64,000 nt of DNA from Natrinema salaciae (GTDB taxonomy: Archaea; Halobacteriota; Halobacteria; Halobacteriales; Natrialbaceae): assembly GCF_900110865.1 (NCBI RefSeq), contig NZ_FOFD01000004.1:62001-126000 (forward strand), written 5' to 3'. Shown piece by piece: positions 1 to 64,000 of this stretch. The translations under genes were made by a program, and so were the position numbers. The first letter of the stretch is position 1. Each line of letters opens with the position of its first letter. The notes under the pieces are model-generated. The model was given only the letters and a program-made list of their open reading frames with translations, was not told the DNA's origin and did not search any database.

Positions 1-235
1 GGTCGAACACCGTCTCCCGGTCGCGCTCCTCCAGATATTCGAAGAGAATGCTAAAGTCGAGAATCGCGTTCCGGACGCGGCGTCGGATCCGGTTTCGCTT
101 CTGTTTCTTCGAGTGATCCGTGTAGTCGGTCTTCCGACCGAGCAAAAAATCACGATCGGAGGGCGTGAGAATACCGCGCGGCCGATCCGAATCCGCGGCC
201 GTCCGTAGGGGCTCTGGCACGTCGTCCTGGCTCAT
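1..235 (-). CDS. Conserved haloarchaeal protein of unknown function (5' part only)
   Basis: The 5' end of a minus-strand gene starts at ATG 235 and runs off the left edge after about 78 codons. The visible part reads MSQDDVPEPLRTAADSD, then a segment RGILTPSDRDFLLG and a strongly basic stretch (KKQKRNRIRRRVRN), then an acidic helix with DFSILFEYLEERD. This layout resembles short haloarchaeal proteins annotated only as hypothetical. A TATA-like attaa on the minus strand near 257 fits a short or absent leader. I assign no function; the C-terminus is not visible. Confidence 0.7.
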   Translation of the reverse strand, partial: MSQDDVPEPLRTAADSDRPRGILTPSDRDFLLGRKTDYTDHSKKQKRNRIRRRVRNAILDFSILFEYLEERDRETVFD

Positions 236-362
236 ACGGTACACACACGGCGGGCGCGAATTAACGTTTCCGTTCTCTAGAACGTGATGGCCGTCAAATA
301 ACTTCGTCCCTCGAGGACCGGGTTCACGCTGGAACGGATTGCGTCCGGCGGGGGCGTAGCCA

Positions 363-1679
363 CTACGTCCGAAGTGTCTCGAACGTCTCGACGACGCGCG
401 GCCAGTGATCGCTGTCCGCTTCGGCGTAGCCGTCCGCCGAGCCGCCCATGACGAACTGCGCCGTTCGCTCGCGGTTGGCCGTCGGCAGATACGGGACGGT
501 GATCGCGTGTCCCGCGTCCGGATACACCAGATGTTCGTAGTCGCAACCGTGACAGTCGAGTCGCTTGGCCGCGAGATCGTGGAGCCTCACGGAGTCCCAC
601 ATTCGGTCCGCACCCCCCGAGACGAGGAGGACCGGACCCGCTATCGACTCGACGGCGATCGTCGCCTCGGCGATCGTTTCGTCGGCGGCGTCTTCGAACG
701 ACTGCGCGTAGCCGGGCTCCATCTCCATCGGCGGTTGCACGTCCCAGACCGAGTGATCGTCCGTGTACGGGACGTACGAAACCGGGTCGCTGTCAGCCGT
801 CCACGACGGGCCCGGCGGGAACTCCCGTCGGGAGATACCCGCCCAGACGACGCCGCTCCCGTTGACCGAGACGACGGGCCCGACTGATTCGAGTCGGCTC
901 CCGACGAGGAGCGCGAGTTCACCGCCTTTCGACGTCCCGAAAAGTCCCACCTTCGGTCCGCGGACGCCGGTCCGTTCACGCACCGATTCGACCGCGTTCT
1001 CGACGGATTCGAGCGGCACCTCCACGAGTTCCGCCGGGAGGCTATCGCGTCGGCCCTGCCAGTCGAAGTACTGCACGGCGAGCGCGACGAATCCGTGTGA
1101 CGCCAGCAACTGTGCTACCCCGTCGGCAGGTTCCCCGCTCGACCCGTGGAGCACGACCACCGCCGGTGCCGGTTCGCTCCCCGGTGGGTCGTAGATCCGG
1201 CCGACGAACGACTCGCCGTCCACCGTTTCGCACGTGACGTCCTGATCGCCGAACGTGCGTTCGATCGTCGTCGAACCGAGCGTCTCCGCGTCGCGTTCGA
1301 CGCGGACCGTCAGTTCGTCGCACACGTCGCGTCCGGGCTCGTACGGGCCCGAACCCTCCTCGGGTGTCGCCCGCTGGACGAGTTCGGTCACGCCGCCCGT
1401 TATCTCGCCGTCCGTAGCTGTCGCGGACTCGAGGTCGAGCGTCTCGTTCGGCGTGTCGTAGGTCGCTTTCGACTCCCAACTGCGCTCGCTCCCGTCAGTC
1501 AGCGAGACCCGGATATCGACGCGCTCGACGGGAACGTCCGTGATCGTGAGGTCGACCGACTCGTCCACCGAAACCGTCGGTGGATGCTCGAACCCGACTC
1601 CCGTTCCGGCTGGCGCGCTCGCGTCTCCCTGCTCACTCGTCGCAGACGAGCGCTCGTCGCTTCCTGCTTCTCTAGTCAT
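363..1679 (-). CDS. Acyl-CoA thioester hydrolase / BAAT-type alpha/beta hydrolase
   Basis: A 438-residue protein with the two-part layout of the acyl-CoA thioesterase/bile-acid-CoA amino-acid N-acyltransferase family. An Ig-like N-terminal region (about 30-150; VDLTITDVPVERVDIRV) precedes an alpha/beta-hydrolase domain (about 150-438). The catalytic triad is visible: Ser250 in GTSKGGE, Asp358 in GGADRM and His391 in DAGHAI; VVVLHGSSG near 175 would form the oxyanion region. Serine rather than cysteine as nucleophile favours thioester hydrolysis over amino-acid conjugation. It is divergently oriented to the zinc-ribbon HTH regulator gene at 1853, which could control it. The physiological substrate cannot be read from the sequence. 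The first 30 residues are Ser/Glu/Asp-rich with no obvious signal peptide. Confidence 0.85.
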   Translation of the reverse strand: MTREAGSDERSSATSEQGDASAPAGTGVGFEHPPTVSVDESVDLTITDVPVERVDIRVSLTDGSERSWESKATYDTPNETLDLESATATDGEITGGVTELVQRATPEEGSGPYEPGRDVCDELTVRVERDAETLGSTTIERTFGDQDVTCETVDGESFVGRIYDPPGSEPAPAVVVLHGSSGEPADGVAQLLASHGFVALAVQYFDWQGRRDSLPAELVEVPLESVENAVESVRERTGVRGPKVGLFGTSKGGELALLVGSRLESVGPVVSVNGSGVVWAGISRREFPPGPSWTADSDPVSYVPYTDDHSVWDVQPPMEMEPGYAQSFEDAADETIAEATIAVESIAGPVLLVSGGADRMWDSVRLHDLAAKRLDCHGCDYEHLVYPDAGHAITVPYLPTANRERTAQFVMGGSADGYAEADSDHWPRVVETFETLRT

Positions 1680-1852
1680 GCGTTACGGGGACAGTGTCCC
1701 ACCGAGTGGGCATAAGTGTATTGAGAATTACATTTTGGTAAGCGATCTTCGAGAAGAGAGTTTTGGTTGTCTCTGTGAGACGATCGCCGAGGCAGCCGGT
1801 AATGATAGCTAGCTAACGACAGGTCAATGTGAGTCGGACGTAATGGTGGCGT

Positions 1853-2764
1853 ATGGGCGGAGACGTGGATCCGGAGGCGGTCGCGAAGAACCTCTCTGCG
1901 CTGGCGAACCCGTTACGGATTCGAATACTGCTCGCACTCGCGGAGACGCGCCAGCCGAGTTGGGAGCACCGGGGACTGAGTTACAGCGAGCTCCGGTCGG
2001 CGGTGAACGTCGAGGACGGTGGCCGGTTCAACTATCACATCAACGAACTCCGCGACCAGTTCGTCCGGAGAGCGGACGGCGAGTACTGGTTGACCACTGC
2101 CGGTTCCTGCGTCGTCGACGAAATCTACGCCCGGACGTTCTCGGACGGTCACGAGGCGATCTCGGGACCGGTCGAGTGGAGGTGTCCGGCCGACGGGGAA
2201 CGACTCGAAGCCACACTCGATGACGGCGTGATCACCGTGTCGTGTCCGGATCACGGTATCGTGTTCGACATGCTGCTCTCGTTCAATTCCCCCCGGGGCC
2301 GTGGCCTCGACGAACTGTTCGCGTGGGCCAACCGCCGGGCGCTGTGGTACCTCGAGTCCGTCTCCTGGGACGTCTGTCCCCACTGTGCGGGTCGCTTCGA
2401 AGAGGCGACTATCACCACCCACAGACCGGAGCCGGGGAGCCGCCTGGAGACGCTCAGGTGGGACAGCTCGACGATGGTGATGGTCGGGATGCGCTGTCGG
2501 CGGTGTGGCGTCTCGTTCCGGGTACCCGCGTTCCACTACGCGCTAACGCGAGCACCCACCATCGCGTTCCTGCACGACCACGGCATCGACTACCGGACGC
2601 TCGAACTGGAGTACGGCTCGACCTCGTGGGACTGCGAGTGCGAGAAACTCGACGACGGCGTGCACGTTCGGTTCGCGATCGACGACGAACGGCTCGAGAT
2701 CGAACTCGACAGCGCGCTCGAGACTCGGACGTACCGACGCACGTCGCTGGCCGAGGAGCGCTGA
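1853..2764 (+). CDS. Winged-helix (ArsR-like) transcriptional regulator with zinc ribbons
   Basis: A 303-residue regulator. Residues about 8-90 form a winged-helix domain (NLSALANPLRIRILLALAE, then LSYSELRSAV and FNYHINELRDQFV), as in haloarchaeal ArsR-type regulators. The C-terminal part has three pairs of zinc-binding cysteines: CPADG...CPDHG, CPHC and CRRC, with a further WDCEC near the end. Such proteins are common haloarchaeal regulators with unidentified ligands. It is divergent from the thioesterase-like hydrolase gene across 173 bp, so that gene or its own promoter are the obvious candidate targets. ATG 1853 is chosen because the helix-turn-helix begins only a few residues later. Confidence 0.85.
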   Translation: MGGDVDPEAVAKNLSALANPLRIRILLALAETRQPSWEHRGLSYSELRSAVNVEDGGRFNYHINELRDQFVRRADGEYWLTTAGSCVVDEIYARTFSDGHEAISGPVEWRCPADGERLEATLDDGVITVSCPDHGIVFDMLLSFNSPRGRGLDELFAWANRRALWYLESVSWDVCPHCAGRFEEATITTHRPEPGSRLETLRWDSSTMVMVGMRCRRCGVSFRVPAFHYALTRAPTIAFLHDHGIDYRTLELEYGSTSWDCECEKLDDGVHVRFAIDDERLEIELDSALETRTYRRTSLAEER

Positions 2765-2891
2765 GCGGTCGCAGCGGAGGCGATCAGTTCCGTCCGCCGA
2801 CGCTCCTGTCCCGCCGGGTCGAGGTCCATGGTCGTCTCTGGTCCGCAGAGCGCGATCGGTGGCGACGAGGTTCGGCAACGCGAGCCGTCGC

Positions 2892-4172
2892 TCAGACCGG
2901 CCGCTGAGAGAGTTCGACCGCCGTCTCGGCCAGCACCGAGACGCCGATCTCGAGGCTCGTCTCGTCGATGTCGAACGTCGGCGTGTGGTGGTTCGTCGGG
3001 TGGTCCGTGCCGACGAGCACGTACGATGCGAGGCCGCCGTCGTCCTGAACATGGTCCATGAGGTAGGTGACGTCCTCGCTGACGCCGAACTCCGTCGACG
3101 GCACGACGCGCTCGACGCCGTCGACCTCGCGGGCGATCCCCGCGACGAGGTCCCGGAGGGCGGGATGGCTGTCCGCCCGCGGCGACTCGCTGATGACCCG
3201 CGGCGTGACGTCGCAGTCGTGCATCTCCGCCGCGGCGTAGCAGACCCGCTCGAGTTCCGTCCGCGTGTACTCCATCAGCGCGGTCGTCTCGCCGCGGACT
3301 TCGGCTTCGATGGTGACCTCCTCGGCGATGACGTTGCTCGCGGTGCCCCCTTCGATGTGGCCGACGTTCACGCGGGTCATCCCGTCGCTGTGCCGCGGGA
3401 TGCCGTACGCGTTCTGGATCGCGGTTGCTGCCGCTTGCATGGCGTTTGCCCCCTCGTTCGGGGCCTTCCCCGCGTGGGCGCTCGCGCCCTCGAACGTCGC
3501 GGTCAGATGGGCCATCGCCAGCGGCTTCTCGATCCCGGCGACGATCTCGCCGGTCGGGTGGTCCAGCCCGATGTGGAGCGCCAGCAGGTAGTCAACGTCG
3601 TCGAGGTGGCCGCTCTCGGCCATCGCCTTTCCGCCGCCGGAGATCTCCTCGGCCGGCTGGAAGAAGACTTTCAGCGTGCCCTCGAACGCGCCGGTTTTGA
3701 CCGCTTCGAGCGTGCCGAGCGCGATCGCGACGTGCGCGTCGTGACCGCAGGCGTGCATGTAGCCGTCGTGTTCGGAGCGGAACCCCTCCGCCGCCGGTCG
3801 GTGATCGCTCTCGTCGGACTCCCGCATCGAGATCGCGTCGAGATCGACGCGCAGCCCGATACAGGGCCCGCTTCCCTGCTCGAACGTCGCGACGACTCCC
3901 GTGTGGCCGCTGTCGGTCCGCTCGAGGATGTCCGAGCGAACCCCGGCGTCGCGAGCGCGCTCGAGCCACGGCTCGAGGTCGGCGTCGGACGGAACGGCCA
4001 TCCGCTCGTCGGTCGCCAGCGCCTCGCGGCCGACGGCGATCTCGTCGACCCCGATCCGCTCGAGTTCCTCGACGACGCGCGCGGTCGTCCGAAACTCGCG
4101 CCAGCCCGGTTCGGGGTGGCGGTGAAACGCCCGGCGGAGGTCGCTCAGTCTGGTTCGCACGTCGTAGGACAT
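2892..4172 (-). CDS. M20-family amidohydrolase (AbgA / N-acyl amino acid hydrolase-like)
   Basis: A 426-residue metal-dependent amidohydrolase of the peptidase M20 family, subgroup of aminobenzoyl-glutamate and IAA-amino-acid hydrolases. Visible metal-site motifs are the opening FHRHPEPGW (16-24), HACGHDAH (140-147), QPAEE (172-176) with the catalytic/metal glutamates, and a C-terminal HHTPTFDID. The central part (about 205-320) is the lid/dimerisation domain. The substrate is probably an N-acylated amino acid or dipeptide; the exact one is not determinable. It follows RidA and a class III transaminase on the same strand, which suggests amino-acid or amide catabolism. It also has its own TATA-like element (minus strand, near 4200, 28 nt upstream), so it can be expressed separately. 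Confidence 0.9.
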   Translation of the reverse strand: MSYDVRTRLSDLRRAFHRHPEPGWREFRTTARVVEELERIGVDEIAVGREALATDERMAVPSDADLEPWLERARDAGVRSDILERTDSGHTGVVATFEQGSGPCIGLRVDLDAISMRESDESDHRPAAEGFRSEHDGYMHACGHDAHVAIALGTLEAVKTGAFEGTLKVFFQPAEEISGGGKAMAESGHLDDVDYLLALHIGLDHPTGEIVAGIEKPLAMAHLTATFEGASAHAGKAPNEGANAMQAAATAIQNAYGIPRHSDGMTRVNVGHIEGGTASNVIAEEVTIEAEVRGETTALMEYTRTELERVCYAAAEMHDCDVTPRVISESPRADSHPALRDLVAGIAREVDGVERVVPSTEFGVSEDVTYLMDHVQDDGGLASYVLVGTDHPTNHHTPTFDIDETSLEIGVSVLAETAVELSQRPV

Positions 4173-4269
4173 TCTTGCCGGTTCCTACGCGCGCGAAATA
4201 CTTAATCGTAGCCGATACTCGGATAGCGCTCGCGAATCCGCGAGCGAGACGGCCGCGGCGCTCGCCCGC

Positions 4270-4659
4270 TCAGCCCAGGTACGCGGTCGCGTCCAGTTCC
4301 ACCCGGACGTCCTCGGGGAGCCGCGAGACCTCGACGCAGACTCGAGCCGGCAGCGTTTCGTCGAACCGCGCGCCGTAGGCCTCGTTGACCCGCTCGTAGT
4401 CCGCGAGGTCGGTCAGGTAGACGGTGACTTTGACGACGTCCGCGAGGGCGTCGCCGCCGGCCGCGTCGACGACCGCGGCGACGTTGTCGAGCGCGCGCCC
4501 GGTCTGGGTTTGGACGTCGCCGTCGACGACAGCGCCCGTCTCGGGATCGACGGGGCCGTAGCCGGAGACGTACAGCGTGTCGCCGGCGCGGACGCCCTGC
4601 GAGTAGGGATTGTCGTTGCTCGGTGCGTCGTCGGTTTCGATGGAATCGATATCGGACAT
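4270..4659 (-). CDS. RidA family enamine/imine deaminase
   Basis: A 129-residue RidA/YjgF/UK114 protein, a trimeric cytosolic enzyme that hydrolyses reactive enamine/imine intermediates made by PLP enzymes. Family features include NPYSQGVRAGDTLYVSG near the N-terminus, LDNVAAVVDAAG, VVKVTVYLTDLADYERVNEAY, and an arginine in PARVCVEV at the place of the substrate-binding Arg. It starts 27 nt after the class III transaminase stop and has no clear TATA of its own, so it is probably co-transcribed with it. That pairing fits detoxification of a PLP-enzyme by-product. A second RidA gene lies at 36044, so two paralogues occur in this window. Confidence 0.92.
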   Translation of the reverse strand: MSDIDSIETDDAPSNDNPYSQGVRAGDTLYVSGYGPVDPETGAVVDGDVQTQTGRALDNVAAVVDAAGGDALADVVKVTVYLTDLADYERVNEAYGARFDETLPARVCVEVSRLPEDVRVELDATAYLG

Positions 4660-4686
4660 GGAACCAGTGGTCTCGCCGCTCGCGTC

Positions 4687-6069
4687 TCAGGCGGTTCGTT
4701 TCGCTTCCGCGGTCACGTCCTCGATCGCTTCGACGACGACGTCGAGTGCGGTCTCGGCCAGCTCGTGTGTGAGCACCAGCGGCGGCAGGAACCGGAGGAC
4801 GTTGCCGTGGCGGCCGGCCGTCCAGACGAGGACACCCCGCTCGAAGCAGTACTGCTGGATGGCGTCGACGAGGTCGCCGTCCGGCGTCCCGTCGGCGTCG
4901 ACGAACTCCGCGCCGACGAACAGTCCCTTGCCGCGGACGTCGGCGAGCCGCTCGTTCCCGTCGCCGGCCTCGCGGAGCCGGTCCTGAATATACTCGCCGA
5001 GATCGCGGGCGTGCGCGAGGAGGTCGTGCTCCTGGATGTACTCGATGGCCCGCGTCCCGGCTCGCATCCCAACGACGTGGCCCCGGTAGGTGCCGGCGTG
5101 GTCGCCCGACCCCCACGTGTCCAGGTCCTCGTGGTACATGGTGGCCGAGAGCGGAAAGCCGACGCCGCCGAGGGCCTTCGCGGAGGTCATCGCGTCGGGG
5201 GTGACCCCCTCCCAATCGCTGGCCCACCACTGCCCGGTACGGCCGAGGCCGCTCTGGATCTCGTCGAAGACGAGCGTGACGTCGTTGTCGTCGGCGATGT
5301 CGCGCAGCCCCTGCAGGAAGCCCGTCGGCGGCGTGACGATCCCGCCCTCGCCCTGAATCGGCTCGACGATGATACCGGCCGGATTCGCCAGCCCGCCGTA
5401 AGGGTCCTCGACGATGGCCTGTACCTCCTCCAGGGCGTGGTCGACCGCTTCCTCGGGCGTCTTGTCCTGTCGGAACGGGTGCGGGTAGGGCGCGTGGACG
5501 ACGTCCGAGAGCAGCGGCGTGTAGTGTTCTTTGAACTTCTTGTTCGACGTGACACTCATCGCACCGGTCGTCGCGCCGTGGTAGGCACCGCGGAACGCGA
5601 TCAGGCCGTCGCCGCCGGTGTTGTACTTGGACAGTTTGATCGACGCTTCGATGGCGTCGCTGCCGGTCGGGCCGCCGAAGACGACCTTGTTCTGCCCCTG
5701 CAGCCCCTCGGGCGCGATCTCGTCGAGCTTCTCGATCAGCTCGAGGCGCGCCTCGGTCGGAAAGTCGACCGTGTGGACGAACTTGTCCGCCTGTTCGTGG
5801 ACTGCCTCGAGCACGTAGGGGTTCGAGTGCCCGACGTTGAGCACGCCGATCCCCGCGAAGAGATCGATGTAGGTGTTGCCGTCGGCGTCGCGAACCGTCG
5901 CGCCCTTGCCCTCCTCGAAGGCGATCGGAATGTCGTCCGGGTAGGCGACCGCACTACTGTCGATCTCCCGCTGTTTCTCGAGCAGCGCTCGGGTGTTCGG
6001 GCCGGGGACGGAATCGACGGTCGGTGCATCCTCGAAGTGGAGTTCGTCTATCGGCGGTCCTGCCGTCAT
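4687..6069 (-). CDS. Class III PLP-dependent aminotransferase (GABA/ornithine/diaminobutyrate type)
   Basis: A 460-residue fold-type I class III transaminase. Visible features are [14 protein letters not shown] near 71-84, the PLP phosphate-binding [10 protein letters not shown] (133-142), the cofactor Asp269 and Gln272 in DEIQ, and the Schiff-base Lys298 in TSAKALGG. The GPTGSDA motif is typical of 2,4-diaminobutyrate and GABA-type branches, so an omega-amino group donor is likely; the exact substrate is not fixed by sequence. A strong TATA box (ataaata on plus, near 6095) lies 27 nt upstream of ATG 6069, implying a leaderless mRNA. RidA follows 27 nt downstream. The divergent neighbour is an amino-acid permease gene, consistent with amino-acid uptake and breakdown. 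Confidence 0.9.
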
Positions 6070-6560
6070 ACGTATGCGAAAGTGGAACGCTCATAAATAA
6101 TTTGTCCACAATATCCATGCAGACCATATACAGATACTGAACACAATCTGGGCCCGGTGCGGGAGAGCGATTTCGGAGCGGAACCGTCGCCAGTACAGGG
6201 GAGCGGTTCGGCCGAACGACCGCCGACGGAGAGCCGATACGCGAGTCACGTCCCGTACCGCGCTCCTCGTCCGGAGTCCCGATCCGAACCCTCCTTCGAG
6301 GGATTCAACCCGTCAATTTTCGGGGATCGTCAATATACTGCCAGAAGAATACGGATCCAGCAATGTAATCAGGGAGTTTATCACCACGACCGACACAAAT
6401 CCGAATCAATGAACACCCCAAGTCGCGCACGCGGTCCGCCGAGACGATCGGTATCGAACGCGATCCGCCGACGGGAGCAGCGACGAAATCGACGCTACGA
6501 GGGTGGAGCCTCGGTTACCGGAGGAGTCGCCGGGACCGAGGCCGACGGAGGTGCTCCCGT
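6070..6560. other. 491-bp divergent intergenic region with two opposed promoters
   Basis: This region separates the class III transaminase (minus) from the amino-acid permease (plus). The transaminase TATA is near 6095. A TATA-like gtttatc near 6379 points to plus-strand transcripts starting near 6405, which would leave a leader of about 155 nt before the permease. From ATG 6409 that leader can encode a 51-residue arginine-rich peptide whose TGA overlaps the permease ATG (ATGA at 6561-6564). Its composition is unlike the acidic proteome, so I do not call it a gene. Confidence 0.5.
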
Positions 6561-8855
6561 ATGAGCGCCGACGAGGAACTCGCCAAGGACCTCGGCCTGC
6601 TCTCGGCGATCGCGATCGGTATCGGTACCATGATCGGGGCCGGCATCTTCGTGCTGCCCGGCACTGCGGTCGCTCGAGCGGGGCCGCTCGCGGCGCTGAC
6701 GTTCGTCATCGGCGGTGTCACCGCGCTGTTCACGGCGCTCTCGGCCTCGGAGCTGGGAACGGCGATGCCGAAATCGGGCGGGGCCTACTTCTACATCAAC
6801 CGCGCGCTCGGCCCGCTGTTCGGGTCGATAAGCGGCTGGGCCAACTGGCTGGGACTGGCCTTCGCGTCCGCGTTCTACATGTACGGCTTCGGCGAGTACG
6901 TCAACCAGCTCGTCGGCGCACCGGCGCTCGGCCTCGGCCCGGTGACGATCTCGGCGGCCCAGACGATCGGGCTCGTCGGCGCGGCGCTGTTCATCGCGAT
7001 CAACTACATGGGCGCCAAGGAGACCGGCGGCCTCCAGATCGGAATCGTGCTCACGTTGCTCGCGATCCTCGGCACGTTCACCGTCGTCGGACTCCTGAAC
7101 GCCGACCTCGAGTCGTTGCGGCCGTTCGCACCGCCGGGAACCACCGAGCAGGTGCTCCCGGTGACCGCCATCGTCTTCATCTCCTATCTCGGCTTCGTCC
7201 AGATCACCTCCGTCGCCGAGGAGATCAAAAATCCCGGCCGGAACCTTCCGCTCGCCGTCATCGGTTCGGTCGTCATCGTCACAGTCGTCTACGCCCTGTT
7301 TCTCGTCGTATTGCTGGCAGCAGTACCGAACGAAGAGGTGGCGGGGAACAAGACGGCAGTTGTCGATGCCGCCGAATTGCTGTTCGGTCAGTACGGCATC
7401 TTCGGGTTCGGTCTGGGCACGGTCGGCTGGGGCCTGTTGTTGCTCGGGGGGCTCCTGGCGACGGCCTCGAGCGCGAACGCGTCGATCCTCTCGTCGTCCC
7501 GGATCAACTTCGCGATGGGGCGAGAGAAGATCATCTCGCCGTCGGTCAACGAGATCCATCCCCGCTTCGGGACACCGTACAAGTCGATCCTGATCACCGG
7601 GGGGCTCATCATCGCCTTCCTCCTCTTTGGCAACCTCGAGATCCTCTCGACCGCCGGCTCGGTCCTTCACCTGATCGTCTACGGCCTGTTGAACATCGCA
7701 CTGATCGTCATGCGGGAGGCCGAGCCCGCGGACTACGACCCCGACTTCGAGGTCCCGCTGTATCCGATCGTCCCGATCATCGGGACGATCTCGTCGTTCG
7801 CGCTGATCGCGTACATCGAGCCGTTCGTCATCCTCCTCTCGGCGGGACTCGTCGTCTTCGCGGGGGCGTGGTACCTGCTGTACGCCCGCCAGCGCGTCGA
7901 GAGCGCCGGCGTCTTCGCCGGCTGGATCCTCGACCGGTCCGAGGAGTTACCCGACGCCGCGGTGGCCGCGGCCGACACGGTTCGGCCCGACGCCGCCAAG
8001 ACGCCCGCCGCGGGCACGAACGGCGGCTTCCGCGTGATGGTCCCCCTCTCGAACCCCCGGACCGAGAAAGACCTCATCACGCTCGGCGGCGCTATCGCGA
8101 AGCAACGCGGCGGGACGGTCCACGCGGTCCACATCGTGCAGGTGCCCGACCAGACGCCGCTCAAACGCGCCGGACAGAACGAACGGATCGACGCCGAGTC
8201 CCAGAAGTTACTCGAGCAGGCACGGGCCGACGCCGAGACGTTCGGCGCGCCGGTCGAGACGCACACGGTACTCTCACACCGCTCGTTCGAGGAGGTGTTC
8301 GACGCCGCCCGGACATTCGACGCCGATCAGGTCGTGATGGGCTGGGGGCCTACCTCCCACGGCCGCGCGGAGTCGCGCATCGACGAGCTGACCCACGATC
8401 TGCCCTGTGACTTCCTGATGTTGAAAGGGCGGGCGTTCGATCCCAGCCGAATCCTGTTGCCGACGGCCGGCGGCCCGGACTCCGTGCTCGGCGCGGACGT
8501 CGTCCGGTTGCTCCGCGAGGAGTTCGACTCCCACGTGACGCTCCTGCACGCCCTCTCCGAGGACGAGTCCCAGGCGGAGGGGCGGCAGTTCCTCGAGGAG
8601 TGGGCCGCCGAGAACGAGCTGGCCGACGCCGAGCTGATCGTCGACGACCGGGACGTCGAGACCGCCATCGACGACGCGGCTACCGACGCGACGCTGGTCG
8701 TGGTCGGTGCGACCGAGCGCGGGCTCCTCTCCCGGGTCGTCCGGGGGTCGCTGGTGCTCGACGTCCTCGACGACGTCGACTGTTCGGTGTTGCTCGCCGA
8801 GACGGCCCGCGAGCGGAGCATTCGCGAGCGGCTGCTGGGCCTCGAGAAGGAGTAG
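6561..8855 (+). CDS. APC-family amino acid permease fused to two UspA domains
   Basis: A 764-residue fusion. Residues about 1-440 form a 12-helix APC transporter: the opening LGLLSAIAIGIGTMIGAGIFVLPG carries the GxG(I/A) substrate-binding break of helix 1, and SGGAYFYINRALGP follows. Two universal-stress-protein domains follow: about 489-620 (FRVMVPLSNPRT... ADQVVMGWG) and about 628-750 (SRILLPTAGG... LVVVGATERG, GSLVLDVL). UspA tails on amino-acid and cation transporters are common in haloarchaea and probably act as cytosolic nucleotide-sensing regulatory modules. The likely job is amino-acid import, in context with proline dehydrogenase just downstream and the transaminase/RidA/M20 group upstream. 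The transported amino acid is unknown. Confidence 0.92.
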   Translation: MSADEELAKDLGLLSAIAIGIGTMIGAGIFVLPGTAVARAGPLAALTFVIGGVTALFTALSASELGTAMPKSGGAYFYINRALGPLFGSISGWANWLGLAFASAFYMYGFGEYVNQLVGAPALGLGPVTISAAQTIGLVGAALFIAINYMGAKETGGLQIGIVLTLLAILGTFTVVGLLNADLESLRPFAPPGTTEQVLPVTAIVFISYLGFVQITSVAEEIKNPGRNLPLAVIGSVVIVTVVYALFLVVLLAAVPNEEVAGNKTAVVDAAELLFGQYGIFGFGLGTVGWGLLLLGGLLATASSANASILSSSRINFAMGREKIISPSVNEIHPRFGTPYKSILITGGLIIAFLLFGNLEILSTAGSVLHLIVYGLLNIALIVMREAEPADYDPDFEVPLYPIVPIIGTISSFALIAYIEPFVILLSAGLVVFAGAWYLLYARQRVESAGVFAGWILDRSEELPDAAVAAADTVRPDAAKTPAAGTNGGFRVMVPLSNPRTEKDLITLGGAIAKQRGGTVHAVHIVQVPDQTPLKRAGQNERIDAESQKLLEQARADAETFGAPVETHTVLSHRSFEEVFDAARTFDADQVVMGWGPTSHGRAESRIDELTHDLPCDFLMLKGRAFDPSRILLPTAGGPDSVLGADVVRLLREEFDSHVTLLHALSEDESQAEGRQFLEEWAAENELADAELIVDDRDVETAIDDAATDATLVVVGATERGLLSRVVRGSLVLDVLDDVDCSVLLAETARERSIRERLLGLEKE

Positions 8856-8941
8856 CCGCCGGGCCGCCCGGGTGATCAGCCGCCGCGACCCGTTCGAGAA
8901 ACGGAGGAACAATCTTAGGCGTGGCGGCCATTCTTTCTGAT

Positions 8942-9778
8942 ATGATCCCGCCGATCGCGAGCCGGTTCGTCGCGGGGGAGTCGCCCGCCGAAGCGCTCGA
9001 TCACGTCCGCCGACTGAACGAGCGCGACGTCAAGGCGATCCTCAACCTCCTCGGAGAGCACTACGACGAGCGCGGCCCCGTCGCCGACGACGCCGCCGAG
9101 TACCGCCAGCTCGTCGACGATATCGCAGGGTCGGGGCTCGAAGCGAGCGTCTCCGTCAAACCCTCGCAACTGGGACTGGACCTCGGCGAGGACGTCTTCC
9201 GGTCGGAGCTGTCGGATATCGTCGACGCGGCGGCCGACCGCGGCGTCTTCGTCTGGATCGACATGGAGGATCACACGACGACCGACGCGACGCTGGACGC
9301 CTTCGAGGACGTCGCGCGCGAACACGACGGCGGCGTCGGCGTCTGCGTGCAGGCGAACCTCCGGCGGACGCGGGCGGACGTCGAACGCCTCGCGGACGTC
9401 CCCGGCAAGGTCCGCTTCGTCAAGGGGGCGTACGACCCGCCGGCAGACGTGGCCTACGCGGACGCGGAACGGATCGACCGGGAGTACCGGGACCTGCTCG
9501 AGTACGCGTTCGAACACTACGACGGCGGCATCGCGGTCGGGAGCCACGATCCGGAGATGATCGACTACGCGAAGGGGTTGCACGAGCGGTTCGGGACCGG
9601 GTTCGAGATCCAGATGCTCATGGGCGTGCGCGAGGACGCCCAATACGAGTTGGCCGAGGAGTACGCGGTCTGGCAGTACGTCCCCTACGGCGGCCGGTGG
9701 AAGTCGTACTTCTATCGGCGGGTCACCGAGGGCAGCAAGAACCTCCGGTTCGCGATCCGGGCGGTCCTCAGCAGCTGA
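8942..9778 (+). CDS. Proline dehydrogenase
   Basis: A 278-residue FAD-dependent proline dehydrogenase of the short monofunctional (PutA-barrel) type, oxidising L-proline to pyrroline-5-carboxylate. Barrel landmarks are VSVKPSQLGLDLG, VFVWIDMEDHTTTDATLDAF, GVCVQANLRRTRADVERL, VRFVKGAYDPP, AVGSHDPEMIDYA, FEIQMLMGVRED and YVPYGGRWKSYFYRRVTE; the last contains the substrate-carboxylate arginines. ATG 8942 is preferred over upstream starts because MIPPIASRFVAG matches the family N-terminus and a TATA-like aatctta sits 28 nt upstream. No P5C dehydrogenase gene is present nearby. It follows the APC-UspA permease by 86 bp, suggesting linked proline or amino-acid use. Confidence 0.93.
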   Translation: MIPPIASRFVAGESPAEALDHVRRLNERDVKAILNLLGEHYDERGPVADDAAEYRQLVDDIAGSGLEASVSVKPSQLGLDLGEDVFRSELSDIVDAAADRGVFVWIDMEDHTTTDATLDAFEDVAREHDGGVGVCVQANLRRTRADVERLADVPGKVRFVKGAYDPPADVAYADAERIDREYRDLLEYAFEHYDGGIAVGSHDPEMIDYAKGLHERFGTGFEIQMLMGVREDAQYELAEEYAVWQYVPYGGRWKSYFYRRVTEGSKNLRFAIRAVLSS

Positions 9779-9803
9779 GACGTCGCCGGGGCCCCGGTGC
9801 GGA

Positions 9804-9950
9804 CTACGTCAGGAGGCCCCCGTCCTCGTCGATCACGAGTTCGCAGTCGTCACAGAGCCACCAGCCCACGAGCGGATCGCGGGCGGGGAGTTCGGCACCA
9901 CACTCGGGGCACCGTTTCGACTCGCGGGCTCGAGGGCCAGTCCGGGTCAT
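9804..9950 (-). CDS. Small zinc-ribbon protein (48 aa)
   Basis: A 48-residue protein with two zinc-binding pairs, CPECG and CDDC, separated by 18 residues that include a GWW. This is the pattern of haloarchaeal small 'CPxCG-related' zinc-finger proteins, many of which are expressed but uncharacterised. Its ATG overlaps the TGA of the repeat-containing upstream reading frame (ATGA at 9947-9950), implying translational coupling if that frame is real. The cysteine pattern and acid-rich tail (VIDEDGG) argue that it is a true gene despite its length. Its function is unknown. Confidence 0.7.
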   Translation of the reverse strand: MTRTGPRARESKRCPECGAELPARDPLVGWWLCDDCELVIDEDGGLLT

Positions 9951-10522
9951 CCGTCACCCCCTCGAGCGGCGAGGTCGGTCTCCTGCGAGCGCTCGGTCGT
10001 GGAAGGGGCGGCCAGCGTCGGATAGAGGCGGGCGCGGGTGTGGAACGGTTCGTGGCCGCGTACGCGACGGGCAATGGCCTCGAGACAGTCGCGCTGGACG
10101 GCGGTGCGGTCGGTCCAGGCGGTGCTCCCGTCGGCTCGGAGAGCCGAGCAGGATTGCTTCGTCTCACTCGGCTCACCACCGTCAGAACGAAGTTCTGACG
10201 AGGATCGCCTCGGTCCACTCGGCTCACCGCCGTCAGAACGAAGTTCTGACGAGGATCGCCTCGATCCACTCGGCTCACCGACGTCGAAATTTCGTTCCGA
10301 CGAGGATCGCCTCGGTCCACTCGGCTCACCGCCGTCGAAACTCGGACGATCTACAAGTGATGCGTCTCCTCGTGCGAGGCGTTCGGAATTCGTCCGCTTG
10401 TCTTCGAGCATGGCTTCCGAAGGGCGATTACGGTAGTTTCTCGCGGAACCAGTGTTCCGGAACCGATCCATTATTTCGGGACCTGTGAGAGTCGGGTCCG
10501 CGTCTCGCTCTTCACCCCGCAT
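9947..10522 (-). CDS. Hypothetical protein containing four 17-residue tandem repeats
   Basis: A 191-residue reading frame from ATG 10522 (a TTG lies at 10531). A minus-strand TATA (atatatt near 10556) is placed for either start. The N-terminal part includes MLEDKRTNSERLARGDASLVD. Residues about 63-130 consist of four 17-residue repeats of the type LRSDGGEPSGPRRSSSE, encoded by four 51-bp DNA repeats. The C-terminal part has RTAVQRDCLEAIARRV. Five of six frames are open across this GC-rich repeat, so openness alone proves nothing. The promoter and the ATGA link to the zinc-ribbon gene support this frame. No known family recognised; the region might be a structured non-coding element instead. 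Confidence 0.45.
   Translation of the reverse strand: MRGEERDADPTLTGPEIMDRFRNTGSARNYRNRPSEAMLEDKRTNSERLARGDASLVDRPSFDGGEPSGPRRSSSERNFDVGEPSGSRRSSSELRSDGGEPSGPRRSSSELRSDGGEPSETKQSCSALRADGSTAWTDRTAVQRDCLEAIARRVRGHEPFHTRARLYPTLAAPSTTERSQETDLAARGGDG
10165..10355. repeat. Four 51-bp direct repeats carrying nested palindromes
   Basis: Units begin with CACTCGGCTCACC at 10165, 10216, 10267 and 10318, exactly 51 bp apart; the last is partial. Units 1 and 2 carry the palindrome GTCAGAACGAAGTTCTGAC (10181-10199 and 10232-10250), two 8-bp arms around GAA; unit 3 has a decayed version. Each of the first three units ends in CGAGGATCGCCTCG, a 5-bp stem with a 4-nt loop (the third C of the second unit's tail is followed by A instead of G). 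51 is a multiple of 3, so all frames keep their phase through the array. There are no unique spacers, so this is not a CRISPR array. Confidence 0.9.
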
Positions 10523-10636
10523 ATCGATCAATATCGTAATAAGTGTTGACCTAATATATGGTCAGTATGGCACATAATCTGTCCAAGATTCGAAAATACC
10601 GGTGACATTATACGAGTACTACCAGTGATTGGTATC

Positions 10637-10930
10637 GTGCGTCATCGGCCTCGTTGGATGAGTAAGAACGACGATACGATCCTGGAGTTCTTAGCAGAGA
10701 CAGGTGCCGCCTTCTCGAAACGCGGCCTCGAGGTGAATTTCGAACGGCGTGATATCGAGGTCTCCTACTCCACGATCAAACGGCGGATACAGAGACTCGA
10801 GGCGGCGGGGCTGACCGAATGCGTCGAAGACAGCGGGGGATACTACGAGATAACGGATTTCGGTGAGCGGTACCTGCATGGCGATCTCGACGATGACGAA
10901 CTGGCCGAGCTGAAAGGACGGTCGCCGTAA
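10637..10930 (+). CDS. Winged-helix DNA-binding protein
   Basis: A 97-residue single-domain winged-helix regulator starting VRHRPRWMSKNDDTILEFLAE, followed by a recognition-helix region SYSTIKRRIQRLEAAGL and a wing plus C-terminal YYEITDFGERYLHGDLD. Haloarchaeal regulators of this class, often near mobile or variable loci, typically begin R-x-x-W-M. GTG 10637 is preferred because a good TATA (ttata, 10608-10612) lies exactly 27 nt upstream; the internal ATG at 10658 and GTG 10625 are alternatives. It is divergent from the repeat-containing gene, and both TATA boxes lie in the shared 114-bp spacer, so it may regulate that locus. Confidence 0.8.
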   Translation: MRHRPRWMSKNDDTILEFLAETGAAFSKRGLEVNFERRDIEVSYSTIKRRIQRLEAAGLTECVEDSGGYYEITDFGERYLHGDLDDDELAELKGRSP

Positions 10931-11273
10931 CCTGGCGTCGCTTCGGTGAGGTTGCGTCGCGGATCGAGGTTCGCTAGCGCAGTGAACTCGAGCGACACGA
11001 AGACGGAGTCAAGCGTTCTGCTCGGCCGGCAACGCGGAATTTCCACACCCCCCAACCGATTCGCCCGGTCATGCTTCCCTCGCTCACCCCTCGCGCAGCG
11101 TTGCGCCGCGGTTCACCGCGGCACGGCGCGTGCCACCGCACCGGCACAGCGCGCACCACCGCACCCGGTCGCTCGGTCCAGCGGAGTGAGTCGCTCGTGG
11201 AGTCGTGCCGAGAGGCCCGTGCCTCGAGATCAAAGGATAGTCTAAAGGCAAACGGCTCCATCGTGGTGGACAT
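10931..11273. other. 343-bp non-coding stretch with two overlapping GC hairpins
   Basis: No credible gene was found. Two strong hairpins overlap: CCGCGGT-TC-ACCGCGG (11106-11121) and GGCACG-GCG-CGTGCC (11120-11134). They share two bases, so they could form alternatives in RNA. The right end carries the promoter of the deacylase gene (tctaaagg near 11246, 28 nt before ATG 11274), placing the hairpins upstream of that transcription start. Confidence 0.5.
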
Positions 11274-12233
11274 ATGACGACGACGCTCGGAACGGCGAGC
11301 GCGGGGCCCGGCGAGATCGATACGGGGCGTCTCGAGATCGGGGAGACGCGGGACGGAAGCCCGTTCGGACTGCCGGTCGCGGTGGTAAACGGCGAGCGGG
11401 CGGGGAAGACCCTCTACGTGCAGGCGGCCAGTGACGGCGACGAACTCAACGGCGTCGGGGTCGTCCAGCGCGTCGTGCCGCAACTCGATCCCGCCGAGAT
11501 TTCGGGGACGATCCTCGTCGTGGGGATCGTCAACTACCACGCCTTCCAGGTGGCCGAACACCGCAACCCGATCGACGACACGAAGATGAATCGGGCCTAC
11601 CCCGGAAACGAGGGAGGGACCTCGAGCGAGCGGATCGCGGCCGCCACGTTCGACGCCGCGACCCGGGCGGACCTGATCCTCGACCTCCATCAGGGGTCGA
11701 CCAGCCGGATGCTGAACGAGGTTCGCGTCCGCTGTGGAAAGCGCCACCGGCTCCACGACCAGTGTCTCGAGCTCGCGAAGGCCTTCGGCTGCGGCTACGT
11801 GCTCGACCAGAAGGGCCCCGACGGCCAGCTGGCCCGCGCTGCCCCCGACGAGGGGACGCCGACCGTCGACCCCGAACTCGGCGGGGCCGTCGGCTGGGAC
11901 GAGGAGAGCATTCGGATCGGCGTCGAGGGCGTATTCAACGTCCTCCGGTATTACAACTTCCTGGAGGGCGACCAGCCCCTCGAGCCCCAGACGCGAGCGC
12001 GCGGGTTCGAGCAGTACGGCGCTCCGGCGGGCGGACTCGTGACCCTGCACAAGGAACTCGGCGATCGGGTTCGACCGGGCGAGACGCTGTTCGAAGTGAC
12101 GACCCCCTTCGGCGAACCGAAGGCCGAGGTGACCGCCGACGGCGACGGCATCCTCTGGCGGACGCGGCGGCTCCCGCAGGTCGCGACCGGCGAGTACGTC
12201 TGTTCGGTCGGCACCGATATCGGTGAGTACTGA
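11274..12233 (+). CDS. Succinylglutamate desuccinylase/aspartoacylase-family (M14-like) deacylase
   Basis: A 319-residue protein of the AstE/AspA branch of zinc carboxypeptidase-like enzymes, expected to remove acyl groups from amino-acid derivatives. Seen: the substrate motif KMNRAYPG (residues 104-111), the third metal ligand His139 in DLHQGS, and a C-terminal lipoyl-like beta domain (GGLVTLHKELGDRVRPGETLF). The first metal motif, usually HGxE, reads DGDE: Asp54 replaces His, while Glu57 remains. This may be a subfamily feature or may mean altered metal binding. Its TGA shares one base with the ATG of threonine synthase, so the two are probably co-transcribed. Confidence 0.85.
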   Translation: MTTTLGTASAGPGEIDTGRLEIGETRDGSPFGLPVAVVNGERAGKTLYVQAASDGDELNGVGVVQRVVPQLDPAEISGTILVVGIVNYHAFQVAEHRNPIDDTKMNRAYPGNEGGTSSERIAAATFDAATRADLILDLHQGSTSRMLNEVRVRCGKRHRLHDQCLELAKAFGCGYVLDQKGPDGQLARAAPDEGTPTVDPELGGAVGWDEESIRIGVEGVFNVLRYYNFLEGDQPLEPQTRARGFEQYGAPAGGLVTLHKELGDRVRPGETLFEVTTPFGEPKAEVTADGDGILWRTRRLPQVATGEYVCSVGTDIGEY

Positions 12234-13390
12234 TGGCGTCCGATCTCACCTGCCACGACTGCGGTGCCGTCTACGAGGCCGGCCCGGACGAGCCCTGGCG
12301 CTGCGCCTGCGGCCGCGCGCTGGAGTTCACCGAGCGGCCCCATCCGCAGGGCGATCCGCTCCCGTTGCACAGCCTCGACACCAGCGAGGGGCTGTGGACG
12401 TTCTTCGAGTTCCTCCCGATCGAGAAACACGTCACCTTCTACGAGGGCTTCACCCCGATGGTCGACGCGCCCGACTGGGACGCCCAGTTCAAACTCGAGT
12501 ACGTCTTTCCGACCGGCTCGTTCAAGGACCGCGGCGCGACGACGACCCTCTCGCGGGCCGTCGAACTCGGCGTCGAGAAGGTCATCGAGGATTCCTCCGG
12601 AAACGCGGGCGCGTCGATCGCAACCTACGCGGCTCGAGCGGGCCTCGACGCGGACATCTACGTTCCCGCGGACGTCAAACAGTCGAAGCTGATGACGATC
12701 CAGCGGGCCGACGCCCGACCCGTTCGGGTCGACGGGACCCGCGGCGACGTCACGGCCGCCTGTCTCGAGGCCGTCGAAGGCGACGACGGGGACGACGGCG
12801 AGCCGGCGGCCGAGGGCGACGCGCCGTTCCAGACCGGCACGGGCTGGTACGCCAGCCACGCCTGGAACCCCGCGTTCTACGCCGGGACGATGACGTTCGC
12901 GTTCGAGGTGGCCGCCCAGCAGGGGTGGACCGTCCCCGACGCCGTCGTGCTCCCGATCGGACACGGGACGCTCTTCCTCGGCGCGTACCGCGGCTTCTCG
13001 CTGCTGAACGAGGCCGGTATCGTCGACGGAATGCCCCGCCTACTCGGCGCACAGGCGGCCGGCTACGCGCCCATCGTCGCCGCGGTCGGCGGCGAGACGA
13101 CCGACGAGGAGGGCGAGGGGACGTCGATCGCCGACGGCATCAAGATCACCGAACCCGCTCGCGGAACCGAGATCCTCGACGCGATCGAGGAGACCGACGG
13201 CGACGCGATCGCGCTCGGCGGCGACCCGATCGAGACCGCGCTCGACCGACTCCACCGCAACGGGTTCTACGTCGAGCCCACCTGTGCGGTCGCGGCGGCG
13301 GCCCTCGATCAGTACCGCGAGACCGGCGTCCTCGACGCGGACGACGACGTCGTCGTCCCGCTGACCGGCAGCGGACTGAAAACGCTTTGA
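12233..13390 (+). CDS. Threonine synthase-like PLP enzyme
   Basis: A 385-residue fold-type II PLP enzyme that would convert O-phosphohomoserine to threonine. An N-terminal zinc ribbon (CHDCG...CACG, residues 7-27) precedes the catalytic domain. The PLP Schiff-base lysine is Lys98 in PTGSFKDRGA, followed by SSGNAGAS (cofactor-stacking loop) and LPIGHGTLFLG (phosphate-binding loop). The C-terminus has PTCAVAAAAL and TGSGLK. Haloarchaea carry several ThrC-like paralogues, so a related beta-elimination or replacement activity (for example cysteate synthase) cannot be excluded. Translation is probably coupled to the preceding deacylase by a one-base overlap. Confidence 0.88.
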   Translation: MASDLTCHDCGAVYEAGPDEPWRCACGRALEFTERPHPQGDPLPLHSLDTSEGLWTFFEFLPIEKHVTFYEGFTPMVDAPDWDAQFKLEYVFPTGSFKDRGATTTLSRAVELGVEKVIEDSSGNAGASIATYAARAGLDADIYVPADVKQSKLMTIQRADARPVRVDGTRGDVTAACLEAVEGDDGDDGEPAAEGDAPFQTGTGWYASHAWNPAFYAGTMTFAFEVAAQQGWTVPDAVVLPIGHGTLFLGAYRGFSLLNEAGIVDGMPRLLGAQAAGYAPIVAAVGGETTDEEGEGTSIADGIKITEPARGTEILDAIEETDGDAIALGGDPIETALDRLHRNGFYVEPTCAVAAAALDQYRETGVLDADDDVVVPLTGSGLKTL

Positions 13391-13415
13391 ACCAGCAGTC
13401 ACGACGACTCGATAG

Positions 13416-13952
13416 ATGGTCAGCAGACCGCCGACGTTCTGTCCCGACTGCGGCACCCGCCTCGAGTCGACCGCGTTCGACGAGCGCGAGCGCATGCGCT
13501 GTCCGGTCTGCGCGACGATCGTCTGGCACAACCCGGTCCCCTGTGCCGGCGTCGCGGTGGTCGATCGGTCGGGGCCGGAGCCGGCCGTGCTCTGCGTCGA
13601 ACGGGGCGTCCCGCCCGGGATCGGCGAGTGGACGATCCCGGGCGGCCACATGGAGATCGGCGAGGAGCCGTCCGAATCGGCCGCTCGCGAACTCGAGGAG
13701 GAGACCGGCGTCGCCGTCGATCCGACGGCGCTCGAGATTCTGAGCGCGTCCGCGATGCCGCCTCGAGATGGAAAACACGTCGTGACGGTTCACTACGTGG
13801 TCGAGCGCGCCGACGCGGCGGGCGAGCCGGTGGCCGGGAGCGACGCGGCGGACGCCCGGTTCTGGACGCCGGCCGAGTTCGACGCCTCCGGGGAGACCTT
13901 CCGCCCGGTCCACGAGGACCGGTTCCGCGAGGCGGCCGGGCTGTTCGAGTAG
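13416..13952 (+). CDS. Nudix hydrolase with N-terminal zinc ribbon
   Basis: A 178-residue protein. Residues 9-33 form a zinc ribbon (CPDCG...CPVC), as in NudC/NADH pyrophosphatase-like proteins. The rest is a Nudix domain whose box runs from about residue 74 (GGHMEIGEEPSESA) to 96 (RELEEETG) with the catalytic Glu cluster intact. Such enzymes hydrolyse nucleoside diphosphate derivatives (NADH, ADP-ribose or oxidised nucleotides); the substrate is not identifiable here. It lies 25 nt after threonine synthase on the same strand. A T-rich stretch near 13387 may provide a promoter of its own. Confidence 0.9.
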   Translation: MVSRPPTFCPDCGTRLESTAFDERERMRCPVCATIVWHNPVPCAGVAVVDRSGPEPAVLCVERGVPPGIGEWTIPGGHMEIGEEPSESAARELEEETGVAVDPTALEILSASAMPPRDGKHVVTVHYVVERADAAGEPVAGSDAADARFWTPAEFDASGETFRPVHEDRFREAAGLFE

Positions 13953-14036
13953 CCCCCATCGCCGACGACGCTCTCGGACGAACCGGTACACGGCGGGATC
14001 AGGGGATTCATTAGCGACCCGACCCAGGTCCGGACG

Positions 14037-14714
14037 ATGAGTATACCGTCGTTCGCCATCGGGATCGCCGGCGGCACGGGTGCCGGGAAGACGACGGTCG
14101 CACGCACGGTCGCGGAGACCGTCGGCGAGGCCGTCACGCGGATCCCGCTCGACAACTATTACGAGGACCTCTCGCATCTGGCGTTCGAGGAGCGCGAGGA
14201 GATCAACTACGACCACCCCGACGCGTTCGAGTGGGAACTACTCCGGGAGCAACTCGACGCGCTGTTGACCGGCCGATCGATCGAGATGCCCCAGTACGAC
14301 TTCGAACTGCACAACCGCACCGACGAACGCGTCACCGTCGAGCCCTCCGACATCATCGTCCTCGAGGGAATCCTCTCCCTCCACGACGAGGAGATCCGCG
14401 AGATGCTCGATCTGCGGGTGTACGTGATGACCGACGCGGACGTCCGCATCCTGCGCCGGATCGAACGCGACGTCATCGAGCGCGGCCGCGACCTCGAGGG
14501 CGTCATCGACCAGTACCTCGAGACGGTCAAGCCGATGCACGAGCGGTTCGTCGCCCCGACGAAGAAGCAGGCCGACGTGATCATTCCCGAGGGCGCGAAT
14601 CGGATGGCGCTCGATCTCCTGATCGAGAAAGTGCAGGCCGAACTGCCGGACGACTCGGGGCGATCCGACGGCCCGGAGCGCGAACTGTCGCTCGACGGAC
14701 AGGCGATCAACTGA
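14037..14714 (+). CDS. udk: Uridine kinase
   Basis: A 225-residue P-loop kinase that phosphorylates uridine and cytidine in pyrimidine salvage. The Walker A motif GGTGAGKTT is at residues 12-20. IPLDNYYEDLS supplies the conserved Asp/Tyr of the nucleoside site. NYDHPDAFEWELL, PQYDFELHNRT, VLEGILSLHD and VMTDADVRILRRIERDVIERGRD are all classical uridine kinase segments. Length matches the family. A TATA-like attcattag lies 27 nt upstream of ATG 14037, so it is probably leaderless and monocistronic. The acidic C-terminal tail (about 205-225) is a haloarchaeal extension. Confidence 0.95.
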   Translation: MSIPSFAIGIAGGTGAGKTTVARTVAETVGEAVTRIPLDNYYEDLSHLAFEEREEINYDHPDAFEWELLREQLDALLTGRSIEMPQYDFELHNRTDERVTVEPSDIIVLEGILSLHDEEIREMLDLRVYVMTDADVRILRRIERDVIERGRDLEGVIDQYLETVKPMHERFVAPTKKQADVIIPEGANRMALDLLIEKVQAELPDDSGRSDGPERELSLDGQAIN

Positions 14715-14770
14715 CCGCCGTCGAAACGAAACCCGACATTCCTTTACTCGAGCCCTGAATACGGGCCGGT

Positions 14771-16549
14771 ATGTTCCTCACCCTACGCGCGGAGGTCGAG
14801 GACGCCCTCGAGCGGGCGCTCTCGGAACTCGACTTTCCGACGGACGATCTCGGAATCGAAGAACCGCCGGACGACGTCGACAGCGTTCTCGCCTCGAGCG
14901 TTGCGTTCCGCCTCGCGGGCGAGGCGGGCGCGCCCCCACCGCAGGTCGCCGGGCGGATCGCCGACGAGATCGACGCCGACGAGTTGACCTACGTCTCCGA
15001 CGTGCAACCGCAAGGTCCCTATCTCAATTTCCTGCCGAGCGCCGCCTACCTCGCCGAGACGCTCGAGGAGGCGACCGACGAGACGTACGGACACCTCTCG
15101 GACCGCGACGAGTCGATCGTCGTCGAGCACACGAGCGCGAACCCGACGGGACCGGTCCACGTCGGCCGCGCGCGGAACCCGGTCATCGGGGACGCGGTGG
15201 CCAACCTGCTCGATTTCGCCGGCTACGACGTCGATCGCCACTACTACGTCAACGACGCCGGCCGGCAGATGGCCGTCTTCACCTGGGCCTACGAGACCTT
15301 CGACGAGGACGACCTCGACGAGCCGCCCGAGCGCGACCGCATCGAGTACGACCTCGTGCGCTACTACCGCAAGGGTAACGCCTACCTCGAGAACGCCGCC
15401 GAGGACGAGGTCGAGGCGGCCGAAGCCGAGATCGAATCGATCATGCAGGGGCTAGAGGCTGGCGACGACGAGGCCTACGAGCGGGTCAGCGAGGTCGTCG
15501 ACCAGGTGCTGGGCGGCATGACGGAGTGTCTCGCGCGCCTGCCCGCCGAGTTCGACGAGTTCGTCAAGGAGACGCGGTTCATGCGCTCGGGCGCGACCGA
15601 CGACCTCGTCGACCGCCTCAAGGAGCTCGACGAATCCGTCTACGAGGAGGACGCCTGGCAGCTCGAGCTCGACGAGTACGGGATCGACAAGAACCTCGTC
15701 TTCCTGCGTTCGGACGGCACCTCGCTGTACGCCACCCGCGACCTGGCACACCACGAGTGGAAGTTCGACGAGTACGACCGCGCGGTGACGGTGCTGGGCG
15801 AGGACCACAAGCTGCAGGCGAAGCAGGTCCGAACGGCTCTCGAACTGCTGGGCAACGAGACGGACCCGCTCCGGCAGGTCCTCTACTCGTACGTCAACCT
15901 CCCGGAAGGGAAGATGAGCACGCGCCGGGGCACCGGCGTCGACCTCGACGATCTGCTCGACGAGGCGATCGACCGCGCTCGCGGCGAGGTCGAGGACCGG
16001 TTGGACGACCGCATCCGCGACGACGAACTGGACGACGAGGACATCGAGCGCATCGCCCACCAGGTCGGGATCGGTGCCGTTCGCTACGACATCGTCGCCA
16101 AACAGCCGACGAAGGCGATCACCTTCGAGTGGGACCGCGCGCTGGACTTCGAGGCCCAGTCCGCCCCGTACGTCCAGTACGTCCACGCCCGGTGCTGTGG
16201 CATTCTCGAGGAAGCGGGAATCGACCCCGAAACCGGCATGGACGACGTCGAGACCGCCGTCGACGCCGACCTACTCGAGACCGACGCGGAACGGGACCTG
16301 CTCGAGACGATCGCCCGGTTCCCGGCCGTCGTCGACGAAGCGGCCGACGACCTCGAGCCACACCAGATCGCGACGTACACGCGCGAGTTCGCCGACCGGT
16401 TCAACGGCTTCTACCGGGAGTGTCCCGTCCTCGCCGACGACGTCGATCCCGCGGTCCGCGACGCGCGGCTGGCGCTGGTCGCGGCCTCGAAGCACGCGGT
16501 CGCGAACGCCCTGTCGATCCTGGGCGTGGCCGCGCCGCGGTCGATGTGA
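14771..16549 (+). CDS. argS: Arginyl-tRNA synthetase
   Basis: A 592-residue class I aminoacyl-tRNA synthetase. An N-terminal Add1 domain (about 1-110) is followed by the HIGH-type motif in [16 protein letters not shown] (about 125-140), [14 protein letters not shown], the arginine-site region, and the KMSK-type loop GKMSTRRG near residue 380. The C-terminal helical anticodon-binding domain contains the DALRM-like region near its end ([15 protein letters not shown]) and closes with AAPRSM. Length and domain order are normal. A TATA-like ctttact sits about 28 nt upstream of ATG 14771, giving a leaderless transcript. Confidence 0.96.
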
Positions 16550-16691
16550 GCGGGCCGGTTGCCGTTGCTGTCGCTGTCGCCGTTACCACCCACCCGTCGT
16601 CCGATCACCGCCCGTAACGGCGGGCGACCGCGGGGCTACTCGCCGTTGCGGTCGAAAGAACGAGCGGTCTGTGTCACCGGGTCGGCGCGGA

Positions 16692-17225
16692 CTACGTCTC
16701 GTCGGTGGTATCGAGGACGGTCTCGATGAACTCGTCTTCGCTCATCTCGTCGTTGATGAACGCGATCGCCCACTGGACGTCGACGTAGAACGACATCACC
16801 TTCGCGCCGTCGGACTCGAGCACCCACGTGACGCTCTTGATCTCGGCTTTGAACTTCTCGCGGTCGGTGATCGCCGCAGCGAGGGCCCTTCCGAGGGACT
16901 CGAGCTCCGTTCGCAGCCGTTCGGGGTCGGTCGTGGTCGTCGTCGCGACGACGTCGACCTCGTCGCCGTCCTTGTTGACGTCCTTGATCGAGATCTTGTC
17001 GCTGTCGAGTGTCAGTTTGTCGCTGTCGAGGCCCGGGACCTTCGGCTTGGTATCGGTCTCGGTTTCGTTGGTATCGCCGTTCCCGTTGCCGCCCAGTGAT
17101 TCGTCATCGTTGTCGTCGCCGTCGTTGTTCGATTCGGAGTCGTCGCCAGTCTCGTCACTGGAACAACCCGCGAGCACGGTTGCGAGCGCTGCGCCACTGC
17201 CGAGGAGGATCTTTCGTCGCTCCAT
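16692..17225 (-). CDS. Hypothetical Tat lipoprotein
   Basis: A 177-residue secreted lipoprotein. MERRKILLGSGAALATVLAGCSS gives a twin-arginine signal with lipobox LAGC. It is followed by an acidic Asn/Asp/Gly linker (about 25-60) and a globular domain (about 70-177) with DSDKLTLDSDKISIKDV and VTWVLESDGAKVMSFYVDVQWAIAFI. ATG 17225 is chosen over an upstream ATG at 17249 because the signal starts there and a TATA-like attagtaat lies about 30 nt upstream. Function unknown; the domain looks like a small extracytoplasmic fold in which a derivative or charge-change is measured, but I do not recognise the family. Confidence 0.8.
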   Translation of the reverse strand: MERRKILLGSGAALATVLAGCSSDETGDDSESNNDGDDNDDESLGGNGNGDTNETETDTKPKVPGLDSDKLTLDSDKISIKDVNKDGDEVDVVATTTTTDPERLRTELESLGRALAAAITDREKFKAEIKSVTWVLESDGAKVMSFYVDVQWAIAFINDEMSEDEFIETVLDTTDET

Positions 17226-17548
17226 GGGCGACCCATCGAGAACAGTCATGATTAGTAATCAGTTCGTTATCGTCTCTGTCCTCGAGAGCGACTATTTCGG
17301 GCAGTTTCGAGAGCGACAACCGCCCCGGAAACGACCGACAAACGGTTCGAAACGAGTTGATTCCGCGCCGAACGGGTCGACACGCCGAGCACGACGTTCG
17401 TTCGGCGATGACGGTCACGTTCGGGTGGTAATCACTGCGTTCGAACGAAGCCGGGTCGGAAAATGACGGTTCGACGGCGGAAAGCACCGATTACCGACGG
17501 GGAGACCGTCGAGTTCCGGACTCTCGACGGTCACGCGCCACGAGGCGG

Positions 17549-18442
17549 TCAGCCGTCGGATTCCGCCTCGGTGATCGCACTCGAGACGTCGTCGTGTGCC
17601 GCCTCCCGACTGTCGTCGTCTCGCTCCGGACCGCCCCCGCTCGAGACGGCAGCCCCGTCGCCGTCCTGCTCGAGGTCGATGGCTGCGGACCCGTCGGGAT
17701 CGCGCTCGCCGCCGTCGGTCGAGACCGACACGTCGACGCCGGTCAGGTCCGCCGCGAGCCGTCGGTAGGCGACCGCAGCGGGCCCGTCGGGTTCGAAGAC
17801 GACCAGCGGCGTTCCGGCGTAGACGCTATCGCGGGCCTCCGGGTCTTCGGGAATCGTCCCGAGCAGGGGGGTCTCGAGGCGGCCGGCGATCTCCTCGTGG
17901 GAGATGTCGCCGTCCGGACGGGTACGGGTGAGGACGAGGCCGGCGATCTCACCGCCCGCGCGGTCGGTGAGCTCGATGGTCTTCGTCGTGTCGTGGACGG
18001 CGGCCGGCTCGGGCGTCGAGACGAGGACGACGGCGTCGGCCAGTCCCAGCGGGAGGACGGTCTCGTGGCTGATGCCGGCACCGACGTCGAGAAAGACGTA
18101 GTCGAACTGGGATCGCAGCTCTTCGACGACGTCGCGCAGCCCCTCGGGGGAGGTTTCGGCGTACTCGTCGAGGCTGGTCCCGCTGGGGACAGCGACGATA
18201 TTATCCGCCAACCGATAGGTCGCGTCGTCGATCGATGCATCTCCGGCTAACACGTCGTAGAGGGTAGTGGAGTCGGGGTTGAGACTGACGAACCCGGCGA
18301 GGTTCGCCATGCCGAGGTCGGCGTCGACGATGGCGACGCGCTCGCCGGCCTCTGCGAGGGCCGTCCCGAGGTTTACCGTCGTCGTCGTCTTTCCGACGCC
18401 GCCCTTCCCGCTCGCGATGGCGTAGACCGTCTCGTGAGACAT
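17549..18442 (-). CDS. MinD/ParA-family P-loop ATPase
   Basis: A 297-residue deviant-Walker ATPase. KGGVGKTTTTVNLG (residues 13-26) carries the signature lysine; VDADLGMANL is the switch I/Walker A' region; FLDVGAGIS is the Walker B region; VLVSTPEPAAVHDTTKTIEL follows. The last 60 residues are an acidic low-complexity tail (Asp/Glu/Ser/Gly). Haloarchaea have several MinD homologues, which work in cell positioning of surface machines rather than in Min oscillation. Nothing in the neighbours (aRF1 divergent, lipoprotein downstream) tells what this one positions. A TATA-like ttaaat near 18482 suggests a short leader. Confidence 0.9.
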   Translation of the reverse strand: MSHETVYAIASGKGGVGKTTTTVNLGTALAEAGERVAIVDADLGMANLAGFVSLNPDSTTLYDVLAGDASIDDATYRLADNIVAVPSGTSLDEYAETSPEGLRDVVEELRSQFDYVFLDVGAGISHETVLPLGLADAVVLVSTPEPAAVHDTTKTIELTDRAGGEIAGLVLTRTRPDGDISHEEIAGRLETPLLGTIPEDPEARDSVYAGTPLVVFEPDGPAAVAYRRLAADLTGVDVSVSTDGGERDPDGSAAIDLEQDGDGAAVSSGGGPERDDDSREAAHDDVSSAITEAESDG

Positions 18443-18655
18443 ACGTGGATACTGTCCGGACCCTAGAACGGGAACACCTTAAATCGTGACCTCACCGCCC
18501 GCGTCGTTCCAGACTGGCGACACGTCTCTGACGGGGCCCGACACGGTCCGTTCCGGCGACCGCCAGGGCGGGCGACGTCGTCCGGAACGCCATTTCGTCC
18601 CACGCCAGCAGGTGTGTCAAAGGATTCTTACCCACAGCCCCGTTTTATACGGATA

Positions 18656-19915
18656 ATGAGCCAGGAGGGCGAGCAGGAGCAATCCGACCGGAAAAAGTAC
18701 GAGTTCCGGAAGGTCATCGAGGACCTCAAGGACTACGACGGCTCCGGAACGCAGCTCGTGACGATCTACGTACCCGACGACAGACAGATCAGTGACGTGG
18801 TCCAGCACGTCACGCAGGAACACAGCGAAGCGGCCAACATCAAGTCAAAACAGACCCGGACGGCCGTTCAGGACGCGCTGACGAGTATCAAAGACCGGCT
18901 GCGATACTACGACACCTACCCGCCGGACAACGGCATCGTCCTGTTCTCCGGGGCCGTCGACTCCGGCGGCGGCCGCACCGACATGGTCACCAAGGTCCTC
19001 GAGAGCCCGCCCCAGCCCATCGAGTCGTTCCGCTATCACTGCGACTCTGATTTCCTGACCGAGCCGCTCGAGGAGATGCTCGCCGACAAGGGCCTCTACG
19101 GGCTGATCGTCCTCGACCGCCGCGAGGCCAACGTCGGTTGGCTGAAGGGCAAACGCATCGAGCCGGTCAAGTCCGCCTCCTCGCTGGTTCCCGGCAAGCA
19201 GCGCAAAGGTGGCCAGTCCGCCCAGCGATTCGCCCGCCTGCGACTCGAGGCCATCGACAACTTCTACCAGGAGGTCGCGGGGATGGCCAACGATCTGTTC
19301 GTGCCACGACGCCACGAGCTCGACGGCATCCTCGTCGGCGGTCCCTCGCCGACCAAAGACGAGTTTCTCGACGGCGACTACCTCCACCACGAGATACAGG
19401 ACAACGTCATCGGGAAGTTCGACGTCGCCTACACCGACGAGTCCGGGCTGAAGGACCTCGTCGACAACGCGGAGGACGCGCTGGCCGACGCCGAGGTGAT
19501 GAAGGACAAACAGCAGATGGAGGAGTTCTTCGAGGAACTCAACGCCGGCGAGCTGGCGACCTACGGGTTCGAGCAGACCCGTCGGAACCTGATGATGGGG
19601 GCGGTCGATCGCCTCCTGATCAGCGAGGACCTCCGGAAGGACGTGATCACCTACGACTGCCCGGAGTGCAGCGAAACCGAGCGCGAAGTGGTCGACCGCC
19701 GCAAGTCGACGCCGACTCACACCTGCACCGAGTGCGGCACCGAGGTCGAGGCGACCGAGGAGGACCGCGAGGACGCGATCGACCACCTCATCGAGATCGC
19801 CGAACAGCGCGGCACCGAGACCAAGTTCATCTCCACCGACTTCGAGAAGGGCGAGCAGCTCTACAACGCCTTCGGTGGGTTCGCCGGCCTCCTGCGGTAC
19901 AGCACCGGCGTCTAA
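18656..19915 (+). CDS. prf1: Peptide chain release factor aRF1
   Basis: A 419-residue archaeal/eukaryal-type class I release factor that reads all three stop codons and triggers peptidyl-tRNA hydrolysis. Domain 1 carries the stop-decoding NIKS at residues 61-64; domain 2 carries the catalytic GGQ at 185-187; domain 3 contains a zinc ribbon (CPECSE...CTECG) as is typical of archaeal aRF1. ATG 18656 gives MSQEGEQEQSDRKKYEFRKV, the usual family N-terminus; an upstream GTG at 18614 would add an atypical extension. A TATA-like ttctta near 18627 supports 18656. Confidence 0.96.
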   Translation: MSQEGEQEQSDRKKYEFRKVIEDLKDYDGSGTQLVTIYVPDDRQISDVVQHVTQEHSEAANIKSKQTRTAVQDALTSIKDRLRYYDTYPPDNGIVLFSGAVDSGGGRTDMVTKVLESPPQPIESFRYHCDSDFLTEPLEEMLADKGLYGLIVLDRREANVGWLKGKRIEPVKSASSLVPGKQRKGGQSAQRFARLRLEAIDNFYQEVAGMANDLFVPRRHELDGILVGGPSPTKDEFLDGDYLHHEIQDNVIGKFDVAYTDESGLKDLVDNAEDALADAEVMKDKQQMEEFFEELNAGELATYGFEQTRRNLMMGAVDRLLISEDLRKDVITYDCPECSETEREVVDRRKSTPTHTCTECGTEVEATEEDREDAIDHLIEIAEQRGTETKFISTDFEKGEQLYNAFGGFAGLLRYSTGV

Positions 19916-19988
19916 TCGTCCTGCACTCGCTGCTGTCGCGGATAGCGCTGTCGGTTTCGATAGTTTTCGATCGAAAAAAGGTGTTCGG

Positions 19989-20447
19989 TCACGGTCGGTC
20001 CAGCGACGTTCGCAGCAGGTTCAGATTCGAGTTGAACATGTGGATGTCCCCGCCGAACACCCCCGTATCGCCGGCTCGGAGGCTGCGGTCGCGAACGAAG
20101 AGAAATGTAGGTAACCCGGCGTTGTTTCCTCTGTGTCCCTCGTAGCGGATGATGTAGCCGGTCCACTCGTCCGGCCGAGAGATCTCCGGCACCGGGTCGC
20201 CGTCGACCTGCAAGAGTTCGACGGTCGTCCCCTGGTCGAGTTTGTCGATCACCTCGAACGCTCGCCCCGGGTAAAGGCATCGCGAGAACCCCAGCACCCG
20301 GTTGCTGGTCTGGGCCGATGCCGATCCCGTCGCGGCACTCGTGCCGAGTGCGAGCGCGCCCGCTGCGAGGCCCGCACGCTGCAACACGTCGCGGCGTTCC
20401 AGGGTGGTTTCGGTACTAGCGCTTTTACTCCTGTGTGGCATTCTCAT
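19989..20447 (-). CDS. Hypothetical Tat-exported protein
   Basis: A 152-residue protein with a twin-arginine signal (LERRDVLQRAGLAAGALALG, then a probable cleavage after SASA). The mature part of about 110 residues contains LGFSRCLYPGRAFEVIDKL, WTGYIIRYEGHRGNN and FLFVRDRSLRAGDTG. It ends with GGDIHMFNSNLNLLR. No lipobox is present, so it is probably released or bound at the cell surface. The fold is not recognised. Starts at 20441, 20447 or GTG 20459 are possible; the Tat motif lies well downstream of all. It is convergent with aRF1. Confidence 0.7.
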   Translation of the reverse strand: MRMPHRSKSASTETTLERRDVLQRAGLAAGALALGTSAATGSASAQTSNRVLGFSRCLYPGRAFEVIDKLDQGTTVELLQVDGDPVPEISRPDEWTGYIIRYEGHRGNNAGLPTFLFVRDRSLRAGDTGVFGGDIHMFNSNLNLLRTSLDRP

Positions 20448-20459
20448 CCCCTCCCGCAC

Positions 20460-20826
20460 GTAGGTGGTTCGGTCGAATACCGCATCAAGTCATCGGATGA
20501 ACACGTTTCACACCCCGATTACTGGGTGGTCGTCGGTCACGGGCCGGGCACGATTCACCGCGTGACCACAGTGTCGCTAGTTGCGGATCGACCGGCCCCG
20601 CTTCTCGCGATGCTGATCACGGGTATCGATCGCCCGTCCGTCGCTGGTTTCATCGATGCTGGAGACGAAATCGGCATCCTCGAGACCCGCCTCGAAATCG
20701 TCTTCCAGACGTCCCCGATCGGCGAGGTGCTGCGAGCGGTCGCGAGTCGCCCCGTCACGCCCACCAGACGATCCGACGCCAAACGAAATCCGAGGTGATT
20801 AACGCTCCCTCGTGGAATCGTCGACC
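20460..20826. other. 367-bp intergenic region, no gene seen
   Basis: This region lies between divergent genes (Tat-exported protein and sugar epimerase). I see no supportable coding sequence. The only clear signal is a TATA-like gattaac near 20799, 28 nt before the epimerase ATG at 20827. Confidence 0.5.
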
Positions 20827-21756
20827 ATGACTCTCTCGAACGGACGCGTCCTCGTCACCGGCGGTGCCGGGTTCATCGGCTCCCACCTCACCGAGCGCCT
20901 GCTCGAAGACGGAGCCGACGTAACGGTCGTCGACGACCTGTCGAACGGCGACGGTGACCGCGTCCCCGACGCGGCCGACTTCGTCGAGGTCGACCTCACC
21001 GACCCAGACACCCTCGTGGGCCGCCTCGACGATATCGACCTCGTCTTCCACCTCGCGGCGTCGAAACACGTCGACACGAATCGGCCCCACGGTCAGTTCG
21101 ACGACAACACGCAGATGACCCGCAACGTTCTCGAGGCGATGGCCGACGCTGACGCGACCGAGATCGCCTACACCTCCTCGTCGACGGTGTACGGGGAGGC
21201 CCCGCGACCGACGCCCGAGGACTACGCGCCGCTCGAGCCGATCAGCGCCTACGGGGCGAGCAAACTCGCGGACGAGGGGTTGCTCTCCGCGCGGGCGCAC
21301 AGCCACGACCTCACCGTCTGGAACTTCCGCTTCGCGAACGTGGTCGGGCCGCGGCTTCGCGGGGCGGTCGTCCCGGACTTCGTCGAGAAGCTACGGGACG
21401 ACCCCGAGCACCTGACGATCCTCGGCGACGGCCGCCAGGAGAAGTCGTATCTCCACGTCGAGGACTGTCTCGACGCCATGCTGCACGTCGTCGAGCACGC
21501 CGACGACGCGATGAACACCTACAACCTCGGTACGCGCACGACGACCTCGGTCGATCGGATCGCGGCCATCGTCGCCGAGGAGTTGGGCGTCGACCCCGAG
21601 CGCGAGTACACCGGCGGCGAGCGCGGCTGGACCGGCGACGTGCCGAAGATGCGGCTCTCGATCGAGAAGCTGTCGGCGCTGGGCTGGGAGCCCCGACTCT
21701 CGAGCGACGAGGCGGTCCGTCGCTCGACGCGCGAGATCGTCGACGAACTGCGGTGA
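20827..21756 (+). CDS. NAD-dependent epimerase/dehydratase (UDP-glucose 4-epimerase-like)
   Basis: A 309-residue extended short-chain dehydrogenase/reductase acting on a nucleotide sugar. NAD-binding TGGAGFIGSHL opens the protein. The catalytic Ser/Tyr/Lys are visible in SSSTVYG and YGASK, and FRFANVVGPR plus LGDGRQEKSYLHVEDCL are typical of GalE-like and related epimerases. It probably supplies a UDP-sugar. It lies 113 nt upstream of the flippase-like gene and the reversibly-glycosylated-polypeptide homologue, suggesting a role in the same glycan pathway, although no iron box is seen at its own promoter. ATG 20827 is preferred (TATA-like gattaac 28 nt upstream). Confidence 0.9.
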   Translation: MTLSNGRVLVTGGAGFIGSHLTERLLEDGADVTVVDDLSNGDGDRVPDAADFVEVDLTDPDTLVGRLDDIDLVFHLAASKHVDTNRPHGQFDDNTQMTRNVLEAMADADATEIAYTSSSTVYGEAPRPTPEDYAPLEPISAYGASKLADEGLLSARAHSHDLTVWNFRFANVVGPRLRGAVVPDFVEKLRDDPEHLTILGDGRQEKSYLHVEDCLDAMLHVVEHADDAMNTYNLGTRTTTSVDRIAAIVAEELGVDPEREYTGGERGWTGDVPKMRLSIEKLSALGWEPRLSSDEAVRRSTREIVDELR

Positions 21757-21828
21757 ACGTCGGAACTGCGAACAGCCGCCATCTCGGAAACGTCCTCGAG
21801 AGCGAACGTCGGACCCGATCGGCGGCGT

Positions 21829-21844
21829 TTTAGGTGGGCTTAAA
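21829..21844. promoter_or_regulatory. Degenerate DtxR/IdeR-type iron box
   Basis: The 16-mer TTTAGGTGGGCTTAAA resembles the TTTAGG-N4-CCTAAA dyad seen four more times downstream, with one mismatch in the right arm. Its right half overlaps the TATA-like cttaaata that is 27 nt before ATG 21870, so a bound repressor would block promoter recognition of the flippase-like gene. Confidence 0.6.
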
Positions 21845-21869
21845 TATGTGCGCTCGAGAGGATGCGCAC

Positions 21870-23033
21870 ATGAACGACGGGGACGAGCGGTCGGGGTTGG
21901 GGTCGGGGTCGGACGCGGCCGGTAGCGAATCCGGACGTGCCGGGGTCGCCACCGTCCTGACGCGCCGCCGGCTGACGGTCGCCGGGACGATACTCGTCCT
22001 GATCGGCCTGTTCGTCGCCCTCCGAGAGATCGATCTCCGGACCGTCGTCGCCGAGATCTCGAGCGCCGATCCGCGACTGCTCGGGGCAGCGGCCGCCGTC
22101 TACGCCGTCTCGTGGCCGCTCCGCGGGCGGCGGTACGGCGACGTGCTGGCCGCGATGGGACACCGCGGCGGGACGGCGTTTCCCACGCTGGCGATCTTCG
22201 TCAGTCAGACGGCGAACCTCGCGATTCCGGCGCGGGCGGGCGACGCGGTCCGCGCGTACGTGATGAACGCTCACCGTGAGGTTCCCTACACCGCCGGGTT
22301 CGCGTCGCTCGCCGTCGAACGGGTGTTCGATCTGGCGACGATCGCCGCGCTCGCGGGGCTCGCGACGGCGTGGCTCGCGCTGAGCGGCGCTGCCGGTCCC
22401 CTCCAGATCGTCGCTGAGGCCGGGGGCGCGCGGACCGCGCTCGTCGCCGCGGCGGCCGTGAGCACGGCGACCGTCGGTGTCGGGGTCGTCGTCGTCACGT
22501 CCGCCCGGGCGGATCACGGGCTGGGGTCGCGGCTCCGTTCGCGGGCCGCCGGCCGACCGCGCCTCGAGCGGGGGCTCGAGACCGTGCTCCGGTTCGCGGG
22601 GGACGTTCAGGTCGTCGCCCGCCAGCCGAGAGCGGTCGCGACCGTCGGGGTCGGGAGCCTGCTGGTGTGGGTACTCGACGTGCTCACGGCGGTCCTCGTC
22701 CTCGCGGCGCTCGGCAGCGGGCTCGCGGTCGCCACGCTGCTCGCGGTCGGCACGCTGGCCGTCAGCGTCGGCAACCTCGCGAAGGTCCTCCCACTCTCCC
22801 AGGGCGGCGTCGGGCTCTACGAGGCCGCGTTCACCGCGCTCGTCGTCGGCCTCACGCCCGTCGGTGCGGGGACGGCTCTGGCCGCGGCGATCGTCGATCA
22901 CGCGCTGAAAAACGGCGTGACGCTGGTCGGCGGTGCCGGCGCGGTGGCGTCGCTGGGGATCTCGCTCTCGGACGCGGCGGAGCCGGAGACGGCGCGGGAG
23001 ACCGACAACTTTTTAGGCGAGCCTAAAAGATAG
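21870..23033 (+). CDS. Flippase-like membrane protein (lysylphosphatidylglycerol synthase TM / UPF0104 family)
   Basis: A 387-residue polytopic membrane protein. After a Gly/Ser-rich acidic cytoplasmic leader (about 1-35) come 7-8 membrane segments, beginning with LTVAGTILVLIGLFVALREI. Family landmarks include WPLRGRRYGDVLAAMGHRGG, TANLAIPARAGDAVRAYVMN, SLAVERVFDLATIAAL and PLSQGGVGLYEAAFTAL. Archaeal members such as AglD-type proteins are linked to glycosylation and lipid-linked sugar handling; a flippase role is inferred. ATG 21870 is preferred over 21846 because a TATA-like cttaaata lies 27 nt upstream. The next gene begins 7 nt after the stop, with an iron box inside the last codons of this gene. 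Confidence 0.88.
   Translation: MNDGDERSGLGSGSDAAGSESGRAGVATVLTRRRLTVAGTILVLIGLFVALREIDLRTVVAEISSADPRLLGAAAAVYAVSWPLRGRRYGDVLAAMGHRGGTAFPTLAIFVSQTANLAIPARAGDAVRAYVMNAHREVPYTAGFASLAVERVFDLATIAALAGLATAWLALSGAAGPLQIVAEAGGARTALVAAAAVSTATVGVGVVVVTSARADHGLGSRLRSRAAGRPRLERGLETVLRFAGDVQVVARQPRAVATVGVGSLLVWVLDVLTAVLVLAALGSGLAVATLLAVGTLAVSVGNLAKVLPLSQGGVGLYEAAFTALVVGLTPVGAGTALAAAIVDHALKNGVTLVGGAGAVASLGISLSDAAEPETARETDNFLGEPKR
23011..23028. promoter_or_regulatory. Perfect 18-bp DtxR/IdeR-type iron box
   Basis: TTTTAGGCGAGCCTAAAA is a perfect inverted repeat (8-bp arms, GA centre) matching the DtxR/IdeR core TTAGG-N4-CCTAA. It lies inside the last codons of the flippase-like gene and is centred 21 nt before ATG 23041, over the presumed TATA (cttttta near 23013) and transcription start of the glycosylation gene. 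Confidence 0.88.
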
Positions 23034-23040
23034 CGGAGCA

Positions 23041-24261
23041 ATGAGTCAGGATATCTGTGTTATCGTCCCCACGATTCGGGAGTACGAGTGCATGCGCTCG
23101 TACTTCGCGAACGCGCGCAATTACGGGTTCGACCTCTCGCGACTCCACGTCGTGCTCGTCACCGAGGACTTCTGCGAGACCGACGAGATGGCAGCCATGC
23201 TCGACGAGGAGGGCGTCTCGGGCGAGGTCTTCGACGGGAGCCGTCGCGAGGAGTGGTACGCCGAACACGACGTCGAAGCGTACAGCCACGTCGTGCCGGC
23301 GGCGAGTCACGCCGAGACGAGCTTCGGGCTGCTCTACATGTGGGCCCACGAGGAGTTCGACTACGGCTTCTTTATCGACGACGACACCCTGCCACATCCC
23401 GACGAGGACTTCTTCGGCACGCACATGGCGAACCTCGCCTTCGAGGGGGAGATCGAGGAAGTCTCCTCGGACGAGCAGTGGGTCAACGTCCTCTATCAGA
23501 ACGCCGACGAACACGGCCTCTACCCGCGGGGCTACCCCTACTCGGCGATGGACGAGACGGTCGAAACGGGGACGACCGAGATCGACGGCGGCGAGGTCGT
23601 CGCCTCGCAGGGACTGTGGACCAACGTCCCCGACCTGGACGCCGTCCGCATCCTCATGGACGGCGATCTCGAGGGGCAGGCACAGACCCGAACCTCGAGC
23701 GACGACTTCGGGGACGACTTCGTCGCCGCGCGGGGCAACTACCTCACCGTCTGCTCGATGAATCTCGCCTTCCGGCGCGAGGTGATCCCCGCGTTCTACC
23801 AGCTTCCGATGGACGACAACGAGTGGAACGTCGGCCGGTTCGACGACATCTGGTCGGGCGTCTTCCTCAAGCGCGCCTGCGACCTGCTCGGCAAGCGGAT
23901 CTACAACGGCGCGCCGCTGTGCGAGCACAACAAGGCTCCTCGAAGCACCTTCGACGACCTCAACAACGAGGTGCCGGGACTCGAGCTGAACGAACACCTC
24001 TGGCGGATCGTCGACGGCGTGGAACCGACGGCTCAACGGGCCGCTCGGACGGCAGCGCCGTCCGCGGACGAAGTCGGTGCGGACGCCGACTCCTACGCCG
24101 ACGTCTTCGAGGCGATGGCCGACGAACTCGCCGACGGCGACTGGGAGGCGTACAACAACGGCGCGTTCTTCAACTACGTCGGCGAACACATGCGCGACTG
24201 GCTCGACTGTCTGTCCGCCCTCGAGCGGACCGCGCCCGTTGCGGGGAATCGACGCCTATAA
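23041..24261 (+). CDS. Reversibly glycosylated polypeptide (RGP/UDP-arabinopyranose mutase)-family protein
   Basis: A 406-residue protein of the RGP family, often annotated 'alpha-1,4-glucan-protein synthase' in haloarchaea. ICVIVPTIREYECM opens a GT-A-like fold; DDDTLP (Asp113-115) is the metal/nucleotide-sugar motif; RGNYLTVCSMNLAFRREVIPAFYQLP and RFDDIWSGVFLKRACD match conserved RGP blocks. Plant RGPs interconvert UDP-arabinopyranose and UDP-arabinofuranose and self-glycosylate on Arg. Archaeal roles are unknown; nucleotide-sugar isomerisation or glycan transfer is inferred. It sits directly under an iron box, and its TAA overlaps the TATA of the iron-binding lipoprotein gene. Confidence 0.85.
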   Translation: MSQDICVIVPTIREYECMRSYFANARNYGFDLSRLHVVLVTEDFCETDEMAAMLDEEGVSGEVFDGSRREEWYAEHDVEAYSHVVPAASHAETSFGLLYMWAHEEFDYGFFIDDDTLPHPDEDFFGTHMANLAFEGEIEEVSSDEQWVNVLYQNADEHGLYPRGYPYSAMDETVETGTTEIDGGEVVASQGLWTNVPDLDAVRILMDGDLEGQAQTRTSSDDFGDDFVAARGNYLTVCSMNLAFRREVIPAFYQLPMDDNEWNVGRFDDIWSGVFLKRACDLLGKRIYNGAPLCEHNKAPRSTFDDLNNEVPGLELNEHLWRIVDGVEPTAQRAARTAAPSADEVGADADSYADVFEAMADELADGDWEAYNNGAFFNYVGEHMRDWLDCLSALERTAPVAGNRRL

Positions 24262-24266
24262 GTACA

Positions 24267-24282
24267 TTTAGGCGAGCCTAAA
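24267..24282. promoter_or_regulatory. Perfect 16-bp DtxR/IdeR-type iron box
   Basis: TTTAGGCGAGCCTAAA is a perfect palindrome with the same GCGAGC centre as the box at 23011. It is centred 12 nt before ATG 24287, between a TATA (ctataag near 24259, 28 nt upstream) and the start codon, a classic repressor position for a leaderless gene. Confidence 0.9.
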
Positions 24283-24286
24283 ATAC

Positions 24287-25417
24287 ATGACGAAGCAATA
24301 CGGTTCGGCGGGTCGGCGAGCGTTCCTCGCCGGATCGGCCGCGCTCGGAACGGCGGGGCTGGCCGGCTGTACGGGCCTGATCGGGGGAGAAGAGGAAGAC
24401 GACGAGGGGGAGAACGTCTTCAATCAGATCGGCTCCGGCCGCGCGGGTCGCGGCCAGCCCGGCGGCACGCCGATGTCGGAGCTTCCCGCACTCGAGGGGG
24501 AGCTGCACATCTACTCCGGCCGAAACGAGTTCCTCGTCGGGACGCTCATCAGCAGCCTCGAGGACATATACGACGACTTCTCGGTCGAGGGCCCCCGATA
24601 CGCCGACTCCTCGTATCTGGCGAATCAGATCGCGCAGGCGGGCTCGGCCACCGACGCGGACGTCTTCTTTACGGTCGACTCGGCCGCGCTCGGTGAGGTG
24701 GCGAGCGAGGGGCTGTCGAAGAGCCTCTCGGACGACGTCCTGGAGATGGTCCCCGCGGAGTTCCGGACGGACCAGTGGGTCGGGACCTCCGGCCGTATCC
24801 GGACCGTCCCGTACAACTCGGACGCGCTCTCCGAGAGCGACATGCCAACGAGTATCGACGCCTACGCCGACTTCGAGGGCGACCTCGGCTGGGCCCCCTC
24901 CTACGGCTCCTGCCAGTCGTTCGTCACCGCGATGCGCCTCCTCGAGGGAGAGGACGCGACCAGGGAGTGGCTCCAGAGCGTCGTCGACAACGGGATCACG
25001 GCCTACAACGACGAACTGGCAGTCTGTCAGGCCATCGAGGACGGCGAGATCGACGCCGGCTTCACGAACCACTACTACATCCAGCGGGTCCGCGAGAGCA
25101 CGTCTGATCCCGCCATCGAGACGGCGTTCACCGAGGGCGACGCGGGTGCGACGTTCGACGTCGCAGGTGCGACCGTCCTCGAGAACACGTCGAACCCCGA
25201 CCTGGCGGAGAACTTCGTCCGCCACCTGCTCTCGGCGGAGGTCCAGGAGTTCTTCGCGGTCGAGACGTTCGAGTACCCGCTCATCCCCGAGGGCGAGCCG
25301 GTCGGCGAACTGCCGTCGGTCGACGAGTTGGACGTCCCGGATATCGATCCGGCGGAGCTGTCCGACCTCCAGCCGACGCTGGACCTGATGCGGAGCATCG
25401 ACGGCATCAGCATCTAA
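24287..25417 (+). CDS. Fe(III)-type ABC transporter substrate-binding lipoprotein
   Basis: A 376-residue exported binding protein of the FbpA/FutA class. The N-terminus GRRAFLAGSAALGTAGLAGC holds a twin-arginine motif (Arg10-Arg11) and lipobox with Cys28, so it is a lipoprotein facing outside. After a Glu/Asp linker comes the two-lobed binding fold: LHIYSGRNEFLVG, ADVFFTVDSAALGEVASEGL, GTSGRIRTVPYNS and the NHYY motif with Tyr263-Tyr264, the position of the paired iron-binding tyrosines in FbpA. Iron as substrate is therefore well supported and agrees with the iron box over its promoter. A matching permease gene is 7 kb downstream; the ArnT-like gene follows directly, 18 nt after the stop. 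Confidence 0.88.
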   Translation: MTKQYGSAGRRAFLAGSAALGTAGLAGCTGLIGGEEEDDEGENVFNQIGSGRAGRGQPGGTPMSELPALEGELHIYSGRNEFLVGTLISSLEDIYDDFSVEGPRYADSSYLANQIAQAGSATDADVFFTVDSAALGEVASEGLSKSLSDDVLEMVPAEFRTDQWVGTSGRIRTVPYNSDALSESDMPTSIDAYADFEGDLGWAPSYGSCQSFVTAMRLLEGEDATREWLQSVVDNGITAYNDELAVCQAIEDGEIDAGFTNHYYIQRVRESTSDPAIETAFTEGDAGATFDVAGATVLENTSNPDLAENFVRHLLSAEVQEFFAVETFEYPLIPEGEPVGELPSVDELDVPDIDPAELSDLQPTLDLMRSIDGISI

Positions 25418-25435
25418 CCGGGCAGCACGCTCCTC

Positions 25436-27709
25436 GTGATTCGCGATCCGATTCGCCGGCTTCGGTCGTCCGACTCCGTTCTCGACCGACCGCGCCGCGT
25501 CCAGCTCGCCGCGCTCGCCGTCGTCTGTCTCGCCGGTCTCGCAGTGTGGACGCTCGCGACCGACCTCTTTCCCTACCACTCGAGCAACGACGACGAGGGT
25601 GTCTACCTCCTGCAGGCCGCCATGCTGCTCGAGGGACAGCTCGAGCTCCGGGCCGGCGACCTCGCCGACGCGTTCCGGCCGTGGTTCTTCGTGCAAGACG
25701 GCGGGCGACTCTACTCGAAGTACTCGCCGGTCGTCCCCGCGATGTACGCCGTCTCGATGGCGCTGTTCGGCGAGCCGCGGGTGACGCTCGTCGCCGTCGC
25801 GCTGGGGAACGCGGCGCTCGTCTACGGCCTCGGATCGATGGTGTTCGATCGATGGGTCGGTGTGGTCGCCGCGGCCGTCTTCGCGGCCGCCCCGATGACC
25901 CTCCTGACGTCGTCGGTGTTCCTCCCGTACGCCCCGACGACGCTGCTGAACTGCGCCTTCGCGGTGTGGTATCTCCGCGGCGTGCGCGAGGGACGGCTCC
26001 GTCACGCCGTCCTGGCCGGGACCGCGATCGGGCTCGCGTTCTTCGCTCGGCCGTACACCGCCGTCCTGTTCGCGCTTCCCTTCATCTGTCACGCGGGCTG
26101 GTCGGTGCTGCGATCGGTTCGCGACCGCTGGTGGGACCGCGGACTCCGCCCCCTCCCGGACCCCGTTCGACGAAACGCCGCTACCGCCGCGGTCGGATTC
26201 GCCTTCGTCGGGCTGGCGCTCGCGTACAACGCCCGGGTCACGGGCGCGGCCCTGACCTTTCCGTACGCGGCGTTCGCCCCGCTCGACGGACCCGGGTTCG
26301 GCCACCGCGAACTCCTCGATCACTCGCTCGAGTACACGCCGGCCGTCGCCCTCGAGGCGAACGGCGCTGCCCTCTGGTACTTCGCCACGCGCTGGTTCAC
26401 GGCGGGGCCGCTCGGAACGGTCGCCGCGCTGACGGGAACGGCGGTCGCGCTGTGGCGGTGGCTCCCCGTTCCCGGATCGGACGAAGCGGGCGGCCGTGGA
26501 AGCGACCGGACCGCGGGCTTGCTGCTGGCCGGCCTCTTCGTCTCGGTCCCGCTCGGTAACTTCGCGTTCTGGGGGAATTACAACGTACACGCCGGCGTCG
26601 GCGATCCGACGACGGGCCTCCTCTCGAAGTTCGGGCCGTTCTACCACTTCGACCTGCTCGTGCCGCTGTCGATCTTCGCCGGGTTCGCCGTCGTCGTCGG
26701 CTACCGACGGTGTCGCGACGCCGCGATCCGACGCCGGATCGCGACCGTCGCATCGCCGCGGGCCGCTCGAGCCGTCGTCCTCGCCGTCCTGCTCGTCGGT
26801 GCGCTCGTCGCCGGAGCCGCGAACGCCGCCCTCCTCTCGGCACCGGTCGAGCGCAACGCCGCCCACACGGACCGGTTCGAGTCCGCCTACGAGCCCGTCG
26901 AGGAGCGCGACCTCGAGAACGCGCTGGTCTTCCTGCCGACGCCGTACGGCCAGTGGCAGAACCACCCGTTCCAGGCGCTCCGGAACGACGGCGGCCTCGA
27001 CGGCGAGGTGGTCTACGCGCTCGACGGCGCTCCGAGCCGCGATTTCGCCGTGCTCGACGCCTATCCGAGCCGGACGTACTACCGCTACAGCTACCGCGGC
27101 GAGTGGACGGCCACGCCGAGCGACGAGATCACCGCCCGACTCGAGGAGCTGTCGGTTCGGTCGGGCGAGCGACTCGACGGCGAAACGACCGTCGGGATCG
27201 CCGATCGAGTCGACCGGGTACGGGTTCGCCTCGAGAACGACGGCCAGGTCGCCGACTACACCGTCGCCGACGCCGGATCGGCGCTGTCCGTCGCGTGGAC
27301 CCTCGAGCGCGGCGCTGGAACCGAGAGCGACGCGACCGCGAACGGCACCCCCGTGGGCGTCGCCCGCCTGAACGAGTCGCCGAACGAGTCGGTGGCGTTC
27401 GACGCCGCCGACGAACTCGTCCTCACCGTCACGCAGGTCCAGCCGGAAGGCGCGACGTACACCTACCGACAGGAGGTGACCGTCCGAGCGACCGACGACG
27501 GGGTCGACGTCGTCTGGCCGCCCGAACGGACCGGCTGTCCGCTCGTCGCCGACTGCGGGACCGAAGGGACCTACCTCCCGGACCATCCGGAGAGCCGTAG
27601 CGACTGGGAGACCTTCGAGACACGACTCGAGGTGGCGTCGGCGTCGTCGCATCGGTCCGGCCGTCGGCGAGTCGCGAGCGGGATGGGGCAATTCAGGCAC
27701 CAGCGTTAG
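25436..27709 (+). CDS. ArnT/PMT-like membrane glycosyltransferase (GT39-type, GT-C fold)
   Basis: A 757-residue membrane enzyme from GTG 25436. About 10-12 membrane segments occupy residues 1-460; after the first, an external loop has SNDDEGVYLLQAAMLLEG, the acidic catalytic motif of GT-C transferases. A large extracytoplasmic C-terminal part (about 470-757) is beta-rich. Such enzymes move a sugar from dolichyl- or polyprenyl-phosphate onto lipid, protein or glycan outside the membrane. It lies 18 nt after the iron-binding lipoprotein gene and so is probably under the same iron box. A dolichyl-phosphate sugar synthase, also with an iron box, is encoded at 28886-29635 and could make its donor. 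The acceptor is unknown. Confidence 0.82.
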   Translation: MIRDPIRRLRSSDSVLDRPRRVQLAALAVVCLAGLAVWTLATDLFPYHSSNDDEGVYLLQAAMLLEGQLELRAGDLADAFRPWFFVQDGGRLYSKYSPVVPAMYAVSMALFGEPRVTLVAVALGNAALVYGLGSMVFDRWVGVVAAAVFAAAPMTLLTSSVFLPYAPTTLLNCAFAVWYLRGVREGRLRHAVLAGTAIGLAFFARPYTAVLFALPFICHAGWSVLRSVRDRWWDRGLRPLPDPVRRNAATAAVGFAFVGLALAYNARVTGAALTFPYAAFAPLDGPGFGHRELLDHSLEYTPAVALEANGAALWYFATRWFTAGPLGTVAALTGTAVALWRWLPVPGSDEAGGRGSDRTAGLLLAGLFVSVPLGNFAFWGNYNVHAGVGDPTTGLLSKFGPFYHFDLLVPLSIFAGFAVVVGYRRCRDAAIRRRIATVASPRAARAVVLAVLLVGALVAGAANAALLSAPVERNAAHTDRFESAYEPVEERDLENALVFLPTPYGQWQNHPFQALRNDGGLDGEVVYALDGAPSRDFAVLDAYPSRTYYRYSYRGEWTATPSDEITARLEELSVRSGERLDGETTVGIADRVDRVRVRLENDGQVADYTVADAGSALSVAWTLERGAGTESDATANGTPVGVARLNESPNESVAFDAADELVLTVTQVQPEGATYTYRQEVTVRATDDGVDVVWPPERTGCPLVADCGTEGTYLPDHPESRSDWETFETRLEVASASSHRSGRRRVASGMGQFRHQR

Positions 27710-27734
27710 GGATCGAGTGCGCGGCAGAACGCGT

Positions 27735-28778
27735 ATGGCCGAAACGCGTTGCAGGTACGTCACGAGCAGTAGCGGCGTGGACGACGCCGGGGCGATCTGT
27801 TGCTGGCGATCCACGTGGGAGGACACCGACCGGTGCATCTGGCACACCGAGACCACCGTTCCGATGGCGGCGTACGAACGGGACCCGCCGGAGCCGGGCG
27901 AACGGCTCGACGGGGCGAACTTCCGGGGAGCGACGTTGAGCGGTGCGTCGTTTCTCACGGGGCGGTCGTTCGTCGACGCGGATTTCACGGAGGCGGTCCT
28001 CGACGGAGCCGACCTCTCGGCGGCCGACCTCCGCCGGGCGACGTTTCGGGACGTCGACGCCCACGGGACGTCGTTCCGGGCCGCGAACCTCCACGACGCG
28101 GTGTTCGTCTTCGCCGACCTCCGCGGGGCGGACTTCCGAAACGCGAGGCTCTACCGCGCCGGCCTGACCGACGTTCGGATCAATCTCGAGACGGCGTTCG
28201 GCGAGCGGTCGGTGTACGAGGCGGAGCTCGAGCGGGCGTCGGCGGACGAGGACCTGTGGGATCGAGTCGACTCCGCACAGTGGCTCTACCGCGAACTGCA
28301 GCGGCTCTACGACGAGAACGCGTTCCCGGAGCGGGTTCACACCTACTACCTGCGCGAGATGGACTTCCGCCGACGGCAGGCCTGGCGGGTCGGACGCTAC
28401 CTGCAGGCGATCAAACTCGCCGGCTCGCGCTGGGTCATGCTGTACGGAACGAGCCCGTGGCGGGTCGTGACGACGTCGCTGCTCCTGATCCTCGTCTGCG
28501 CGGGGCTCTATCCGCTGACCGGCGGCATCCAGGAGGTCGGGGCCGACAGCGCGGTCACGTACCAGATCGACGATCCCACCGATGCGTCCAGCCGCGTCCT
28601 CGTCCGGGCGTTCTTCAAGAGCCTCTACTTCAGCGTCATCACCTTCGCGACGCTGGGATACGGGGACATCCAGCCGGTCGGCGAGTGGGCTCGCGCTATC
28701 GCCGGCGTCGAGACCCTGCTCGGATCGCTCCTGATGGCACTGCTGGTGTTCGTGTTGACGAGAAGCGTCCACTACTGA
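27735..28778 (+). CDS. Pentapeptide-repeat protein fused to a two-helix K+-channel-like pore
   Basis: A 347-residue protein in three parts. Residues 1-45 hold Cys6, Cys22, Cys23, Cys34 and His37 (CRY...CCWR...CIWH), a likely metal site. Residues about 60-140 are pentapeptide repeats (ANFRGATLSGASF, ADLSAADLRRATF, ADLRGADFRNARL), a beta-helix. After a helical linker, the C-terminal part has two membrane helices flanking the selectivity filter TLGYGD (about 310-315), as in K+ channels. The ArnT-like gene ends 25 nt upstream on the same strand, so it is probably transcribed with the iron-box operon. A TATA-like gttagg near 27708 could give extra expression. Ion and trigger are not known. Confidence 0.85.
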   Translation: MAETRCRYVTSSSGVDDAGAICCWRSTWEDTDRCIWHTETTVPMAAYERDPPEPGERLDGANFRGATLSGASFLTGRSFVDADFTEAVLDGADLSAADLRRATFRDVDAHGTSFRAANLHDAVFVFADLRGADFRNARLYRAGLTDVRINLETAFGERSVYEAELERASADEDLWDRVDSAQWLYRELQRLYDENAFPERVHTYYLREMDFRRRQAWRVGRYLQAIKLAGSRWVMLYGTSPWRVVTTSLLLILVCAGLYPLTGGIQEVGADSAVTYQIDDPTDASSRVLVRAFFKSLYFSVITFATLGYGDIQPVGEWARAIAGVETLLGSLLMALLVFVLTRSVHY

Positions 28779-28885
28779 CGCTCGCGGGCGTCGCCCGCGG
28801 GGTGGCTCACGAACCGATCCGCGAGGCACGTCGGCAGAGAGCAGTCGAACGTGGCGACCCGTCGAGCGGGTCCCGGTCGGGGTCG

Positions 28886-29635
28886 TTACTGCGTCGGTCG
28901 GTGCGGCAGCTCCCGGAGTCGCTCCTCGAGCGAGACTTTGACGATCGACCGCGCGATTTCCGCGCCGCCTTTGAGCGGATCGAGCTTCGTCTGGCCGGCG
29001 CGCTCGCGGTACTCGATCGGGTGTTCGCGAACGTCGTAGCCGCGCATCAGCGGGCGGATCAGGAGTTCGGCCGAGAGGCCGGTGTTCTCGGTCCACTCGA
29101 TCGATTCGACCACGTCGCGTCGGTAGGCGCGCATCCCGGTCGTCGTGTCGTGGACGCGCGTTCCCATCAGGACGCTCGCGAGCGCCGCGAAGACCTGATT
29201 GCCGAAGCGATTGAACCCGGGCATCGCGTCGGCCCCGTGGTAGAGCCGATCGCCGCTGACGACGTCGTGGCCGTCGTTGATCAGCTCGAGGAACTCCGGA
29301 AGTTGCTCCATCGGATACGTGTCGTCGCAGTCGGTCGTGACGACGATCGGTCGATCGGGCTCGAGGATCGCTGCGCGCACGGCGACGCCGTACCCCTGTG
29401 GTCGCTGTTCGATGACCGTCGCGCCGTGCTCGCGGGCGATCTCGGGCGTGCGGTCCGCGGAGCCGTCGACGCAGACGACGTCGGCCTTCCCGTCGGTGAC
29501 GTCGTCGACGTCCGAGAGCACCTTTCCGATCGCTTCCTCCTCGTTGTAGGTGCCCATGACGACGCTCACGTCGTCGAAGGTGTATTCGTCCCCGCTGCTT
29601 CCGTCCGTTCGTTTTGACTCCTCCCCACTGCTCAT
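28886..29635 (-). CDS. GT2 dolichyl-phosphate sugar synthase-like glycosyltransferase
   Basis: A 249-residue GT-A-fold family 2 glycosyltransferase like dolichyl-phosphate mannose/glucose synthases (archaeal AglJ-type). VSVVMGTYNEEEAIGKVL opens the fold; DVVCVDGSADRTPEIA, VTTDCDDTYP (metal-binding acidic motif), DVVSGDRLYHGADAMPGFNRFGN and GMRAYRRDVV follow. No C-terminal membrane helix is present, so it would act at the cytosolic membrane face on dolichyl phosphate. An iron box (29668-29683) lies just upstream, with a minus-strand TATA (cataaat near 29661) 26 nt before ATG 29635. Its product is a plausible donor for the ArnT-like enzyme, with which it is convergent. Confidence 0.88.
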   Translation of the reverse strand: MSSGEESKRTDGSSGDEYTFDDVSVVMGTYNEEEAIGKVLSDVDDVTDGKADVVCVDGSADRTPEIAREHGATVIEQRPQGYGVAVRAAILEPDRPIVVTTDCDDTYPMEQLPEFLELINDGHDVVSGDRLYHGADAMPGFNRFGNQVFAALASVLMGTRVHDTTTGMRAYRRDVVESIEWTENTGLSAELLIRPLMRGYDVREHPIEYRERAGQTKLDPLKGGAEIARSIVKVSLEERLRELPHRPTQ

Positions 29636-29667
29636 TGGCGGTACTCTCTGCTCCCCGTATTTATGCG

Positions 29668-29683
29668 TTTAGGTTTGCCTAAA
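29668..29683. promoter_or_regulatory. DtxR/IdeR-type iron box
   Basis: TTTAGGTTTGCCTAAA has perfect 6-bp arms around TTTG. It lies just upstream of the minus-strand TATA (near 29661) of the dolichyl-phosphate sugar synthase gene, centred 40 nt before its ATG. It would overlap the TFB-recognition side of that promoter. Confidence 0.85.
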
Positions 29684-29915
29684 ACAAGCGCCGGGTACCC
29701 CGACTGGCGGTGCGGCTGTGGATTCCGGGGACGAGCCGGACGGGAACGAGCGTCACGATGACTGTGCCGACGAGCAGCGGTCCGAGTTCGTATTCTCGAG
29801 CTCTCAGACACGGCATCGAGAATAGAAGTCGTGGAACCCGCGGAGAGAAGCGTGATACGTCGACATGGGTCGTCAGGGGAGGTATGCAACGACTACCAAC
29901 TGGTTCGTCTGTGCC

Positions 29916-30137
29916 TCAATCAGCGGAATGGGACGGATAGTAGTACGTATATATGGCAGCAAACGTGACGAAAACCGCAAGCGAACCAACTATCGCACCC
30001 ATCCAATTTGCATACGGGACTCCGATCGAGGTAAATACTATCATGGCTGCCTGGGCACCATGAGACATTCCAATAATAACTGCCAGTCCGAGTATAAATC
30101 GCGTTACGGGATTTTCTTCGACCGGGTAAGAGTACAT
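29916..30137 (-). CDS. Small two-helix membrane protein (73 aa)
   Basis: A 73-residue protein with two clear membrane helices, roughly residues 12-35 (RFILGLAVIIGMSHGAQAAMIVF) and 45-64 (MGAIVGSLAVFVTFAAIYTYYY). Codon use is AT-richer than in neighbouring genes (ATA, TTT and GTA codons are common). ATG 30137 has a good minus-strand TATA (ttaata on minus, near 30165) 28 nt upstream, supporting a leaderless gene. No family recognised. It sits between iron-box genes but has no box of its own. Confidence 0.65.
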   Translation of the reverse strand: MYSYPVEENPVTRFILGLAVIIGMSHGAQAAMIVFTSIGVPYANWMGAIVGSLAVFVTFAAIYTYYYPSHSAD

Positions 30138-30239
30138 ATTTGATCGTTCATTCCCAATCGGTATTAACCTTTCCTTCAGTACCGATTGCGTATTTTACAG
30201 CACGGCTTGAATTATTTCTCGTATGATAGTCAAATAGCC

Positions 30240-31877
30240 CTAGCGGGCGTCTGCTATATGATCCGCGGCCTTCAGCGCGAGCGCGGCGATCGTCAGCGTC
30301 GGGTTCATCGCCCCGGCGGTCGGGAAGACGCTGCTCGAGGCGATCCAGCAGTTCTCGAGGTCGTGGGTCCGCAGCGTCGGATCGACGACGCTCTCGGTCG
30401 GATCGGTCCCCATCCGGGTCGTTCCCATGTGGTGGTTGGTCGGGACGACATCGTCGGGGCCGTCCTGCGAGGTGATCGTCGCACCGAGTTCGTCGAAGAT
30501 ATCCTCCTGGATCTCGTTCGCTCGCTCGATCGTCCGCAGCGCCCGGTCGCCGACGGTCCAGTGGACGTCGGGGACGGGGTTGCCGCGGTCGTCGGTCCGG
30601 TCGGGGTCGAGGCCGACGTAGCTGTCCTCGCGCGGGAGCTGTTCGACCAGCGCGCCGACGGCGACGTGGGTGCCGTAGTCGGCCCGGATGCGCTCGAGCA
30701 GGTCGTCGCCCCAGTCGTCGCCTGTCAGCGCCATGCCGACCGGCGAAGGGCCGGCGTAGTTGAAGAACTCGAGTTTGAAGGGGGCGAACGCCGCGTCGGC
30801 GTCGTCGTAGAACTGGTGGGACTCGCTGGTCGGGAAGCCGACGTGGTTCTGCCGGGTCGGCTCGTCGAGGACGCCGAAGGTCCCCGCGAAACAGTGCTCC
30901 ATGAAGTACCGGCCGACGCGGCCGCTCGAGTTAGCCAGTCCGTCGGGGTAGTGACTCGACTCGGAGAGCAACAGCAGGCGGGGCGTCTCGACGCCGCCGC
31001 AGGCGATCACGAAGGCGTCGGCTTCCTGTCGGTGGCGCTCGCCGTCGGGAGTCGCGTAGACGGCCGCCGAGATCGAGTCGGCGTCGTGCTCGAGGCGCTG
31101 GACGGGCGCGCGGTCGATCACGGTCGCGCCCGCCCGTTCGGCGCGCTCGACGTGGACCGTCGCGTCGTACTTCGCGCCGGAGGGACAGACCGGACGGCAG
31201 GTGCCGTAGCCGACGCAGGCGCTGCGATCGTCGTAGGACTCGGAGTTGCGCGCGTTCGGCACGGAGTGCATCGCGATCTCGAGTTCGTCGCAGGCCTCGG
31301 CGAACAGACTGTCGCTGTAGGAGGGCGGAAACGCCGGCATCGGATGCGGCTCCTCGCGGGGCGGCGCGAAGGGGTTGTCGGCGGCACCGGCGACCCCCAG
31401 TTCGCGCTCCGCCTGCGCGTAGTACGGCCGGAGGTCCGCGTAGTCGATCGGCCAGTCCGCGCCGACCCCGCGGACGCTCCGGGCGTTGAAATCGGCCTCG
31501 TGCAGTCGCATCACCATCCCCTGCCAGTGGAGCGTCGACCCGCCGACGCCCTTGACCCGGGCGCGGTTCAGCGGGTAGTGGCGGTCGCCCGACGCCGAGT
31601 ACGCGTCCCGCTCGGGATCGCCGTCCCAGACGGCCGGCCGACCGTACGACGGCCTGATCGCCCGTTCCTGTCTGGCGAGCCGGTCGGCCGGATCGAACCG
31701 CGGGCCGGCCTCCAGGATCACGACCTCGCGGCCGGCCTCGGCGAGTCGGTCCGCGACGATCCCGCCGGCGGGACCCGCGCCGATGACGCAGACGTCGGCG
31801 TCCGCCACCGGCGTGCGGTCGGCGTCCGCGTCGGTAACGGGCCGCGCCGATTCGGCGGGCGGACGGCTGCCGCTCAC
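30240..31877 (-). CDS. GMC-type FAD oxidoreductase (gluconate 2-dehydrogenase-like large subunit)
   Basis: A 545-residue flavoenzyme. The Rossmann motif DVCVIGAGPAGGIVADRLAEAG (about 27-48) binds FAD. ARVKGVGGSTLHWQG is the GMC signature-1 region; CVGYGTCRPVCPSGAKYD is a Cys-rich insertion typical of sugar/gluconate dehydrogenase large subunits; HHMGTTRMGTDP holds active-site histidines; and NPTLTIAALALKAADHI closes the fold. GTG 31877 overlaps the stop of the subunit 3 gene (GTGA), so the pair is translationally coupled. It has no signal and may ride out with the Tat-exported partner. Expected reaction: FAD-linked oxidation of a sugar or aldonic acid. It is under the iron box at 32435. Confidence 0.87.
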   Translation of the reverse strand: MSGSRPPAESARPVTDADADRTPVADADVCVIGAGPAGGIVADRLAEAGREVVILEAGPRFDPADRLARQERAIRPSYGRPAVWDGDPERDAYSASGDRHYPLNRARVKGVGGSTLHWQGMVMRLHEADFNARSVRGVGADWPIDYADLRPYYAQAERELGVAGAADNPFAPPREEPHPMPAFPPSYSDSLFAEACDELEIAMHSVPNARNSESYDDRSACVGYGTCRPVCPSGAKYDATVHVERAERAGATVIDRAPVQRLEHDADSISAAVYATPDGERHRQEADAFVIACGGVETPRLLLLSESSHYPDGLANSSGRVGRYFMEHCFAGTFGVLDEPTRQNHVGFPTSESHQFYDDADAAFAPFKLEFFNYAGPSPVGMALTGDDWGDDLLERIRADYGTHVAVGALVEQLPREDSYVGLDPDRTDDRGNPVPDVHWTVGDRALRTIERANEIQEDIFDELGATITSQDGPDDVVPTNHHMGTTRMGTDPTESVVDPTLRTHDLENCWIASSSVFPTAGAMNPTLTIAALALKAADHIADAR

Positions 31878-32425
31878 GCGTCCGGCCCCCGCTGGTAGCT
31901 CTCGAGCCCGCCCGGGTGGCCGATCGGGTTCTCGATGCCGACCAGTTCGCCGCCGGTCGGCGAGGTGTACAGCGCCACCAGCAGTTCGTTGACGACGTAG
32001 TAGCGCAGCCGTTCGCGAGTCCGCCCGTCGGGGTCCTCCGCCGCGGAATCCACGCCGAGCTCCCGCAAGCACCGGTCCCGGTCGGCGGGGGAGAGGGCCG
32101 GAAACGCGTCGCCGAACCAGTCGTCGGCGCGCTCGTTCAGTTCCGCGACCGCGGCGTCCACGTTCGCCGCGTGAGTCGGGTCCTCGAGTCGGCCCTCGAG
32201 GAACGTCTCGACGAACGTCGCCGTGCCGGTGACCTCGCTGGGATAGACGACCGCGGCGGCTGCGACCAGCGTCTCGCGAATTCGCTCGGTGTCGACGTCG
32301 GCCGCCGGATCGCCGTCGCTCCCGCCGGGGGCCGATCCGGTCGGGGCCGCACAGCCCGACAGCGTCCCGCCACCGACGCCGAGTGCGGCCAGCGCGGCGA
32401 CCGCATCTCGTCTGGTCAGCTCCAT
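31874..32425 (-). CDS. Gluconate 2-dehydrogenase subunit 3-family Tat lipoprotein
   Basis: A 183-residue protein with Tat signal and lipobox (MELTRRDAVAALAALGVGGGTLSGC). The mature part matches gluconate 2-dehydrogenase subunit 3: IRETLVAAAAVVYPSEVTGTATFVETFLEG, WFGDAFPALSPADRDRCLRELG, RERLRYYVVNELLVALYTSPTGGELVGIENPIGHPGG. This small subunit is the Tat carrier for the FAD subunit encoded next, overlapping by GTGA. No cytochrome c subunit gene is adjacent, so the electron acceptor is unclear. A minus-strand TATA (gtataag near 32454) and an iron box are upstream of ATG 32425. Confidence 0.88.
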   Translation of the reverse strand: MELTRRDAVAALAALGVGGGTLSGCAAPTGSAPGGSDGDPAADVDTERIRETLVAAAAVVYPSEVTGTATFVETFLEGRLEDPTHAANVDAAVAELNERADDWFGDAFPALSPADRDRCLRELGVDSAAEDPDGRTRERLRYYVVNELLVALYTSPTGGELVGIENPIGHPGGLESYQRGPDA

Positions 32426-32434
32426 GGGAGCGGA

Positions 32435-32448
32435 TTAGGTAAACCTAA
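32435..32448. promoter_or_regulatory. Perfect 14-bp DtxR/IdeR-type iron box
   Basis: TTAGGTAAACCTAA is a perfect palindrome (TTAGGT-AA-ACCTAA). It is centred 16 nt before ATG 32425 of the gluconate-dehydrogenase-like operon, between its TATA and start codon. It is about 250 bp from the ABC permease gene on the other strand, probably too far to control that promoter. Confidence 0.87.
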
Positions 32449-32695
32449 ACCTTATACTCGTTGGAACGGGACGCTCCGGTATCGATCGGCGCGACCGACG
32501 CGGGGTCCGCTGGCGGCCGGAACCGAGGACCGCGCTCGGTCGCCGGCCGGTGCCGGCGAACGGGTTCGGCCGTCGACCGCGAGAGCGGCGGACCGGTCGG
32601 ATCGGAATCGCCACATATACCGCCGTGTCCGGCCGAGTGTCACAACACACGTCACCAGTCGTCCGAAGTACCCTGTACGACCCCGACACCCATCT

Positions 32696-34330
32696 ATGAG
32701 ATCGCTCCGCTCACGACGACGCGAGACGACCGACGGACCGCCGCTCGGACTGTTGCTCCTGTCCGGCGCCATCGCCGTGAGCGTGCTGTTCCCGCTCACG
32801 TACCTCGTGGTCGAGGCGACGACCGTCGACGCGGACCGGCTCTGGGCGATGCTCGTCCGTCCACAGACCGCGACCATCGTGACGAACAGCCTCCTGCTCA
32901 TGACCGGCGTCACGGCGCTGTCGGCGCTGATCGGCGTCCCGCTGGCGTGGCTCACCGTCCAGACCGATCTCCCCTTCCGCCGGTTCTGGTCCGTCGCCGT
33001 CGCCCTCCCACTCGTCGTCCCGAGCTATATCGGCGCGTTCGCCTTCGTCTCGGCATTCGGCCCGCAGGGCGAGTTTCAGTCGATTCTCGAGCCCCTCGGC
33101 GTCGAGGAGTTGCCCGAGATATACGGTCTCCCCGGTGCGACGGTCGTCATCACGCTCTACACCTATCCCTACGTCTACCTGACGGTACGAGCCGCCCTGC
33201 TGTCGTTCGACACGACGCTCCTCGACGCCGCCCGAACGCTGAACCACGATACGTGGACCGCGTTTCACCGCGTGACGCTCCCGCAGATCCGCCCCGCCGT
33301 CGTCGCCGGCAGCCTCCTCGCGGCGCTGTACGCCGTCTCCGACTTCGGGACGCCGGCGATCATGCAGCTCCCGGTGTTCACGCAGCAGATCTTCCTCGAG
33401 TACCGCTCTTTCGGCCGGGACTACGCGGCGTTCCTCTCGCTGCAACTGCTCGTGATCGTCCTCGTCGTCCTGGTCCTCGAGTGGTGGGCCCGCCCCGATC
33501 GGACGGTCCAGGGCGACGGCTCCGAGGGCTCGAGCGGCCCCGTCGTCGAACTCGGCCGGTGGCGCTGGCCGGCGACGCTCCTGCCCGCAGGGGTCACGGG
33601 CGTCGCGCTACTGGTCCCGCTGTGGATCCTCGGCCTCTGGCTCGTGACCGCCGATCCCGACGCGCGACCGGAGCTGGCGTTCGAACTCGAGTACGCCGTC
33701 AACTCCGTGATGGTGGCCGGGGCGGCCGCGTTCGTGGCCGTCCTCCTCGCTCTGCCGGTCGCGTACGCCGCGGCCAGACACGACTCGCCGCTGTCGACGA
33801 TCTTCGAGCGATCGACCTACGTCGGCTTCGCCGTGCCGGGGATCGTCCTCGGGCTGGCGCTCGTCTCCGCCGCGACGACTTACGAGAGCGTCCGTCAGGC
33901 GTACGACTTCACCGCCCTGCCCGCCCTCTACCAGACGATTCCGCTGCTCGTGTTCGCCTACGTCGTCCGATTCATGCCGCAGGCTGTCGGCTCGATCCGA
34001 ACCACGACGCTCCAGGTCGACGCGAAACTGGTCGAGGCCGCACACACGCTGGGCGAGACGCCGTTTCGGACGTTTCGAAAGGTGACGCTGCCGCTGATCG
34101 CGCCGGGCGTGACCGCCGGCGCGGCGCTCGTCTTCCTGACGACGATGAAGGAGCTTCCGGCGACCCTGCTCCTCCGACCGACCGGCTTCGAAACCCTCGT
34201 CACGATCATCTGGAAGGCACAGGGCGAAGCGTTCTTCCAGTACGCCGTCATCCCCGCGCTGCTGTTGCTGGCCGTCTCCGGGCTCTCGCTGCTCGTCCTC
34301 CTCTCACAAGGCGGGCGCGAAGGGCTCTGA
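32696..34330 (+). CDS. Iron(III)-type ABC transporter permease (FbpB/SfuB-like, fused halves)
   Basis: A 544-residue inner-membrane permease with about 12 helices, made of two similar halves. Each half has an EAA-type loop for ATPase contact: EAA 1 in LDAARTLNHDTWTAFHRVTLPQIRPAVVAG and EAA 2 in VEAAHTLGETPFRTFRKVTLPLIAPGVTAG. PLVVPSYIGAFAFVSAFGP and SDFGTPAIMQLP are typical of the Fe(III) FbpB/thiamine ThiP group. It probably works with the iron-binding lipoprotein encoded at 24287. No ATPase gene is adjacent and no iron box was found at its own promoter. ATG 32696 begins just before the first membrane segment. Confidence 0.9.
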   Translation: MRSLRSRRRETTDGPPLGLLLLSGAIAVSVLFPLTYLVVEATTVDADRLWAMLVRPQTATIVTNSLLLMTGVTALSALIGVPLAWLTVQTDLPFRRFWSVAVALPLVVPSYIGAFAFVSAFGPQGEFQSILEPLGVEELPEIYGLPGATVVITLYTYPYVYLTVRAALLSFDTTLLDAARTLNHDTWTAFHRVTLPQIRPAVVAGSLLAALYAVSDFGTPAIMQLPVFTQQIFLEYRSFGRDYAAFLSLQLLVIVLVVLVLEWWARPDRTVQGDGSEGSSGPVVELGRWRWPATLLPAGVTGVALLVPLWILGLWLVTADPDARPELAFELEYAVNSVMVAGAAAFVAVLLALPVAYAAARHDSPLSTIFERSTYVGFAVPGIVLGLALVSAATTYESVRQAYDFTALPALYQTIPLLVFAYVVRFMPQAVGSIRTTTLQVDAKLVEAAHTLGETPFRTFRKVTLPLIAPGVTAGAALVFLTTMKELPATLLLRPTGFETLVTIIWKAQGEAFFQYAVIPALLLLAVSGLSLLVLLSQGGREGL

Positions 34331-34378
34331 ACCGTCCGCTGTACCGCGCCGTCTCGCATCGGAGTCCGAGACGCCGTC

Positions 34379-35101
34379 TCAGACCTCCTCGAGCGGGTCG
34401 ATCAGCGACGGCTCGTCCGTCGACGGATCGTTCACCGCCGTCGAGACCGGGTCGGCCCGCATCCCGTCGGCTGGAGCCGGCTCGAGCACCTCGCGACCGG
34501 CGTCGCCAGAGAGCCACCGCCGCTCGGCGTCGGGCTCGAGGATCACGGCCATTCTGTGGTGCAGGTCCGAAACGAGCGCGTTCGGCTCGGTCGTGACGAC
34601 GGTAAACGTCTCGAGCGGGCCGCTCTCGGCCTCGTCGTCGACGCCGCCACCGAACGCGGCGAGTCCCGTCTGGGTCGTCTCCGGTTCCCATCGTTCCCAG
34701 AGCCCGGCCATCGCGAACACTCGATCGTCCTCGAAGGTGACTCGATAGGGTCGTTTTCCATCCTCGGTCTCGACCCACTCGTAGAAGCCGTCCGCCGGAA
34801 CGAGACATCTCCGTCGCTCGTACGCCTCGCGAAAGCTCGGCTTCTCGTCGACGGACTCCGCTCTCGCGTTGATCAGCCCGCCGCTGTCGTCGTCGGCCCA
34901 CGACGGCACCAGCCCCCACTCGAGGCGTCGGAACGTCTCCGGGTCCTCGTTCGTGATCACCGGCAGCTCCTGTCCGGGGGCCATGTTGTATCGCGGCGTG
35001 AACGCGCCGTCCGATTCGGCACCGGACTCGTCCCGGAAGCGGGCGTCGAACCGCGACTCGAGATCGTCCTGCTCGACGACGAGCGTGTAGCGACCGCACA
35101 T
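34379..35101 (-). CDS. SRAP-domain protein (HMCES/YedK-type, abasic-site DNA-protein crosslinker)
   Basis: A 240-residue SOS-response-associated peptidase domain protein. Starting at ATG 35101 exposes MCGRYTL, in which Cys2 becomes the N-terminal residue that bonds covalently with abasic sites in single-stranded DNA. Other family motifs are RYNMAPGQELPVI, LEWGLVPSWA, NARAESVDEKPSFREAYERRRCLVPADGFYEW and FTVVTTEPN...LHHRMAVIL, including the conserved Asn, Glu and His. The 27 in-frame codons upstream are rejected because they would bury Cys2. The last 20-30 residues are an acidic extension. It acts in DNA-damage tolerance. Confidence 0.92.
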   Translation of the reverse strand: MCGRYTLVVEQDDLESRFDARFRDESGAESDGAFTPRYNMAPGQELPVITNEDPETFRRLEWGLVPSWADDDSGGLINARAESVDEKPSFREAYERRRCLVPADGFYEWVETEDGKRPYRVTFEDDRVFAMAGLWERWEPETTQTGLAAFGGGVDDEAESGPLETFTVVTTEPNALVSDLHHRMAVILEPDAERRWLSGDAGREVLEPAPADGMRADPVSTAVNDPSTDEPSLIDPLEEV

Positions 35102-35279
35102 ACTCGACCGTCGGGCCGCCGGACCAAAGGGTTGTCCGGTCGCGATCGCAGACGACGCCTCGAGCCGCCGCCGAGCGGACACCGATCTACAGTCAGTATG
35201 CGGTCCTTACGCGGCACCGATCGACCGGTACGGGCCCCGTTACGATAGTCGTTCCCGGCGGAGTCGATAGCGGGTCATC

Positions 35280-35393
35280 ATGGACGACCGGTACGAAATG
35301 GTGGTGTGTCAGAACGGCCGTCTGGAACTCAGAGATCCGGATGACCCCGGCTGCTGGATCGCGACCGATTCGCCGCTCGAACTCGAGCGCTAG
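35280..35393 (+). CDS. Small conserved-looking haloarchaeal protein (37 aa)
   Basis: A 37-residue acidic protein: MDDRYEMVVCQNGRLELRDP followed by DDPGCWIATDSPLELER. The mix of Asp/Glu-rich composition, regular haloarchaeal codon use and the ELRDPDDPG..WIATD pattern resembles small proteins found across haloarchaea. A TATA-like ttacgata near 35251 is 29 nt upstream. Its function is unknown. It lies between the SRAP gene and a fragment of tRNA-Ser. Confidence 0.65.
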   Translation: MDDRYEMVVCQNGRLELRDPDDPGCWIATDSPLELER

Positions 35394-35497
35394 TCCAGCT
35401 CCGTTTCCCCGTGTACCCCTCCCCTTCCTCATCCTCGGTGTCGACGCCGAGCGAAATCTCCCCGTGACGGGTGCCGTCGAGCGGATCGGTCGCGACA

Positions 35498-35523
35498 GAA
35501 AACGCCAGGACAGGGATGTGAAC
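35498..35523. repeat. Partial duplicate of the tRNA-Ser 3' end (possible att scar)
   Basis: 26 bp match 35651-35676, which is the 3' acceptor and T-arm end of tRNA-Ser plus 5 flanking bases, with a single mismatch (G for T at the 21st base). The copies are in the same orientation, 153 bp apart. Integrases that use tRNA genes leave such direct repeats. No integrase or cargo remains between them. Confidence 0.6.
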
Positions 35524-35655
35524 AGCTGCGAGACGGTCGGCCTCACTCCGTTCGGCCGCATGCGACTCTCGTGTTCGAGTCCGATCCGTGTCGGTTCGTG
35601 AGTGTGGGTTACTCGCGCCGCGACGCGCCGCTCGTAGCAACTAAAATCACGAAAA

Positions 35656-35736
35656 CGCCAGGACAGGGATTTGAACCCTGAATCCCAAAGGGAACACGCT
35701 TTCCAGGCGTGCGCCTTACCGTTCGGCCATCCTGGC
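35656..35736 (-). tRNA. tRNA-Ser (GGA anticodon)
   Basis: Read on the minus strand the gene begins GCCAGGA and ends TCCTGGC plus discriminator G, a perfect 7-bp acceptor stem. The anticodon arm is CACGC-CTGGAAA-GCGTG, giving anticodon GGA for serine UCC/UCU codons. The T arm is CAGGG-TTCAAAT-CCCTG. The long variable arm (TTCCCTTTGGGATTC) is diagnostic of tRNA-Ser. No CCA is encoded. A TATA-like gttaaac near 35764 lies about 28 nt upstream. Confidence 0.95.
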
Positions 35737-35763
35737 TCAGGTCATCCTAACCGCGTCCGTCGT

Positions 35764-36003
35764 TTAACCCTTACGAGATTCGTTTCCCCTCGAGCGATCG
35801 GCCGCCCACGCGGCGAATCGCGGCTCGAGCAGGTACGCTCCCGACCCCGCGCCGAGGCCGACCGCAATCCCGAGCGCGAGCGCCTGCGTGATCGTCACGA
35901 GCGGTGTCGCGAACAGGGCGTAGCTCTGGACGAGGACCAGAAACGACAGGGTCCCGACGACACCCCAGAGGAACGCGGACTTCGCGCGGGGATCGATCCC
36001 CAT
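35764..36003 (-). CDS. Small membrane protein (79 aa)
   Basis: From ATG 36003 this is a 79-residue protein, MGIDPRAKSAFLWGVVGTLSF onward, with two membrane helices (about 9-30 and 36-58: TITQALALGIAVGLGAGSGAYLLEP) and a charged C-terminal tail (WAADRSRGNESRKG). An upstream in-frame GTG at 36030 would add VSGYPAGR. It follows RidA by about 40 bp on the same strand and is probably co-transcribed. No function is recognised. Confidence 0.72.
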   Translation of the reverse strand: MGIDPRAKSAFLWGVVGTLSFLVLVQSYALFATPLVTITQALALGIAVGLGAGSGAYLLEPRFAAWAADRSRGNESRKG

Positions 36004-36043
36004 CCGTCCGGCGGGATAGCCGCTCACGCTGACGGCACCCGGC

Positions 36044-36424
36044 TCACTCGAGGCTCGCGACGGCTTCGATCTCGACGCCGACGCCCTTGGGGAGGGCGGC
36101 AACCTCGACGGCGCTGCGGGCCGGCGGTTCGTCGTCGAAGTAGTCGGCGTAGGCCTCGTTCATCGCGTCGAAGTCGCCGATGTCCTCGAGGAAGACGGTC
36201 ACCTTGAGGATGTCCGCGGACGACGCGTCGGCCTCGTCGAGGACGGCGTCGAGGTTGTACAGCGCCTGCTCGGTCTGGGTCGCGATCGGTTCGTCGTCGA
36301 GCAACTCGCCGTCGGCCGTCATGGGGATCTGCCCGGCGGTGAACAGCAGCGAGTCGTTCCCGGCGGCCTGACTGTAGGCACCGACCGCGGCGGGCGCGTC
36401 GTCGGTTTGGATGATTCGTTTCAC
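36044..36424 (-). CDS. RidA family enamine/imine deaminase (second copy)
   Basis: A 126-residue RidA/YjgF protein closer to the canonical branch than the copy at 4270. VKRIIQTDDAPAAVGAYSQA opens it, followed by LLFTAGQIPM, TEQALYNLDAVLDEA, ILKVTVFLEDIGDFDAMNEAYADYF, and PARSAVEVAALPKGVGVEIEAVA with the substrate Arg. GTG 36424 is chosen because it gives the family N-terminus and has a TATA-like ctttaag 28 nt upstream on the minus strand. It hydrolyses 2-aminoacrylate-type intermediates. Threonine dehydratase (ilvA), a classic source of such intermediates, is encoded 2.2 kb away on the same strand. Confidence 0.93.
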   Translation of the reverse strand: MKRIIQTDDAPAAVGAYSQAAGNDSLLFTAGQIPMTADGELLDDEPIATQTEQALYNLDAVLDEADASSADILKVTVFLEDIGDFDAMNEAYADYFDDEPPARSAVEVAALPKGVGVEIEAVASLE

Positions 36425-36653
36425 ACCCGATGCATCGAACCGGGACCGCTTAAAGGCAGGCGAAATCACACCCCGTTCCCGCCGGGAGAGGGGAGACGAC
36501 ACGGAAAGAGCGAGTCGGTACGGACGGGGCGTCGACCGTGCTCGCGGCCACTGCTCGACTCTCGTCTCGGCACCTCTCGGGACGACGACCCCTTAGTGGC
36601 TGTCGAATTGCAGGTCAACGCATAGAACGGTTCCCGAACAGAGCACGGTATGC

Positions 36654-36992
36654 ATGGCGACCGTTGAGAACGTCCTTTCGTCGGTTTTCAGTACGATCCC
36701 TGAGCTTCATTCCGGCCAACTCGGCGTGCTTGCGGGGGTGGTCGTCGGCCTCCTCTACTGGCACGGATACCGCCAGTCGTCGCTCGTCCTCCTCGCCGCG
36801 TTCTACCTGCTGGCGCTCGGTATCGTCCCCGCTTCCGCGAGAGGGCTCACCGTGGTGCAATCCAAACCGTGGTACTTCTGTTCGTTCCTGGTCCTCACCT
36901 CGCTCACCGCGATGAGTACCGCGGCCGCGTGGGCACGACTGTCGCTCTCGACTCGGCCGCGATCGCTGCCGGACGGTCGAAAGGACGTCTGA
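36654..36992 (+). CDS. Small membrane protein (112 aa)
   Basis: A 112-residue protein with three hydrophobic segments: about 23-36 (LGVLAGVVVGLLYW), 43-60 (LVLLAAFYLLALGIVPAS) and 74-92 (FCSFLVLTSLTAMSTAAAW). The ends are polar and the C-terminus is basic (RPRSLPDGRKDV). The hydrophobic pattern and acidic-neutral codon choice support a real gene; no TATA stands out. Family and function not recognised. Confidence 0.6.
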   Translation: MATVENVLSSVFSTIPELHSGQLGVLAGVVVGLLYWHGYRQSSLVLLAAFYLLALGIVPASARGLTVVQSKPWYFCSFLVLTSLTAMSTAAAWARLSLSTRPRSLPDGRKDV

Positions 36993-37062
36993 CCGGGGGA
37001 CACGCCGCGTCGCTGCGACGACCGAAACCGGCCGGCGCTCGGACCCGCGACGTCGATCGGTC

Positions 37063-38457
37063 TCAGTCACTGTCGCGAGCGATCGGCGATCGAACCGCGA
37101 GACCCGCTTTCCGAAGCCACCACGTGATCTCGAGCGCGGCCCAGGTCACCCCCGCCAGGAGTCCGCCGGCGATGGCGGCAGCCTCGGGTTTGCCGACCCA
37201 GACCGGCGCGACGAAGATCAGCGCGTTGTAGATCCGGTGGGGGAGGATGTTTTCGATGAGATCGCCGAGAAATTCCACCGGTCGAACGTCACCGCCACCG
37301 CCACCGCCGCTCTCGGCCGCCGTCCGCGACTCGAGGCCGAGTGCGGCGGCGCTTTGTCCGCCGTCGCTTTCGGCACCGGTCTCGAGGCGTTCGGCCTCGT
37401 AGGGGAGCGTCGAGCCGACTTCCCAGACGATGTCGCCGGAGGCGTTGACCTCAATGACGCGATTGCCGTGGGTGTCGGTGATCAGCGTGTTACCGTTGGG
37501 GAGTCGATCGACGTCCCGCGGCCACTGGATTCGATCGTCCTCCCACTCCCAGGAGCGGTTCCACTCGCCGTCCTCGCGCTGGAACTCCTGGACGCGGCCG
37601 TTCTCGGAGTCGGCGACGACGACGGCCGGACCGCCCTGACTTTCGGGAATGTAATCGGGGTTGTGCTGTTCGTACTGGACGTCGTAGTCGTTCTCGCTAC
37701 CGAGCGTCCACGCCTCGAGCAGGCCCTCCGCTCGGTCGAGGAAGACGACCTGATCCTGGTTCCGGAGGCTGACCACCACGCGACCCCCCAGCCCGCCCCC
37801 CTCGATGTACTCGACGTCGTTGATGTGGGCCCAGTCGTTGGGGTAGGCGTGACCGCTCTCGAGCGAAAATTCGCTCTGGGCGTCCCAGAGCCAGTCGACG
37901 ACCTCGGTCTCGGTGTCGACGATGAACACCTGGTTCGCGACGATGTCGGCGACGACGACGTGAGTCTCGTTGATGCGATCCGCGTCGTGCCACTCGCCGG
38001 CGGTCTCCTTGTAGTCGTACCGTTCGTAGAGAACCTCGACCTCGCCGGTCTCGAGGTCGGCGCGCTCGATGACGTTCCGCGCGCATGGCGGGTCGGAACA
38101 GGTCGGCCCTTCGGTGTGGATCGTGTCGGTCGCGGTGTACTCGACGGTCAGCGGGTCGCCCTCGACGGGGTCGACGTCGAAGTACTTCGTCCGCGAGTTG
38201 TTGTAGTACAGTACGTCGCCGTCGGGCGCGTAGGCGGTGATCGTCCCTGCCCGTCCCGACTCGGTCACGACCGTATGGTTCTCCGTCGCCGGGGCCTCCG
38301 GAACCGTCTCTCTCGAGGCCGTCGAGAGCCCACCCACTGCCGCGTCGGCGACCAGCGCGGCCGAGACGAGAACGAGGATCGCGAATCCGATCCGGAGTCG
38401 GGCGCGCGTGACTGCCGATCGGACGCGAGCGAGCGATGGACGTGAGCGGCCGGTCAT
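37063..38457 (-). CDS. Arylsulfotransferase (ASST)-family membrane-anchored protein
   Basis: A 464-residue protein. One N-terminal membrane helix (LRIGFAILVLVSAALVADAAVG, about 21-42) is followed by a large external beta-propeller (about 60-370) with repeated WEWEDDRIQWPRDVDRLPNGNTLITD and NRVIEVNASGDIVWEVG blades typical of the arylsulfotransferase/Arylsulfotran_2 family. HADRINETHVVVADI-type blades and GHAYPNDWAHINDVEY supply candidate catalytic histidines. The C-terminal end has a Gly-rich linker and two membrane helices. Whether it truly transfers sulfate or is a structural propeller is not clear. ATG 38457 is preferred because it begins just before the membrane anchor. Confidence 0.78.
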   Translation of the reverse strand: MTGRSRPSLARVRSAVTRARLRIGFAILVLVSAALVADAAVGGLSTASRETVPEAPATENHTVVTESGRAGTITAYAPDGDVLYYNNSRTKYFDVDPVEGDPLTVEYTATDTIHTEGPTCSDPPCARNVIERADLETGEVEVLYERYDYKETAGEWHDADRINETHVVVADIVANQVFIVDTETEVVDWLWDAQSEFSLESGHAYPNDWAHINDVEYIEGGGLGGRVVVSLRNQDQVVFLDRAEGLLEAWTLGSENDYDVQYEQHNPDYIPESQGGPAVVVADSENGRVQEFQREDGEWNRSWEWEDDRIQWPRDVDRLPNGNTLITDTHGNRVIEVNASGDIVWEVGSTLPYEAERLETGAESDGGQSAAALGLESRTAAESGGGGGGDVRPVEFLGDLIENILPHRIYNALIFVAPVWVGKPEAAAIAGGLLAGVTWAALEITWWLRKAGLAVRSPIARDSD

Positions 38458-38662
38458 CGAGATGCCTCCCGTCGAGCGCTGACACTCGGTTCCGTTTCCG
38501 TTCCGGGGCTGTACTCGGTAGTCAACACTCCACGATGTCGGCGACCAGCGCGGTAAATCAACACCCTGTCTGCTCAGGGCACCGGGAGCGCCGTCGATCG
38601 GCGGTCGGGTCGTGAGGTCCACCGGACGGCCCCGCGACGGAGACGCGAACGGGACCCATCGG

Positions 38663-39874
38663 TCAGGCGAGCACGTCGACCTCGTAGCCCGCGTCGCGGA
38701 GGTCCGAGAGGAAAGCGTCGACGTGGTCGGGGCCGCGCATCTCGAGTTCGATCTCGACTTCGGTGTCGCTCATCTCGACCTCGCGGGAGGTCCGGTCGTG
38801 GTGGATGGCGTAGATGTTCGCCCGGTGGGCGGTGAAGATGTCCAGGAGGTCCTCGAGCGCGCCGGGTCGGTCTTTCAGGACGGTCCTGATCTTCAGGTAG
38901 CGGCCGGTCTCGACGAGGCCGCGGACGATGACGTTGGTCAGCGTGTTGAGATCGATGTTGCCGCCGCAGAGCGCGGGGACGATCACCTCGTCCGCGTCGT
39001 AGTCGAATCGCTCGAAGAGCACCGCCGCGAGCGGGACCGCGCCCGCGCCTTCGACGAGCGTCTTCGAGCGCTCGAGCAGGTAGACCAGCGCGACGGCGAT
39101 CTCCGGGTCCGAGACGGTGACGACCTCGTCGACGTACTCCTGAATGTACGGGAAGGTCCGCTCGCCGACGCTGCGGGTCGCGATGCCGTCCGCGATGGTG
39201 TCGACGCCGTCGAGGGAGACGCGCTCACCCTTTTCGAGGGACGCCGCGGCGCTCGAGGCCCCCTCGGCTTGGACGCCGATCACGCGCGTGTCGGGCTTCT
39301 GTTCCTTGATGGCGGTCGCGATGCCGCTGATGAGTCCCCCGCCGCCGATGGGGACGACTACCGTGTCGACGTCGGGGCAGTCCTCGAGGATCTCGAGGCC
39401 GATGGTCCCCTGCCCGGCCATGATGTACTCGTCGTCGAAGGCGTGGACGTAGGTGCGGTCCTCCTCGCGCTCGATCTCGTGGGCACGCTCGGCGGCCTCG
39501 TTGTAGTCCCGTCCCGAGAGGACGACCTCCGCGCCGTAGCTCTTGGTCGCCTTGACCTTCGAGATCGGCGCGTGCTCGGGCATGACGATCTTCGAGTCGA
39601 CGCCCGACCGCGTGGCTGCGAGCGCGACCCCCTGCGCGTGGTTGCCCGCACTCGCGGTGACGACGCCCGCGTCCTTCTGGGCCGCCGAGAGCGTCGCGAT
39701 TCGGTTGGTCGCCCCGCGGATCTTGAACGCGCCCGTCCGCTGGAAGTTCTCCAGTTTCAGGCGGATGTCGGCGCCGGTCATCGCGGAGTACGTGTGCGAG
39801 TGCTCGAGCGGCGTGTGTCGAGAGGTCTCACGGACTCGCTCGCGCGCCTCGAGAATATCGTCGAGTTCCAGCAT
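38663..39874 (-). CDS. ilvA: Threonine ammonia-lyase (threonine dehydratase) with ACT domain
   Basis: A 403-residue fold-type II PLP enzyme that deaminates threonine to 2-oxobutanoate, first step to isoleucine. The Schiff-base lysine is Lys51 in TGAFKIRGA; TASAGNHAQGVALAA binds substrate; PIGGGGLISGIA binds the PLP phosphate. The C-terminal ACT domain (about 325-403; LKIRTVLKDRPGALEDLLDIF) is a likely allosteric site. It may also act on serine, as the catabolic TdcB branch does. A TATA-like aatcctt about 29 nt upstream gives a leaderless transcript. The upstream 256 bp is rich in hairpins. Confidence 0.93.
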   Translation of the reverse strand: MLELDDILEARERVRETSRHTPLEHSHTYSAMTGADIRLKLENFQRTGAFKIRGATNRIATLSAAQKDAGVVTASAGNHAQGVALAATRSGVDSKIVMPEHAPISKVKATKSYGAEVVLSGRDYNEAAERAHEIEREEDRTYVHAFDDEYIMAGQGTIGLEILEDCPDVDTVVVPIGGGGLISGIATAIKEQKPDTRVIGVQAEGASSAAASLEKGERVSLDGVDTIADGIATRSVGERTFPYIQEYVDEVVTVSDPEIAVALVYLLERSKTLVEGAGAVPLAAVLFERFDYDADEVIVPALCGGNIDLNTLTNVIVRGLVETGRYLKIRTVLKDRPGALEDLLDIFTAHRANIYAIHHDRTSREVEMSDTEVEIELEMRGPDHVDAFLSDLRDAGYEVDVLA

Positions 39875-40130
39875 ACGCTCGTCTACTCGGCGTGCGGTGT
39901 AAGGATTACTGTCGGGGTCGGGAGGGCCGCTTCGGACCCCCGCCGTCGCCCCTACAGTGGTGTGCTGTCAAGCCTGGACAGCACGACAGGGAATACAGGG
40001 AATGCACGGCGTGTGACGTGCGAATAGAGAAGGGAACCCAGGCCATATAAATCTCATGCACCCGCGGCGAAAGTGAAACCATGTGACTGCATCGGGGAAA
40101 TGACAGCGTCAGACGCTGGACAGACGGGCG
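39875..40130. other. Hairpin-rich intergenic region, possible small RNA locus
   Basis: This region lies between ilvA and the gamma-glutamylcyclotransferase-like gene. A perfect hairpin GTGCTGTC-N7-GACAGCAC spans 39962-39984. A second dyad GCACG-N8-CGTGC lies near 40004-40021. A third, CAGCGT-CAG-ACGCTG, lies near 40104-40118. A good TATA (tttatat on the minus strand, near 40049) would start a minus-strand RNA near 40022 that contains the first two hairpins. No protein-coding frame is convincing. A small RNA or long ilvA leader is possible but unproven. Confidence 0.4.
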
Positions 40131-40553
40131 TCATTCGTGGGTCTCTACCACGATATCGCCGGATAAAATGAACGTTCGAACGCGGTCACGAAACGAGCCG
40201 TTCCCGGGCCAGGTCGCGTCGGCGTCGAGTCGGTTCGGGTCCCCGACGTACACCCAGCATCGGGCGGCGGCGCTGCTCGCGGGGGTCGCGACCGGGACCG
40301 CGACGCGAACGTACAGTCCGTCGTCGACCCCCTCGTACCGGTCGAGACGTTCGAGTCCCGCGTCGTCGACCGCGAGTAGCGTTCCCTCGACGCTGCCGCC
40401 GGGCGCGAGCGTCGGATAGCTGCCATCGACGCGGTGCAACCCCTCGAGCGTCGCGCGGGCCACGAACGCGTCCGCTGCGCTCGAGGTGTCCATCTCGAGG
40501 ACGGTCGCGACTCGCTCCGGGTCGGTCAACGTTCCGTAACCGAAGACGCGCAC
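40131..40553 (-). CDS. Gamma-glutamylcyclotransferase-like (GGCT/AIG2) protein
   Basis: A 140-residue protein starting VRVFGYGTLTDPERVATVL, which contains the family's nucleotide/substrate loop YGTL. VDGSYPTLAPGGSVEGTLLAVDDAGLERLDRYEGVDDGLY matches the GGCT core, including the Glu in RYEG, the position of the catalytic glutamate. GGCT enzymes cyclise gamma-glutamyl amines to 5-oxoproline; many archaeal members have unknown substrates. GTG 40553 gives the family N-terminus; an ATG at 40634 would add 27 atypical residues. A hairpin 3' of the stop could act as a terminator. Confidence 0.85.
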   Translation of the reverse strand: MRVFGYGTLTDPERVATVLEMDTSSAADAFVARATLEGLHRVDGSYPTLAPGGSVEGTLLAVDDAGLERLDRYEGVDDGLYVRVAVPVATPASSAAARCWVYVGDPNRLDADATWPGNGSFRDRVRTFILSGDIVVETHE

Positions 40554-40666
40554 GTCGGACCGTTCGGGCTTCGGGCGTTTGCTCGTACCGCTTCGGTTCG
40601 CGTCGCGCGGATTCGTTCCCCAAAGACTACACAAAGCACTTATCGGTCTGCTTGAAGGTCTCCGAC

Positions 40667-41722
40667 ATGAACCGCGAGTCCATCCTGGCCGTCGCGACGC
40701 TCGCGGTCGTGATCGGCGCGTTCACGACCCTTGCTCTCGCCGGTGCCGTGTCCGATCCCGGCGAGTCCGAGACGGCCGCCGACGTCGAGCGGACCGGCCA
40801 CGCTTCGCTGACGGAGCTCACGATCAGCGCCGACGAGATTACCGGCGGCACCGCCACCCTCGTCGTCGACACGCACCTCGAGCACCGCGGTGCGCCGGTC
40901 GCGAACGTCACCGTCGTTCATCGGGCGACCGATACGCGGACCGGGCTCGTCGAGGACACGACCGAGCGGGACGTCGAGACGCTGGACGACGAATCCGAAG
41001 TCGTCGTCTCGGAGACGGTGACGGTCCCCCGGGAGAGCAGCTACGAGATCGAGACGTTCGTCTACCGGGATGGAACGCGGACCGAATCGGCCAGCCACAC
41101 GGTCGAGGGCGTCGACGCGCTGACGCCCGCCTACGCCGACACGAACGTCGAGTTCCACCGCTTCGGCGGCGATTCCGGCGGCAGTCTCGCCGACGTCCCC
41201 GCGATCAGCTACGCCATCGCGTCGACGACCGACGAGACGGCGACCCTGGAGGTCGACAGCTACCTTACCAACACCGGTGACGACACCGAATCCGACTTCG
41301 AGCTCGAGGTGAGCGCTCGGCAGGCCGACTCGAACGTCGTCGCCGACTCGGCGACCGTCGGTCTGTCGGCGATCGAACCCGGCAAGACCGCGTCACCGAC
41401 CGTCGACCTCGAGGTTCCCCAGGAGTACGACTACTACCTCGACGCCGTCCTCTGGCGGGACGGAACCATCGTCGGCACGAACCGCGCGGTCGCCAATCTG
41501 GGCCCGGGCTCGCTGTCCGTCGACGAGACGAGCAGCGATAGCGGGCTCGAAGTGAGCGACTTCAGCAGCGGCGCCGCCAGCGACGCGGGCGACGGGGCCG
41601 CCGATGGCAACGACCGGGATACCGACGACGACGGGAGTGCCGACGGAACCCCCGGATTCGGGGTCGTCGCCGCCGCCGCTGCACTGCTCGTAACGGGAGC
41701 GCTCGCACGGAGATTCCAATGA
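40667..41722 (+). CDS. Secreted PGF-CTERM-anchored surface protein
   Basis: A 351-residue exported protein. MNRESILAVATLAVVIGAFTTLALAGAV is a Sec signal. The mature part has two similar beta domains: LTELTISADEITGGTATLVVDTHLEHRG (about 50-140) and YAIASTTDETATLEVDSYLTN (about 180-270). An acidic Asp/Ser/Gly linker leads to TPGFGVVAAAAALLVTGALARRF, the PGF-CTERM signal processed by archaeosortase A and replaced by a lipid anchor. The start at ATG 40667 has a TATA-like cttatc 26 nt upstream. It is linked to the next gene by an ATGA overlap. Function unknown. Confidence 0.85.
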   Translation: MNRESILAVATLAVVIGAFTTLALAGAVSDPGESETAADVERTGHASLTELTISADEITGGTATLVVDTHLEHRGAPVANVTVVHRATDTRTGLVEDTTERDVETLDDESEVVVSETVTVPRESSYEIETFVYRDGTRTESASHTVEGVDALTPAYADTNVEFHRFGGDSGGSLADVPAISYAIASTTDETATLEVDSYLTNTGDDTESDFELEVSARQADSNVVADSATVGLSAIEPGKTASPTVDLEVPQEYDYYLDAVLWRDGTIVGTNRAVANLGPGSLSVDETSSDSGLEVSDFSSGAASDAGDGAADGNDRDTDDDGSADGTPGFGVVAAAAALLVTGALARRFQ

Positions 41723-42093
41723 CTGACACACCAACGCAAACGCAGGCCGAGACGTCGATCGACGCCGAGACCGAAGCGACCACCGACCGATCCGGCGGGG
41801 AACCGGACGCGGTTCCGTCGACGACCGGGTCCGACGCCGCTGTCGGATTCGGTCCCGGCTCGGACGGGATACAACGCTATCTCGCCTGGGGCGCGCTCGG
41901 CGTCTGTTCGTTGCTCGCCGTCTTCGCCCTGATCCAGTTCTACGGGAGCGTCACCAACGCCATCGATCTCTGGGTCGACGCGAAATACCAGCCGCTGATA
42001 CGCGCCGCGTTCAACCTCGCCGTCCTGCTGACGTCCCTGATCGGCGTCTCGCTGCTGGTCCGAGAGCTGAACGCCGGAAGCGCCGACCGGTAG
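41719..42093 (+). CDS. Hypothetical membrane protein, coupled to the PGF-CTERM protein
   Basis: A 124-residue protein. The first 50 residues are Thr/Glu/Asp-rich and disordered (TQTQAETSIDAETEATTDRSG). Two membrane helices follow: about 53-74 (YLAWGALGVCSLLAVFALIQFYG) and 94-114 (AFNLAVLLTSLIGVSLLVREL). Its ATG overlaps the stop of the upstream surface protein (ATGA), so the two are translated together and may act together at the membrane. Family not recognised. Confidence 0.75.
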   Translation: MTDTPTQTQAETSIDAETEATTDRSGGEPDAVPSTTGSDAAVGFGPGSDGIQRYLAWGALGVCSLLAVFALIQFYGSVTNAIDLWVDAKYQPLIRAAFNLAVLLTSLIGVSLLVRELNAGSADR

Positions 42094-42300
42094 TGGCCGC
42101 CCGATCCAACGGCTATCGGGAGATCCGCGACTGGACGGTCGCTGCCGGCGGGTACAGTGATTGGCCTGCTAGCGGTCGCAATCGGCGTGCAGCGTCGCTC
42201 GAACGCCGTTCGGGAGCCGCGTCGCTGTACGCCGTCTGCGTCGCGACCGCACGGAACGGCGACGACCGTCAAAAGAGGGGCAAGAGACGCGGCTACCGGT

Positions 42301-43449
42301 TTACCGGTCTTCGATCGGAACGAACGCCTGGTCCTGCGGTCCGGTGTATCGGGCGCGCGGGCGGATGAGTCGATTGTCGGTCTGGTACTCGAGGACGTGG
42401 GCGATCCAGCCGCCGGTGCGGCTCATGGCGAAGATGGGGGTGTACATGTCGATGGGGATGCCGAGCTGGTAGTAGACGGAGCCGGAGTAGAAGTCGACGT
42501 TCGGGGCGATCCCCTTCTCGCCGAGGCCCTTCTCGTCGGTGAGGTACTGCTCGATGGTGGTCGTGTAGTTGTACCACTTGTCCTCGCCGTTCTCGGCGAG
42601 TTCCTTGCTGCGCTCCTGGAGGATCTTCGCGCGGGGGTCCTTGACGTTGTAGACGCGGTGGCCGAAGCCGGGGATGCGCCGGCCCTCCGCGGTCGCCTGC
42701 TCGACCCACTCGCGGTGATCGAGGTCGCTCTCGTCGATCTCGATGAGGACCTCCATGACGTCCTGGTTCGCGCCGCCGTGGAGCGGCCCGGAGAGGGCGC
42801 TGATGCCGCCGGTCACGGCGCTGTAGATGTCGGCCATCGTCGAGCCGATGACCATCGAGGTGAACGTCGAGGCGTTCAGGCCGTGGTCGGCGTGCAAGAT
42901 GAGCGCCTGATCGAACGTCTCCGCGGCGATGTCGTCGGGCTCCTCGCCGGTCAGCATGTAGAGGAAGTTCGCCGCCAGCCCCAGTTCGGGGTTGGGATCG
43001 ACCGGCTCCTCGCCGAGGCGGTAGCGCTCGAACGCCGCGAGCGCGGTCGGGATCTTGGCCGTGATCCGACGCCCCTTCCGGAGCGTCGCGTCGAGGTCGT
43101 CGGGTTCGGCGTCGTCTTCGGGCTCGTACGCCGAGAACATCGACACGGCGGTCCGCAGCGCCGCCATGGGCTGTTCGTCGGCGGCGGCGAGCGTCTCCAT
43201 CGTCGCCAGCACGTCGTCGTCGACCTCGCGCTCGTCCATGAGCGCGTCCGTGAACGGCTCGAGCTCGTCTTCGGTCGGGAGGTGACCGTTCCAGAGCAGG
43301 TACAGCACCTCCTCGTAGCTCGCGCCGCGAGCCAGGTCCTCGATCGTGTAGCCGCGATAGATCAGCCGACCGGCATCGCCGTCGATCGAGCTGAGCTCTG
43401 ATTCGGCAACCAACACACCCTCGAGCCCTTTCTTGAGGTCGTCAGACAT
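42301..43449 (-). CDS. citZ: Citrate synthase
   Basis: A 382-residue citrate synthase of the short archaeal/Gram-positive type, condensing oxaloacetate and acetyl-CoA. Landmarks are LSSIDGDAGRLIYRGYTIEDLA, LILHADHGLNASTFTSMVI with a catalytic His, SGPLHGGANQDV with another, RRIPGFGHRVYNVKDPRA with the third His, and NVDFYSGSVYYQLGIPIDMYTPIFAMSRTGGWIAH with the catalytic Asp and Arg residues. ATG 43449 is chosen because it gives the family N-terminus, with a TATA-like aatactt 29 nt upstream on the minus strand. The MFS gene is divergent across a 300-bp spacer in which nothing else was found. Confidence 0.96.
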   Translation of the reverse strand: MSDDLKKGLEGVLVAESELSSIDGDAGRLIYRGYTIEDLARGASYEEVLYLLWNGHLPTEDELEPFTDALMDEREVDDDVLATMETLAAADEQPMAALRTAVSMFSAYEPEDDAEPDDLDATLRKGRRITAKIPTALAAFERYRLGEEPVDPNPELGLAANFLYMLTGEEPDDIAAETFDQALILHADHGLNASTFTSMVIGSTMADIYSAVTGGISALSGPLHGGANQDVMEVLIEIDESDLDHREWVEQATAEGRRIPGFGHRVYNVKDPRAKILQERSKELAENGEDKWYNYTTTIEQYLTDEKGLGEKGIAPNVDFYSGSVYYQLGIPIDMYTPIFAMSRTGGWIAHVLEYQTDNRLIRPRARYTGPQDQAFVPIEDR

Positions 43450-43749
43450 AGTCAGGGATTTCGGACGCCAATGGAAAAGTATTATCGTTTGCCCGGTGCC
43501 GGCGGTCGACACGTCGGATGTGTTTGTTTTGCCGCTATCTCGAACACGTACGAGTGATATTTCTACCCTGAAACGGACACACAGTCAGTCGATGCCCGAA
43601 GCAGTTACTATAATCGTCTTTCGTTGAGGTTCCGCAAGCGATCGCCGCGAGGGCGACGCGGAAATCCGCCGGCGGTGTCCGCATCGAAACCGGTCGAAAC
43701 GGTCGCGTCGCCACGCTTTTTGCGCCCCATCGACGAAGGGTATCGGGTG

Positions 43750-44958
43750 ATGGACCGGTCGTACTGGCGGACGGTGTCGCTCGTCACGACGTGGCAGATC
43801 GCCGCGAGTATCTGTTACTACACGATCTTCGCCGCGACGCCGTTCTTCCGGGACGCGTTCGGACTGTCCCGGTTCGCGGTCGGCATCGTCGTCACGACCC
43901 TCACGCTCGGTTACGCCGTCTTCCTGTTGCCACTGGGTGCGCTGACGGACCGGTTCGGCGAACGCCTGACGCTGACGGTCGGTCTCGTCGGGCTCGCGAC
44001 GGGGACGCTCCTCGTCGCGGGCGCGCCGACGTACGCGCTGTTGCTGGCTGCGGTGTTCGTCCTCGGATCGATGTACGGAACCGCGATGCCCGGGACGAAC
44101 AAGGCGGTCTTCGACAACGTCGACCCGGGCCGCCGGAACCTCGCAATGGGCATCAAACAGGTCGGCGTCACCGGCGGCAGCGGCATCAGCGCTCTCCTGA
44201 TTACCGGCCTCGCCGGGGTGCTCTTCTGGCGCGCGGGCTTTCTGATCGCCGCCGGCGTCGGCTCGGTCGTCGCCGGCGGGTTCTATCTGCTCTACTCGAG
44301 CGACAGCACCGGAGAGACGGCCGGCTTTCCCGATTTCGGTGCGCTGCTGTCGAACCGCCCGTACCTCCTGTTGACGACGGCCGGGCTCTTTCTCGGCGCG
44401 GCGCTGTTTACGACGACCGGATACACCGTCCTGTACGTCGAGGAATCGATCGGCGCGTCAGTCGCGTTCGGCGGAATCGTCCTCGCGCTCGTCCAGCTGT
44501 TCGGGAGCGTCGGCCGCGTGCTGACGGGCTGGTTGAGCGACGTGCTCCCCGGCGAGCCCCGGGTCAGGATCGGACTGGTACTGCTCGCCCAATCGCTGGG
44601 CAGTGCCGTCATGTTCGCCGTCGTCGCGTCGACGACCACCGAGCTCGGTGCCGCGGCGGCGTTCGCCGCCCTCGGCTTCTTCGTGCTGGGGTATACCGGC
44701 GTCTACTACTCCGTCATGGCGACGCTCGTCCGGGCCGACGAAATGGGCGGCGCGACCGCGGGTGGCCAGCTCGCGCTCACGAGCGGTGCCCTCGTCGCAC
44801 CGCCCGCCTTCGGCTCCCTCGCCGACGCGGTCGGCTACCGCGCCGCCTGGCTCTTTCTGGCCGCCGTCGTGACGGTCGCGGCCGGCCTCCTCGTGCAGGT
44901 CGTCCGAACGCAGCCGTCGGTCGCGAACCCCGCTGCGGCGGACGCCTCCGAGAAGTAG
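43750..44958 (+). CDS. MFS transporter
   Basis: A 402-residue 12-helix major facilitator superfamily protein from ATG 43750 (MDRSYWRTVSLVTTWQIAAS). The loop 2-3 signature GALTDRFGERLTL is clear, and FDNVDPGRRNLAMGIKQVGVTGG with the following helices fits the nitrate/sialate/oxalate-type or cyanate-permease-type branches. In the second half, GWLSDVLPGEPRVRIGLVLL repeats the signature. Substrate unknown. A T-rich element near 43719 could be its TATA. The second MFS gene at 61406 is only distantly similar. Confidence 0.88.
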   Translation: MDRSYWRTVSLVTTWQIAASICYYTIFAATPFFRDAFGLSRFAVGIVVTTLTLGYAVFLLPLGALTDRFGERLTLTVGLVGLATGTLLVAGAPTYALLLAAVFVLGSMYGTAMPGTNKAVFDNVDPGRRNLAMGIKQVGVTGGSGISALLITGLAGVLFWRAGFLIAAGVGSVVAGGFYLLYSSDSTGETAGFPDFGALLSNRPYLLLTTAGLFLGAALFTTTGYTVLYVEESIGASVAFGGIVLALVQLFGSVGRVLTGWLSDVLPGEPRVRIGLVLLAQSLGSAVMFAVVASTTTELGAAAAFAALGFFVLGYTGVYYSVMATLVRADEMGGATAGGQLALTSGALVAPPAFGSLADAVGYRAAWLFLAAVVTVAAGLLVQVVRTQPSVANPAAADASEK

Positions 44959-45020
44959 TGCGGTGGGCTCGCGCGGGCGACGACCGCCGTCGCCGCGCCG
45001 TCACCACCCCGCGCCGCCGC

Positions 45021-45395
45021 TCACTCGAGTGCTTCGACGAGTTCGACGACGTAGCCGTCCGGGTCCTCGACGAAGGCGACGCGGACGCCGATGTCGGCCA
45101 TCGTCGTTGGTTCCTCGTGGACCGGCGGCTCCGCCCGCTCGAGCAGTCGCTCGAAGGACTCGCCGGTGTCGTCGACGCCGACCGCGACGTGTGCCATCGA
45201 CCCCGAGTCGATCGCCGGTCCACCCTCGGGGTCGTACTTGAACTGGAGCTCCGCGTTCTCGCCGCCGATGTAGACGTTTTCGACGCCGTCGTCGGCAGTA
45301 AACGACCAGTTCTCTTCCAGTCCGAGGCCGTCGACGTAGAACTCGCGCGTGCGCTCGAGATCCGATACCCACAGAGCCGTGTGAATGACGTCCAT
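45021..45395 (-). CDS. VOC/glyoxalase-family protein
   Basis: A 124-residue vicinal-oxygen-chelate protein made of two beta-alpha-beta-beta-beta modules: DVIHTALWVSDLERTREFYVDGLGLEENWSF and MAHVAVGVDDTGESFERLL. Metal-ligand positions include His5, Glu near residue 50 (ENAELQF), His68 and Glu near 121 (YVVELVEA), the H-E-H-E layout of glyoxalase I. This suggests lactoylglutathione-lyase-like chemistry, though haloarchaea generally use gamma-glutamylcysteine, so the thiol partner is unclear. It follows the HTH regulator by 47 nt and is probably in its operon. Confidence 0.88.
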   Translation of the reverse strand: MDVIHTALWVSDLERTREFYVDGLGLEENWSFTADDGVENVYIGGENAELQFKYDPEGGPAIDSGSMAHVAVGVDDTGESFERLLERAEPPVHEEPTTMADIGVRVAFVEDPDGYVVELVEALE

Positions 45396-45442
45396 ACCGC
45401 GACCACGGGGGCGGCCGCCAAAGGCGTACCCCCCTCGAGCAC

Positions 45443-46102
45443 TCACTCCTCTCGACCGTCCGCCTCGAGAATCGCGTCCATCAGCTTCGTCTGGGCCGCT
45501 GCCAGGTGTTCGGTGAACGTCGACCGGGCGACGCCGAGTTCGTCGGCGACGTCCGTCGCGTTCGCCCCTTTCGGGTAGTCGAAGTAGCCCATCTCGTGGG
45601 CCGTCTCGAGGATCTCCCGCTGTCTGGTCGTGAGTGCCGCTCTATCGACCACGACGGGATCGGCGTCGACATCCTCGTGATCCTGCGTGAGCTCTTCGAC
45701 GAGGACGCCGTCGAAGTACATCCGCAGTTCGTCGACGATTTCGGCGATCTCGGCTAGCTCGAGGGTGCGAAAGGAGAGGAGCAGCGACCCGTTCTGCCCG
45801 CGGACCGAGGTGACCGGCGTCCCGGTTCGTTCGATGACGTCGCAGGCGCAGTCGGCGCTGCCGTCGCGTTCGAACCGATAGATCTCCTCCCGCTCGTTCG
45901 ACTGGACCGGCGTCAACTCGACGTCGTGGTCCCCGTCGATCGAGGCGTCCGCGGCGATGCCGAACTCCTCGACGACCGCCCCGTCCGTCTCCCGCGACGA
46001 TCGGGAGACGGAGTCGACCGGTTCGTCGGTACAGGCCGAGACGGCGGCGACCGGACAATCCGCCGGATCGTTGACGACGACCGTTGCGCGAAAGCCCGTC
46101 AT
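45443..46102 (-). CDS. Bacterio-opsin activator-type HTH regulator
   Basis: A 219-residue regulator. The C-terminal region (about 155-219) is the HTH_10 domain: LTTRQREILETAHEMGYFDYPKGANATDVADELGVARSTFTEHLAAAQTKLMDAIL. The N-terminal part (about 1-150) is the mixed alpha/beta sensor seen in Bat-like haloarchaeal regulators. ATG 46102 gives MTGFRATVVV. The downstream VOC protein gene, 47 nt away, is likely co-expressed and a candidate target. What it senses is not apparent. Confidence 0.9.
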   Translation of the reverse strand: MTGFRATVVVNDPADCPVAAVSACTDEPVDSVSRSSRETDGAVVEEFGIAADASIDGDHDVELTPVQSNEREEIYRFERDGSADCACDVIERTGTPVTSVRGQNGSLLLSFRTLELAEIAEIVDELRMYFDGVLVEELTQDHEDVDADPVVVDRAALTTRQREILETAHEMGYFDYPKGANATDVADELGVARSTFTEHLAAAQTKLMDAILEADGREE

Positions 46103-46239
46103 ATCGGTTCGTACGTCAGGTACCGGCATAACCGACGCCGGAATTCCCGCCGGGTGAAAATCACTCGCCCGAGCGGAACGGTCGTGGTAACAGTACCCTC
46201 GGAACACTTATCCCGCAATCGGCCATACATTCGTTTGTA

Positions 46240-46434
46240 ATGGCGAAAGGTAGCGTTGATTTCTTCAACGACACAGGCGGTTACGGTTTCATTTCGACGG
46301 ACGACGCGGACGACGACGTGTTCTTCCACATGGAAGACGTTGGCGGTCCGGACCTCGAAGAAGGCACAGACATCGAATTCGATATCGAACAGGCCCCCAA
46401 GGGTCCCCGCGCGAAGAACGTCGTCCGAACGTAA
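46240..46434 (+). CDS. cspA: Cold-shock domain protein
   Basis: A 64-residue single cold-shock domain (OB fold). RNP1-like KGSVDFFNDTGGYGFIST and RNP2-like DVFFHMEDV are both clear; the remainder (GTDIEFDIEQAPKGPRAKNVV) completes the barrel. It binds single-stranded RNA/DNA and acts as an RNA chaperone. Length is normal. A TATA-like acttatc lies about 29 nt upstream of ATG 46240. Confidence 0.95.
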   Translation: MAKGSVDFFNDTGGYGFISTDDADDDVFFHMEDVGGPDLEEGTDIEFDIEQAPKGPRAKNVVRT

Positions 46435-46608
46435 GTTCGACGTCGATTCGTCGCTTCCGGCGATATTCGACTCCCGATTATTTTATCGACACCGGACGCT
46501 GACAGCGGCGGAACCGATACGGTCCGCTGGGCAGCGTCGCTGCGACTGGCTCGGAGAGGTCGACCGAAGGAGAGTCGAGATCGAGCCGATGAGAACGTGA
46601 TACCGGCG

Positions 46609-46971
46609 TTAGAGCTTCTGTCCCAGTTTCTCGCGGCTGATGCGGACCCCGGTGGGCGTGATGATCATCTGATCCTCGCCCTTCCGGACGATGTCGCCGT
46701 CGACCTCCTGAGCGACCTGCCGCAGTTCGTCGACGATGTGTTCGACGGTGCTGTCCTCGGTCCGCAAGCGAGTGATGTCCGCGATGACGATGTCGCCGTC
46801 GTAGACGGCGTCTTTGATGTCGATCGCGTCGGCCTTGGTGCCGACTTCCGCGATGTGCACCTGCATCGTCGCCTCGGCCGACCCCGCAGAAACGTCCTCG
46901 AGGTTCAGTTCGGCGTAGTCCTCGACGGTTCGGGACTGGTTGCCGCCGAGAATTTTGCTCATGAGTCCCAT
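46609..46971 (-). CDS. sepF: Cell division protein SepF
   Basis: A 120-residue SepF homologue. The N-terminal MGLMSKILGG is the amphipathic membrane-targeting helix, followed by a short linker and the SepF core (about 35-120; TMQVHIAEVGTKADAIDIKDAVYDGDIVIADI, STVEHIVDELRQVAQEVDGDIVRKGEDQMIITPTGVRIS). In haloarchaea SepF anchors the FtsZ ring to the membrane. It is monocistronic, facing away from the DUF1028 gene. Length and ends match the family. Confidence 0.93.
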   Translation of the reverse strand: MGLMSKILGGNQSRTVEDYAELNLEDVSAGSAEATMQVHIAEVGTKADAIDIKDAVYDGDIVIADITRLRTEDSTVEHIVDELRQVAQEVDGDIVRKGEDQMIITPTGVRISREKLGQKL

Positions 46972-47164
46972 TGGCGATACCCACCGTCGCCGTCAGTATA
47001 GTTCTTACGTCAGACACAGTCCCGTCCCCGACACTGTCAGGAAATCCGCCAGCTCGAGGCTGCGAGCGGCGCGGTCGGCCGACGGCTCGGTTCGGCGGAC
47101 CGGCGATCCGCGACCGAATCCGCCGTCCGTACCCTTTTGCTCTCGTGCGACGTACGCGCAAACT

Positions 47165-47929
47165 ATGACGTTCAGCATCTGTGTTCACGAAGCGTACGAG
47201 ACCGAGGACGGCGATTCCCACCGTCGGTTCGGCGTCGCGGTCACGACGCGGCTGCCGGGCGTCGGAACCCTGTGCCCGTTCGTCAGCGACCGCGGTGCCG
47301 TCGCGACCCAGAGCCTCGTCAACGTCGCCCTCGGCGAGCGCGGGATCGACTACGTCGACGACGGACTGGCCGTAGACGACGCCCTCGAGGCGCTGCTCAA
47401 CGCCGACGACGGGGCGCCACAGCGGCAGCTCCACGGCGTCGACGGCGAGACGACCTTCGCCTTCTCCGGCGACGAGTGCGTCGAGTGGTACGGCCACCGC
47501 GAGGGCGACCACTACACCGTCGCGGGCAACATGCTGACCGGGGCGGGCGTGCTCGAGGCGGTCGCGGCGGCCTACGAGGCGACAGCCGTCCACGAGACGA
47601 CCGATCCGTCGACCGGGCCGAGCGCCGTAACGGAGGACCACGGGACTGATCCCCTCGCGAAACGCCTGATCGACGCGCTGGCGGCCGGCGACCGCGAGGG
47701 CGGCGACAAACGCGAGGCACTCCCGATCCAGAGCGCGGCGGTGCGCGTCGAGACGACCGAATCACACGCCGTGGAGCCGCCGTACAACGATCTGCGGCTC
47801 GACGCGACCGAGACGCCGATCGCGGACCTGCGAGAGACGTACGAACTCGCAGTACAGGGGTACAGAGATACGCTCGCACGGTACGAAGGCGCGTACGAAG
47901 CGGACTCGCTGGACGACGCGACTGAGTGA
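47165..47929 (+). CDS. DUF1028 (putative Ntn-hydrolase superfamily) protein
   Basis: A 254-residue member of the DUF1028 family, which has been placed in the Ntn-hydrolase superfamily. MTFSICVHEAYETEDG places a Thr at position 2, the possible nucleophile after Met removal. RFGVAVTTRLPGVGTLCPFVSDRGAVATQSLVNVALGERG, HGVDGETTFAFSGDECVEWYGHREGDHYTVAGNML and LEAVAAAYE follow the family pattern. The C-terminal third is more variable. ATG 47165 is preferred (TATA-like cttttgc 28 nt upstream). The biochemical reaction is unknown. Confidence 0.85.
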   Translation: MTFSICVHEAYETEDGDSHRRFGVAVTTRLPGVGTLCPFVSDRGAVATQSLVNVALGERGIDYVDDGLAVDDALEALLNADDGAPQRQLHGVDGETTFAFSGDECVEWYGHREGDHYTVAGNMLTGAGVLEAVAAAYEATAVHETTDPSTGPSAVTEDHGTDPLAKRLIDALAAGDREGGDKREALPIQSAAVRVETTESHAVEPPYNDLRLDATETPIADLRETYELAVQGYRDTLARYEGAYEADSLDDATE

Positions 47930-47977
47930 GGGGAGTCGGGCGATCGGTATCGGCCCGTGTCCCATCGCTCGAGCGGC

Positions 47978-48457
47978 CTATCCGGCGAACTCGTAGAGTT
48001 CGTCGCCGACGTGGTGCAGCGAGTCGACGACTTTCCCCTCGTCGCCGACCATGTCCGCACCGTCGACCCGGGCGCGGCCGACCGCGAGCACCTTCCCGTG
48101 GGACTCCTCGGCGATGACGACCAGATCGGCCGGCGAGATGTCGTCGGTCGCGTCCGTGATGCCGGGTCGCATCACGTCGGCCCCGTCGCTGACGAACGAG
48201 ATGGCCCCCGAGTCGACGGTGACCAGCCGCCTGTCCGGCTCGTAGGCGTTGGCCCCGCGGACGGTCAGGAACGGCTCCTCGTCGAAGTAGGCGACTCGCG
48301 GCTCGCCGTCGATGAGAACGACCTCCCAGTCGGTCTCCTCGAACTCGACGCGCTCGTAGGCGTCGCCCGCGGGCGAGACGCCGAGTTGCTCCTCGAGTGT
48401 CTCTTCGAGATCGGAGACAGCGTCGCTGCGGAGGTGGTGTCGAGACTTGACCTGCAT
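47978..48457 (-). CDS. PUA-domain RNA-binding protein
   Basis: A 159-residue protein. The C-terminal PUA domain (about 78-155) reads RRLVTVDSGAISFVSDGADVMRPGITDATDDISPADLVVIAEESHGKVLAVGRARVDG. The N-terminal domain (MQVKSRHHLRSDAVSDLEETLEEQLG) is as in archaeal homologues of the MCT-1/Tma20 translation factors, so a role in tRNA or ribosome recycling is possible. ATG 48457 has a TATA-like attaaat 27 nt upstream on the minus strand. Confidence 0.9.
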   Translation of the reverse strand: MQVKSRHHLRSDAVSDLEETLEEQLGVSPAGDAYERVEFEETDWEVVLIDGEPRVAYFDEEPFLTVRGANAYEPDRRLVTVDSGAISFVSDGADVMRPGITDATDDISPADLVVIAEESHGKVLAVGRARVDGADMVGDEGKVVDSLHHVGDELYEFAG

Positions 48458-48788
48458 ACTCGTGCTACCGGGCGGACCCATTTAATAGATAAGATTCGGG
48501 CTGCGGGAGATCGGCGGTCGCAACACGGGGCCCGGCTGAAGAAGCACCAGCACGCCGAGACGCGGTTCTCGCGACTCCCAGGTGTACTGCCCCTCGGTTC
48601 GGCTGAACGACGTTCGAATCTTCGCCGAGCGCGAGCGCCAACGGCGGCACTACCGACGCGGATTCGGCGCGGGACGGTTCCGAGAGCGTCGACAGCGGTC
48701 GCGATCGGCGACCGTAGATCGATTCTGACCGTCAGGATGGGGGACACGCGTGCCAATCGCTAAGTATACTCGGACCGTCGACCCGCGT
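48458..48788. other. 331-bp intergenic region, promoters only
   Basis: This region lies between the divergent PUA and zinc-finger protein genes. The PUA TATA is at about 48484 (minus) and the zinc-finger protein TATA (taagtatac) near 48764. I see no supportable gene in between. Confidence 0.5.
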
Positions 48789-49082
48789 ATGTGGCCCTCC
48801 CGGAACCGGACGGAGACGGTCACGTGCCTGGCCTGTGGCACTGACCGTCCACGCGACGAGGCCCGCGAGTACGACAAGTACGGCGACCGCTGGGATCGCG
48901 AGGGAAAGACCTTCGAACACCTCTGTAAGTCCTGTCATAGCGATCTCTGTCACCACCCGCGTGACGAGCTCGAGGCGCTGCTGGTCGATCTCGAGGCCGG
49001 CCGGCGGAACCGAGACGCCTTCCTAGCGCGATATCTCTCGACGGTCGAGGAACGGTACGGGCCGCTCGAGGAGGAGTCCTGA
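48789..49082 (+). CDS. Small zinc-finger protein of a haloarchaeal family
   Basis: A 97-residue protein with two CxxC pairs: CLACG (about 12-16) and CKSCH (about 45-49), plus a following CHHPRDELE. Between them EYDKYGDRWDREGKTFEHL is a conserved-looking acidic block. The C-terminal part is helical (LEALLVDLEAGRRNRDAFLARYL). The family is haloarchaeal and uncharacterised. ATG 48789 is chosen with a TATA-like agtatac about 25 nt upstream; GTG 48750 would add 13 residues. Confidence 0.78.
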   Translation: MWPSRNRTETVTCLACGTDRPRDEAREYDKYGDRWDREGKTFEHLCKSCHSDLCHHPRDELEALLVDLEAGRRNRDAFLARYLSTVEERYGPLEEES

Positions 49083-49166
49083 CCCTGTCTCGGCGTCGCG
49101 ACGGGGTCGGCCGCAGGGACCGGTACGGACGACCGACCGTTCGACAGCCGCCCGCGATCGCGGCGG

Positions 49167-51257
49167 TTATCGGTCGACGGACGCCGGTCCGTCCACCGAG
49201 TCCGCCAGGACCGAATCGTCGATCGCGAACTCGAACCGGGCACCGCCGTCGTCGCTCTCGCCGACTCGGATCGACCAGCCGTGGCCCTCGGCGATCCGAC
49301 TGACGATCGCGAGCCCGAACCCGGTGCCGGTGTCGGTCGTGGTGTGACCGTACTCGAGGACGTCACGTCTGTCGTCGACGGGAATCCCGGGGCCGTCGTC
49401 TTCGACGATAAATCCGTCCGCGACGGTTTCGACTCGCACGTGGACGGCCGACTCCCCGTCCTCCGATCCCCCGTGCTCCACGCTATTCCGAAACAGATTC
49501 TCGAGCAACTGGAGCAACCTGTCCTCGTCGGCGACGATCGGTCGATCGGCCGCGACGGTCAGCGAGGCCCCCTCGGTGTCGACGTGTGCCCACGCTCGTT
49601 CGACGACCCGCTCGACGTCGACGCGATCGGTTTCGCCGATCGCCTGTCCCTCGCGAGCGAGGACGAGCACGTCTTCGATGATCGTTTCGATGCGGTCGTG
49701 TGCGAACTCGATGTCGTCGTGATACTCGCAATCGACGGCGTCCCTGGCCGCCTCGAGATAACCCTGTGCGATCGTAAGCGGGTTCCGGAGGTCGTGACTG
49801 ACGACGCCGGCGAACTCCTCCAGCTGGTCGTTCTTTCGACGGATCTCTCGCTCACGCCGCTTGCGTTCGGTGACGTCGCGGGTGTTCAGGACGACGCCTT
49901 CGACGAACGGGTCGTCGAGCAGGTTGCGACCGACCGTCTCGACGTCTCGCCACTCGCCGTCCGCGTCTCGGATCCGGTACTCCGCTCGCTCGATGGTGTC
50001 GGACCGATCGAGGTTGTCGTGAAACGTGGCCACGATCCGGTCCCGGTCCGCGGGATGGACGAATTCGACGTAGGCTCGATCGGCGAGCGCCGACGGATCG
50101 TACCCCAGTACGTTCGTGACCGACGGGCTCTGGTAGCGGACGAGACCGCTGCCGTCGAGAACCGTGATCAGGTCGGAGGTGTTCTCGATGAGCGCCTGGT
50201 ATCGCTGTTCGACGGCGTGCTGTTCCGTCACGTCCCGGAGGAGGAGGAGCCGAAACCGATCGTCGTTCGAGAGCCGCTGGACCTGGACGTCGAACGACCG
50301 GCTGCGGTTCTCGCCCTCGACGACGATTTCGGTATGGTCGGTCGGCGAGTCGCCGCGAATGATCGGCGAAACCTCCGGAAACACCGCGGTGATGTCGCGG
50401 CCGACGATCGACTCGAGACCGTCGGGAGAGCCGTGCGACCGAACGGCCGCGTTGGCGTCCCGAATGCGGTTCGTTTCGTCGATGACGAGGAAGCCGTCGC
50501 GCATGTTTTCGACGACTGCGGTGCGAGCGACCGGAACGATATCCAGGAGGTGGTGACGCGATATCGCGACGGCGTAGACGAGCCCGGAAACGACGAACGC
50601 GACCGGCGTGAAATCGAGGTTCCCCATCGGTCCCAGATTGAGAAACCAGATGACGTTCGCGAGCAGCGGAACGAAGATGCTGAGCAACACCGCGCCGGCT
50701 TGCACTCTGTAGACGCGGTCCGACCTGTAGATCGTCCTGAGCAGGAACCCGGCGCTGATGACGAGGAGCCCGTACAGATACAGGATGTGAACGAGCCCGA
50801 TCGGACCGAACGTCCGTTCGATCATGACGAGATCGGAAACGACGACGGTGTCGACGCGTTGCGTGTACAGGTTTCGATACTCCGTCGTGAACAGGACGAA
50901 CGCGACGGCCGGCTCGATCGCGAGCACGCAAACGGTTCGGCGGGACAGCAGCTGTTCGTTGCCGGAGTACGCGATCGCGAACGAGAAACAGGAGAGCGCC
51001 ACCAGTACGGAGCCGATAAACGCCACCGTCAACCACGCCAGTTTAGTCGGGATGGTCGCACTCAGTAACTGCATCGCGTACGCACCGGCCCAGAGCGAAC
51101 ACCCGACGTTCAGGCCGACGAACGCCCGAACACCCGGCTCGTTCATCGCGTCGGCCCACGCAACGACGGTATAGACGGCCAGTCCGCCCGCGAGAAGCAT
51201 CGAGAGGAAGAGCACACCGACGTACGGGAGGATTTCGGGAGTGTACTGCCAGGTCAT
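49167..51257 (-). CDS. Membrane-bound PAS histidine kinase
   Basis: A 696-residue sensor kinase. Residues about 1-230 are a seven-helix N-terminal sensor (the 'histidine kinase N-terminal 7TM' type). PAS domain 1 follows (about 245-350; ENMRDGFLVIDETNRIRDANAA), then PAS 2 (about 355-470; LIENTSDLITVLDGSGLVRYQSPSV). The HisKA motif VVSHDLRNPLTIAQGYLEA carries the phospho-acceptor His near residue 487. The HATPase has NLFRNSVEHG (N box), DDGPGIP (G1) and GTGFGLAIV (G2). No response regulator gene is adjacent. The signal is unknown; the 7TM region may bind a ligand or sense membrane state. Confidence 0.9.
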   Translation of the reverse strand: MTWQYTPEILPYVGVLFLSMLLAGGLAVYTVVAWADAMNEPGVRAFVGLNVGCSLWAGAYAMQLLSATIPTKLAWLTVAFIGSVLVALSCFSFAIAYSGNEQLLSRRTVCVLAIEPAVAFVLFTTEYRNLYTQRVDTVVVSDLVMIERTFGPIGLVHILYLYGLLVISAGFLLRTIYRSDRVYRVQAGAVLLSIFVPLLANVIWFLNLGPMGNLDFTPVAFVVSGLVYAVAISRHHLLDIVPVARTAVVENMRDGFLVIDETNRIRDANAAVRSHGSPDGLESIVGRDITAVFPEVSPIIRGDSPTDHTEIVVEGENRSRSFDVQVQRLSNDDRFRLLLLRDVTEQHAVEQRYQALIENTSDLITVLDGSGLVRYQSPSVTNVLGYDPSALADRAYVEFVHPADRDRIVATFHDNLDRSDTIERAEYRIRDADGEWRDVETVGRNLLDDPFVEGVVLNTRDVTERKRREREIRRKNDQLEEFAGVVSHDLRNPLTIAQGYLEAARDAVDCEYHDDIEFAHDRIETIIEDVLVLAREGQAIGETDRVDVERVVERAWAHVDTEGASLTVAADRPIVADEDRLLQLLENLFRNSVEHGGSEDGESAVHVRVETVADGFIVEDDGPGIPVDDRRDVLEYGHTTTDTGTGFGLAIVSRIAEGHGWSIRVGESDDGGARFEFAIDDSVLADSVDGPASVDR

Positions 51258-51462
51258 ATCGGGTCGATAGTCACCGGACTATTCTACCCCGAACGTATAC
51301 CGATTTTGGCCGCCAATGCGCCCGAAACGGCCGTGAAATCCACTTGACAACTAACGGGTTCGACCCGATCCGCGTCGCCGAACGGGACCGCGGCGTCCGG
51401 GCCCAATCTGACTCGATTCGCATCCCGACACGACTTTCACCCTCACGTCCGTAGCACTCATC

Positions 51463-52761
51463 ATGAGTGACGACGCACAGGCCGACGCCGGAACGGTGGA
51501 AGGCCAGGGCCCCGTCGAAGTCTCGGAGGAACTCGCGCGACATCTCGAGAACAAGCGCGAGGAACTGTTCGAGAAGTTCGAACTCCGGGACGAGTTCCCG
51601 CCCGAGGTTCTCGAGGAGGCCGAAGCCCGGACGGAGGGCGTCACGGCCGAGATCAGCGACGAGATCGACGAACGGAACGATCTACGCGATCTGACGACCT
51701 GGACGACGGACCCGATCGACGCCCAAGACTTCGACGACGCGCTGTCGATCGAGGAGCGCGACGACGAGTACGTCCTCTGGGTTCACATCGCCGACGTGAC
51801 CCACTACGTCAATCCCGACACCGCGATGTGGGACGAGGCCGTCGAGCGCGGCAACACGGTTTATCTGCCCGGCTATACGGTTCACATGCTGCCGCCGGTG
51901 CTGGCCGAGACGGTCTGTTCGCTGGTCCCCAACGAGGATCGGCTGGCTCACACCGTCGAGATGCACCTCGACAAGGAGACCCTGAGCTACGAGAACATCG
52001 AGATCTACAAGTCGGTCATCGAATCCGACGAACGGCTCACCTACGCGCAGGCCGAAAGCCGGCTCGAGGAGCCCGGTGCGCCGCTCCACGACGAGAACGT
52101 CTTAGTCTACGATCTCGCCGAACAGATGCACGAACAGCGCAAGGAGGACGGCTCGCTCGTCCTGAACCCGAGCCGCGACCGCGCGCACACCATCATCGAG
52201 GAGTGCATGCTCAAGGCCAACAAGGCCGTCACGCACGAACTCATGTGGAACCGCGGCGTCGAGGCCATGTACCGGGTCCATCCCCAGCCCAGTCCCGACG
52301 AGTGGTCGGAGGCACTCCGGGAGATTCAGGATCTCGACGGCGTCTCGATCCCCGGCAGCACCTGGGACGACCCGCGGAAGGCGGTCAACGCAACGCTCGA
52401 GGAGGCACCCGGCCGCCAGCTGGACAAGATCCAGTGGGCGGTGATGAAGGTGATGCCCCGGGCGCGGTACATGAACGACCCGTTCGGCGGCCACCACGCG
52501 CTGAACTTCGAGATCTACGGCCACTTCACGAGCCCCATCCGGCGGCTCTCGGACCTGATCAACCACTGGATCGTCTACCAGAACGACGTCCCGGAGAACC
52601 TCATCGAGCTCTGTGACCGCGCCAGCGATAAACAGAAAGACGCCGAGCAGTGCGAACGCGAGTACAAGACCTTCCTCCAGGAGGTCGGCCTCGATCCGAT
52701 GGCGGTCAACAACCGCGGGATCGAAGTCGTCGACGAGAGTGAGGCCGAGAAGACGCTGTAG
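51463..52761 (+). CDS. RNase R-like (RNB domain) exoribonuclease, short form
   Basis: A 432-residue RNB-domain 3'-5' exoribonuclease. The catalytic cluster is DPIDAQDFDDALS (Asp83, Asp86/Asp89, Asp91-92), followed by WVHIADVTHYV, RGNTVYLPGYTVHMLP, LSLVPNEDRLAHTVEM-type and GHFTSPIRRLSDLINHW with the conserved Arg/Asp. Unlike bacterial RNase R (about 800 residues), it lacks cold-shock and S1 domains; only a roughly 70-residue N-terminal helical part precedes RNB. Haloarchaea lack an exosome, so such a minimal RNB enzyme may be the main processive 3'-5' RNase. No partner gene is adjacent. Confidence 0.93.
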   Translation: MSDDAQADAGTVEGQGPVEVSEELARHLENKREELFEKFELRDEFPPEVLEEAEARTEGVTAEISDEIDERNDLRDLTTWTTDPIDAQDFDDALSIEERDDEYVLWVHIADVTHYVNPDTAMWDEAVERGNTVYLPGYTVHMLPPVLAETVCSLVPNEDRLAHTVEMHLDKETLSYENIEIYKSVIESDERLTYAQAESRLEEPGAPLHDENVLVYDLAEQMHEQRKEDGSLVLNPSRDRAHTIIEECMLKANKAVTHELMWNRGVEAMYRVHPQPSPDEWSEALREIQDLDGVSIPGSTWDDPRKAVNATLEEAPGRQLDKIQWAVMKVMPRARYMNDPFGGHHALNFEIYGHFTSPIRRLSDLINHWIVYQNDVPENLIELCDRASDKQKDAEQCEREYKTFLQEVGLDPMAVNNRGIEVVDESEAEKTL

Positions 52762-53117
52762 CGGTCTCGTCGGCGGCTCTCTCTCGCACTCGACGGATAG
52801 ACAGCATCTGTCTCCTGTTCGTTTCGGGTGGTCGGCGGAGACGACGGCGACCTCGATAGTCACAGTAGAGCGAGACACGAGTTCGGTGTTCGGAACGAGT
52901 GTGAAACTCGCGCCAAGTAGGGTCACGCAGGTATCGGAACAGCAATCTATTCTCAGGTATGGCGAGCGGTGAGTGAGGCATCTGTCTTGATTCCCTGCGG
53001 ACAGTTGTCGGCCGCACACCCCCTATTACTGGCAGATCCGTGCGCCGTTTTTCGAGCGAGTGCCACCACTCCACGCAGAAGTGGGGACCGAAACACGATC
53101 CGGCACCTCGACTGAAT
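52762..53117. other. 356-bp intergenic region, no gene seen
   Basis: This region lies between convergent genes for RNase R and the FAD monooxygenase. No supportable reading frame was found: those present are basic and Ser/Arg-rich, as expected of out-of-frame GC-rich DNA. It marks the left edge of a patch with looser composition. Confidence 0.45.
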
Positions 53118-54587
53118 TCAAGATCCACCAGTCGCATCACTGTTGTTTCCTTCTCGTGGAGACGAACGCATCTCGTCGTCCTCGATGTGACTCGTCACGT
53201 GACTGTGAGGCGGCTCTCGTCGCGACGACTGCTCGTCTTTCCGGCTCGGCCGTAGCACGCGCCACATGACACCGGGACGTAACAGCGAAGTGGGGGATTG
53301 CTGCATCGAGAGGACGCGAGTGAAGGCATCGGTCAATACGCTGTCAGTATGGGCCTTTCGCAACAGCCGGTCCAGATACCAGTTGAAGAAGGCAGTTCCG
53401 CGAGGTCTATCGCCGTCCGTCTGTGGGAAACTGAAGTCCGCGCCAGTCGCCAGCATCCACGCGGGCTCGACGACGTCTGCGGCACGATCGAAAAAGCGAA
53501 GGCCGACCTGCGCCCGATCGTCCGTCGCAAGCGTGTGGTGAAGCAGCAGCGCTTCGAGCGCGGCCACTGACATGCCTTGTCCGTAGATCGGGTTGAAACT
53601 GGCGATCGCATCACCCACGACGACTAGACCGTCCGGGAAGCGCTCGAGATCTTCGTACCGGTATCGGCGGTTCGAGGGGAACGGATAGACGGCGATCTCC
53701 TCGGACACCCTGGGGCGCTCGTCGAGGAGGGCTTTCACGATCGGGGTGGGCAGACTCGCCGCGAAGTCTTTGGATTCCTCGACATCCGTCGGGGGATGGT
53801 CTCCGTGGAGCCCGTGCAGGTTCACCAGCCAGCGATCGTCCTCGACGGGTACCACTGCCCCACCACGGGTACGCGGTGCCTCAGCCAGCACACCGATCGT
53901 TCGATGGTCGTCGGCAGGTCGCTCAATACGGCTGGCGCTGTAGGCTAGGTCGACGTGTACCTCGTCGATGGCAGGCGGCGCGTACCCGTACTTCTCTAGC
54001 CAGTTCGGCGTCCGGCTCGTTCGGCCGGTGGCATCGACGACCAGATCGGCGGCGAGTTCCTGCTCGGAATCGTCGTCTCGGACCACCACACCGTTCACGC
54101 TAGTCGCTCCATCGTCAGCGAGGTACTCGAGAAATGGACAGTTGCCCCGCAGACGGACTCCGCTGAGTTCGGAGACATGTCGTCGAAGCACCTGTTCGTA
54201 CAGCGGTCGCGTCGCTGCGTAGAGTGGAAACGGTGCCGACCCGGCAGCGAGGAAATCGCCGTGACTGTACATGTAGAAGTCGCGCCGACCATCGATTACC
54301 ACCCCACCAGCGGTACGCAACGCTTCGCTGTAGCCCGGGAAGAGTTCTTCCAGCGTCGCTCGTCCGGCTTCCCACAGAATATGGATTTGGCGGGCCTGGG
54401 GGACGCCGGGGCGTACAACTGGCTCATCGGGAAGCGGATCTCGATCGAGCACCGTGACCGTATCAAACGCATCCGCAAGGACACGGGCAGCCACCAGACC
54501 GGCTATGCCCGCGCCGACTACTACCGCATGTCCCTCTCTGTCGGAGAGCTGTTCACTGTCGTACTGCGGTACAGTTGCTAATGTCAT
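53118..54587 (-). CDS. FAD-dependent monooxygenase-like oxidoreductase
   Basis: A 489-residue flavoprotein of the p-hydroxybenzoate-hydroxylase/squalene-epoxidase-like fold. VVVGAGIAGLVAARVLADAFDTVTVLDRD is the FAD Rossmann motif (about 18-46). AADLVVDATGRTSRTP is the DG/ATG region, and PDGLVVVGDAIASFNPIYGQGMSVAALEALLL is the GD motif that binds the flavin ribityl chain. The C-terminal 50 residues are charged and Ser-rich. Such enzymes hydroxylate or epoxidise polyprenyl or aromatic compounds; the substrate is unknown. ATG 54587 and 54599 are both possible. Upstream DNA is a damaged alpha/beta-hydrolase gene running into it, and no clear TATA is visible. Confidence 0.85.
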   Translation of the reverse strand: MTLATVPQYDSEQLSDREGHAVVVGAGIAGLVAARVLADAFDTVTVLDRDPLPDEPVVRPGVPQARQIHILWEAGRATLEELFPGYSEALRTAGGVVIDGRRDFYMYSHGDFLAAGSAPFPLYAATRPLYEQVLRRHVSELSGVRLRGNCPFLEYLADDGATSVNGVVVRDDDSEQELAADLVVDATGRTSRTPNWLEKYGYAPPAIDEVHVDLAYSASRIERPADDHRTIGVLAEAPRTRGGAVVPVEDDRWLVNLHGLHGDHPPTDVEESKDFAASLPTPIVKALLDERPRVSEEIAVYPFPSNRRYRYEDLERFPDGLVVVGDAIASFNPIYGQGMSVAALEALLLHHTLATDDRAQVGLRFFDRAADVVEPAWMLATGADFSFPQTDGDRPRGTAFFNWYLDRLLRKAHTDSVLTDAFTRVLSMQQSPTSLLRPGVMWRVLRPSRKDEQSSRREPPHSHVTSHIEDDEMRSSPREGNNSDATGGS

Positions 54588-54599
54588 GGGATTACTCAT

Positions 54600-54889
54600 T
54601 TGCTTGCCTGGCTTCACGGTTCGATTGAGCGAGAAGACAGTCCCCAGGCCGTACTCCTCGACGTCGCCGCTCGCACCGCGACCACGCCGAGCGAGCGCGT
54701 CGGCCGTGGAGTAGTCCACCAAGGCAGGACGGACGTCTGACAGATCCAACCGGTGCGATCGCCGGCACTCCCGTGAACGAGCACGAGCGGCGGTCCGCTT
54801 CCCGTCCGTTCAAACGAGATTCGGGTTCCAGCCGAGGGAGGTGACGGTTTGCATCTTTCCCCTCCGCCTGGTGGTGTCGTCTCGGCCAT
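54600..54889 (-). pseudogene. Frameshifted, truncated alpha/beta-hydrolase gene remnant
   Basis: From ATG 54889 one frame reads MAETTPPGGGERCKPSPPSA and on to PPLVLVHGSAGDRTGW, the start and oxyanion HG motif of an alpha/beta hydrolase. The next plausible sequence (DLSDVRPALVDYSTADALARRGRGASGD) continues in a different frame: one missing base near 54742 accounts for the shift. It then breaks off after about 25 codons (EEYGL) and runs into the FAD monooxygenase gene. About three-quarters of a normal hydrolase is absent, including the nucleophile and His, so this is a remnant and not a sequencing slip alone. Confidence 0.72.
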
Positions 54890-55181
54890 AGTGATTCCTC
54901 CCGCTCTCAACTGTGTGGGTCAGCCACATACCTTCATCCCACGAACGACCTGCAGGCGGCGACAGCGATGCAATGAGTGACGATGAGGCGGTGAACGATA
55001 TCCGCGGTGTCTCTTGCATGGTGTCGGTCGATCTCCGCAGTATCTGTCTCAGAGTCGGCGTGACCGATAGAGAGCGCGAGTCGGTCACGGGCGAGTGGTC
55101 GCTGACGAGTCGATCGAATCGTTCGATATAGCGGTCTTAGTGGTAGATAGAGACGAGTAATTTATTTGCAGCGGCTATTTA

Positions 55182-55385
55182 CTATTCTGCATACACGAGA
55201 GTTCGTCTGCACTCGGGGCAGACGTATGGAACTGGTGTGAGGAGGTCGTCTGCCCGGAGGCCGCTAAGAAATCCGTCGTCTGACGCGTCTGAGACGATAG
55301 AGAGCGTTCCCATGACGTCGGTTCCGTGTAACTCCATCCGCTCTAACGATTCCTCGCAGTCCGGGCAGACCGTCTCAGATGGCAT
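55182..55385 (-). CDS. Small zinc-ribbon protein (67 aa)
   Basis: A 67-residue protein with CPDC near the N-terminus (about 7-10) and CPEC near the C-terminus (about 55-58), likely binding one zinc. Between them ERMELHGTDVMGTLSIVSDA and GFLSGLRADDLLTPVPYV give a typical haloarchaeal acidic profile. A TATA-like tattttac lies about 29 nt upstream of ATG 55385 on the minus strand. Function unknown; perhaps a regulator or scaffold like other CPxCG proteins. Confidence 0.7.
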   Translation of the reverse strand: MPSETVCPDCEESLERMELHGTDVMGTLSIVSDASDDGFLSGLRADDLLTPVPYVCPECRRTLVYAE

Positions 55386-55640
55386 GTGTGTAGTACGCCC
55401 ATTACTCCCAACAGTTATTTTACTTTGTGCTCTCACTCGGTTTCGGCTGGACCCGTTCTCACGTCGATCAATACGCAATCTCGGATGTTGCAGTCGAAAC
55501 AATTCAGATAGCCTGAAAACAAACGAAGCCGTCGTGCTGAATAGCGGGCGCGAGTGCAGCACGAGTCAGAACGTGATCGACAAGAACGGCGATCGCTCAG
55601 TATCGGGAAAACTATCCCCCTTTGTGCGAAATTTGACAAC

Positions 55641-55865
55641 ATGCTTGAACAAATGCAGGCAAGCGCTCTATTCAGTATTCGCAGAGCGGTATTCACGTAC
55701 TGCCTCGCGTTTCTCATATCCTTCAGTGACAGGTGGCTCATCCAGGTTCTAGGAATCAACACACCAGAAGAACTTCTGATCCAAACGCTTGTTCACGGAA
55801 CTGGCTTCTATCTCGGCTACACTTTCACCGCCTTGGTAACGAGGCCAACTAGATCCCCTCACTGA
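55641..55865 (+). CDS. Small membrane protein (74 aa)
   Basis: A 74-residue protein, MLEQMQASALFSIRRAVFTY onward, with a membrane helix at about 16-32 (AVFTYCLAFLISFSDRW) and a second weaker one at about 50-66 (LVHGTGFYLGYTFTALV). DNA here is AT-richer than the window norm. No family recognised. A TATA-like element near 55616 is plausible but weak. The gene is less certain than its neighbours. Confidence 0.5.
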   Translation: MLEQMQASALFSIRRAVFTYCLAFLISFSDRWLIQVLGINTPEELLIQTLVHGTGFYLGYTFTALVTRPTRSPH

Positions 55866-55993
55866 GCAACTTGCAGACGTCGTTCCCGGGGCGCACTGTG
55901 TCCGAAAATACGAACAGGGCCGGCCGGACGATCTCGAGTCACCAGCAAGGACAGACGGAGGACGTATCGCTTCGAGATGTCCAGTACAGCAGA

Positions 55994-56458
55994 TCAATGG
56001 ACTACTGAGTCAGACTCTGGCTCGGATCGGTTTTCGGATGAAAGATGGTCTGGTATCCCGTTTAGAATGGTGACGATGTTGTTACCGATGCCGATGGTAA
56101 CGACTTGCCCGTCACAGCTGTCGACCGCCGAAATCTGTTGGTCGGATCTGACAGTATGATCGAATTGACATTCGGCTTCGGTTCGATACGTTCCGTATGC
56201 ATCGTACACGCTTTCAACGACCTGGTATGTCTCTCCAGGGATTTCGATGGTCTCGAGAAGAACATTCGTCCATTCGCCATCGTTGAGTAACCCGTCTCCC
56301 TCTTTGAAAACACGGATGTCCACCGTTTGAGTGTCCGAGCGCTGATTTTCGACATACAGATGGTTCGACGATTCGTCACAGTTATTCGAACGAAGACAAC
56401 CCGAAGCAGCCGCGATACCGGGAGCAGCGGCAGTGAAAAGGAACTCACGTCGTTCCAT
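55994..56458 (-). CDS. Hypothetical lipoprotein
   Basis: A 154-residue exported protein. MERREFLFTAAAPGIAAASGCL is a Tat-type signal with lipobox ASGC. The mature domain has YVENQRSDTQTVDIRVFKEGDG, IEIPGETYQVVESVYDAYGTY and TIGIGNNIVTILNG, a beta-rich pattern resembling small extracellular Ig-like or cupredoxin-like folds, but no family is recognised. It holds Cys residues (C26, C31, C102, C119) that could form disulfides. AT-richer composition suggests later acquisition. ATG 56473 is an alternative start. Confidence 0.7.
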   Translation of the reverse strand: MERREFLFTAAAPGIAAASGCLRSNNCDESSNHLYVENQRSDTQTVDIRVFKEGDGLLNDGEWTNVLLETIEIPGETYQVVESVYDAYGTYRTEAECQFDHTVRSDQQISAVDSCDGQVVTIGIGNNIVTILNGIPDHLSSENRSEPESDSVVH

Positions 56459-56473
56459 ACGCGTACTGTTCAT

Positions 56474-56808
56474 TGAAACGACAAATGCGTTATGGGTTTC
56501 GCTATCGAACGCCGATCAGTTCGAATCGATAGTTACCGCGAGCGCTGTGTCCGAGGCCGACTACAACGTCGGACGACCGTCCTCGAGTTAGCAGGACGGA
56601 TAGCCGAAAAAGTGTACGCTCACCGCGAGCGACGACGGGAACGAGCGGGCCGCCGACCGACCCTCGGCGGAGGAGTGGTTCTCATCGGAGCGTTTCCGAG
56701 GGCGTGGTCGGTAGCGCTCGCACAGAGGAAAGTGTTCGTTCCGCACCGATACGTACCGAACTCGGCGTTCGATCCGAGGGCGGTCGTCACGACGGATAGG
56801 ACGCTCGA
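56474..56808. other. 335-bp intergenic region, no gene seen
   Basis: This region lies between the lipoprotein and the GNAT acetyltransferase (both minus strand). The only open frame is Arg-rich and unlike haloarchaeal proteins. A minus-strand TATA-like ataac near 56490 probably serves the lipoprotein. Confidence 0.45.
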
Positions 56809-57360
56809 CTACTGTTCGGAAAGCGGCGTCTCGTAGACGTGCTCTTCGAGGCCCGTGCCGAGATCGGACGGTCGCGTCCCGACGCGGTCGAACCCCCGCG
56901 ATTCGTAGAACGAGATCCCGATATCGTTGGCGGCGAGGACGGCCAGCCGGAGCCGCTCGAACCCCGCCGAGAGCTCGGCCTCGAGACCCTCGAGCAGCGC
57001 AGTTCCGACCCCCTCGTTCCAGCTGTCGGGCCGCACGTACAGCCGGGCGAGAAACGCGACCGAGGGGTCCTCCGGCCAGGGGACGGCGTGTGCGAACCCG
57101 CGGCAGTCGGTCTCGGATTCGGTGCCGTCCACGGTCGAGTCGTCCGCCGACGGTTCGGCGACGAGGAACGCGGCGTTGTCGCGGTCGCTCGTGTCCGTGA
57201 TCGACGACTCGAGGTCGCCGATCGCGTACCAGTCGTCGACGACGTCGTCGACCGTCTCGGGACCGAGTACGTCGTCGTAGGCGGCGTGCCAGCTCTCCCG
57301 TGCGATTTCGTGAATGTCCCAGACATCGTCGAGCCTCGCCCGCCGGACGTCTCGAGTCAC
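56809..57360 (-). CDS. GNAT-family N-acetyltransferase
   Basis: A 183-residue acetyl-CoA-dependent GNAT enzyme. VTRDVRRARLDDVWDIHEIARESWHAAYDDVLG is the usual GNAT opening; AHAVPWPEDPSVAFLARLYVRPDSWNEGVGTALLEGLEAELS carries the beta4 and the acetyl-CoA pyrophosphate-binding R/Q-x-x-G-x-G/A motif (here NEGVGTAL); FYESRGFDRVG is the C-terminal motif. GTG 57360 is chosen because a TATA-like ctttttg lies exactly 27 nt upstream; ATG 57408 would add 16 residues. Acceptor substrate not known. Confidence 0.85.
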   Translation of the reverse strand: MTRDVRRARLDDVWDIHEIARESWHAAYDDVLGPETVDDVVDDWYAIGDLESSITDTSDRDNAAFLVAEPSADDSTVDGTESETDCRGFAHAVPWPEDPSVAFLARLYVRPDSWNEGVGTALLEGLEAELSAGFERLRLAVLAANDIGISFYESRGFDRVGTRPSDLGTGLEEHVYETPLSEQ

Positions 57361-57628
57361 GGGAGTGGGTAGGACAGCGGCCGGCAAAAAGCGATGCCCA
57401 ACCACCATCGATCCGGTACGGTCGGCGGACGATGAATCCGTCCGTCTCGACGCGATGTCGCGATCCGCTCTCGAGGGCGGGACCGGCCTGTCGCTCCGGC
57501 GATCGGTCGAACCGTCGGGACGGTCGCCGCGACGCTCGAGGCGTCTCAGCGACTCGGAAAATTGGACATCGGTCCGTCGCTGCGTCGACACCGCACCGAC
57601 GGGGCCGTGGCCGATCGAGGAAGGCCCG

Positions 57629-58843
57629 TTACCGTCGGAGCCGTGCGGCAGTCCCGATCAACATAGCGACTAGCGTCGCGCCGACGCCGAAGCCGGGCAC
57701 GCTGTCGCCGTCGGACTCGTCGGTCTCGTCGCCGTCCGTCTCGCCGTCGGAGCCGTCGGAGCCGTCGCTCCCGTTCGCAGTTCCGTCGCCGTCCGCGCTA
57801 TCGATCGTCACCGTCCGCTCGGAGAAGTGGTTGACCGCGACGTAGACCGTCGCTTGCCCCTCCGCCTGCGTGTCCTGAACGACGACGTATCTGGATTCGT
57901 TGCCGCCGATCGCGCTCTCGAGTTCGGTCCGCGAGGACGCTTCGACGGCGGCCTCGCCGCCGACGGCAACCGAGAGGTTCTCGAGGCTGCCGACGGCCTC
58001 CTCGGAAACGGTCGTCAGCACGACCGTCCCCTCGTGGGTAGTGCGGTCGATCGTCATCTCGACCGTGTCGTTGGCGGTCGTCGCGACCTCGGCGGACGTC
58101 TCCCGCCCGAAGGTGGCGGCGTCGGTCACCGTCTCGCCGTCGCGGCGGTCGGCGGTGACTTCGACGGCGGCCGATCCCTCGGCGATCAGCGACTCCTCGT
58201 ACGCGGCCGTGTCGTCCCGGTCGCCGTCCTCGTAGGAGCGGAACGCGAGCGTCGCGCCCGCGCCGAGTTCCGCCGTCACGTCGCCGTTCTCGTCGACGGC
58301 CACCTCGCCGTCGCCGACGACGAGGAACGATCCGTCGCGGCCATCGGTCTCGACGACGACGCGCTCGCCGTCCTCGCGGGCCTCGGCGTTCGCCGCGAGG
58401 TCGGCCTCGACGTACTGGGCGTCGTCGCCGCTCTCGACGACCAGCGTCCCCCGCTGGTTGTCGTGGGCCGACAGCGTGGCCCCGCTGTCGGCCGCGATTT
58501 CGGCGCTCGCAGCCGCCCGGGTCTCCAGCGACAGCCCCGCGCCGTCAAGATCCGTCGTCGCCTCGAGGTCGGTATCGGCGTCGAGCCCCGCCCCGGCGTC
58601 GGTCTCGCTCCGGGATTGAACGGCGACGGCGGAGAACGTCGGATCGCCGTCGACGCTGTAGTTCGCGATCGCGTCGCCCTGGACGTCGAATTCGACGTGT
58701 GCCCCCGCGTAGGCGGCAGCGTCGCTCTGGGTGGTCGTACTCGATCCCGTCTCGGTCGTCGTCGCTGCACCGGCAGCCGCGGCCATCGTCACGGTACTCG
58801 CGACGACGAGCAGTGCAACCAGCAGTGGTGCGCCACGATTCAT
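57629..58843 (-). CDS. Secreted PGF-CTERM-anchored acidic surface protein
   Basis: A 404-residue surface protein. MNRGAPLLVALLVVASTVTMAAAAGA is a Sec signal; the mature region is Ala/Asp/Glu/Thr-rich and beta-like, with GLSLETRAAASAEIAADSGATLSAHDNQRG and repeated ARED/GDG segments. An acidic Gly/Ser/Asp linker (about 355-380) precedes SVPGFGVGATLVAMLIGTAARLRR, the PGF-CTERM signal for archaeosortase A and lipid anchoring. ATG 58843 has a minus-strand TATA (ttttatc near 58871) 28 nt upstream. Function unknown; probably a cell-envelope component. Confidence 0.82.
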   Translation of the reverse strand: MNRGAPLLVALLVVASTVTMAAAAGAATTTETGSSTTTQSDAAAYAGAHVEFDVQGDAIANYSVDGDPTFSAVAVQSRSETDAGAGLDADTDLEATTDLDGAGLSLETRAAASAEIAADSGATLSAHDNQRGTLVVESGDDAQYVEADLAANAEAREDGERVVVETDGRDGSFLVVGDGEVAVDENGDVTAELGAGATLAFRSYEDGDRDDTAAYEESLIAEGSAAVEVTADRRDGETVTDAATFGRETSAEVATTANDTVEMTIDRTTHEGTVVLTTVSEEAVGSLENLSVAVGGEAAVEASSRTELESAIGGNESRYVVVQDTQAEGQATVYVAVNHFSERTVTIDSADGDGTANGSDGSDGSDGETDGDETDESDGDSVPGFGVGATLVAMLIGTAARLRR

Positions 58844-59004
58844 TGTACGCCGTGGCTTTCAACCCCACGATAAAACCCGTTCTGGCAGATCCGTCCAAAC
58901 GTCTCCGAGCGCGTTCGGCTCGCACGATCGGTACGGGACCGACACGGCGCGATCGTCGGCCCGCCCGGAATCGGGCGGGTGTCGCCGCTACGACAGCGGA
59001 CGCG

Positions 59005-59964
59005 CTACCGGGAGATTTCTTCGCTCTGTTCCGAGACGACGGTCTCGACTTCGTCCGCAGTGACGAGCGCGACGTCGCCCGGGATCGTCCGCTTGAGCGA
59101 CGCCGTCGCCGCGGCGTACTCGAGGGCGGTGGGCACGTTATCGCCGTCGAGTCGGCGGGCGATGAACGCGCCGGTGAAGGCGTCGCCGGTTCCGATCGGG
59201 TCGATGGTGTCGGTCTCGTAGGCGTCGTGATCGTGGACGACGCTATCGTGCCAGCCGACCGCCCCTTCGGAGCCGCGGGTGACGACGACGGTCGTGAAGT
59301 CGTACTGGGAGCCGAGTTTGTGGGCGAGTTGGCGGGGATCGCCCTCGAAGCCGAGGACGGTGCGCGCGTCGCGAGCGGCGATCACGAGCACGTCGATACC
59401 CGGGAACAGCCGAGTCAGCGTCTCCCGGGCCTCGTCGGGCGACCAGAGCTTCCGCCGGAAGTTGAAGTCGAAGGCGGTCGTCGTTCCGCCCTTCCGGGCC
59501 GCTTTGAGTAGATTGAGCGTCGTATCGCGGAGCGTCGAGGAGAGCGCGGGCGTGATGCCGGTCGTGAAGAAGACCTTCGCGTCCTGAATCCGGTCGATGT
59601 CGAACTCGCGGGCCTCCGCCGTCGAGATCGCGGTGTCGTCCCGGTCGTAGATCACGTTCGTGCCGCGCGGTTTGCCCGCGTGCTCGAGGTAGTACGTCCC
59701 CTGACGGCCGCGATGGCTCCAGACGACGTCCGTCTCGATGCCGTGTCCGCGGAGTTCTCCGACGACGCGCCGTCCGAGCGCGGTCTCCGGAACCTTCGAG
59801 AGCCACGTCGCAGAGGCACCAAGCCGACTTGCGGCGATCGCGACGTTGCTCTCCGCTCCGGCGGCGCGCACCTCGAACTCGTCCGCGTTCTCGAGCCGTT
59901 CGTTACCCGGCGGTGAGAGCCGGAGCATGGTCTCGCCGAACGTGACGATATCGCTCTCGCTCAC
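59005..59964 (-). CDS. kdgK: 2-keto-3-deoxygluconate kinase-like PfkB sugar kinase
   Basis: A 319-residue ribokinase/PfkB-family kinase. VSESDIVTFGETMLRLSPPGNERLENADEFEVRAAGAESNVAIAASRLGASATWLSKVP matches haloarchaeal KDG kinases, including the GAESNVA substrate loop. The C-terminal DTIDPIGTGDAFTGAF holds the anion hole and catalytic Asp near residue 258. In the semi-phosphorylative Entner-Doudoroff pathway of haloarchaea it converts KDG to KDPG. GTG 59964 is the start that gives the family N-terminus. Other PfkB substrates (fructose, ribose) are less likely given FRRKLWSPDEAR. Confidence 0.88.
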   Translation of the reverse strand: MSESDIVTFGETMLRLSPPGNERLENADEFEVRAAGAESNVAIAASRLGASATWLSKVPETALGRRVVGELRGHGIETDVVWSHRGRQGTYYLEHAGKPRGTNVIYDRDDTAISTAEAREFDIDRIQDAKVFFTTGITPALSSTLRDTTLNLLKAARKGGTTTAFDFNFRRKLWSPDEARETLTRLFPGIDVLVIAARDARTVLGFEGDPRQLAHKLGSQYDFTTVVVTRGSEGAVGWHDSVVHDHDAYETDTIDPIGTGDAFTGAFIARRLDGDNVPTALEYAAATASLKRTIPGDVALVTADEVETVVSEQSEEISR

Positions 59965-60164
59965 GGTTCCACCCTCCGAATCGGTCGGCAGCGACTGGCA
60001 GTGTCTCCGTCGGCCATGCTCGAGGCAACGGTCGGCGCTGTTATAAGTTGTGGCGATATTTCGACGGTCGACGACATCCATCAAATCCGGTGTCTCGCCG
60101 CCGAAGCGGACGACGGCGTCGATGTTCTCCGTCGCTCACGACCGCGAGCGCGACGGCCGCTGGC

Positions 60165-61253
60165 CTACTCGTCGCCAGCGAGCGGCGACGCGACCGAGAC
60201 GATCGCCGTCTCCCCCGCTCGCTCGCGTTCGACGCCGACCCCGAACGCCTCGAGCAAGTCACAGCGCGTCTCGACGTGATCGGTCACGGCCGGGATGCGG
60301 ACTCGCCCGCCCGCGAGCGCGAGGAACGAGAGCAGTTGATCGGCCATGTGCCGATCGACCGGCGCAGATCCGCGGCAAAAGCGGTTCGCGTCGTCCGCGG
60401 CGTCCTCGCCGACGCGCTCCGCCGGCTTGCCGCGCTCGCCGAGGGCGGCGAAGCCGGCGATGCCGGTCCCGTGATCGACGCGGAGCACGAGCGCGGAGCC
60501 AGGTGAGGGACTCGCCGCTGTCATCTCGCAGCGCTCCGTGACATCGAGCGCGGGCTCGCGATCCAGCCGCTCGAGCGCGCCTTCGGCCTGTCGAGTGGCG
60601 ACGTCGCGGTCCGCGAGCGACGCCGATTCGGTCGAGTAGACGCGCAGTCCCTCGATCGATCCCCGCTCGACGAGGTCGATCCGTTCGAGGCGCGAGGGCG
60701 CGAGCCGAAGCGTCGCCGCGCCGCCGCCGTCGGGGTAGAATCCGCGGCGGTCGACCTCGCAGGTGGCCGCGATGCCGTACCGGCGCACCAGCGGGAGCGT
60801 CACGTACCGCAGGTAGTCGAGCGGCGGCGACCACGCCACGTCCGTGCCGCCGGAGACCGTCACCGAGAGCGGCGACTCGAGGACCGTCGCCAGCGGCAAC
60901 AGGGTGTTGAACAGGAGCGTCACGCTGCCTGCGGTCCCGATGTCGACGGCGTAGCTGCCGCCCTCGAGGCCGCCGCCGGTGCCGCTCGAGGGTCCGTCGA
61001 CAGCGACGGTCTCGAGTCCCGGCTCGAACGCGATCGTCTCCGATCCGAGTTCGGCCCCCGAGACCGCGGCGTCAGCGATCCCGGCCATCGTCTCGAGGAC
61101 CGCCAGATGCTGGTGGCGCAGTCCGGGCGTCGATCGATCGCCGCGGACGTTCTCGAGGCGAACGGGCTCGTTCTCGAGGATCGACAGCGCGAGCGCGGTC
61201 CGGAGGAACTGGCCGCCGGCACTCGAGCCGTCGAGTTCGCGATGGGGTGCCAT
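60165..61253 (-). CDS. rtcA: RNA 3'-terminal phosphate cyclase
   Basis: A 362-residue RtcA family protein that makes 2',3'-cyclic phosphate ends on RNA. LDGSSAGGQFLRTALALSILENEPVRLENVRGDRSTPGLRHQHLAVLETM is the typical N-terminus, with the GGGLEGGSYAVDIGTAGSVTLLFNTLLPLA block, FYPDGGGAATLRLAPS, and the C-terminal DRHMADQLLSFLALAGG with the catalytic His. Length is standard. The gene stands alone between KDG kinase and an MFS transporter; no RtcB is present in the window. Confidence 0.93.
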   Translation of the reverse strand: MAPHRELDGSSAGGQFLRTALALSILENEPVRLENVRGDRSTPGLRHQHLAVLETMAGIADAAVSGAELGSETIAFEPGLETVAVDGPSSGTGGGLEGGSYAVDIGTAGSVTLLFNTLLPLATVLESPLSVTVSGGTDVAWSPPLDYLRYVTLPLVRRYGIAATCEVDRRGFYPDGGGAATLRLAPSRLERIDLVERGSIEGLRVYSTESASLADRDVATRQAEGALERLDREPALDVTERCEMTAASPSPGSALVLRVDHGTGIAGFAALGERGKPAERVGEDAADDANRFCRGSAPVDRHMADQLLSFLALAGGRVRIPAVTDHVETRCDLLEAFGVGVERERAGETAIVSVASPLAGDE

Positions 61254-61405
61254 AGCGGACGGTACGGACTCGATCCACCTACCGATACCGACACCGAACG
61301 TGTCTGAACCGTGTCACTATTTCGGTCCCCGATACCGCCGTCCATCGAACGATCCCGTTTCCGGATTGTGAACCTTTTCGGTGCTTCGAGGGGAGGTGTG
61401 TTGAC

Positions 61406-62725
61406 ATGCGACTTTGGCGCGATCCACTCCGCCGGCGATGGGTGCTCTGGGCGGCGATGGGGACCCTCTTCCTCCTCGTGAACGCGAACCGTCTCTCTAC
61501 CGCGGTCCTCTCCGAGAACCTCATGGCGGCGTTCGGGACGACCGGCGCACAGTTGGGGACGCTCCACGCCGTCTTCTTCTGGGTGTACGCCGTCATGCAG
61601 ATCCCGACGGGCCTGCTCGCAGACCGGGTCGGGCCACGACTGACGGCCACGGCCGGCGCGGTGGTGATGAACGCGGGCGTCATCTGGTTCTCGCTCGCGG
61701 ACGCCTATCTCGTGGCGACGCTCGCCCGCGGTCTCATCGGCCTCGGCGGGAGCGTGATCTTCGTCTGCATCCTCCGGTTCTGTGCCAACTGGTACCGCGC
61801 CGACGAGTTCGCGACGATGAGCGGCGCGACGTTCGCCGTCGCCGGCTTCGGTGGCGTCTTCGCGACGACGCCGCTCGCGCTTTCGGTCGACGCGTTCGGC
61901 TGGCGATCGACGGTCGGCTGGCTCGGCGTCGTCGGCCTCGCGATGGCCGTCCTCGTGTTCGCGCTCGTCCGTGACTCCCCCGTCGACGCCGGCTTCGAGC
62001 GCATCGAGGGGGTCCCCGGCCAGGAGACGCTCACGACCGCACAGCTCCGGGCGTCCCTCTCGGCTGTCCTCCGTGATCGCTGGCTCTGGGTCATCAGTCT
62101 CATGCTGTTCTGTTCGACCGGCGTGAACCTCACCCTGTTCGGTCTCTGGGGTGTCCCCTACGTCGTCCAGACCTACGACGTCTCGGTGACCTACGCCTCC
62201 ACACTGACCCTGCTCGGCGGCGTCGGCCTGATGGTCGGCCCGCCCGCGGTCGGCTGGCTGTCCGACCGACTCGAGAGCAGGGTCGAACTGATGGTCGCCG
62301 GCAGCGCGTGCTACGTCGTCTGTCTCGGTCTCATCGCGGTCGTCGGGGACCCGCCGCTCCCGGTCGTCGGCGCGGTGTTCCTCCTCGCCGGCGTCATGCT
62401 CGGGACGTTCGTGCTCGGCTACTCAGTTGTCAAGGAGCGCCATCCGAGTAGCGCGAGCGGCATCTCGACCGGAACGGCCAACGGCGCGGCGTTCTTCGGC
62501 GCGGCGATCCTCCCGACGCTGATGGGCTGGGTGCTCGACGCCTACTGGACCGGCGAACTCGTCGGCGGGGTTCGAGTGTACACGCGGACGGGGTACCGAA
62601 TCGCGTTCGGTATCGCCACCGTCGCCGGCGCGATCGCCTTCTGCTGTACGCTCTGGCTGTACCGACGTGAACGGGCGACCTCCCCATCCGAGGAGTCGAC
62701 AGTCGACGGCGTCACCGGGGAGTAA
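61406..62725 (+). CDS. MFS transporter (second)
   Basis: A 439-residue 12-helix MFS protein. RRWVLWAAMGTLFLLVNANRLSTAVLSENLMAAFG, GLLADRVGPRLTATAGAV (loop 2-3 signature) and GRGLIGLGGSVIFVCILRFCANWYR-type motif resemble the NarK/hexuronate/glycerol-3-phosphate-type branch. The second half includes GWLSDRLESRVELMV and GYSVVKERHPSSASGISTGTANGAAFFGAAILPTLMGWVLDAYWTG. Substrate not known. A TATA-like cctttt near 61378 is 28 nt upstream of ATG 61406. Confidence 0.87.
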   Translation: MRLWRDPLRRRWVLWAAMGTLFLLVNANRLSTAVLSENLMAAFGTTGAQLGTLHAVFFWVYAVMQIPTGLLADRVGPRLTATAGAVVMNAGVIWFSLADAYLVATLARGLIGLGGSVIFVCILRFCANWYRADEFATMSGATFAVAGFGGVFATTPLALSVDAFGWRSTVGWLGVVGLAMAVLVFALVRDSPVDAGFERIEGVPGQETLTTAQLRASLSAVLRDRWLWVISLMLFCSTGVNLTLFGLWGVPYVVQTYDVSVTYASTLTLLGGVGLMVGPPAVGWLSDRLESRVELMVAGSACYVVCLGLIAVVGDPPLPVVGAVFLLAGVMLGTFVLGYSVVKERHPSSASGISTGTANGAAFFGAAILPTLMGWVLDAYWTGELVGGVRVYTRTGYRIAFGIATVAGAIAFCCTLWLYRRERATSPSEESTVDGVTGE

Positions 62726-62971
62726 CGAGGGGCCACCGCGACGACTCTCCCTGCGTTCGTAGCCGCCGAAAGTCACTACCCACCTGCCCGCACGACGGCG
62801 TTCCGGTCGGTGTGAAACTCGTTTCAGTGACGACTATCGGCGAGCGAAACCCGTCCGGAGCGGACGTCGGACCCGGGTTCTGCGGTCATCTCCGCACCGA
62901 CTGTGACGGTCGAATCCCGAATCGTTACGGATGAGAAAGCTATATACCATCCCCATCGGTAGTAACCGATA

Positions 62972-63880
62972 ATGGTGCCGGTGGCGTTTAAAAATGTCAC
63001 AAAACAGTTTTCGGATACTACCGTCGTAGTCGATCTCACGTTTGAGATAACGACCGGTGAGACGGTCTGCGTTCTCGGGCCGAACGGGGCCGGGAAATCG
63101 ACGACGTTCGGTCTCTTGCTGGGAGCACTCAAGCCGAGCAGCGGTACGGTGGCCGTGTTCGGAAACGATCCATTCGACGAACCGTCCGTTCGCTCCCGTC
63201 TCGGAGCATTACCGGACGGGTTCGACGTCTATCCCCGTTTGACCGGTCGACAGCACGTTCAGTATGCCGCTCGATTGAACGGTGACGACCGTGATCCGGC
63301 GAGACTGTTAGACCGCGTCGGGTTAGCGGCAGCGATCGACAAGCGAGCGGGGAAGTATTCGCTCGGAATGAAACGCCGCCTCGGTCTCGCGCTCGCACTA
63401 AGCGGCGATCCGGACCTCCTCGTTCTCGACGAACCGTCAGCAGGTCTCGACCCGGTCGGGTCGTATATGCTTCGAGACATCATTCGGGAGGAACAGGACC
63501 GTGGAACGACGATTCTCGTCGCGAGTCACAATCTCGAGTACATCGATGATCTCTGCGATCGGTTTATCGCTATTCTGGACGGACGCGTTCAGTTCAACGA
63601 CACCGTTGCAGCGCTTCGGGAGCAGGCCGGTACTGGGATCCGCGTATCGATTTCGGTCGAAGCGTGTCCGGACCCCTTCGTAGAACGGATCGCGACGATG
63701 ACCGGCGTTTCGAACGTCAAGATCGATAGCTCTCGGATACGGATCGACTGTACCCCGTCAGCCAAGCCGTCCGTCATTGCTGCGCTCGACGATTCGAACG
63801 TCCGGTTTACCGACATCGATATCGAAGAACAATCGACGATGAGTGCATTTCGGCAGTTTCTCCACGAGGGCACGCAATGA
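62972..63880 (+). CDS. ABC transporter ATP-binding protein (ABC-2 exporter type)
   Basis: A 302-residue ATPase. VPVAFKNVTKQFSDTTVVVDLTFEI begins the fold; Walker A is GPNGAGKS (about 36-43); the signature is SLGMKRRLGLALAL; Walker B is LLVLDEPSAGLDP; the switch His is in VASHNLEYIDDLCDR. A C-terminal domain of about 80 residues (SISVEACPDPFVERIATMTGV...) is typical of CcmA/NosF/YhaQ-like exporters. The gene is followed by an overlapping ABC-2 permease gene (ATGA), so it is an efflux rather than import system. A clear TATA (ctatata near 62942) lies 30 nt upstream. The substrate is unknown. It is not a plausible partner for the iron permease encoded at 32696. Confidence 0.92.
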   Translation: MVPVAFKNVTKQFSDTTVVVDLTFEITTGETVCVLGPNGAGKSTTFGLLLGALKPSSGTVAVFGNDPFDEPSVRSRLGALPDGFDVYPRLTGRQHVQYAARLNGDDRDPARLLDRVGLAAAIDKRAGKYSLGMKRRLGLALALSGDPDLLVLDEPSAGLDPVGSYMLRDIIREEQDRGTTILVASHNLEYIDDLCDRFIAILDGRVQFNDTVAALREQAGTGIRVSISVEACPDPFVERIATMTGVSNVKIDSSRIRIDCTPSAKPSVIAALDDSNVRFTDIDIEEQSTMSAFRQFLHEGTQ

Positions 63881-64000
63881 ACGAGAGAGTCATCGCGGCG
63901 AAGGAGTTCCGGGAACTGTTCTTCGGATATCACGGCTGGATTTGGAGCGTATTCCTGTTGTACCCAGGATACGAGATGCTGGTTTCCGAGGCGACGGTAC
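63877..64000 (+). CDS. ABC-2 type permease (5' part only)
   Basis: Starts with ATG 63877, overlapping the stop of the ABC ATPase (ATGA). The visible 41 residues (MNERVIAAKEFRELFFGYHG then WIWSVFLLYPGYEMLV) show a short cytoplasmic start followed by the first membrane segment, as in ABC-2 permeases where EFRE/EL precedes helix 1. The gene runs off the right edge. Role: membrane partner of the exporter ATPase. Confidence 0.8.
   Translation, partial: MNERVIAAKEFRELFFGYHGWIWSVFLLYPGYEMLVSEATV

Follow-up and report, generated by a model that had tools for sequence, protein, structure and literature searches.

Rickettsia palindromic elements (RPEs) are palindromic repeats that lie in frame in many conserved protein genes and are tolerated there (Ogata et al. 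2000; PMC2229807). They have a length of 105-146 bp and terminal inverted repeats, and they are also present in intergenic regions and RNA genes (PMC2229807). Stand-alone in-frame coding palindromes are reported for Methanocaldococcus jannaschii and Wolbachia (cited in PMC2996958). In PARCEL, palindromic coding units form tandem repeat domains; these were reportedly lacking in all archaeal genomes known at that time (PMC2996958). REP sequences are short dispersed palindromes that are defined as mostly extragenic (PMC3733652, PMC12306157). The PATE and SMR of Haloquadratum walsbyi are short mobile repeats without a transposase; PATEs have near-terminal palindromes and are tied to transposons of the IS605 type, and the passages on them describe no in-frame coding units (PMC3119063).

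We analysed a window of 64,000 nt from Natrinema salaciae that harbors a tandem array of 51-bp units. The array is one site of a family of palindromic elements dispersed across haloarchaea. We are confident that it consists of four tandem copies of a protein-coding palindromic element, a 51-bp double hairpin that is probably tolerated in frame. This is based on the dispersal of the family, the covariation of the hairpins, the fixation of the reading frame, alleles that differ by exactly 51 bp, and the presence of four units in the window versus zero at a syntenic locus.

The closest known kind is the RPE, with the reported Methanocaldococcus case as an archaeal precedent by its description. 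Like RPE-type elements in general, the haloarchaeal units form a dispersed palindromic family, are found in frame in unrelated conserved protein genes, and have empty orthologues with exact boundaries. They differ from RPEs by their length of 51 bp, their two small internal triloop hairpins and their exact 17-codon tandem arrays, and in the scans that were run they were present only in haloarchaeal or Euryarchaeota-labelled records. Tandem palindromic coding units are shared with PARCEL, but most haloarchaeal hosts carry a single unit and are housekeeping enzymes. Unlike REP sequences, the element lies in coding frame at 88/90 loci, and unlike REP/RAYT systems it shows no correlation with Y1 transposases and is present in genomes without detected Y1_Tnp. 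The coding frame and the lack of a Y1 correlation also separate it from PATEs as described in those passages (PMC3119063). A search of the open literature (subscription journals were outside its scope) yielded no description of a haloarchaeal coding palindrome family, and the present family, shorter than the Rickettsia elements and with a double hairpin, is seemingly undescribed there.

Tandem Repeats Finder (TRF) detected the 51-bp array in the window at 10150-10336 with 3.7 copies and a score of 274, which was far above the score of every other array in the window. In register, four minus-strand units span 10124-10336, and each unit comprises 60 nt including the GACGGYGGT ends that are common to neighbouring units. 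This agreed with the initial annotation, which had described four 51-bp repeats. Unit 1 (10277-10336) is the outermost and lies 5' in the open reading frame (ORF); its second hairpin is decayed. Both central units have inverted arms and were matched by R1, the covariance model described below: unit 2 (10226-10285; hairpins at 10258-10274 and 10231-10251) with 81.3 bits and an E-value of 4e-17, and unit 3 (10175-10234; hairpins at 10207-10223 and 10180-10200) with 83.2 bits and an E-value of 1.4e-17. Unit 4 (10124-10183) is the innermost, is diverged at its 3' end and reached 62.5 bits. A palindrome with 8-bp arms had been assigned to every repeat. Its exact form, GTCAGAACGAAGTTCTGAC, is present only at 10181-10199 and 10232-10250, i.e., in the two central units; it has changes in a third copy and is missing from the outermost one. 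The two middle units are near-identical, which supports the proposed recent expansion of the array. Since other tandem arrays of two or three units exist in host genes (L154, 1491-1550; L051, 1497-1556; L026, 1497-1556), tandem growth is not peculiar to the window. A separate 23-bp tandem pair was seen at 11119-11165 of the window, in the intergenic region ahead of an AstE-like gene.

The four units lie in the linker of a minus-strand ORF (9947-10531) whose relatives have a DLTAFQRDCLEA motif. By inspection its sequence resembles that of PadR-like proteins; it had no match in Pfam or NCBIfam. Downstream follows a minus-strand gene for a zinc-ribbon protein of 48 amino acids (9804-9950), the start of which overlaps the stop of the ORF as ATGA, and a winged-helix gene (10625-10930, plus strand; HTH_12, PF08461) is oriented divergently. 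Both features had been noted before and were seen here as well. The zinc-ribbon gene and the host ORF are kept together in many paralogous modules, and the whole module of zinc-ribbon, PadR-like and divergent winged-helix genes (9804-10930 in the window; L002-L023) is present in several copies per genome throughout the genus. In paralogous PadR-like proteins the motif DLTAFQRDCLEAVAR is followed by more than 70 residues. The copy in the window retains the motif; because it is shortened and different after the motif relative to its paralogues, the gene may be decaying. The linker ahead of the motif comprises 17 residues without a unit, 34 residues with one unit and 85 residues in the window, which exceeds the empty linker by exactly four units (4 x 17 codons). 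The syntenic locus of Natrinema gelatinilyticum, where the AstE-like gene is 91% and the winged-helix gene 79% identical, has zero units, and units are also missing from several paralogous modules.

The R1 model was built from 36 units with the two-hairpin structure. About 0.86 Mb of the source genome was sampled in stretches and the remainder was searched with models. R1 detected 11 units at 7 loci of this genome with E < 1e-5; elsewhere in this genome a unit lies, e.g., inside a sugar ABC permease gene and an Lhr-type helicase gene. R1 matches were found in 27/31 genomes, so that the 51-bp unit, which the initial annotation had proposed to search for in relatives, is not unique to this genome. 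In a phylum-wide sample 5/7 genomes of the same order had R1 matches and 0/53 other, non-haloarchaeal genomes did. An exact-pattern scan over 84,980 species returned haloarchaeal records and one MAG labelled only as Euryarchaeota. The element was also present on annotated plasmids, inside ctaD and inside an acyl-CoA ligase gene; phage records gave no match to it. A reversed-sequence nhmmer control yielded zero matches, which was odd, and it was set aside as evidence. Copies within a genome were no closer (similarity 0.639) than copies from different genomes (0.642), which gives no indication that a master copy has recently been amplified. Some filled sites (RecJ-like, Amt-PII) are common to several species, and a large part of the family is therefore old. 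The ValRS insert of the source genome (L102, 1501-1560) belongs to a diverged subfamily and reached only 39.5 bits, a hint that further subfamilies escape R1.

We determined the host frame at 90 loci by a codon-usage score of the flanks. The unit matched the register of the host frame on both flanks at 57/90 loci and on at least one flank at 88/90 loci; the loci in register on one flank only were largely near gene ends. The span of the unit (60, 57, 63 or 66 nt) was a multiple of three in 89/90 loci. The host proteins of the 90 loci fall into 41 families, and a sign test over families gave 39/41 in frame against a chance level of 1/6 (P about 3e-28); counting either flank lifts the chance level to about 1/3 and leaves the conclusion unchanged. 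The two loci L043 and L173 had no supported in-frame host. At L040 and L043 (1500-1559 in both) the element lies in an apparent 3' fragment of ftsY, in the conserved NGG|AAISIA loop, and this fragment is seemingly outside any full gene. As read from the sequence, the unit encodes the peptide DGGEPSxxRRSSSELRSDGG, and each copy would add 17 amino acids to the host protein.

Conserved Pfam families could be named for 19/20 scanned hosts. The hosts include ValRS, MutS, ArgH, Amt-PII, RecJ-like DHH, SRAP, M20, Lhr helicase and a V-ATPase subunit; the Pfam families were Amt plus P-II, DHH, AAA, argininosuccinate lyase, DEAD helicase, AMP-binding, M20, SRAP, tRNA synthetase, Cys/Met PLP enzyme, Mrp antiporter, MutS, V-ATPase subunit I and others. 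Many units separate two Pfam domains or belong to a tail, and a position within a domain was seen for SRAP, M20, Lhr and the PLP enzyme. In the array itself, the minus-strand ORF runs through the units in frame, in agreement with the codon phase that the initial annotation had reported. Its suggestion of a repeat protein holds insofar as the units are part of the coding frame; they are inserted units of the mobile type and do not constitute a repeat domain of the protein's own. Four of six frames were open through the array, and not five as stated before.

Empty and filled alleles differed by exactly 51 bp for ValRS, Lhr and SRAP. The ValRS region comprises 720 nt in the source genome versus 669 nt in 17 congeners, and the Lhr region 567 nt in three genomes versus 516 nt in congeners that align through the site. 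For SRAP two genomes are filled, with 51 additional bp after GACGG; at the DNA level the insert follows GAAGACGG and extends from TGAGG to GACGGTGG. The SRAP gene of the window (34427-35113, minus strand) is an empty allele of the site that is filled in these two congeners. At the ValRS site gain is more likely than loss, since the insert is private to the source genome within the sample.

The unit consists of two triloop hairpins, formed by columns 12-18/22-28 and 35-43/47-55. The alignment used for the covariation counts was ungapped and comprised 60-nt units, and the counts were therefore not fitted to the structure of R1. For 36 units, two-sided changes affected 67 pair cells versus 20.7 in shuffles, and the covariation score was 0.291 versus 0.103, with 0/500 shuffles as high. 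Both hairpins covaried well beyond shuffles and slid controls. The second dyad of the initial annotation, GAGGCGATCCTC, showed no covariation when tested as a helix, and the hairpin of columns 12-18/22-28 was supported instead. The pair 42/48, at third codon positions, was Watson-Crick in 73/80 units (shuffles: mean 25.3, maximum 38) and used the combinations G-C, A-T, C-G and T-A. The pair 39/51, also at third codon positions, was Watson-Crick in 72/80 units versus 48.6 after shuffling, and both pairs stayed complementary through several base combinations. Since several of the paired changes affect third codon positions, pairing is kept at the level of the nucleic acid and not by the protein. 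When each host family was represented by one member, conservation exceeded 94% at several synonymous sites, e.g., the third base of a CGA Arg codon; such conservation across unrelated hosts points to common descent of the DNA. The two central pairs of the first hairpin are often G.A/A.G, and tandem mismatches of this kind are stable.

Units are bounded by GACGGYGG at both ends and sit where the codons read Asp-Gly (GACGG) or Asp-Asp (GACGAC). Due to this placement and the length of 51 bp, 17 codons are added and the frame of the host is kept. The element is probably tolerated because its peptide is short and hydrophilic and mostly located in linkers, tails or loops. No terminal inverted repeat of the kind that marks MITEs was seen in the 51-bp unit, and no transposition event and no transposase were identified for the element. 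Either a target duplication or homology could account for the common GACGGYGG ends, and together with the Asp-Gly/Asp-Asp sites these ends suggest target-directed insertion or recombination by microhomology. Such targeting could explain both the frame fixation (GAC GGN codons) and the tandem growth. We propose that the element spreads as DNA at GACGG-type sites, possibly by a recombinase that recognises hairpins or driven by microhomology, that slippage, or else unequal recombination among the units, may have enlarged the array, and that the element would mostly be a tolerated selfish or neutral insert. Tentatively, it may represent an undescribed archaeal mobile family that brings fixed 17-residue modules into essential genes, with its two adjacent hairpins and a GACGG-type target recognised by a non-Y1 factor, and whose sites are still gained and lost among close Natrinema species.

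A different mode of movement would be mobilisation in trans by a Y1 transposase (IS200/IS605 type), as for a REP-like or PATE-like element, with coding insertion as a by-product. This concerns movement only and is compatible with a coding palindrome. The small size of the hairpins, an insertion point 3' of a short target, the lack of clear inverted termini and the presence of Y1_Tnp in 22/31 genomes would fit, and IS605-related PATEs are known from Haloquadratum (PMC3119063). We consider it unlikely: the counts of Y1_Tnp and of elements were not correlated (rho 0.015), genomes with 4-20 matches, one of them with 20, lacked Y1_Tnp, and the elements are overwhelmingly within genes, unlike REPs.

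Somewhat less likely still is a selected role of the hairpins in the mRNA or the chromosome, such as stability, pausing or tuning of translation. The covariation of both hairpins across old, diverged copies and z-scores of about -1.8 to -2.8 for the DNA folding energy are consistent with such a function. The earlier proposal of a structured RNA gains from the strong covariation, which fits DNA or RNA alike. However, the presence of the unit varies among close species in one gene, Rfam gave no match at this locus, and the palindromes could also persist as a requirement for spread.

The initial annotation had also considered a multi-site operator bound by the divergent regulator. In this reading, the winged-helix protein would control the zinc-ribbon operon through the palindromes. 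The palindromic units are indeed located about 300 bp inside a divergent regulator pair, but they lie within codons downstream of the promoter region, they are absent from several paralogous modules and from the syntenic N. gelatinilyticum locus despite its similar winged-helix protein, and they are present in dozens of unrelated genes (ValRS, MutS, ArgH and many others), as a rule without such a neighbouring regulator. An operator is therefore very improbable. Even less credible is convergence under selection for a hydrophilic linker rich in Asp, Ser and Arg without any mobile element. In its favour, the peptide is hydrophilic and a linker, loop or tail is the location of many copies. Against it, unrelated hosts have conserved third codon positions that covary as complementary pairs, and the insertions are exactly 51 bp.

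The array is thus best explained by tandem copies of a dispersed coding palindromic element. In-frame coding palindromes are a rare route by which selfish DNA alters proteins directly, and they are best known so far from obligate intracellular Rickettsia. Haloarchaea are culturable and partly genetically tractable, and they offer clean pairs of empty and filled alleles in essential enzymes. The family makes the movement of such elements, their tolerance by proteins and the building of new linkers testable. For annotation, insertions of 17 residues in proteins of haloarchaea, as well as repeat ORFs like that of the window, may reflect the element rather than the signal of a protein family.
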